Source: a virus. From it: a DNA stretch of 23,701 bases. The stretch spans positions 1 to 23,701 of IMG/VR virus record IMGVR_UViG_3300043772_001164. One strand, written 5' to 3'. Every line of letters begins with the position of its first letter. Within the stretch, counting starts at the first letter, position 1. Positions 1-23,701 of this stretch are shown here, in pieces. Under the pieces are notes generated by a model that ran no database searches, had not been told where the DNA came from, and saw only the letters and a program-made list of their open reading frames with translations. The translations under genes were made by a program, and so were the position numbers.

Positions 1-23
1 CATATTGTGTTATACAATTTGTG

Positions 24-32
24 TAATTTTGT
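24..32 (+). promoter_or_regulatory. Bacteroidota -7 promoter element abutting a start codon
   Basis: TAATTTTGT matches the Bacteroidota -7 consensus TAnnTTTGY. Only AAA separates it from the ATG at 36, so transcription should begin at or within a base or two of the start codon. A TTG at 5-7 could be the -33 element, although the spacing (16 nt) is a little short. The same 3-nt gap is seen before the genes starting at 21413 and 22022. It would give this plus-strand gene independent expression. Confidence 0.6.
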
Positions 33-35
33 AAA

Positions 36-545
36 ATGAGATTTATTTTACTATTCAGTATAATACCATTAGGTATAATTGCACAATATAATTATTGTGA
101 TAAGGATTTAGAAATAAAGCTCACAACGCAACCTAATTTAAGTTACAATTGGAATGTGGATGGATACATCACTACAGAACAGGATGCAACATTGAATATA
201 AATCGTATCGGAACGTTTCAAATCGTATTAGAAATTACTAATGAATTTGGCTGCACATCAATTGAAAAGAAAATAATACAAGCAGACGAATGCAAAGAAT
301 GGACTTACTACGCTCCAAATGCTTTTGTTCCGGATGGTGAAAATAAAACTTGGATACCAAAAGGAGAAAATATTACAATAGATTTAATTACCATTTACAC
401 ACGCGAAGGGCAAATAATATTTGAAGGTGTGTCAGAATGGGATGGTGGAAAGTATCCAGGTGGAGTTTACGTTTACACCTGTGATTACACCACTATTTTA
501 GGGACCAAGTACAGAGATTTAGGACGCGTAACTTTGGTGCGCTAA
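36..545 (+). CDS. Secreted protein with T9SS type-B sorting (CHU_C-like) domain
   Basis: This 169-aa protein has three visible parts. Residues 1-16 are a hydrophobic signal peptide ending ...GIIA before Q17. Residues 20-80 resemble a PKD-like beta domain ending in a typical EFGC turn. Residues 91-169 match the gliding-motility-associated C-terminal domain: APNAFVPDG (93-101), WDG (135-137), PGGVYVYTCDY (141-151) and a terminal GRVTLVR. In Bacteroidota that domain directs export through the type IX secretion system to the cell surface; T9SS exists in the host, not in phages. It is the only plus-strand gene in the window and converges on the holin-like gene, their stop codons overlapping. Its own -7 element lies 3 nt upstream. 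It could be a conversion or exclusion factor shown on the infected cell, or a virion component that borrows the fold. The domain call is firm; the function is inferred. Confidence 0.8.
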   Translation: MRFILLFSIIPLGIIAQYNYCDKDLEIKLTTQPNLSYNWNVDGYITTEQDATLNINRIGTFQIVLEITNEFGCTSIEKKIIQADECKEWTYYAPNAFVPDGENKTWIPKGENITIDLITIYTREGQIIFEGVSEWDGGKYPGGVYVYTCDYTTILGTKYRDLGRVTLVR

Positions 546-736
546 ATTCCCTTTTTACGTCTTGTATTCTTTTGCTTCCTTACCCATTCAATCAATTTTA
601 CACAAGCAAAAAACATTGCAATTGTAGCAGCAAAAAACTGAAATATTACAGTTAGTTCATGCAAGAATGAAAGTAGAAAACTAATAAACATTATTACCCA
701 ACCTGTAAAACCTGTTCCTTCGTTGTGCTGTTCCAT
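542..736 (-). CDS. Holin-like small membrane protein
   Basis: The 64-aa protein has two closely spaced hydrophobic segments (about residues 11-27 and 29-49) joined by a short HELT turn and a strongly basic tail (RKQKNTRRKKGI). That is the usual shape of a small phage holin, which would open the inner membrane to end the lytic cycle. It is the last gene of the minus-strand late operon, after the fibre gene, a common position for lysis genes. Its ATG overlaps the preceding stop as TAATG, indicating coupled translation. No endolysin lies in the window. There is no sequence motif that proves holin function, so the call rests on topology and position; another small phage membrane protein is possible. 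Confidence 0.55.
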   Translation of the reverse strand: MEQHNEGTGFTGWVIMFISFLLSFLHELTVIFQFFAATIAMFFACVKLIEWVRKQKNTRRKKGI

Positions 737-909
737 TATACTAAGTTTTGTATGTAGTCAACAGCATCAGTTGAATTGGTAAAAGTCAATTCATTAATAG
801 TATATTCCAAAACACTAATTAACAATATACCATTATTTGTTTGAAGATGTAAAGTTGTTTCATCAACAACCTCACAAAATTGTCCAGCAGTTACGTTTAT
901 ATTTATCAT
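736..909 (-). CDS. Small 57-aa protein between fibre and holin-like gene
   Basis: This short ORF fills the otherwise empty space between fibre and holin-like gene. Its ATG overlaps the fibre stop as ATGA (909-906) and its TAA overlaps the holin ATG as TAATG (738-734), so it is bracketed by coupling junctions on both sides. The protein begins MINITVTAGQF-like (MINI NVTAGQF) and continues with alternating hydrophobic residues suggesting a small beta-rich fold, ending DYIQNLV. It has one Cys and no signal peptide or membrane segment. I do not recognise the family. Candidates include a fibre accessory or lysis regulator. Its reality is supported by the junctions rather than by homology. Confidence 0.65.
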   Translation of the reverse strand: MININVTAGQFCEVVDETTLHLQTNNGILLISVLEYTINELTFTNSTDAVDYIQNLV

Positions 910-2507
910 TGCTTAGTAATTTGAAAGTAAGACATAACAGTTGAATCGCCAATTGCCGCGTTTTGAATTGCAAATATAATATATTGGTCAACTGTCCAAT
1001 CAATATTAGAATTTGTTAATGCAGCAGTTGATGTTTGCGGTTCTTGAAAAAGTCCGGAAGTAATCGCGCTGTTATTTTGCGTAACTGTTGCTGATTTAAT
1101 TACAGAATTTTTTTCTATACCGAAATTAATTTGTGCGTTTGCTGCTGATTGACTTGTTGAAATCAATGTTGCTGCTGGCACTGTTAATGAATCGGCAGTA
1201 TTGATATAAATTCTAATCGTTGTTAAGCCCGCTGTTCCTGTCTTGCTTATTCTTGCTCTAATTTGGATTATATCTCCAACGGCAAAAGTATTTGCAGGCA
1301 CTAATTGACCGAAAACTTTTGTGTTTAACAATGTTCCAGTTACCGCAGAAGTATCAATTACACTCTTATAAGTTGATCCTCCTCCTCCTAAACTATTTAT
1401 CTGTGTTTGAATTGAACTTGTAACACCTTTTACATAACTTAATTCAGTAAGACTTGGATAAGTGGCAACAGGCAAAGAAGCAATTACCCTAGCCGCTGTA
1501 AAATATGCAATTTCGTTAACCGTTCCACTTCCTGTTATTGCGTCAACTGGTGTACCATCCAAGTTTAAAACCCACGAAGTGTAAGTTCCGCTTCCAGTAT
1601 GATTTTTAATATCCACAACAAGCGCACCCGTTGCAGAATTGTAGCTTGTTACTTCACCGTGCATGTGGTTTGAAGGATCATACACAACAAGTATTTCTTG
1701 TAATGGAATATAAGCTAAATTTGTGTCAACAGTAAAGTTTTTTGTTCCGTTACTTACGCTGTTTGATGTTGTTGAACTTGTTTTATACCTATCCGCTAAT
1801 GAATTAATGATAGGATTTGAAGGATCAGTATTGTCAACATTTACATTTGTTCCTGAAATAACAGATTCTACAATTGTTGCTGGAATTGTTGGCTTATTTA
1901 AAATTTCTTGAGGACCACTAACCGCGTCCCAATCGGCATTGTGTACAAGTTCCCAAACTGCAACACCTTCTGTAGCACTTAAACATAAATATTCGTATCC
2001 AGTATTTAACAGTCTGTATCTGCTTCCAATTAAATAACCTTTAGTTCTATCAAAAGTAGCATCTGGAACCAGGCCATTAATTGAATTTGCATAAACAACT
2101 CCGTCTGGTAAACCTGTACTTAAAGGAAAATAATATTGTACTCCATTTTCCCATTCTTGTTCATAACCAACACTACATTCTTGGGAAATTCCACCACCAA
2201 AACCATTGTCAAGTGTTCCGTTTTTTAACTTTGAACCGCTGTTAAATATAACTGCGCTTTCATCTAAATTAATATCATTGGTTGTTGTATTTCCTTCGTC
2301 TGTTACTTCTTGTAAATCTGGTGTAATAATTTCACCAATTACAACATCTACAATTTTTTGTACACTTGTTCTTTTAGAAGTCCCAGCAGCCCCATCCGTT
2401 GTATCGCTTACATCTACTGTATGCAATAAATCATTTAAGGCAACAGCCCCACTTTGTATGGGAATTGCGGGATCAGTTAATTTTCTAAATGTATCTGGAA
2501 CAGCCAT
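906..2507 (-). CDS. Tail fibre / receptor-binding type protein
   Basis: The 533-aa protein is rich in Ser, Thr, Asn and Gly, has low charge, and contains the segment WDAVSGPQEILNKPTIP (about residues 194-210), a motif common in tail fibres of Gram-negative phages. A SLGGGGS hinge (about 369-376) separates a C-terminal domain of roughly 155 residues that begins with YKSVIDTSAVTG and looks like a compact beta-sandwich head. The N-terminal end (MAVPDTFRKLTDPAIP) would be the virion-attachment part. It follows the head-tail completion genes and precedes the lysis-type genes. The likely job is adsorption to the host surface. Which C-terminal residues contact the receptor cannot be told from sequence alone. 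Confidence 0.72.
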   Translation of the reverse strand: MAVPDTFRKLTDPAIPIQSGAVALNDLLHTVDVSDTTDGAAGTSKRTSVQKIVDVVIGEIITPDLQEVTDEGNTTTNDINLDESAVIFNSGSKLKNGTLDNGFGGGISQECSVGYEQEWENGVQYYFPLSTGLPDGVVYANSINGLVPDATFDRTKGYLIGSRYRLLNTGYEYLCLSATEGVAVWELVHNADWDAVSGPQEILNKPTIPATIVESVISGTNVNVDNTDPSNPIINSLADRYKTSSTTSNSVSNGTKNFTVDTNLAYIPLQEILVVYDPSNHMHGEVTSYNSATGALVVDIKNHTGSGTYTSWVLNLDGTPVDAITGSGTVNEIAYFTAARVIASLPVATYPSLTELSYVKGVTSSIQTQINSLGGGGSTYKSVIDTSAVTGTLLNTKVFGQLVPANTFAVGDIIQIRARISKTGTAGLTTIRIYINTADSLTVPAATLISTSQSAANAQINFGIEKNSVIKSATVTQNNSAITSGLFQEPQTSTAALTNSNIDWTVDQYIIFAIQNAAIGDSTVMSYFQITKQ

Positions 2508-2510
2508 AAT

Positions 2511-3050
2511 TTATATTGTTGCGCACACATCCGGTATGCAGTTAATATTTGATTTTAAAATTACATCAATTTTGATTGCAATAATCGCATATTCAAAACT
2601 TTTAGGCACTTCTTTTGGAGCTTCACCGTAACCCTTTACAGTCATCTTTGCAGCGCGGGAAGTTGTTGCTGTTCTCAATTCAAAATCACTCCCATCAAAT
2701 ATTAAAGATCTCAATATTCTTTGGTAAATTTCAAATTCAGCACCAAAACTATCACATGCAAGTTCTGACTTCTTTCTTGCTACAATTAAATCAAATGAAA
2801 AGGTGTTTGTATAAAGTTCGCCACCGCCTTTTAATTCGTCATCTTCAGACGTTGCAGAAATAGATCTTAATATCCAGTAAGAAACACCTTTGTAATTATC
2901 TATGTTATTCATTGGTGTAGCTTGCCCATCTTTAGTATAACCCACATAAGCACCATTGCTAAGTGTGGCCAAATTAAAGGTGCGCTCTAATAAACCACTT
3001 GTGGCAATCTTACTATTTCCGTACTCTATAATTGATTTAAGCAGTTCCAT
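2511..3050 (-). CDS. Probable tail terminator / neck protein
   Basis: The 179-aa product has a beta-rich centre with the pattern YTNTFSFDLIVARKKSEL and an N-terminal helix, resembling the size and shape of tail terminator (gpU-like) or minor neck proteins. It follows the 180-aa completion-like gene with a 14-nt overlap and is followed by the fibre after only 3 nt. Placement after the capsid and a completion-like gene is where siphoviruses usually encode head-tail joining proteins. No catalytic motif is present. I do not recognise an exact family; a different small tail protein remains possible. Confidence 0.45.
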   Translation of the reverse strand: MELLKSIIEYGNSKIATSGLLERTFNLATLSNGAYVGYTKDGQATPMNNIDNYKGVSYWILRSISATSEDDELKGGGELYTNTFSFDLIVARKKSELACDSFGAEFEIYQRILRSLIFDGSDFELRTATTSRAAKMTVKGYGEAPKEVPKSFEYAIIAIKIDVILKSNINCIPDVCATI

Positions 3051-3579
3051 TTACCGTGTCTTGTGTTAATTTATTGATTTCGAATTGTAACACTTTTGCA
3101 AATAATGCGCGTTCATCTTTATTTACTCCAAATGTACGCCCGTATTTTTTATTCAATCCTTTTACCTTTCCAAAGTTCTCAGGCTTTTTTAATGTTAGTG
3201 CAATCTTAAAATTACCTCCAAAACTTACAAGTGGTGAATTGAAATCCTTAAATAATATTCCATTTAATTCGTAGTTAGGACGGGAAACTTGCGCTTTAAC
3301 ATCTGCCCATCCGCCTTTGAAATATCTTGTTTTAATTGGTGTTCCACGTTTACCAACAGCACTACCCGCATTTCTTGGTAAGGTTAATGGTTCCACCCAA
3401 ATTTCTTTTTTTGAATAATCACCTGAAGAAGCTTTGTTACCTGCAATGTTTTCTAAATTTTCAAATATTCTTGCACTCATTGCATCTTGTGTTGACAATG
3501 CAGCCGTTACCAAAGCATCATTAAAACGTGCATCGTCTGCAAGCTTCAACAACCTTTTATTTAGCTCATCAATTGTCAT
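3037..3579 (-). CDS. Probable head-tail / tail completion protein
   Basis: The ORF could extend to 3615, but the ATG at 3579 forms an ATGA overlap with the upstream stop (3579-3576) and is preferred, giving 180 aa beginning MTIDELNKRLLKLADDARF. An N-terminal helix is followed by a basic, Gly-rich central part (PRNAGSAVGKRGTPIKTRYF) and a C-terminal helix (ERALFAKVLQFEINKL). The general size, basic character and position match HK97 gp10-like completion proteins that close the tail end joining the head, but no diagnostic motif is seen. Treat as a positional call. Confidence 0.45.
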   Translation of the reverse strand: MTIDELNKRLLKLADDARFNDALVTAALSTQDAMSARIFENLENIAGNKASSGDYSKKEIWVEPLTLPRNAGSAVGKRGTPIKTRYFKGGWADVKAQVSRPNYELNGILFKDFNSPLVSFGGNFKIALTLKKPENFGKVKGLNKKYGRTFGVNKDERALFAKVLQFEINKLTQDTVNGTA

Positions 3580-4574
3580 GGTAATTGTACAGTATAACGT
3601 AAGTTTTCTTTGCAAACAAAACAGTCATCCCCTTGTGGTAATCTCATATTTTGTAAAACATTTCCCAAAGCTTCATTATACTTTTGTATGAAGAAATCGT
3701 ATTGAGATTTTAAGTTTTCTTCGCGTTCAACACTATTGTTTACCCTTTCGTTTGGTGCAAAATGGATTGCATATTCTGTAATTTCAGCACCTAATTTATA
3801 AAGTAATGGCAATGCTGTAATTTGACTAATTGAGCAAAGCCATGAATAATAATTGCAAGAAACATTGTAGTTAAGTTCAACACCTGAAGTATGACCAAGG
3901 TTAACAAGTGGTCCCAAGTCAGAACCATTAATTGAAAATTTAACACCAACAACATCTGTATAATTTCCGCATGAAACAAATGAAGGTGGACAATTCCCAC
4001 CACATGTTGAACGGTTAATCAATGTGCGCTTTGCAGCAACAATTGATTCGTAACCAATAACAATGTCAATGTCCCTTCCAAGTGATGTGATAACTTGATT
4101 TAATACGCTCCAATCGTTAGCAGTTACCGTAACATCTGCAATTAATGCTTTTGTTTGGTAGTTAAATATTTTTAAAGGGATTGTTCCCGTTGTAATCAAA
4201 TTTAATTTTATATCTCTTAATGCAAGTGCAATGTAAGAAGGAGTATCTTGTTTTATTCTTACCCCTACCCATGTACTAGCACCAATTGCAGCAACAGTTT
4301 GTGTAGGATCAGGAAAATAACCAACAGCAACATTTGAAAGTAATGTGTTTCCCTTAATTCTTTTTGATAAAAAAGTTAGCATTTCAGAAGCCATTGCTTC
4401 ACCTGCAAACTCCAACTTTTCATTAAATAAGTCAAGACCAGTTTTGTAATTGCTTCCCGCATACTGGTCAAGTAATTTCAAATTAATACCTAATTGATTA
4501 ATGAATAATTTATAACTCACATTTTCCGTGCAAGCTTCTTTTATTCCTATAACATTTGAAAAACAATTAGGCAT
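3576..4574 (-). CDS. Structural protein after the capsid gene, Cys-rich
   Basis: The 332-aa protein starts MPNCFSNVIGIKEAC and carries further Cys at C191, C195 and C202 (in CGGNCPPSFVSC) and a near-terminal CFVC (318-321). N-terminal helices precede a beta-rich middle (about residues 80-260). Directly after the capsid gene and before completion-like genes, it is probably a second head, head-tail connector or decoration protein. Its leader (4575-4653) holds a GC-rich hairpin. I do not recognise the family. The paired Cys could bind metal or form disulfides in the extracellular virion, which is inference. Confidence 0.5.
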   Translation of the reverse strand: MPNCFSNVIGIKEACTENVSYKLFINQLGINLKLLDQYAGSNYKTGLDLFNEKLEFAGEAMASEMLTFLSKRIKGNTLLSNVAVGYFPDPTQTVAAIGASTWVGVRIKQDTPSYIALALRDIKLNLITTGTIPLKIFNYQTKALIADVTVTANDWSVLNQVITSLGRDIDIVIGYESIVAAKRTLINRSTCGGNCPPSFVSCGNYTDVVGVKFSINGSDLGPLVNLGHTSGVELNYNVSCNYYSWLCSISQITALPLLYKLGAEITEYAIHFAPNERVNNSVEREENLKSQYDFFIQKYNEALGNVLQNMRLPQGDDCFVCKENLRYTVQLP

Positions 4575-4602
4575 GTGTTTAAGTTTTAAATTTTGGAATG
4601 TT

Positions 4603-4629
4603 GCCCCAAGATCTACACGAGAACGGGGC
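4603..4629 (-). other. GC-rich hairpin in leader of the 332-aa structural gene
   Basis: On the minus strand GCCCC (4629-4625) can pair with GGGGC (4607-4603) across a 17-nt loop. No T-run follows, so it is not a standard terminator. It sits between the capsid stop (4654) and the next ATG (4574). A weak -7-like TACTTTTG lies at 4638-4645, with G instead of Y after it and no TTG at normal spacing. The hairpin could mark an mRNA processing or stability element separating capsid mRNA from the next gene. Confidence 0.35.
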
Positions 4630-4653
4630 TAACAAACCAAAAGTATTAATAAA

Positions 4654-5712
4654 TTATGCGTTTTTTACTTCAATTTCATTCAAGTAATTTACTCCGTAGA
4701 AGTCATCACCAACATAGAACATATTGTCCGGTAAAGTAATGATTTGCGTCTGAGCAGTAACAGAAATTGAAAGTTCACCTGGACAGTCATCCTTGAACAA
4801 GATGTCAACAGGAACACCCGCGCGTGTGAATGCACCTAATCTAACATAGTTAGAACCTTGGATTGCTGCAGGAGGGAAACCATCTTTCCAACCAGCTAAC
4901 TGGTAAGATAACAATTGAACCGCACCTGGTTGAGTAACGATAGCTTTGTTTGGAGAACCTAAAGCAGAAGCAATACGCTTGTCATAAGCGAAAGCAGTAC
5001 CAAACATTCTTAATAATTCTTGAATGTTCAATCCGCTGTTAGTGCAGCAACCCGCCATTGCACGTTGGAATGCAGAATTGAAAGCAGGTCCACCAAAAGC
5101 AACTTCATTACCTGAGTAATTAGACATTGCAGTAGCTTGCTTTAATGTTTGTAACCATCCTGTTTGTTCACCTGTATTGAAACGTGTTGGAAGTTCAAGA
5201 ACATTAGAAGCAATTACACCTTCAGGATTTCCAGCTGTGTAGTAAGCTTCTGCAGAAGTTGAAAAGCTACCAATCAATGAAGCTACTTCTGTTGCAGATT
5301 GTGTTGCTACAGCTCTATCAATTACATCTAAATGCAAAGCTAATTTCTGATTCAATAACGCTGCATTGTTTGTGCAATATTCAGCAATATCTTCAGGGGA
5401 TAATGTTTCACCAGAAGTAATTGCAGGGTTAGTGATTTCGTACTCTTTTGTATTGTCACCAATAGCATCAAAAGGACCGCAAGCACCTTGCTCAGTTACT
5501 TGTGATTCTGGTAAACGTGGGAAGAAAGAAAGTTTAACTGTTCTTTTTTTTCCACCACCTGGAGCAACAAGTTGTGTAATTGCACGTGTGTTAACAGGAG
5601 AGTTTATGAACTCTAAAAATGGAAGCATCTCAGGTGCTTGACCTAATCCAAAAGCTTCAGAAAGTCCGGTTTGAATAGCGGGACATGCGCTATATATCGA
5701 GTTTAAAGACAT
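4654..5712 (-). CDS. Major capsid protein
   Basis: The 352-aa protein follows the scaffold gene and has its own promoter and terminator-insulated leader, as expected for the most abundant head protein. It has the composition of an HK97-fold capsid protein: an N-terminal arm (MSLNSIYSACPAIQTGLSEAF), a loop region rich in Gly and Lys (VAPGGGKKRTVKLSFF, about residues 48-63), a long helical spine segment (LSPEDIAEYCTNNAALLNQKLALHLDVIDRAV) and a mixed A-domain ending in beta strands. A CC pair occurs in MAGCCTNSG. By eye its codons look less AT-rich than in neighbouring genes, fitting high expression. No protease is encoded next to it, and the N-terminal arm gives no clear cleavage signal. Confidence 0.72.
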   Translation of the reverse strand: MSLNSIYSACPAIQTGLSEAFGLGQAPEMLPFLEFINSPVNTRAITQLVAPGGGKKRTVKLSFFPRLPESQVTEQGACGPFDAIGDNTKEYEITNPAITSGETLSPEDIAEYCTNNAALLNQKLALHLDVIDRAVATQSATEVASLIGSFSTSAEAYYTAGNPEGVIASNVLELPTRFNTGEQTGWLQTLKQATAMSNYSGNEVAFGGPAFNSAFQRAMAGCCTNSGLNIQELLRMFGTAFAYDKRIASALGSPNKAIVTQPGAVQLLSYQLAGWKDGFPPAAIQGSNYVRLGAFTRAGVPVDILFKDDCPGELSISVTAQTQIITLPDNMFYVGDDFYGVNYLNEIEVKNA

Positions 5713-5779
5713 TGTTTTATGTATTTATGATTTATGTTCTGTATAATGGTCGAACAAATCACCACAGGTTACATCTACA

Positions 5780-5800
5780 ATGCTGATGTTAAGCACAAGT
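5780..5800 (-). promoter_or_regulatory. Bipartite leader motif shared with the probable tail tube gene
   Basis: Read on the minus strand, ACTTGTGC (5800-5793) is followed after 7 nt by CAGCAT (5785-5780). The same two words, 10 nt apart, occur at 11925-11902 in the leader of the probable tail tube gene. In both cases the first word starts about 10-12 nt after the predicted transcription start. GUGC and GCAU could pair to form a short stem. It may be a translation or mRNA-stability element for abundant virion proteins; chance remains possible with only two copies. Confidence 0.35.
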
Positions 5801-5812
5801 GCCAATAATTTT

Positions 5813-5846
5813 ACAAATATAAATAAAATAAATAAAAAAGCCACAA
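5813..5846 (-). promoter_or_regulatory. Promoter of the major capsid operon
   Basis: TATATTTGT (5821-5813) matches the Bacteroidota -7 element, with a TTG (5846-5844) 22 nt upstream as -33 element. That TTG lies in the 3' arm of the terminator hairpin that ends the scaffold operon, so terminator and promoter share DNA. Predicted transcription start is near 5810, giving a leader of about 100 nt before the capsid ATG at 5712. Confidence 0.6.
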
Positions 5847-5865
5847 GAAACTTAATCCTTGTGGC
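5834..5865 (-). terminator. Rho-independent terminator after the scaffold gene
   Basis: On the minus strand an 8-bp perfect stem, GCCACAAG (5865-5858) with CTTGTGGC (5847-5840), encloses a 10-nt loop and is followed by TTTTTT (5839-5834). It lies 23 nt past the scaffold stop and would separate scaffold from capsid transcription. Confidence 0.85.
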
Positions 5866-5887
5866 TAAACTTAAAACTATAATTAAA

Positions 5888-6721
5888 TTAAAACTTACCA
5901 GACATTAATCTTGCACGTTCCGAAACAATACTTGGTGTTGGTATCCCTTGTGGTTCTTGTTTGTGTTCTATTTTCTTTGGTGCTTCTTTACCGTCGTGAG
6001 GTGACAAAGATATTAGCTTATTTGCAGCAGCTTCCATTTCAAACAATTCTCCAAAGTCAGCAAATCCCGCTTTTTTCTTTGATTGAATTCTTGCATTTGT
6101 AGCTAAGTCAACAACAAAAGGTTTTTCTTCTTCGTCCAATTCAATTTTATACTTTGAATTAAGATGTGCATTGAATCCAACCAATGTTAATTGGTCAAGA
6201 TCTGATCTTAACTTAATTTCTTTGATTGCTTCTTTTTTGTATTCGTTAATCTTGGAATTACGTTTTTCAGTCTTAACATTTAAATCCAATTCTTCATATT
6301 GCTTTTGCAAAGATGTAACAAGCCCCGTTGTTTCTTCTAACTTTTTCTTTTGGCTTTCATACTTCTTTTCCCATGCTTTCACAGCCTCGTCACCACCTCC
6401 ACTTGTAGATTTAATTTCTTCAAACTTGTTCTTGACTTTTGCGCTTCCAATCTTTAAAATTTCTTCTAACTTTTTCCCCTTTATTTCTTCAGGTTCAAAC
6501 TCTACTCCAATTCCTTTGTATTCGCGTATCGCTTCAGTCTGCAAACTTCCAAGTCTTGAACCAACTACTTTTGAAATAATTGCTTCGTCTTTTATTGCTT
6601 CGCTTTTACGGATGAAATCATTACCAAATAAATCTTTGGCAGCATCAATAGTTTCTGTTGTTTCGGGATCTATTCCCATGAACTTTATAAGTTCAATTGC
6701 TTCTTCTGGTTTTATAGGCAT
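5888..6721 (-). CDS. Capsid scaffolding protein
   Basis: The 277-aa product is almost entirely helical and highly charged, with a Lys/Glu-rich coiled-coil stretch around residues 115-175 (EAVKAWEKKYESQKKKLEE and following). It lies immediately before the major capsid gene, the usual place for a scaffold that guides procapsid assembly and leaves before DNA packaging. The C-terminal tail (PSIVSERARLMSGKF) is basic, as is typical for the capsid-contacting end of scaffolds. No Ser-His-Asp protease domain is seen. It follows the 71-aa gene by 12 nt and ends at a strong terminator, so scaffold output is controlled apart from capsid output. Confidence 0.75.
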   Translation of the reverse strand: MPIKPEEAIELIKFMGIDPETTETIDAAKDLFGNDFIRKSEAIKDEAIISKVVGSRLGSLQTEAIREYKGIGVEFEPEEIKGKKLEEILKIGSAKVKNKFEEIKSTSGGGDEAVKAWEKKYESQKKKLEETTGLVTSLQKQYEELDLNVKTEKRNSKINEYKKEAIKEIKLRSDLDQLTLVGFNAHLNSKYKIELDEEEKPFVVDLATNARIQSKKKAGFADFGELFEMEAAANKLISLSPHDGKEAPKKIEHKQEPQGIPTPSIVSERARLMSGKF

Positions 6722-6733
6722 GGTTTGTATATT

Positions 6734-6949
6734 TTAAATTGGTAATTTTTCAAATTCTTCAAGTAATCCTGAAGCATCTTCTACAATTGTGGTTTTTGCG
6801 GGTTTTGCGGGTTTTAATTTTGTTACTGGTGGTGTTTCCACTTCTTCAACTTTTACCCAGTCAGTTCTTTTGAATGCAATTGAATTAAACAATCTTTCGG
6901 GAACGTTTCTAAACTTATGCCCGTTGGTGCATTTAATAAATTTTTCCAT
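6734..6949 (-). CDS. Small 71-aa protein before the scaffold
   Basis: The product begins MEKFIKCTNGHKFRNV, a single CxxGH-type segment too small to be a complete zinc finger, followed by a Lys/Pro-rich linker (KLKPAKPAKTT) and an acidic C-terminal helix (SGLLEEFEKLPI). It is the first gene after a good promoter (6970-7001) and is transcribed with the scaffold. I do not recognise the family. Position suggests a head-assembly accessory. The start is supported by the absence of alternatives and by placement about 18 nt after the predicted transcription start. Confidence 0.65.
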   Translation of the reverse strand: MEKFIKCTNGHKFRNVPERLFNSIAFKRTDWVKVEEVETPPVTKLKPAKPAKTTIVEDASGLLEEFEKLPI

Positions 6950-6969
6950 TGGTTATGTATTATTTGACT

Positions 6970-7001
6970 ACAAATTTATGGTTTATAATTACCATTTGCA
7001 A
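6970..7001 (-). promoter_or_regulatory. Promoter of the 71-aa/scaffold operon
   Basis: TAAATTTGT (6978-6970) matches TAnnTTTGY and a TTG (7001-6999) lies exactly 20 nt upstream. The element overlaps the end of the MuF-type gene: its first three bases are that gene's TAA stop codon. Predicted transcription start is near 6967. Confidence 0.6.
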
Positions 7002-7848
7002 TATTTCTTTGAATTACGGTATCCGGTACAACAGCAATGGACACCATGTTAAGTGAATGTCTGCAATTCCAACCGCCCCTAAAATTGAAAATTGTACTTG
7101 AATTGGTCCCTTCAATTTCACCCGCCCAAGATTCTTTTGCCCATGCTTCAACTTCTTTTCTGTGAAAGAATTTCCCCGCGCGTTCTTTGCAAAACGGTCT
7201 TGTTGTATCAATTGTCCCCCCCGCATAACGGAACCATTGCGCGTCCACTTGGTCAGCAACCGCCTTTGAATAAGAAGCATCTGCTACAGCTAATGCAGTA
7301 CCCGAATTGGTGCGAATGTTAGCCATTAAACGCCCGTCCGCATCCTTTGTACCAAGTATAAATGTCTTTAACTGCTTACGTGTTTCAAGTAAACTATTAC
7401 CCGCACTAACGTTAGCCGTTAGCAATTCAACAAATGGTTGTGTTAATCTTGTGGCTAATCCTTCACCAATTAAAGTTGAAACAGCATTATCCTTAGAAAT
7501 TTGAAGTAAATCTTTCTGTACTTGGTTAGGTTTAAATCCTTTTTCAATTTGCTTTGCTAACCTATCAGATATAATTGCAGATTCATCAAATGAACTAATA
7601 AAAGCTTTCATTGCTTCTTGAAAGTCAGTATTATTTATTGACTTTTTTAGAATATCAATTATCTTGTATAGCTGACTTACATTCTTACGATTGACAAGTA
7701 TTTTGCCATCTTGCGTTTCAAACTTGTCTATTCCTTCAAGAACAGATTCCCATATATACAGCTCAGATTTTTTGGCAGCATTCGCCAAATCTTCTGGGGC
7801 CGTTTCCAGAATGTCAATCTTTGCTTTTACAAGTTCATCAATTGTCAT
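6976..7848 (-). CDS. MuF-type minor head protein
   Basis: The 290-aa protein has a helical N-terminal two thirds and a C-terminal MuF-like domain with the family's conserved motifs DTTRPFCKERAGKFF (about residues 214-228), EVEAW (232-236) and GGWNCRHSL (258-266). MuF proteins are few-copy head proteins bound to the portal and thought to act in head assembly or to be carried with DNA. Its ATG overlaps the portal stop as ATGA (7848-7845), the classical portal-MuF pairing. No extra C-terminal toxin or peptidase domain is fused. The scaffold-operon promoter lies over its stop codon. Confidence 0.85.
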   Translation of the reverse strand: MTIDELVKAKIDILETAPEDLANAAKKSELYIWESVLEGIDKFETQDGKILVNRKNVSQLYKIIDILKKSINNTDFQEAMKAFISSFDESAIISDRLAKQIEKGFKPNQVQKDLLQISKDNAVSTLIGEGLATRLTQPFVELLTANVSAGNSLLETRKQLKTFILGTKDADGRLMANIRTNSGTALAVADASYSKAVADQVDAQWFRYAGGTIDTTRPFCKERAGKFFHRKEVEAWAKESWAGEIEGTNSSTIFNFRGGWNCRHSLNMVSIAVVPDTVIQRNIANGNYKP

Positions 7849-9743
7849 ACAATAAGTTCAGCTCTCATTTCAATGCCTGCATTATTTATTTGTGACTTCG
7901 CAGCATCAATTAATTGCGCTTGTTGCGTTTCAAATGGCTGTTCAAAGAAGTTTGGATTTGTTCCTACCAAGTTATAAACTAAAACAAGCCCTGAATTATG
8001 CACAACATCCATCCATTTTTCCGCTGTACCACTTGCAATTCTTAAAGCAATTTCATCTTGTGTGTTGTTCAATAAGCTATCAGTATTTATAATCAATTCA
8101 TAAGCTTTGTTTACATCCATATCACCATGTGAAATTGAATTTAAATAAGACCAGTACAATTGATACATTACAAATGGTGCCACTCCCATTGTTTTAGCCT
8201 CACTAATTGCAGCTAAATAATCACTTGGAGTATTAATGTCAAATGTGTTTGGTGGTGTTCCTGTAATGGTTATTGCGTCACCGTATCTTTGTAATCCAAT
8301 ATAGTCAAGAACTTTAAACGCCACATTAAACAATTGATCTGATACAGGCTTAATAAATGCGTATGTTGAACGCAATTTATTTAAACTTCCAGTAGCCGTT
8401 GCACCTTCATTACCTTGCACAGCTGCGTCCGAATCATTTAAATGTAATATTTTTCTTGCCCTATTTTCATTTGAATTAATTTCCGTAACCAAAAATTGAA
8501 CAGTATCTATTGGAGGGCTTACATACTGAATTGGTGAAGCTAGGCCGTTTAGCTTGTCACCATTTCCAAACTGATCTTCAGGATTAATAAGTAATTCACC
8601 TAATGGACTAACACGTGGAACGGAACCGCGCCCCTTGCATGAAGGACAAGCATTCTTTTTACCCGCATCATTTAAAATATATCCATTATCACACTTTGCA
8701 CCGTCAATTTCAAACTCACATATTGAACCTAACATAATTCTGTAAGGATAAATACATTTAGTTTTTGAAATGTTTAAGTTGTTTTGGTCAAGTAATACTA
8801 GGTCCAATATATCGGAAACATAAGAGAATACAGAATCAAAAACCACATGGTCATTTACAAAGTTTGGAATTCCACCCAATTTCTGTACAGGAATTTCACC
8901 ACATAAATGTTCAAAGTAAATTACAGGCTCAGAAAATTTGAAATCTTTCATTTCTCCTACCTGTTCAATTCTATATATGTATGTGTCATCAAATAGATAC
9001 AACACAACACCAATTTTACGTGGTTTACCCGCTTCAATTACAATAGATTTTTCTGTAGAAGAAAGCAATAAATAGTATTCATCTGGATCTTGACCAACAA
9101 TATTTTTAGAAGAAAAGTAAACAGGATAAGATTCCACCAATTCATTAGATAATCTTTGAACACCTTCTTCATCTTCAACAGTTTTAAGTTCATAAAGGTC
9201 ATGTGGCATTACCGCAATTACTCCGTTTGCATCTTTCTGCTTTAATGGTATTAGATAAGATTGCAACCAGTCATAAAATGAATTGTAATAAGGAAGGTAA
9301 TACTTTAAGTAATCATTAATATCACTTACTAAAGCTTCATCACCTTCGATTTTAACAGTATAATTATTTCTATTTGCACCGCGCGAAAGTGTTGAAATAA
9401 AATCATTCCAAATTGGAAGTGTTACACTTTTAAATGTTGAACGGATGTACTCCAATTCTTCATTTGTTTGGTTTGGTGTGCGAAGATTAAACAATCGTTC
9501 CGGAAACAAAGCGCGTCTAGTATGTGGCTCAATTGCTTGCATTTGCTGCACCGCGTAATTGTAACCAACCCAATATTCTGGTAATTGATTTGGAATAGTA
9601 TTAGAATTAACTTCACCACCATACAACTTGTTTAATGCTGCAAGTGCTGTAGTGTTGCCATTCTTGGTTCTATCTTCGCTCCAAGTTTTTGTTCTTGCAA
9701 CAAATTCCCCAATTTCATGGGCTATGTATTCAGGACTTAACAT
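7845..9743 (-). CDS. Portal protein with embedded zinc-ribbon-like insert
   Basis: The 632-aa product has portal character: it precedes the MuF gene, contains a long helical stem region, and ends in a helix-rich part with the portal-like segment DTVQFLVTEINSNENRARKILHL. It would form the dodecameric DNA channel at one capsid vertex. Residues 342-373 are odd: C342, C351, C366 and C369, the last two in CPSCKGRG, the CxxCxGxG repeat of DnaJ zinc centres. The cluster probably binds one Zn2+. The start overlaps the end of the 40-aa gene by 7 nt. The longest version begins MLSPEYIAHEIGEF, and no earlier in-frame start is available. Confidence 0.82.
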   Translation of the reverse strand: MLSPEYIAHEIGEFVARTKTWSEDRTKNGNTTALAALNKLYGGEVNSNTIPNQLPEYWVGYNYAVQQMQAIEPHTRRALFPERLFNLRTPNQTNEELEYIRSTFKSVTLPIWNDFISTLSRGANRNNYTVKIEGDEALVSDINDYLKYYLPYYNSFYDWLQSYLIPLKQKDANGVIAVMPHDLYELKTVEDEEGVQRLSNELVESYPVYFSSKNIVGQDPDEYYLLLSSTEKSIVIEAGKPRKIGVVLYLFDDTYIYRIEQVGEMKDFKFSEPVIYFEHLCGEIPVQKLGGIPNFVNDHVVFDSVFSYVSDILDLVLLDQNNLNISKTKCIYPYRIMLGSICEFEIDGAKCDNGYILNDAGKKNACPSCKGRGSVPRVSPLGELLINPEDQFGNGDKLNGLASPIQYVSPPIDTVQFLVTEINSNENRARKILHLNDSDAAVQGNEGATATGSLNKLRSTYAFIKPVSDQLFNVAFKVLDYIGLQRYGDAITITGTPPNTFDINTPSDYLAAISEAKTMGVAPFVMYQLYWSYLNSISHGDMDVNKAYELIINTDSLLNNTQDEIALRIASGTAEKWMDVVHNSGLVLVYNLVGTNPNFFEQPFETQQAQLIDAAKSQINNAGIEMRAELIV

Positions 9744-9859
9744 TTAACTTTAGTTTTAGTTTTTAGTGTTGCTTCACCTTCGTAGTTAGCACCTTTTTTA
9801 CCACCACAGCAAGCCTTTACGCTGCATGTAACTATTACTTTTTTTGCTGAATTTTTCAT
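9737..9859 (-). CDS. Small 40-aa Cys-rich basic protein
   Basis: This ORF starts with an ATGA overlap on the methyltransferase stop (9859-9856) and its TAA lies inside the portal start (9739-9737), so it bridges two genes with no spare bases. The product has four Cys (one TC, one ACC pair, one at the C-terminus), a GGKKG turn and many Lys. It has no membrane segment. I do not recognise it. Position suggests a link either to the sugar-modifying pair upstream or to the portal. It is too short for routine gene callers, and its support is the coupling geometry and a composition unlike random sequence. Confidence 0.6.
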   Translation of the reverse strand: MKNSAKKVIVTCSVKACCGGKKGANYEGEATLKTKTKVKC

Positions 9860-10407
9860 GCCTTAGTTATTAATGTTAATCCTCTATTATCTGGTGTGCG
9901 TAATTTAAGAATATTATATCCATAATTGGAAATGTAATCCATTAATCTTGCAACATCTTCAATATGGTCTGTATCATGGTAAGCAATAACACCACCTGAA
10001 GCAATCCACTTTTCAACAATCTTCCATTCAGGAAGTATGTGCTGCCAATGGTGCATTGAATCTACAAATATAAAATCAAATTTGTCTGTGAAATCTTGAA
10101 ATGTTGAAGCTTCTGTTGAACTTCCTTTTATAAAATCCGCAACCGCCCCTTTGTTTGCCTTCCATTTAGAAGTTCTAAAATCACCAATGTCAATGCCTGC
10201 AAAATAAGAATCTTTAGGCATGTTTTTAATGATTTCAACAGACGTTTCACCCTGAAAAACACCTATTTCAAGTGCGCGTTTAGGCTGTATCATTGCAACC
10301 AAAGCACCCACAAAAGAACAAACTTCTGCTTCACTATTCCATAAATGACGTTCCCCATCTACTTTAGCGTCATTCATCATTTGCTCTATTTCACCGTTTG
10401 TTAGCAT
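9856..10407 (-). CDS. Class I SAM-dependent methyltransferase
   Basis: The 183-aa protein shows the class I fold: motif I RALEIGVFQGETS (about residues 44-56) for SAM binding, an acidic GID at 71-73 after strand 2, FDFIFVDSMHHWQ in strand 4, and GGVIAYHDTDH in strand 5. The VD...H and YHDTDH motifs resemble small-molecule or sugar O-methyltransferases (the Methyltransf_24 type) and not DNA methylases: there is no (D/N)PPY or PC motif. It overlaps the glycosyltransferase by 17 nt, so the pair is probably made together and may build a methylated sugar. The acceptor cannot be read from sequence. Confidence 0.82.
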   Translation of the reverse strand: MLTNGEIEQMMNDAKVDGERHLWNSEAEVCSFVGALVAMIQPKRALEIGVFQGETSVEIIKNMPKDSYFAGIDIGDFRTSKWKANKGAVADFIKGSSTEASTFQDFTDKFDFIFVDSMHHWQHILPEWKIVEKWIASGGVIAYHDTDHIEDVARLMDYISNYGYNILKLRTPDNRGLTLITKA

Positions 10408-11281
10408 GTTTGTCTGTTATTATCTTATCAAGTGTGTAATTATGATTAATGCCCTTTGCAAAGTGCAAGTCACGTAATATTTTATCACACCAATCTGTGT
10501 AAAACTTATTGGTGAATCCTTTGCCCCCATAATAAGATTGTAAATAAAATTTTTCTCTTACTTCCAATGTTGTTAATGTTCTTTTCATGGCAAAGTGAAT
10601 CATTCCTTCTTTGTCATCATTACCTTTACCATCAATTGAAGGATCAATTCCTAATGCAGCTAATGCAACATTCATGTATAATTCATCTGGTTGCACACCG
10701 CCCCACTTCATTCTTAATTTTGCCAATGGATTTTGATAAAACTCCAATGCTTTTTTGTAGATTGGTTCCGCTCCTACCTTATTAATCCAAACTAAACTTG
10801 AATTTATTGCTGGCAAAACTGCTTCTTCAGACAATCCAAAGTGCGCCCACAAATCATTTGCCCAAGCCCATTGCATGGATGGGATGTCGTTCCCTTCTTT
10901 TAATGTGTGATAACCAACTGTATGTGCTATGTATGGTTTGTTTGCACCTTGCAATTGTGCAATTAATGGTGTAATATCTTTTACAGCAACCGCGTCAACA
11001 TCCAAATAAAGCGCATTGTCTGTGGTTATGTAATGGTGTAAATGTAATTTACTCCATGCTGGATCATTATTTCTAATGTGACCAAGTTCCATTTCAATTA
11101 TAGAATCGAAAAGTTCTATCCTGTGTCCAATATTTTTTGTAAGGTTTGCAAGAGAATCAACAATCAGATGTATTGGAGTATTGCACCCCAATTCTTTAAT
11201 AGAAAATGCAATGTTGTAAGCTGCGAAGTAATAACCTCGTTTGCCAAATGCCATTAAAATAATTGCTGTTGATTTGCTCAT
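10391..11281 (-). CDS. GT-A type glycosyltransferase (GT8-like)
   Basis: The 296-aa protein carries a GT-A signature: an N-terminal nucleotide-binding strand (STAIILMAFGKRGYYFA), a KLHLHHYI helix (78-85) and YLDVDAVAV (92-100) with the DVD metal/UDP-sugar motif at 94-96. A later NSSLVWIN and QPDELYMN fit the acceptor half. The ATG comes directly after the T-run of the preceding terminator, so expression probably relies on read-through. With the overlapping methyltransferase it forms a sugar-modification pair embedded in structural genes. Possible targets are virion proteins, phage DNA bases or a host surface glycan; virion decoration fits the late position best. Confidence 0.75.
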   Translation of the reverse strand: MSKSTAIILMAFGKRGYYFAAYNIAFSIKELGCNTPIHLIVDSLANLTKNIGHRIELFDSIIEMELGHIRNNDPAWSKLHLHHYITTDNALYLDVDAVAVKDITPLIAQLQGANKPYIAHTVGYHTLKEGNDIPSMQWAWANDLWAHFGLSEEAVLPAINSSLVWINKVGAEPIYKKALEFYQNPLAKLRMKWGGVQPDELYMNVALAALGIDPSIDGKGNDDKEGMIHFAMKRTLTTLEVREKFYLQSYYGGKGFTNKFYTDWCDKILRDLHFAKGINHNYTLDKIITDKHANKR

Positions 11282-11313
11282 AAAAAAATAAAAGAGGGGG
11301 TTAATGCACCCCC
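11281..11313 (-). terminator. Terminator-like hairpin after the probable tail tube gene
   Basis: On the minus strand GGGGG (11313-11309) pairs with CCCCC (11300-11296) around an 8-nt loop, followed by a T-rich TCTTTTATTTTTTT run. The run leads straight into the ATG of the glycosyltransferase at 11281. It probably lowers expression of the downstream genes relative to the tail tube. Confidence 0.7.
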
Positions 11314-11317
11314 AATA

Positions 11318-11866
11318 TTAAGAAAATACACCCGCTGGAGTTGGATAAATCCCAGCATCGTCTTTTTCAGACCACGTTCCAACAAGTTCGAATCTTTGGA
11401 ATTCAGTTTTAGTAGCTGGTATAATACGACCACCGCTAAATTTAATTCCTAATCCGTTCTGTGGTGTGATGAAAGTTACACGATTTGCACCGTATTCTTT
11501 AATGATAATGTAACCAATTCTGTCATTTTTAATTTGATTGTAAAAATCAACATTGTCAGCAGTTACGTTTGCATCAAATAAATTAATTGTGCGATCGTAA
11601 GTAGTAGGAATTTGAGTACCACCACCAACAGGCGAATCAGTAAAAACCGCACTTGGTAAAGGTAAATCAACTCTAACATTATTAATCAATCTTGCTCTAC
11701 CCGCTGCAATTTCTGCAAGGATAGCTTCCCCGTCTGAGGGATCAGTCAAAGAACTTGCACATGAACCAATAACAATTGCGGGGGCTGCACCTTCAACGTA
11801 CGCTTCACAATTAATTAACTCATGGTCTAGCAATTCTGCGCTGCAATAGCTTATGCAATTACCCAT
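11318..11866 (-). CDS. Probable major tail tube protein
   Basis: The 182-aa protein has its own near-consensus promoter, a leader of about 70 nt and a following terminator, so it is a single-gene, strongly expressed unit like the capsid. It begins MGNCISYCSAELLDHELINC (Cys-rich) and continues as a beta-rich protein with few charged runs, ending DDAGIYPTPAGVFS. Its size, its expression layout and its neighbourhood beside the distal tail genes fit a tail tube subunit. No family motif proves it; the alternative is another abundant head or decoration protein. Its leader shares a bipartite motif with the capsid leader. Confidence 0.5.
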   Translation of the reverse strand: MGNCISYCSAELLDHELINCEAYVEGAAPAIVIGSCASSLTDPSDGEAILAEIAAGRARLINNVRVDLPLPSAVFTDSPVGGGTQIPTTYDRTINLFDANVTADNVDFYNQIKNDRIGYIIIKEYGANRVTFITPQNGLGIKFSGGRIIPATKTEFQRFELVGTWSEKDDAGIYPTPAGVFS

Positions 11867-11901
11867 TTTGTAAGAAATTATTTCATTTTAACTTCTCGTC
11901 T

Positions 11902-11925
11902 ATGCTGTGAAGATTCGGCACAAGT
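11902..11925 (-). promoter_or_regulatory. Bipartite leader motif, copy before the probable tail tube gene
   Basis: ACTTGTGC (11925-11918) and CAGCAT (11907-11902) on the minus strand repeat the two words found in the capsid leader, here 10 nt apart. They lie between the predicted transcription start near 11937 and the ATG at 11866. Confidence 0.35.
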
Positions 11926-11939
11926 AATATATTGGCGTT

Positions 11940-11971
11940 GCAAATGTAATTATTAATTACAAATTATACAA
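11940..11971 (-). promoter_or_regulatory. Promoter of the probable tail tube gene
   Basis: TACATTTGC (11948-11940) is a full TAnnTTTGY -7 element with TTG (11971-11969) 20 nt upstream. The -33 TTG lies inside the last codons of the preceding distal tail gene (stop at 11957). Predicted start is near 11937. Confidence 0.65.
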
Positions 11972-13609
11972 CCTACCATTTTCATTTTGGAATAACATCC
12001 CGTCCAAATCTTCATACAACATTCCAACTTCGTCTGTTGGTGTAATAGGTGCGCATGGTTGGTTCCTAAAACCACAAAGAACTTTTCTTGTTTTCTCCTG
12101 GAATGGAATCACAACTAAATCTACACTACCCAATGCAGTCTTATCACTCCATTCAATAACAGGAATCTGGTCATCGTTAATTCTAAATGCTTGTCCATTA
12201 ATTAACATGTTGTCAAATCCAATCCACATTTTAAATAGGAAATCAAAAATAAATTCAGGCTGTCTTTCAATCCTTAATATGTAAGAATTTTGAACGTCAA
12301 AAAAGTTTATTTGATTCTTACCAAGTGAAGTCCGGTACTTTGTGAAATCTGCTAAGTATTGTTTTTTAAATAGCTTAACAACTGGATCACCACCCGTATC
12401 TTTTCCAAGTCTTAATGTTGGTTGAAATCTATTGTCTAATTCAACACCTGCCATTATAAACGTGTCAGCAAAGCACCCGCCAAATTCAATTGAACATGTT
12501 GTTGCAGAATCCGTACACAAACAAGGTGTTAATCCATCGTATTCAAACGGTCCTGTAAGCTCCACAATTACATCTTTAATTTTACCTTCAGAACTTGGTG
12601 AAGATGCGCTGAATTGTAATTGTAAATATCCATCCACAATTGGCGTGTAAGAAAATGTATGTACACCAATATCCCCTGTTGAAAGTAATGGACCAATTTG
12701 TGTTGTAACTTCATCTTCACTTAACCATGTCATTCGGTAAGTAGTAGCACTAGTCATGGATACCAATTCAAATGTAATTTGGTATGTAAATCCAGCCTCT
12801 AATAATGTTCCGTTTGACAATCTTCCTTGTCCTGAACCCGCTTCCTGTTCAAAGAAAAACGCGTCATCAAAAGTCCAACTTCCACTTCCATTACTTGTCC
12901 AGCAGTTTAAGTTTGTTGTTGGTAATCCATTACATATCCCGTTAAATCGCCCCGCAAAGTTGGTGCAACCATCAATATAACCTATCTTGTAACAAGCTGC
13001 TGGATAAGTGTTCCAATCAAATGTGTAAACAGCAATGTTATTGTAAATTGTAGGTGTTAAAGTGTCCACAATTGCGTCTGTTTCGCTATTAATTAAATGC
13101 ACAAGGTTATTTACATTTACTGGACGGATAACAGGATTTTGGTTTAAACCATTTTCTAAAAGTATCGTTCCAATAAAAGGATCTGAAATTATTGTATAAG
13201 TTGATAGCGCACTTGCAGAAGAAACGTAAAATGTGTAAACTCCATTACCCATTATTGAATAGTCACCCCATCCTGGGACTTGAATAATCAAAACACCCGC
13301 AACATAAGTTTCAATACTTATTTTAAACTCCCAAAGTGTTTGAGTATTCCACGCAACATCATTAGTAATCGTTAATGTCGCACCGCTTGTACCATCTGAA
13401 GTATATATTTGGTCATCAAATGTCCAGCCTTCAGTAACTTCTATTGTGGTAAATTCACTACTTACAGCATCTTCACAAGGTGTTAAAGCAAATGCAACCT
13501 GTGTTTCGTCCGTTAAATCCATTGAATAAGTATATCCGTCCTGTTCTACATAACAAGGAACAACAGGATTAAATATTACAGGCTGGTTTTCAATTGGTGT
13601 AAATGCCAT
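11957..13609 (-). CDS. Distal tail / tail tip protein, Cys-rich
   Basis: A longer ORF runs back to 13750, but that would overlap the previous gene by over 130 nt and give an implausible hydrophobic start; the ATG at 13609 lies 4 nt after the previous stop and gives 550 aa beginning MAFTPIENQPVIFNP. The protein is beta-rich with several Cys clusters (CLCTDSATTC, GGCFAD) and two jelly-roll-like segments, for example EVTEGWTFDDQIY and WTSNGSGSWTFDDAFF, each followed by strands typical of carbohydrate-binding modules. It ends with short G-x-L repeats (GMLYED, GMLFQN, GRLYNL). Placed after the tape measure and another large tail protein, it is probably part of the tail tip contacting the cell surface. 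Confidence 0.6.
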   Translation of the reverse strand: MAFTPIENQPVIFNPVVPCYVEQDGYTYSMDLTDETQVAFALTPCEDAVSSEFTTIEVTEGWTFDDQIYTSDGTSGATLTITNDVAWNTQTLWEFKISIETYVAGVLIIQVPGWGDYSIMGNGVYTFYVSSASALSTYTIISDPFIGTILLENGLNQNPVIRPVNVNNLVHLINSETDAIVDTLTPTIYNNIAVYTFDWNTYPAACYKIGYIDGCTNFAGRFNGICNGLPTTNLNCWTSNGSGSWTFDDAFFFEQEAGSGQGRLSNGTLLEAGFTYQITFELVSMTSATTYRMTWLSEDEVTTQIGPLLSTGDIGVHTFSYTPIVDGYLQLQFSASSPSSEGKIKDVIVELTGPFEYDGLTPCLCTDSATTCSIEFGGCFADTFIMAGVELDNRFQPTLRLGKDTGGDPVVKLFKKQYLADFTKYRTSLGKNQINFFDVQNSYILRIERQPEFIFDFLFKMWIGFDNMLINGQAFRINDDQIPVIEWSDKTALGSVDLVVIPFQEKTRKVLCGFRNQPCAPITPTDEVGMLYEDLDGMLFQNENGRLYNL

Positions 13610-13613
13610 GGTT

Positions 13614-15698
13614 TTAGGTGCTGCTAATAAGTGTAAATTCTGTGTCAAATTTATCAAAATCGCTAATAATAACGGTATCAATAAAACCTTTGTTAGTTTG
13701 TAATTGTTGGAATCCATAAGAAAATTTGATTTGTTTAAATGGTCCTTCAATAAGTGACTTTACTTGTTCAAATGATATTGGTTGTTTAAAACTATAAGCA
13801 TTTCTTTTATAGTCATCTGGATTAAATTCTTTTAGTTCGCCCCCTTCAATAACATCAATTTCATAGGTTTCAAATATTGTATTATATCCAACAGAAACAT
13901 TATTTTCTGCAAAATAAACTGTTACATTGTCACCATATACCTTTTGCATCTTAACATCTATACATACTTGACATCCTTCTGGCAAAATTAATGGTGGCCA
14001 AATGTCACTTAATTGTTGTACTCCACTTCCTAATGCAACAAAAGATAATGGATTACCTTCTATTCTTAATAAAACATTTTCCCTTGCTGGATCAAATACA
14101 GTTAATACTTGGTTTAACAATAATACTTGTCCAACTGTTGCGCACGGATCTTCAGCAACAACAATTTCTGATTTAAAAGTAATACTTGCAAAACCAGGAA
14201 TAGTATATGAATAAAATGGAAAGCCTGAATAATTAGAATTTGGATCTGAAATTATATTATTATAAGGAAAAAATCTTCCAGAAGTAATTGCTAAAATCCC
14301 ATTCCAATTAGAAAAATAAGCAGGTTGGCCAACACCAATTTCACCCGCTGTGTTATCTAATACAATAGGATATGCACTTATAGTTACTGATTCAAAACAA
14401 GGTACAGGTACAGGATTAAATTCTTCCCTTGAAACTTCAAAAGGAAATAAACTTGCTGAAAGTCCTAAATAACTTGTATAAATACTATTAGGAACCGCCC
14501 CAATAAAATTTGCAGCTGTGTTATCATTTGTAAAATCACCATTATAAATTGTTTGTCCAATTCCTAACGGATCTTTTTGCCATGCTGCAAATGGTGATAC
14601 ATTTCCAAAACATTCAATTAAAACAGGAATAGCATCATAACTTCTATTATCATAAACAATAATATCTTCAATTGTATTATTATCAACTATAATTGGTGTA
14701 TCATTAAAGCAATCTAGTACATTATCAATATTACATTCACCAATTACATAAAATGTTTCATCTAAAAAACCTCTAAATGCAATGTCAGGAAATGAAAGAA
14801 AATTATCTTCTATTACACTATCAAATTGGCTTGTATAAGTTTGCGAACCAAACTGAACACGATTAAATAATTGTTGTTGGTCGTAGTATGCAATAACATT
14901 GTCAACTTCTTCAATTGTTGTGCTAACTGTTTGATCTAAAAAATATTCAGCACGTTCAATTAATATGTGAGGAATTCCATTAATCAATTGAAAACCAATA
15001 CCCAAGTTAAACTTACTTCTAATTGATTCATATAACTGAATAAATGTTGTATTAAAAGGTGTAATTACTGATGATCTTGACCTTAAAGAAGCACCACTTG
15101 TAATAAATAAATTAAAATTTCCACTATCACTTTGTATAGGATTACTTAAAAATGAAGAAATTAATTTAACCTTATTGTTTGAAATAAAATTAACACACGA
15201 ATCAAATACATCAAACAACTTATAACCTCTTACAACTCTATTATAAATTCCAGTCTTAGGATTAAATGTAGTAAGTCTATAAGTAACTATTGGAGTAATT
15301 GGAACAAGTTCTTTTGAAAGGTCTGCACTTGTGTTAAAAGGTACATTTCTATTATTACCAATGTAACTGCTAAATGATTCATCAAATATTCTTGTAGATA
15401 CCGTGCAACGTGTTAAATCAAATTTACATTCAGTTACAAATATATAACCTCTTACTAAATCATACCATCCACCAGTTCCGCAATGGTATTTTATTAGTAC
15501 CGTTAATGGTTCGCAGTATTGATTAACTATTCTTAAATTGTTTAATAGCTTGTAAGCTTCACCACCCAAAATTAAATTAACATCATAGCTTAACAATACT
15601 GCATTAAGGGAACGATCACGCGCAAGTCTAATGGTAAAGTCATCCCAATTTAGTGGATCCTCGTATTGTTGTCCGTTAATTATAAATTGTATAGGCAT
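13614..15698 (-). CDS. Large distal tail / baseplate-like protein
   Basis: The 694-aa product follows the tape measure with a TAATG overlap (15700-15696), the normal place for the distal tail protein or tail-tip hub. The N-terminus (MPIQFIINGQQYEDPLNWDD) and the segment KLLNNLRIVNQYCEPLTVLI look like a beta-barrel domain such as a distal tail protein would have. The middle (about residues 200-290) resembles hub-type folds, with GASLRSRSSVITPFNTTFIQ and FNLGIGFQLINGIPHILIE. Acidic C-terminal strands end in EFTLIS. There is no enzymatic signature for peptidoglycan cleavage. Function is inferred from order and fold-like patterns. Confidence 0.6.
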   Translation of the reverse strand: MPIQFIINGQQYEDPLNWDDFTIRLARDRSLNAVLLSYDVNLILGGEAYKLLNNLRIVNQYCEPLTVLIKYHCGTGGWYDLVRGYIFVTECKFDLTRCTVSTRIFDESFSSYIGNNRNVPFNTSADLSKELVPITPIVTYRLTTFNPKTGIYNRVVRGYKLFDVFDSCVNFISNNKVKLISSFLSNPIQSDSGNFNLFITSGASLRSRSSVITPFNTTFIQLYESIRSKFNLGIGFQLINGIPHILIERAEYFLDQTVSTTIEEVDNVIAYYDQQQLFNRVQFGSQTYTSQFDSVIEDNFLSFPDIAFRGFLDETFYVIGECNIDNVLDCFNDTPIIVDNNTIEDIIVYDNRSYDAIPVLIECFGNVSPFAAWQKDPLGIGQTIYNGDFTNDNTAANFIGAVPNSIYTSYLGLSASLFPFEVSREEFNPVPVPCFESVTISAYPIVLDNTAGEIGVGQPAYFSNWNGILAITSGRFFPYNNIISDPNSNYSGFPFYSYTIPGFASITFKSEIVVAEDPCATVGQVLLLNQVLTVFDPARENVLLRIEGNPLSFVALGSGVQQLSDIWPPLILPEGCQVCIDVKMQKVYGDNVTVYFAENNVSVGYNTIFETYEIDVIEGGELKEFNPDDYKRNAYSFKQPISFEQVKSLIEGPFKQIKFSYGFQQLQTNKGFIDTVIISDFDKFDTEFTLISST

Positions 15699-18157
15699 TA
15701 ATTCCAGTTATATCTTGGTGACTTATTGTTTGTAACTGCTTTAATAATTTCCTTTGTATTATTTCTTTCTGACTTTCTACTTAATTGTAATTCGCGTTCC
15801 ATTCTTGCAGAATCCAACTTTGCATTTAACTTTTGATTTATTGCTGCAGATTGTGAAGCCTGAATAATTGGAACTTGAAAACGTTTGTAAATATACTCTT
15901 TTTCTTTGCCTGAATTTATAGCCTCTAATAATCCCTTGTTCTTTTTTGTTGCACCTCTATTGGTAATAAACTCATCACCTTCTAATTCTGCAACAACGCC
16001 ACCTTGACTGTGAAGTGGTCCTTTAACTAATCCACCTTTTTCAAACTTAGGAATTGGACGGGCTGCAACAACCGCTGCTTGTATTGCACCTAAAGCAATA
16101 ACCAATGGTATAATTGCTGCTGCTCCTGGGCCTGTTGTTGTAGCTTTTGAAACTGCTTGTGCTGTATTAATTGCAATATTAAATAATGCTTGTGCTTTGT
16201 CTGCAATTGCTTGTTGCCTTTTTACTTTTGCAACTTCATCTGCTAACTTTCTTTCTATTCCAGCTTTCTTTTCCGCATCGTCACCAGCAAGTTGTATTTC
16301 CATTGCTGCATTTTCTTCTAATTTAGCAATTCTTGCATTTCCTAATTCAGCACCTAAACTAAACAATTCATTTGCTATATTTACAGATAAATCTCTTATT
16401 TTTTCTTCATTTCTTTTTCTTTCTGCTGCAACTCTTTCAGCTAGACTAATTGTTGTTTGTGCATATTCTTCGTCACTTTCAAGTTTTGCTTTGTTGTTTT
16501 CCTTATTTTCTTTAACTCCGGTCTTACCTAATTCAGAAATTTTTGCCTGTGCTTCTGTTACTAACCTTATTCTTTCGGCCTCGCGTTCTTCATCATTCTT
16601 AAAGTTTTCTTCTAAAGCGTTTGTTTGAATATCTAAGTTAGCAAGTATTACATCCGTTTGATTTTTAATACTATTGTCTTTTATTACAGCCGTTTCAGCA
16701 ATGATTGCTTTGGTTCTTAATTGTGCTGCAAATTCTTCTTCTAATAGTTTAAAAATATCAATATTTTCTTGTTCTTTGATTTTTACTTTAGCATCTGCTT
16801 TTTCTTTTACTGCTTTTTCTTCAGTTTTATTTGCATCAGCAATTCTTTTTTGTTCTTCTGCATTAAACTGACCTCTTAAATTTGCAATTGTCTTTTCACC
16901 ATCAGCAATAATTGAAGCTTTCTTTGCTTCCGCATCTCTTACAACTTTATTAGCGTCAACCAATGGTGCAGTAACAAGTAATAATAACCTCTTTTGTTTT
17001 GCGCTTTCAATCTCCAATTCCGCGTCCGCAAGCCTTCTTTTTTGTGCAAGTAACTCAGCACTTAATTTATTTGTAAATTCTGCTAATGCTATTTGTCTGT
17101 CAAATTCAGCCTGTGTTATTTTACCACGTGTAACATCTAATTCAAGTTGTGCTTTAATCAATCCCTTTGCAGATTCTATTTGCGCAGCATTAGCCGCCTT
17201 AACAGCAGCAGCAGCAGCAGCAGAAGTTTCTGCAAATTCTTGTAATTTAGCAATAACAAATCCTAATGCAACAACTATTGCTCCTAAGCCCGTTGAAATT
17301 AATGCACCCCTAAATACTTTTAATGCAGTAGAAGTAGCACCAAGTGATGACGCGTATAATGTTTGTGCTGCAGTAACTACTGCCAACTTCAATGGTGCTT
17401 GTCCAGTAACTAAGTTTGCAAACTCTTGTGCTGCTGTAACTAATGCAAGGGAAGCTTGTACTTTTAACAATGCCTTGTTTACTTCTTCGCTTTCACCACC
17501 AAACAAAGCAATTGCACCTTGCGCTCCAGCGAATGCACTAGCAACAGCCTGAACACCACCAACAGCAGCATCAAACTTAAACGTGTCACTTGCCAAAACT
17601 CTTACGCGCTCCCTGGTATCACCTATCTGATCTTCTAACTTTGCAGCTTGTATTGTTAAATCCGTAAATGCTTTTGATCCACCTTGCCCAGCGGCATCCA
17701 ATGCACTAATTTCATTCTTTAATGCTTTTAATTGTGCCGTTAACGTTTGCCCTTTCTTTGCAGACTTTTCAAGTTCGGTTCCGGTATCGTTAACACTTTT
17801 TCCAACATTAGCTAATGCAGTCCTTAATAATGTTGCTTCTTTTCTTACTGCACCAACACCATCATTAGCAACATTCTTTGAAGCCTTTAATAACTTTACT
17901 TCTTCGTCATACAATGCTTTTATTTGGCCTTTTAATTGTTCGGCTGACTTCTTTGTGGCATCTAATGACTTAGATACTTCTTTACCTCCAAATGCTTGTT
18001 GAATTGCCTTACCTGAATTAGCAAAGTCTTTACTTATTTGTGCTGAAGTTTCGTTTGCTGATTGTTCCAACTTATCATTCGAACCAATGGCAGTTTTAAT
18101 CTGTGCATTGTACCCGTCTAATTCAGCACCAAATACAACTATTACTTCATCTGCCAT
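15698..18157 (-). CDS. Tail tape measure protein
   Basis: This is the longest gene, 819 aa from the ATG at 18157, chosen because it overlaps the end of the chaperone T frame by only 11 nt; an in-frame ATG at 18184 is less likely. It is predominantly helical, with long Lys/Glu/Ala coiled coils, hydrophobic patches at about residues 275-305 (GLGAIVVALGFVIAKL) and 680-705 (IIPLVIALGAIQAAVV), and a C-terminal segment FEKGGLVKGPLHSQGG plus GDEFITNR that recurs in Bacteroidota phage tape measures. It sets tail length and enters the host at infection. By the usual 1.5 angstrom per residue, the tail would be around 120 nm. A (CAG)7 run at 17203-17223 encodes part of a poly-Ala stretch. Confidence 0.88.
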   Translation of the reverse strand: MADEVIVVFGAELDGYNAQIKTAIGSNDKLEQSANETSAQISKDFANSGKAIQQAFGGKEVSKSLDATKKSAEQLKGQIKALYDEEVKLLKASKNVANDGVGAVRKEATLLRTALANVGKSVNDTGTELEKSAKKGQTLTAQLKALKNEISALDAAGQGGSKAFTDLTIQAAKLEDQIGDTRERVRVLASDTFKFDAAVGGVQAVASAFAGAQGAIALFGGESEEVNKALLKVQASLALVTAAQEFANLVTGQAPLKLAVVTAAQTLYASSLGATSTALKVFRGALISTGLGAIVVALGFVIAKLQEFAETSAAAAAAVKAANAAQIESAKGLIKAQLELDVTRGKITQAEFDRQIALAEFTNKLSAELLAQKRRLADAELEIESAKQKRLLLLVTAPLVDANKVVRDAEAKKASIIADGEKTIANLRGQFNAEEQKRIADANKTEEKAVKEKADAKVKIKEQENIDIFKLLEEEFAAQLRTKAIIAETAVIKDNSIKNQTDVILANLDIQTNALEENFKNDEEREAERIRLVTEAQAKISELGKTGVKENKENNKAKLESDEEYAQTTISLAERVAAERKRNEEKIRDLSVNIANELFSLGAELGNARIAKLEENAAMEIQLAGDDAEKKAGIERKLADEVAKVKRQQAIADKAQALFNIAINTAQAVSKATTTGPGAAAIIPLVIALGAIQAAVVAARPIPKFEKGGLVKGPLHSQGGVVAELEGDEFITNRGATKKNKGLLEAINSGKEKEYIYKRFQVPIIQASQSAAINQKLNAKLDSARMERELQLSRKSERNNTKEIIKAVTNNKSPRYNWN

Positions 18158-18428
18158 CGCGTTTAAATTTAAAGTATTTTGCAAATATAATTAAATATTC
18201 TTCTAATGTAGTAGATTGCATTTCACTTAGTGACTTACTGCAATATTGACCAATATCATAAAGATGTTCCTTAAAATCGCGCTCCTGTTTTGCTATTCGA
18301 AAATTGACATCCAACTCTCTAACATCGCCTTCAATTCCTTTTGTTTCCTTAGATTCTCCTCCCACAATATTTGCAATTCTGTTTCTGAAATACCCGTTAA
18401 CCCTAACAGCGGCTGTATGGAAATTTTC
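18147..18428 (-). CDS. Tail assembly chaperone, frameshift extension (T part)
   Basis: This -1 frame lies directly before the tape measure and overlaps the end of the preceding chaperone frame. It has no ATG of its own near the beginning: the first usable start is a GTG at 18365. The frame stays open without stops back through the slippery T-run at 18428-18437. Entering there by a -1 shift adds 93 residues, giving a fusion of about 247 aa, as in lambda gpGT. The extension is charged and helical (ERDFKEHLYDIGQYCSKSLS), ending FKRDGR, and overlaps the tape measure start by 11 nt. The alternative is a separate protein started at the GTG. Position, open frame and slip site all favour the fusion. 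Confidence 0.65.
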   Translation of the reverse strand, partial: ENFHTAAVRVNGYFRNRIANIVGGESKETKGIEGDVRELDVNFRIAKQERDFKEHLYDIGQYCSKSLSEMQSTTLEEYLIIFAKYFKFKRDGR

Positions 18429-18889
18429 AAAAAAAAAGCGTGTGGGCTGCTTAACTCAATCTCTTTACTAAACACATCCAACTTATGTTGGTGGTAATCT
18501 TCGCTAATCTGTAAAGGATCTTCTTTTTCTCCAATGACTAACATTGCTGCAATGTTCAACAGCAAATCTTTGTGAATGACATCACCCTTTCTCATGCGCA
18601 ATATGTTTACACATGCAGCAACTTTTGCAGCTTGCTTTGGATCCTTCAATCCAGATTGAATACATGTTTCCATTACAGTTAAAACGCGCTCCAATTCTTC
18701 ACCGGATATTCCCGAACTTAAACGTTCCAAAAATCCTTGCACCTTGCTGAATCTTTCAATTGGTTGTGCAAGGTCTGAAGGAAAGGTGTAAAACTTTTCA
18801 CCATTGTTTGCAGTAAACAAATACTTCAACTTCCCTTTGTATTCGTTTTGGGCTTTTGTCGCCCTCCATTTTCTAATTAAGTTTACCAT
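18293..18889 (-). CDS. Tail assembly chaperone (G part)
   Basis: The 198-aa, helix-rich cytoplasmic protein sits two frames before the tape measure, where siphoviruses encode the chaperone that coats the tape measure before tail polymerisation. Visible features are an N-terminal basic stretch (MVNLIRKWRATKAQ), a long helical middle (ISGEELERVLTVMETCIQSG) and a C-terminal region ELQILWEENLRKQKEL. Codons 151-154 read GCT TTT TTT TTG, forming a slippery run from which -1 shifting reaches the T frame. The unshifted product keeps 44 more residues after the slip site. The ATG overlaps the previous gene's end by 7 nt. Confidence 0.65.
   Translation of the reverse strand: MVNLIRKWRATKAQNEYKGKLKYLFTANNGEKFYTFPSDLAQPIERFSKVQGFLERLSSGISGEELERVLTVMETCIQSGLKDPKQAAKVAACVNILRMRKGDVIHKDLLLNIAAMLVIGEKEDPLQISEDYHQHKLDVFSKEIELSSPHAFFLKISIQPLLGLTGISETELQILWEENLRKQKELKAMLESWMSIFE
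18428..18437 (-). promoter_or_regulatory. Slippery site for -1 programmed frameshift
   Basis: On the minus strand nine T are followed by G. In the zero frame this gives the heptamer T TTT TTG (18434-18428), a canonical X XXY YYZ site, and a second possibility T TTT TTT just before it. The -1 frame continues open for 93 codons. A weak stem-loop can be drawn about 14 nt downstream (around ACAGCCGCTGT and CCG...CGG), but I cannot judge its stability. Confidence 0.65.
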
Positions 18890-19080
18890 TTGTTAGCTGG
18901 ACATTTTTCTTGTTTAACTCTAGTTTTCATTACCAACATGCAACCGCATAACTTGCAGAAACCCGCTTTATAATGTGCGCATGGTCTGCAAATATTCATT
19001 CTGTCGTCTTTTAATTGCATTGTCTTTTTATCGTTCACAGCCATTAAATAAAATCCTTTTGGTAGGTTAGTTATACTCAT
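18883..19080 (-). CDS. Small 65-aa Cys-rich zinc-ribbon-like protein
   Basis: The C-terminal half holds CRPCAHYKAGFCKLCGC and a final KCPANKW: two CxxC knuckles plus a last Cys, suggesting one structural zinc site. Small proteins with this CxxC...CxxCGC...CPxxKW layout recur in phages, without an assigned role that I know. Its ATG makes an ATGA overlap with the preceding gene (19080-19077), and its end overlaps the chaperone start by 7 nt. Position between terminase and tail chaperone hints at a minor structural or assembly role. Confidence 0.7.
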   Translation of the reverse strand: MSITNLPKGFYLMAVNDKKTMQLKDDRMNICRPCAHYKAGFCKLCGCMLVMKTRVKQEKCPANKW

Positions 19081-19364
19081 AAAAAGAAACGGTCTGGATA
19101 AGCTTTAATCATTAGTTTATCTAATTCATCATACAACATGGTCACCACAATTGGATCGCATCCAGCAACCTCAATGTATGTGCAATCGTATGTTCCTGAA
19201 TAACCTTGTTTAATGCTGTTCGTTTCCCTATAAGTTACAATAGAAGATAAATCAATTCTAACTTTAGAAGTTTTCATTGTGGCCACCAACATTTCATTGT
19301 CATCTTCATGCAATGTGGAATCTACAACAATGCACTTGAACGATTTGTATTTTACCTCGCTCAT
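19077..19364 (-). CDS. Small 95-aa conserved-looking phage protein
   Basis: The product has a beta-rich pattern: a strand pair (YKSFKCIVVDST), an Ile/Leu-rich RIDLSSIVTYRETNS segment and a C-terminal VVTMLYDELDKLMIKAY helix. The strand-strand-helix outline is reminiscent of small FlbD-like proteins, but this is only a resemblance. The gene is coupled by ATGA on both sides (19364-19361 and 19080-19077). No catalytic residues are apparent. Function unknown; its location in the terminase-tail operon makes a structural or assembly role the simplest guess. Confidence 0.6.
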   Translation of the reverse strand: MSEVKYKSFKCIVVDSTLHEDDNEMLVATMKTSKVRIDLSSIVTYRETNSIKQGYSGTYDCTYIEVAGCDPIVVTMLYDELDKLMIKAYPDRFFL

Positions 19365-19684
19365 ATAACACCAAAGGTTATTTCAACACATTCAAATGTT
19401 TCTTCATCAATGGTCAATTCCAAGTTTGGTTCCAATGGTTGAAGCCTAAAAAAGAAACGATACGGAACGTTTTGTGAAAAGTATTCTATTTCTTCAGGTT
19501 CAAATATTAATTCACCTGTAAGACTTGACACAATTAAGTATTGGTCAACACGCCCGCTTGCCATGTTCAAAGCAAACATTGTAACCTGTGTGCTAACTTC
19601 TTCAATGGTCCCAAAGTTTAATTCAATTACACATGGATCCACTACTTTCATTTGGTAACAATCGGAACTGCAGCAATTCATCAT
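19361..19684 (-). CDS. Small 107-aa Cys-rich beta protein
   Basis: The ORF extends to 19711, but the ATG at 19684 overlaps the large terminase stop as ATGA (19684-19681) and is the better start (MMNCCSSDCYQMKVVDPC). After a Cys-rich N-terminus the sequence alternates strands (CVIELNFGTIEE, QYLIVSSLTGELIFEP, YRFFFRLQPL) and ends CVEITFGVI. It has the look of a small beta-sandwich virion protein. I do not recognise a named family. The next gene starts with another ATGA overlap. Confidence 0.6.
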   Translation of the reverse strand: MMNCCSSDCYQMKVVDPCVIELNFGTIEEVSTQVTMFALNMASGRVDQYLIVSSLTGELIFEPEEIEYFSQNVPYRFFFRLQPLEPNLELTIDEETFECVEITFGVI

Positions 19685-20970
19685 ATATATTTTTTTAAGT
19701 AGGTATTGCAAAGGTATCTAAAACAATCCAAGAAATCTGCACGTTGCTCCAACTTATTTCTATTCTTCTTCAATATCTCACCGTCTGCACCACATTCAAC
19801 TTTTAAACAATCACTTATCAATCCTTTGCAGTTTGGACTTATCAATACTTTTAACCTTCTAAGGACCGTGTTACAATCTGCACGGGAGTTACTATGTTTT
19901 GGGTTTGACTTAACTTCAAATTGCGTTTTAGCTATTGCAAGCTCACGCATTATTTGAATGTACAATGAAGCATTATCACGTTGACTAATCTCACCACGGT
20001 TCCCCATCGCATCACCAGTAACACGCAACTTAGCTTTAGTAAATCCATTATCAGATAAATACTTTTTAATTGCGTCACACATCTTGGAGATATTCCCATT
20101 CTCAATTGAGATTTCTTCAAGTATGTTTGTTTCACCTTTAAATTCTTGGGCAAAGATTGCACAGAATGGATTTAAGTTAAAGTCAATTGATAGTATCAAA
20201 GGTAAGTTTGTGTTTGGTTTAAGTGGCACCGGTGACACGTGCTTATTCTCAATGAAGTCATCCAAGAATGGATTGTTAACCGGAACATCTACTTCCCAAT
20301 CACCTTCAACAAATTGTTTGTACTTGTGAGGTGGAAAGTTCTTTGTTGCTTCCAAGTATTCAGGTGTTAAGTATGGGTTATCCGTTACCCTTGAAGGTAT
20401 GTACAACCACTTATCTGGAAGTGTTCCGGCAATATACTTATCATACACTTCCTTCTTAACCCAATTCTTTGACGGGTTACATGTTGCAAGGATCATGGGC
20501 TTTGGTCGTGGGTTACATTCCCACCGTCCAATTCTCCCAAATGAAGTTTGAAACGTGTCAATGCTGCATTCGTTTATTTCCTCAAACAAGAATCCACAAA
20601 CTTCCAAACCTCTTAACCATTGCAGGTCCTTATCATTATTAAAGTTCTCACCTTTAAAAAGTATTTCACTTCCATTTGGATGTACATAATGAAATGGACT
20701 TTCAAACAATCTACCTGGTGGATTTAACTTCCTGAATGAAGGAATTGTTGTGGACCTAATCTTTTCCATGTCCTCCCTTACAACACACCATCTAGACTTT
20801 GGAAACAACTTACACATGATCAATAATGCACTTAGCCCCCAAAAAGTTTTTCCACCACCCATGGCACCGCCAAACAAAATGAAAGTATATTTTTCAGAAG
20901 CAATTGCATCCATTGCTTCACATTGCTTTGGTGAAAGTGTAATTATATTGGTAATTCCTTGTCGCCCCAC
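19681..20970 (-). CDS. terL: Terminase large subunit
   Basis: The 429-aa packaging motor shows all expected elements. The ATPase has Walker A GGAMGGGKT (34-42), Walker B CGFLFEE (125-131) and coupling motif TCNPS (163-167). The RNase H-like nuclease has SIDFN (D263), TGDAMGNRG (D320) and RADFLDCFRY (D412, D415). It cuts concatemeric DNA and pumps it through the portal into the procapsid. The start overlaps the small subunit end by 28 nt; the ATG at 20970 leaves an adequate N-terminus (LSPKQCEAMDAI) before Walker A. Unusually the next genes are tail genes; the portal is more than 9 kb downstream. Confidence 0.95.
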   Translation of the reverse strand: MGRQGITNIITLSPKQCEAMDAIASEKYTFILFGGAMGGGKTFWGLSALLIMCKLFPKSRWCVVREDMEKIRSTTIPSFRKLNPPGRLFESPFHYVHPNGSEILFKGENFNNDKDLQWLRGLEVCGFLFEEINECSIDTFQTSFGRIGRWECNPRPKPMILATCNPSKNWVKKEVYDKYIAGTLPDKWLYIPSRVTDNPYLTPEYLEATKNFPPHKYKQFVEGDWEVDVPVNNPFLDDFIENKHVSPVPLKPNTNLPLILSIDFNLNPFCAIFAQEFKGETNILEEISIENGNISKMCDAIKKYLSDNGFTKAKLRVTGDAMGNRGEISQRDNASLYIQIMRELAIAKTQFEVKSNPKHSNSRADCNTVLRRLKVLISPNCKGLISDCLKVECGADGEILKKNRNKLEQRADFLDCFRYLCNTYLKKYI

Positions 20971-21413
20971 TTAAATACTTGGTTTATCTTTTCGCCTCCA
21001 GAAGTAAGATCCGTCTGTTCTTTTAAGCCTAATGTCCTTGAAATAATGTTAGCATCTAGCATTTTAGCAGCTGCACCCGTCCATTGTTGTGTGTAGATTG
21101 TGTCCTCTATACACGTAATGATAGCGTTAAAATCTTTTTCACCTTCCTTCAATTGCGCTTTAAATGTTCTGAAATATCCTTCATTTGCATTAAGGTATAA
21201 ACATAATCCACGCAAAGAAAAAGCCCTCATTATTGGCTTTTGAACTTCTTTAGCGTCCTTACCTACCCAATCAATCTGAATAAGTGGATTTTCAACGCAC
21301 CATTCAAAGTATTCACATGCAGCTTCCCACATAAGTTCTGGAGTGGCAAATAATTTATCCCTTCCATGCTTACTTCTATGCTTCCAAAATTGATTTCCTA
21401 TTGGTGCTGCCAT
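20943..21413 (-). CDS. terS: Terminase small subunit (GP3-package type)
   Basis: The ORF runs to 21449, but the ATG at 21413 sits exactly 3 nt after a -7 element and starts the typical family N-terminus MAAPIGNQFWKHRSKHGR, so 156 aa is preferred. It matches the phage DNA-packaging gp3-like family: ELMWEAACEYFEWC, SLRGLCLYL, IYTQQWTGAAAKMLDANIISRTLGL. Small subunits form a ring that recognises the packaging site and delivers DNA to the large subunit. It is the first gene of the terminase-tail operon. Confidence 0.88.
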   Translation of the reverse strand: MAAPIGNQFWKHRSKHGRDKLFATPELMWEAACEYFEWCVENPLIQIDWVGKDAKEVQKPIMRAFSLRGLCLYLNANEGYFRTFKAQLKEGEKDFNAIITCIEDTIYTQQWTGAAAKMLDANIISRTLGLKEQTDLTSGGEKINQVFKWGDKELPI

Positions 21414-21416
21414 AAT

Positions 21417-21449
21417 ACAAATATACAAAAAAATAAAGCGCAGAACCAA
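21417..21449 (-). promoter_or_regulatory. Promoter of the terminase-tail operon
   Basis: TATATTTGT (21425-21417) with TTG (21449-21447) 21 nt upstream. Three bases (ATT) separate the -7 element from the terS ATG, so the mRNA should be leaderless or nearly so. The -33 TTG lies in the loop of the terminator that ends the upstream operon. Confidence 0.65.
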
Positions 21450-21467
21450 TCACGAAACTGCGCTTTT
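21427..21467 (-). terminator. Rho-independent terminator between the nuclease operon and terS
   Basis: AAAGCGCAG (21466-21458) pairs with CTGCGCTTT (21443-21435) around a 14-nt loop, followed by A and seven T (21433-21427) on the minus strand. It ends transcription of the VRR-NUC/66-aa operon and of the extra promoter at 21495-21525, and is interleaved with the terS promoter. Confidence 0.85.
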
Positions 21468-21494
21468 AAATTAATCAAACCTCAACTATGTTTT

Positions 21495-21525
21495 GCAAAG
21501 GTAAATTAAGTTTCTGATAATGCAA
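21495..21525 (-). promoter_or_regulatory. Extra promoter just upstream of a terminator
   Basis: TACCTTTGC (21503-21495) is a full -7 match with TTG (21525-21523) 19 nt upstream. A transcript starting near 21491 would meet the terminator after about 25 nt and end near 21427, giving an RNA of roughly 65 nt with no evident ORF, unless read-through feeds terS. Confidence 0.45.
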
Positions 21526-21706
21526 GTAACCTTGTGTGTAAAATATCACTTGTTGCGCCTGTTTCTACATTTTTAATGGTGTGGATGTGTGGCTTTACGT
21601 TTGTGGCCACAATTTCAAAATTGACACCATTGTGAGAGAAATAACATGAATCAATAGTAAGTAATCCTATTTGCTCTTTAAGTGGTCTGTATAATTTGCT
21701 TGACAT
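21506..21706 (-). CDS. Small 66-aa protein of unknown function
   Basis: The product begins MSSKLYRPLKEQIGLLTIDS and has a beta-rich middle (NGVNFEIVATNVKPHIHTIK) with no Cys cluster, signal peptide or membrane segment. It overlaps the nuclease gene by 29 nt and is the last gene before a terminator, so the two are co-transcribed. I do not recognise the family. Linkage to a nuclease next to a putative origin suggests a DNA-metabolism accessory, which is only a guess. Confidence 0.6.
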   Translation of the reverse strand: MSSKLYRPLKEQIGLLTIDSCYFSHNGVNFEIVATNVKPHIHTIKNVETGATSDILHTRLLALSET

Positions 21707-22022
21707 AGTTCTGGAATGTTTCTAAATTTCTAATTACTACAACTTGCCCTTGGTGGTTACTTATTGCTTCAATCCACTTTACTTGGTTTTCTGATAAACG
21801 CCCCGTTTCAATCTTTAGTTCAATGAAATGCATTTGTCCTTTGTAGAAGAAATGAAGATCAGCAACACCAGGTACAAGCCCAATGGCTTTAAATTTATTA
21901 GCTTCACTTGCGGACCGCTGCCCACCATTTGGGACATGCCACAATAGCCCGCGTAATTCAGGAAATGAATTGTGGAACCATTGATAGCAATCTGCTTGTA
22001 AACGTTCTTCTGAAATGTTCAT
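21678..22022 (-). CDS. VRR-NUC domain nuclease
   Basis: The start at 22022 is chosen over an upstream ATG at 22067 because a -7 element lies exactly 3 nt before it and the residues upstream look non-coding; it gives 114 aa. The VRR-NUC fold (PD-(D/E)xK superfamily) is evident: a helix with ERLQADCYQWF, WHVPNGGQR, GLVPGVADLHF with D55, HFIELK with E68 and K70, and ENQVKW with Q80. Phage stand-alone VRR-NUC proteins are structure-specific nucleases, probably processing branched replication or packaging intermediates. It lies between the putative origin and the terminase genes, which fits that role. Confidence 0.88.
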   Translation of the reverse strand: MNISEERLQADCYQWFHNSFPELRGLLWHVPNGGQRSASEANKFKAIGLVPGVADLHFFYKGQMHFIELKIETGRLSENQVKWIEAISNHQGQVVVIRNLETFQNYVKQIIQTT

Positions 22023-22025
22023 TAG

Positions 22026-22034
22026 GCAAATATA
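22026..22034 (-). promoter_or_regulatory. -7 promoter element abutting the VRR-NUC start codon
   Basis: TATATTTGC (22034-22026) followed by CTA and the ATG at 22022. No good TTG is found at the usual distance; the inverted repeat at 22046-22076 occupies the -33 region, so a protein bound there could control this promoter. Confidence 0.6.
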
Positions 22035-22045
22035 TAAAATTATTT

Positions 22046-22320
22046 TGCTGCCAGATAGTATTTTCATCTGTCAGCAAGGAAATGCTTGTTAGAGTAAGGC
22101 TTTACAACATTTGCTGACAGCTGACAGATGTTTTTGTGTTTTTGACATTTATATAAATAACTATATAAATAATTTAGTGTAAATAATATTTATTTTCTAT
22201 TATAGTTTTTAATTACTTTTATCTGTCATCTGTCAGCAAATAGAATATAAGTGTTGATAGAGTAAGAAGATAGCGCAGACAGATGTGCTGCCAGATGAAT
22301 TTTATCTGTCAGCAATGGCA
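22046..22320 (-). repeat. Nested inverted repeats with AT-rich core: candidate origin/operator
   Basis: The gene-free stretch 22023-22378 (356 bp) holds repeats of the half-site TGCTGMCAGAT. An outer pair of imperfect palindromes has identical arms: TGCTGCCAGAT...ATCTGTCAGCA at 22046-22076 (9-nt gap) and again at 22286-22314 (7-nt gap). An inner pair, TGCTGACAGcTGACAGAT (22112-22129) and ATCTGTCaTCTGTCAGCA (22221-22238), is an 18-bp inverted repeat with one mismatch. A further CAGACAGAT is at 22276-22284. TAGAGTAAG occurs at 22090-22098 and 22258-22266. Between the inner arms lies DNA of about 10% GC (22141-22220), including two TATATAAATAA units (22150-22160, 22162-22172). The arrangement is symmetric about 22175-22180. 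Iterons plus an AT-rich unwinding element next to a replicative ATPase gene resemble an origin; operator clusters would look similar. Confidence 0.7.
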
Positions 22321-22322
22321 GC

Positions 22323-22357
22323 AAAAAAAAAGCCTCTCAAAATCAATTGAAAGGCTT
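22323..22357 (-). terminator. Rho-independent terminator after the VapE-like gene
   Basis: On the minus strand an 11-bp stem with one mismatch, arms 22357-22347 and 22340-22330, closes a 6-nt loop and runs into a T tract (complement of the A-run 22323-22331). It lies 21 nt past the stop codon and separates the replication gene from the repeat region. Confidence 0.85.
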
Positions 22358-22378
22358 GTGTAAGTAGGATTGTAGAAG

Positions 22379-23701
22379 TTAAAACGGCAATTCGTCTGAA
22401 AGTTTTGGAAAAAATGCGGGTTCAATTCCGGCTAACATTTGTGCAGCATTTTGAGAAAGTGGAACGCAGTAATAAACTCTTTTTGCTTCATGTCCAATTC
22501 GATCTTGAATAAATCCAAGTGCTTTTAATTCGCGTCCAACAACAATTGGAGAAAGTTTTTGTCTAGATTCTGCTTCGATATAAACAAGTATGTCTGTTGT
22601 AGTAAGTGGTGTGCCTTTTTCTTTTGTTGTAGGATTAAAATACTTTTGGATAAGTTCCTTTGCTGTGGATGGTGTTGTGTACTTGTAATCGTGCTTGTTT
22701 AGGTATAAAATATCTTCTTTGGATAGTTCGTAGTTATAACCTGACTTATAAAGGTTGTAAGCTTCCATAAATAATGCTGTTTTATTTACTTGGTTGTAAG
22801 CTTCAAAGTCATAACCTTGGAAATCAATTACAATGTTTCTTCTGTTTCCTGTAATGTCGTTTAAGATTTCTTCTAGGTTGGTTGTTCCGCATAACATTGC
22901 AAGTCGTTGTAAAGTTACATTTCCACGTCCGTAAGGTTTACGAATATTAAAGAATTGCTTTGAGCTGGTAGACTTTTGATGCTGTTCATCTTTCTTTGAC
23001 TTGCCCCCGCATTCATCGTCAATAATCAATAGCATTTGTGTCATTAAAAGGTAAAAATCCACATCTTTCATACCAGGTGAAACTTCGCCAATGTATTTAT
23101 GCAATGGTTCTGGAAGGATTCTTCTTAAAAATTGTGTTTTACCAGAATTTTGATTTCCCTGAAGAATTAACATTAATGGTGAATGGTGGCCGTGGATGGA
23201 AGCAATCATTGCAACAAGCCATTTTGTAATAAAGAATTCGGCAAAATCAGGATCAATTGTTTTTATGGTGCTTGCAATGGCTTTAATGTGTCCTGTTGAG
23301 GTGTAATGTGTATTTGACGAAATAAACTCCAACAAAGGGTTAAATGAAGGTATAAAGTTAGAATGTATGAGCTTGTCAAATATGCTGAATTGCGCTTTTG
23401 GAATTACTTTTAGGATTGCAATGTACATTGAATTGATTTGTTCTTCTTCCTGTGGCTTTGTTTGGTCCTCAATTAACTGAGTAATGATATTTTTTTTAAG
23501 GTCGTAATTTGAACGAATAAACAATTCCATTTGACTAACAATGTCCAATTGATCTGTTGGAGTGTTGGAACTTGAACTTATTTTTTCAATTGTTTCGGGT
23601 AAAACCGTAATATCTTCAAATTTCTTTAAATTGTTAGATATTGTTGCGGCTGATAGCCCTGCAGATTTACCTTGCTTTGCAGCTTGAATTATTTTCTTAC
23701 T
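22379..23701 (-). CDS. VapE-like P-loop ATPase (primase-helicase type), 5' end outside window
   Basis: A start at 23548 would be a TTG, but the frame stays open for 51 more codons to the window edge, so the gene is truncated by the window and its N-terminal part is missing. The 440 visible residues contain the virulence-associated E / D5-like helicase core: Walker A GNQNSGKT (182-189), Walker B LLIIDDE (224-230), PYGR, CGTTN (271-275) and the sensor/arginine segment TGNRR (284-288). The C-terminal 100 residues look like a winged-helix domain (TTTDILVYIEAESRQKLSP). Such proteins act as phage replicative helicase, often fused to a primase domain, which would lie off the right edge. Its place beside the repeat region supports a role in replication initiation. 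It ends at a strong terminator. Confidence 0.85.
   Translation of the reverse strand, partial: SKKIIQAAKQGKSAGLSAATISNNLKKFEDITVLPETIEKISSSSNTPTDQLDIVSQMELFIRSNYDLKKNIITQLIEDQTKPQEEEQINSMYIAILKVIPKAQFSIFDKLIHSNFIPSFNPLLEFISSNTHYTSTGHIKAIASTIKTIDPDFAEFFITKWLVAMIASIHGHHSPLMLILQGNQNSGKTQFLRRILPEPLHKYIGEVSPGMKDVDFYLLMTQMLLIIDDECGGKSKKDEQHQKSTSSKQFFNIRKPYGRGNVTLQRLAMLCGTTNLEEILNDITGNRRNIVIDFQGYDFEAYNQVNKTALFMEAYNLYKSGYNYELSKEDILYLNKHDYKYTTPSTAKELIQKYFNPTTKEKGTPLTTTDILVYIEAESRQKLSPIVVGRELKALGFIQDRIGHEAKRVYYCVPLSQNAAQMLAGIEPAFFPKLSDELPF

Follow-up and report, generated by a model that had tools for sequence, protein, structure and literature searches.

A phage gene for a type-B T9SS sorting-like protein, with split and one-chain counterparts in IMG/VR viral contigs

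The T9SS and the gliding proteins of the host are needed by several flavobacterial phages. Type-B cargo of this system is known in bacteria, and a few phage copies already carry automatic names in the databases. The closest described relative of the protein considered here is the type-B C-terminal domain (CTD) represented by CHU_C (PF13585) and TIGR04131 and typified by SprB of Flavobacterium johnsoniae, with which it shares a Sec signal and a C-terminal Ig-like domain. Type-B substrates require both Sec and the C-terminal domain and are taken by a PorP/SprF shuttle (PMC12618676, PMC9143113 and PMC10202324). According to the first of these papers (PMC12618676), a type-B CTD of 150-235 aa is both required and enough for secretion, the CTD sets the final location on the cell, and each of five motifs, A-E, is needed for secretion of SprB. 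In one open-access library, outside of which subscription papers and preprints mostly lie, we met with no publication that treats type-B cargo encoded by phages or the split form of such cargo. As for related phages, the available part of PMC12619734 contains no occurrence of gliding, adhesin or PKD, and that of PMC13269007 mentions the T9SS in passing only.

The window analysed here covers all 23,701 bases of a linear IMG/VR virus record for which no end repeat is reported; at its start, a sequence-only reading had noticed a 169-aa gene for a protein with a host-type sorting domain. We call its product the tail protein, from its place in the proposed split kit. The ATG-initiated reading frame is present as claimed and is encoded, in the same position, on seven other IMG/VR phage contigs (about 60-95% identity). 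The seven-member protein alignment omits L006, the best-segment values of which are those of L005; in it, the window protein is 95, 75, 73, 73, 74 and 61% identical to its six relatives. The NG86 dN/dS ratio is 0.11-0.17 in five of the six comparisons, dS being saturated against L008. Given the seven homologous contigs and the low dN/dS, 36-545 is a genuine gene rather than a chance ORF. A family-profile search placed it in eight of the 13 records of the window's phage group, the five records without it being fragments of 4.2 to 18.1 kb. The window tail protein has no match in PHROGs. Among 50,697 annotated phage records, no cultured phage carries a homologue and two metagenomic megaphages match; the assignment of the virus to a Bacteroidota host is hence presumptive. 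A plasmid collection gave one weak match to the tail protein, in Chryseobacterium (E 3e-3), and three matches to the propeller protein described below.

Table 1. Features at the start of the window and the evidence for each.
Position	Strand	Feature	Basis
36..545	+	Gene for 169-aa type-B T9SS sorting-like protein (gene 3, or tail subunit, of the proposed kit)	ATG ORF, seven relatives, dN/dS
36..86	+	Putative Sec signal peptide, residues 1-17, cleavage placed by eye between LGIIAQ and Y	Hydrophobicity heuristic; kept in 7/7 aligned members
87..293	+	Ig/PKD-like domain, approximately residues 18-86	Alignment, PKD matches in some members, model strands
294..542	+	CHU_C-like (T9SS type-B CTD-like) domain, residues 87-169, ending GRVTLVR	Alignments, profiles, AlphaFold2
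542..736	-	Holin candidate, a membrane protein of 64 aa whose gene closes the late operon; a neighbour, separate from the tail protein	Position-equivalent gene of L007

Two of the features named in the sequence-only reading held up. The N-terminus is Sec-like, with MRFILLFSIIPLGIIAQ preceding the putative cleavage site before Y, and by the hydrophobicity heuristic its hydrophobic core reaches 2.81, the third highest among 28 ORFs. The PKD-like region is borne out by PKD families, which match some members, and by the structural model (Z 7.5 against the ColG PKD domain). Cysteines C21, C73 and C86 are invariant in the seven aligned members. The CHU_C-like domain forms the extreme C-terminus (residues 87-169 of 169) and is the most conserved part of the protein in the same alignment; the mature protein comprises approximately 152 aa and has no passenger. 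The description of this domain as complete stands only in part. All seven family members match PF13585 (best 4.7e-6), but the window protein remains below the cut-offs (18.1 bits against 27 for Pfam CHU_C; not reported by TIGR04131) and its signature is altered. The L008 member reaches 1.7e-4 and 21.7 bits with TIGR04131, the cut-off being 35. As these scores lie under the curated cut-offs, the window protein is a divergent relative of CHU_C and TIGR04131 and no certified member. In alignments with canonical phage members, three stretches (WDG, GGVYVY and G.VTL.R) are kept, the PNAF.P.G motif is shortened, with two residues fewer after PNAFxPDG, and NRWG is changed to TREG.

Homology to the type-B sorting domains was assessed with profiles and models. 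The window tail protein scored 62.6 bits against a held-out profile, which was built solely from 57 CHU_C sequences of other phages; the best of 7000 shuffles scored 15.7. By blastp the protein also matches the phage mini-proteins of 187-189 aa described below, mostly over the whole length (best 1e-13, L055), and all 20 of them (13 distinct) match. A larger profile was built of 64 sequences, including 57 distinct ones from the 80 CHU_C loci that were kept; TIGR04131 is reported for 59 of the 64 at E 0.01. With the 64 sequences as input, AlphaFold2 yielded a model with a mean pLDDT of 85 and block means of 89-96 over residues 91-169, and a model from seven close sequences was discarded (pLDDT 41). 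The best viral Foldseek matches (1.7e-14 and 3.2e-12, both in uncultured phages) are named 'Gliding motility-associated, C-terminal domain'. The matches in the PDB are generic Ig-like folds, none with a Z above 8.2. They include RgpB with its type-A CTD (5ag8; Z 6.4, 64 aligned residues, 2.3 A), but as it does not rise above the background, and unrelated Ig proteins score equally, we do not rest the case on the fold. In the tree, a long branch separates the window-type tails from the mini clade, and the split form requires two changes, which is the minimum for three groups. Taken as a whole, the claim of a phage gene for a predicted Sec-exported, T9SS type-B-like protein is supported by the relatives, the synteny and the held-out profile.

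The canonical CHU_C profile in IMG/VR viral contigs produced 229 pattern matches, of which 196 were confirmed, and 80 of the confirmed stretches were examined. They fall into mini-proteins of 187-189 aa (n = 20), proteins of at least 600 aa (n = 57) and three others, two of which are open at the contig end and one of which has 409 aa. The 57 long loci encode a single SprB-like chain; one long phage protein carries SprB repeats, a PKD-like domain and CHU_C, and one mini-protein passes the Pfam CHU_C cut-off with 49.9 bits. Both the long and the mini form occur in at least three (G021, G022 and G032) of the 34 records searched. The large family profile matched 34 of 34 records, which had been chosen for carrying the family, so this figure is a sensitivity check only. 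LR745206, a 634-kb uncultured megaphage, has four type-B-like matches (L020:4342-6540 and three further places), and its 732-aa type-B-like protein (LR745206.1) passes the TIGR04131 cut-off (41.8 against 35). Phage-encoded type-B cargo thus looks common in IMG/VR, and the class looks large. Type-A cargo, too, may occur in phages: two genes before a mini operon, a 713-aa phage protein (L066:3473-5614) combines CUB and GEVED domains with a type-A T9SS tail that is weak, at 20 bits against 27.

At all 20 mini loci, the mini-protein is the third of a tandem of separately exported pieces. Directly upstream, with a gap of -1, 0 or 18 bases, lies an exported gene of approximately 190 aa, the product of which is 43-56% identical to approximately residues 483-643 of the 812-820-aa chains. 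It is preceded by a further exported gene; three forms of the latter match the SprB-repeat part of the chains, and its common 200-aa form has no chain match at 1e-4. H[ND] is the C-terminal ending of all 40 partners (12 and 13 distinct) and of none of the 197 remaining plus-strand ORFs with 100 aa or more at these loci. When the long chains were searched for the motif in a looser, internal form, none of them had it. The tag at these 20 loci (L037-L100) reads PI.H[ND] or close to it, for example in L078:6536-7713.

The window group apparently encodes a comparable set, judged by sequence: a split kit of a propeller head (about 434 aa), a middle piece (about 195 aa) and the tail, beside a CHAP endolysin. 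The propeller gene is present in all seven other window-type records, and the 195-aa gene in five of the seven. The 195-aa protein corresponds to the central part of the phage proteins made as one chain (4e-6; 34 bits by HMM, best shuffle 8.8). The 434-aa propeller matches residues 86-438 of a 1819-aa type-B protein of Hymenobacter tibetensis at 1e-21, and the window tail matches residues 1734-1811 of the same protein at 1e-5. No recognised CTD was found in the middle and head pieces. They end in [IL]GF (ILGF or IIGF) and are without the H[ND] ending of the mini-locus partners; the endings were seen in L002:4214-4801 and 4807-6111 and in the equivalents of L003, L004 and L008. The final Phe is reminiscent of the signal with which outer-membrane barrels end; no result obtained marked the ILGF/IIGF partners as barrels. 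Tentatively, the PI.H[ND] and [IL].GF tags might join the exported subunits to the tail, either non-covalently by strand insertion or covalently, with the tail exporting and anchoring the complex through the T9SS.

As for its genomic position, the gene had been placed inside the phage late region. It does adjoin the late operon on the opposite strand, but it sits at the edge, in convergent orientation and with a four-base overlap with the gene at 542-736. In eight of eight records it converges on the late operon, and all structural genes lie on the other strand. In the relatives, the tail gene is the last or next-to-last of an opposite-strand operon with a CHAP endolysin and further signal-peptide genes. 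The usual order is a small membrane protein, the signal-bearing CHAP-type endolysin (phrog_21357 at 9.7e-8), the 195-aa and 434-aa genes (both products predicted to be exported), small genes, usually a 400-aa gene (exonuclease / metallophosphoesterase family match, 8.4e-40) and the tail gene. The reading of the plus-strand operon as an early operon was rejected once the endolysin had been found in it.

The neighbour on the other side of the tail gene varies. It is the 64-aa membrane protein in the window and L008, a 235-aa gene followed by the 64-aa one in L003, a 235-aa gene with a 72-aa protein related to the 64-aa one behind it in L004-L006, and a 93- to 97-aa protein in L002 and L007. The L007 gene in this position matches holin phrog_4237 at 2e-5, and the window's own 64-aa copy has no PHROGs match below 0.05. 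The 235-aa protein, predicted to be exported and ending in YDLAGRLIR, separates the late operon from the tail gene on four contigs (e.g. L003:5337-6044, L004:4238-4945 and L005:2700-3407). By eye it resembles the region that precedes a type-A T9SS tail; this reading was dropped, as Pfam and NCBIfam gave no match for the L003, L004 and L005 copies. Another protein, at L002:442-1011 on the minus strand and with similar ones in G003 and G006, has a lipobox-like LLMYGC, a middle part that resembles a coiled coil, and a membrane segment at its C-terminus; by eye it looks like a one-piece spanin, PHROGs giving weak matches.

The suggestion of an own promoter for the tail gene found no support in the comparison. 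The motif TANNTTTG lies directly before the ATG in seven of eight relatives, too close for the usual transcription start, and it is frequent in the window (23 and 28 copies on the two strands). The pattern TTTG-N17-21-TANNTTTG is absent upstream of the tail gene in eight of eight records.

One relative, G006, is about 38.5 kb long and has an exact 123-base end repeat, hence it is complete. Another, G007, shares its cassette with the window group and is a different kind of phage: it has baseplate genes, a tail sheath (2.8e-78) and a terminase of another family; no tail sheath was found in the window's group. As the cassette is common to both kinds, it moves as a module, and the tail protein is tied to no single tail architecture. 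The window's own terminase was detected by PHROGs only, so a negative result with PF03237 or PF04466 does not mean that a record is not a phage: PF03237 (Terminase_6N) was found in 16 of 33 records, namely in 16 of the 29 from large phages and in none of the four window-type ones, and PF04466 in none of the 33. A 460-aa gene, glycosyltransferase-like by eye, is inserted between the middle and head genes at L021:2015-3397, and other relatives have DNA-methylase-like and other genes at the equivalent site; the variety of genes there makes the cassette an insertion hot spot. Inside the structural operon of the window, on the minus strand at 9856-11281, one gene is O-methyltransferase-like (PF13578, 5e-11) and another, of 296 aa, is glycosyltransferase-like by eye and has no Pfam match.

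We consider it probable, though well short of certain, that the tail protein is the T9SS-addressed C-terminal subunit, for sorting and anchoring, of a surface adhesin which the phage makes in separate pieces and which relies on shuttles of the host. If so, the protein would be exported to the periplasm by Sec, and the host T9SS would then take its C-terminal domain. This would most likely proceed via a PorP/SprF-type shuttle of the host, as PorP/SprF was found in none of the 34 virus records (plasmid control found at 1.3e-76); a compatible host shuttle would therefore be required. The tail would thereby reach the surface, perhaps taking its partners along, and would be held on the outer face of the infected cell. 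The surface protein would be assembled of separately exported pieces in the window group, and in many larger phages it would consist of three tandem genes or of a long SprB-like chain. Its likely use would be a change of the surface late in infection, which may block further phage adsorption, and thus exclude superinfection, or alter adhesion. Counting against this reading are the scores below the curated cut-offs, the altered signature, the long window-type branch, and the head and middle pieces without a recognised CTD. As each of the five motifs is needed in SprB, the altered signature residues also mean that the window protein might not be secreted.

The near-bare type-B signal could, alternatively, act as a decoy: by occupying the translocon or the SprF-type shuttles it would end the display of those host adhesins that serve as phage receptors. 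The mature protein is close in size to the minimal type-B signal (150-235 aa, PMC12618676), carries no passenger, and would have to compete for the host shuttle, none being encoded in the 34 virus records. Yet a decoy needs no partners, and partners are present at 20 of 20 mini loci, as is the propeller in seven of seven other window-type records; neither does it need long one-chain versions with SprB repeats, and the changed residues of the signature might weaken shuttle binding. We regard the decoy as unlikely, since the constant companions and the long one-chain versions fit a displayed adhesin better than a jamming decoy. The company of the gene in the relatives, namely an operon with the signal-bearing CHAP endolysin that abuts a holin candidate, would suit a periplasmic lysis or release factor, or else a periplasmic Ig-fold protein which no longer uses the T9SS, and the drift of the CTD signature points the same way. 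Under such a role, however, one has to account for the C-terminal domain being the most conserved part, with WDG, GGVYVY and G.VTL.R kept, and for the relatives in other phages, which are canonical type-B proteins outside a lysis context; we hold it to be decidedly unlikely.

The sequence-only reading had also offered a virion adhesin. Ig-like domains are common on virions, and phage Hoc (3shs, Z 6.2) and several virion proteins are among the structural neighbours of the model, which speaks for a virion component, be it a decoration or an adhesin with the same Ig fold. Such a role is less well supported and in our view very improbable, given the putative Sec signal, the coding of every structural gene on the other strand (eight of eight records), and the presence of the same cassette in a sheathed-tail phage and in the window group with its other terminase family. 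There was finally the possibility, named in the same reading as a refutation, that positions 1-545 are chromosomal DNA at the edge of a contig or the product of a chimeric assembly; the record indeed begins 35 bases 5' of the gene. Synteny refutes this, leaving it with next to no probability: the same gene in the same place is shared by seven other records, one of them complete by its 123-base end repeat. Two genome-contig scans, each made with two short peptide patterns and hence not implying absence from bacteria, returned no chromosomal homologue. The gene at 36-545 belongs to the phage and is not flanking host DNA.

If the reading as a surface adhesin subunit is true, phages of Bacteroidota display their own proteins on the host by way of its secretion and gliding machine, and superinfection exclusion, receptor masking and changed adhesion in Bacteroidota become directly testable with named genes. 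The split versions would then serve as a natural experiment on the minimal exportable part of a type-B protein and on the co-travel of partners without a sorting domain. If the kit is in addition joined by its tags, it would represent piggy-back export of such partners, built by a virus to remodel the host surface. The apparent size of the class, 196 confirmed stretches from one viral collection with one narrow pair of patterns, may be compared with two of 50,697 annotated phage records.

Against the SprB-type CTD, the motifs in common with the tail are PNAF.P.G, WDG, GVY.Y and G.VTL.R, and phage homologues pass the cut-offs; the window tail differs in being phage-encoded and below the cut-offs, in having TREG for NRWG, in being a near-bare signal, and in the lack of linked porP/sprF. 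The closest viral entries are A0A6J5NJX2 (187 aa) and A0A6J5L8Z9 (199 aa) of uncultured Caudovirales, which are similar to the tail in size and fold and are its best viral structure matches, the name 'Gliding motility-associated, C-terminal domain' being an automatic database name only; our literature searches yielded no description of either. GhpA, the grappling hook of Aureispira sp. (PDB 9flp and related), is matched by the 64-sequence profile at its C-terminal end (the last approximately 90 residues, 5798-5886 of 5898; 2.3e-35), and its repeats have a profile match at 7.5e-26, but it is one cellular protein of 5898 aa, whereas the phage version consists of separate small genes. The Hymenobacter tibetensis protein WP_243803310.1 (1819 aa) likewise joins in one chain the propeller and the type-B tail which correspond to two phage genes; it is cellular and has PorP/SprF next door, whereas the phage, with no shuttle of its own, keeps the two ends as separate genes.

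Follow-up and report, generated by a model that had tools for sequence, protein, structure and literature searches.

Gene neighbourhood of the vapE-adjacent gap

The window, meaning the whole stretch of DNA analysed here, is a 23.7-kb piece of a tailed phage, taken from a collection of viral sequences and carrying terminase, portal and tape-measure genes. It ends within vapE, and among named phages the closest relatives of the encoded VapE come from phages whose hosts are Flavobacteriia. A non-coding gap of ~360 bp separates vapE from a gene for a VRR-NUC nuclease on the same strand, and the following features border it:

21678-22022, minus strand: VRR-NUC nuclease gene, first past the putative origin (PF08774, 8.5e-9; start ATG at 22022)
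22027-22034, minus strand: Bacteroidetes-type -7 promoter box TATATTTG before the VRR-NUC gene (kept in relatives L005, L008 and L009)
22330-22357, minus strand: intrinsic terminator that ends the vapE transcript, bordering the putative origin (kept in relatives L005, L006 and L009)
22379-23701, minus strand: vapE, encoding an SF3-type primase-helicase and proposed initiator (PF05272, E 4e-30); 5' end truncated at the window edge

The gap starts directly after the vapE stop codon, which is the order of initiator gene and then origin found in the PICI/SaPI-type pri-rep-ori origin. Past the gap, the genes run VRR-NUC, a small ORF, small terminase and large terminase, with the small terminase ~600 bp downstream. 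The initial annotation had placed positions 22046-22320, described as free of coding sequence, beside a VapE-like replicative ATPase and between a terminator and a promoter. The stretch indeed falls in the non-coding gap between vapE and the VRR-NUC gene, the ATPase assignment is confirmed by the PF05272 match, and the terminator was recovered on the minus strand (22357-22330); the promoter, however, is represented by a -7 box of the Bacteroidetes type, the consensus of which is TAnnTTTG, and not by a clear sigma-70 site.

Two further observations concern other parts of the window. A small plus-strand gene at 36-545 gave a weak, sub-threshold match to the CHU_C type IX secretion signal, which is unusual in a phage. 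At 9856-11281, between structural genes, a Methyltransf_24 gene (PF13578) adjoins a glycosyltransferase-like gene without a Pfam match, and a comparable annotated pair, gp41-gp42, is present in Cellulophaga phage phi17:1.

Repeats and A/T-rich core in the gap

The gap contains nested repeats arranged symmetrically around an A/T-rich core:

22046-22076, no strand: outer palindrome on the VRR-NUC side, TGCTGCCAGAT-9bp-ATCTGTCAGCA (arms 22046-22056 and 22066-22076)
22086-22098, plus strand: second direct repeat, copy 1, TTGTTAGAGTAAG
22109-22129, plus strand: inner iteron arm on the VRR-NUC side, ATTTGCTGACAGCTGACAGAT
22130-22220, no strand: A/T-rich core of 91 bp, 12% GC (best 80 bp, 10%), proposed DNA unwinding element
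22221-22241, minus strand: inner iteron arm on the vapE side, two overlapping half-sites, ATTTGCTGACAGATGACAGAT on the vapE strand
22254-22266, plus strand: second direct repeat, copy 2, TTGATAGAGTAAG
22275-22323, no strand: outer repeat set on the vapE side, GCAGACAGATG, the palindrome TGCTGCCAGAT...ATCTGTCAGCA (arms 22286-22296 and 22304-22314), then TGGCAGCA

Both outer palindromes proposed earlier are present, but their arms, taken as identical, differ by one base (TGCCAGAT vs TGACAGAT). The inner inverted repeat likewise stands, with arms of 21 bp rather than 18 bp (22109-22129 and 22221-22241) that are 95% complementary and 91 bp apart. The central 80 bp of about 10% GC correspond to 22139-22218, which hold 8 G/C and two TATATAAATAA units; no other 80-mer of the window is as poor in GC, and outside this region the lowest count is 14 G/C. 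The second direct repeat, TTGWTAGAGTAAG, has one copy on each side of the core, between the inner and outer sets (22086-22098 and 22254-22266), and is kept in the L005 and L009 clades and absent in L008.

The half-site motif TGMCAGAT, from which the outer palindromes are also built, has seven matches in the window, all within the gap, against 1.47 expected, and none of 100 shuffles reached seven. An inverted-arm detector, which looks for arms 50-160 bp apart and was used with a threshold of at least 13, scored the gap at 18, compared with a maximum of 14 among 415 control stretches. The inverted repeat, the detector score and the GC content of the core together establish two iteron sets flanking an A/T-rich region.

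Conservation in close relatives

Six viral contigs encode a VapE 64-98% identical to that of the window, and the layout is kept in all six, with half-sites at the same place, a strongly positive outcome of the comparison that the initial annotation had suggested and one that supports its proposal of a replication origin. The core heptamer TGACAGA is constant, while the bases preceding it switch together at most copies, being TGC in the window, L004 and L005, TAC in L006 and L009, and TTT in L007 and L008. Such concerted change at most half-site copies is the pattern expected from a trans-acting DNA-binding protein. The gap holds seven of the seven half-site copies in the window, six of seven in G006 and seven of eight in G005, and two relatives of 36-39 kb have at most one exact copy each outside it.

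A DNA-binding protein could also act on these repeats as a phage regulator switching the promoter before the VRR-NUC, terminase and structural genes, the gap being an operator region only and replication starting elsewhere. The -7 box TATATTTG, kept by three clades and separated from the outer palindrome by 11 bp, fits such a role, as does the termination of vapE transcription at the gap. An operator, however, has no need for a core of 80-90 bp at 10% GC between mirrored tandem arms, the half-sites are hardly present elsewhere in the genomes, and the layout still follows vapE where the next gene encodes a helicase, so we regard this explanation as very improbable.

GC skew was rejected as proof of an origin: the cumulative minimum of the window fragment, at 21950, adjoins the gap, but complete relatives have their global minimum away from it, apparently following gene direction.

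Distribution across VapE lineages

A VapE protein profile retrieved 80 loci, which were grouped together with annotated phages into 34 lineages at 80% identity. Each locus was scanned without bias for its densest cluster of repeated 8-mers, and the cluster was scored if it lay no more than 700 bp after the vapE stop. This was the case in 24 of the 34 lineages (~2.7 expected), and the repeated words varied by lineage: TGACAGAT, CCTTACTAC, TGACTACA, GGTTACAC, GTTAAGGA and GGTAACC. Inverted tandem-iteron arms scored at least 13 in 14 of the 34 lineages, compared with 0.24% of the 415 controls, and in 11 of these 14 the core measured 76-91 bp. Several lineages of the same scan have no such element after vapE, namely phi46:1/L069, L039, L076 and L093.

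Isolated phages with a comparable layout are mumin6-1, FPSV-S1, phi17:1 (by eye), pippi8-1 and Streptococcus phage SW6. Among ten more phages with weaker VapE matches, the main repeat cluster lies just 3' of vapE in Streptococcus phages SW6, Javan640 and Taco and in Flavobacterium phage pippi8-1, with clear mirrored arms in SW6 and pippi8-1. No such layout follows vapE in the proteobacterial VapE phages FoX2, ep3 and Persinger, or in Leuconostoc phage LN03, phi47:1 and BF503P1. With differing repeat letters, the layout recurs after vapE in numerous phages of Bacteroidota and in a few of Streptococcus.

The gene past the gap encodes VRR-NUC in the window, an SF2 helicase in L081, L084 and L086, and an SF1 helicase in L079. 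Since the gene beyond the gap varies, vapE is the constant neighbour, and the element has no fixed link with terminase or VRR-NUC. This bears on a further alternative, in which the small terminase binds the gap as a recognition region for packaging (pac/cos). The next genes of the window, VRR-NUC, a small ORF and both terminase subunits, would suit such a function; nevertheless, replication helicases adjoin the same element in many lineages and the repeats track vapE, which leaves a packaging site hardly credible.

Two other features of these loci were recorded. A stand-alone Bac_DnaA_C helix-turn-helix protein is encoded in the replication module of one relative (L081:8147-8491), and such a protein is also annotated in mumin6-1 (gp028) and phi46:1 (gp40). 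Dense short tandem repeats (e.g. GGTTTCCGGCGACGCG and GTAGCTAAGAAAGCT) occur in coding-like stretches near vapE in L107 (~9600), L119 (~6125) and L081 (~2850).

VapE as the likely initiator

The half-sites had previously been assigned to an unknown initiator, for which the most likely candidate is VapE itself. In the full-length relative L009, VapE comprises BT4734-like (PF08800), PriCT_2 and VapE domains. An AlphaFold (AF2) model of the 440 residues encoded in the window (pLDDT 86) found its best PDB match in 7PDS, with Z 23.9 over residues 4-414, followed by NrS-1 (Z 15.4) and the SaPI5 primase-helicase (Z 12.6). The title of entry 7PDS reads "PriRep1 with dsDNA", and the chain carries the name "Similar to D. 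nodosus vapE"; PriRep1 is the protein of SaPI1. A C-terminal winged helix is predicted at residues ~362-414 of 440, consisting of a helix, a helix and a two-stranded wing. The PF05272 and 7PDS matches and this predicted winged helix suggest that VapE, like PICI/SaPI initiators, joins an SF3/AAA+ helicase to a C-terminal DNA-binding domain.

Covariation between the iterons and the VapE C-terminus appeared in a first run (partial r 0.35, p 0.0005) and was lost on removal of the window clade (r 0.06, p 0.20); it was dropped as support, the signal being present only when the window's own clade was included.

L034 and L035 come from otherwise near-identical phages (mostly 97-100%) in which the helicase and winged-helix segment of vapE has been replaced, with ~60-80% DNA identity, whereas the repeat region is 99-100% identical in a sliding comparison (locus ~4950-6100). 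The pair thus represents a natural domain swap in vapE over an unchanged origin, and its use as a case of co-inheritance of C-terminus and origin was rejected for that reason. A donor of the swapped segment was looked for and none was found. Either the heptamer is recognised by both winged helices alike, or another protein reads it. On the sequence comparison, the swap would be tolerable for VapE as the reader if both helices read TGACAGA, and it is no demonstration of pairing.

The gap might accordingly be an origin at which a different protein of phage or host reads the repeats and VapE is only the helicase that is loaded. Outside the window clade, changes in the iterons show no specific link to the VapE C-terminus, L035 swapped its winged helix with iterons unchanged, and a protein with a DnaA-C helix-turn-helix is encoded nearby in some relatives (L081), all of which would agree with a separate reader. 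Against it, the modelled winged helix of VapE is positioned as in PriRep1, no alternative binder constantly adjoins the gap, and the characterised SaPI Rep and Cch2 themselves bind iterons, via their C-terminal domains (PMC7581432). A reader other than VapE is therefore considered unlikely.

Comparison with known origins

In PICIs the origin is found 3' of rep and has two sets of iterons around an AT-rich region, and pri-ori plasmids replicate (PMC6092414). The mirror symmetry, which the initial annotation had seen as more regular than in the usual direct-repeat origins, is thus not exceptional: the published PICI/SaPI design likewise has an iteron set on either side of an AT-rich stretch and sits directly 3' of the initiator gene (PMC6092414, PMC7581432). 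The SaPI/PICI replicons SaPI1, SaPIbov1, SaPI5 and EcCICFT073 resemble the gap in having the origin directly 3' of the gene for the primase-helicase/initiator, in the pair of iteron sets on either side of an AT-rich region, and in an initiator combining an AAA+/SF3 helicase with a C-terminal winged helix, the nearest solved structure to the VapE model being PriRep1. They differ in that the present elements belong not to satellites but to tailed phages that encode terminase, portal and tail proteins of their own, and have other iteron letters, added outer palindromes and an N-terminal primase module of the BT4734-like and PriCT_2 type. Classification of the window itself as a PICI/SaPI satellite was rejected, since genes for both terminase subunits, portal and tape measure are present and the relatives, contigs or phages, measure 36-39 kb.

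In S. thermophilus phage Sfi21, a 302-bp noncoding element is an infection-activated origin (PMC6356513). This Sfi21-type ori (PER element) resembles the gap in being a short noncoding stretch that lies in a tailed phage's replication module; hosts and iterons differ. Streptococcus phage SW6 has GGTAAC iterons mirrored about an AT core directly after a VapE-like helicase; its gap DNA matched streptococcal phages only, with no record named Sfi21 among them. A blastn comparison of the window gap with the phage collection gave no match, and no DNA homology to a streptococcal phage origin was found.

The putative cch2 origin of SCCmec also has repeats directly downstream of a self-loading helicase, Cch2, which binds them by its C-terminal domain; three short iterons are present there, and the available text of PMC7581432 describes no mirrored two-sided layout with an AT core.

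Lambda-type and plasmid iteron origins likewise place iterons beside an AT-rich unwinding element. Their iterons are direct repeats on one side of that element and a separate helicase loader is used, whereas the gap has iterons mirrored on both sides and the helicase is the likely initiator.

Proposed mechanism and implications

The gap is very probably the replication origin of this phage, built on the PICI/SaPI pri-rep-ori design, with iterons that VapE would bind. VapE, encoded just upstream, would bind the TGACAGA iterons through its C-terminal winged helix. Because the inner tandem iteron pairs face each other over the 91-bp A/T core, two VapE rings would load as mirror images; they would melt the core and send two forks apart, and the N-terminal primase module would lay primers. 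The outer palindromes would supply extra binding sites for nucleation, copy control or shut-off of the adjoining promoter, and the palindrome beside the -7 box could, speculatively, couple initiation to transcription of the VRR-NUC and packaging genes.

The PICI origin design and the short Sfi21 phage origin are already published (PMC6092414, PMC6356513), so that the notable part is the spread of the layout, hitherto described mainly for phage satellites such as SaPIs, through ordinary phages, and its constant geometry under drifting letters. No description of VapE origins or of Flavobacterium/Bacteroidota phage origins was found in the literature searched (open-licence papers). A wider reading, which we put forward tentatively as a real possibility, is that VapE phages of Bacteroidota and streptococci share the mirrored geometry (a core of ~76-91 bp between tandem iteron pairs) and let the iteron letters drift freely with the initiator, giving a fast-changing origin-specificity code that sets which phages and satellites cross-replicate or exclude each other.

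VapE/VirE genes were still classed as virulence-related in a 2025 paper on Cellulophaga phage phi18:1 (PMC11946311), and an origin of this kind would account for the role of such "virulence-associated" genes in phages. It would provide a simple origin-finding rule for uncultured phages, just 3' of vapE, and would yield naturally diverged initiator-origin pairs suited to specificity tests with cultured phages in non-pathogen systems. An origin after vapE in many tailed phages would unite the replication modules of satellites and phages under one design.
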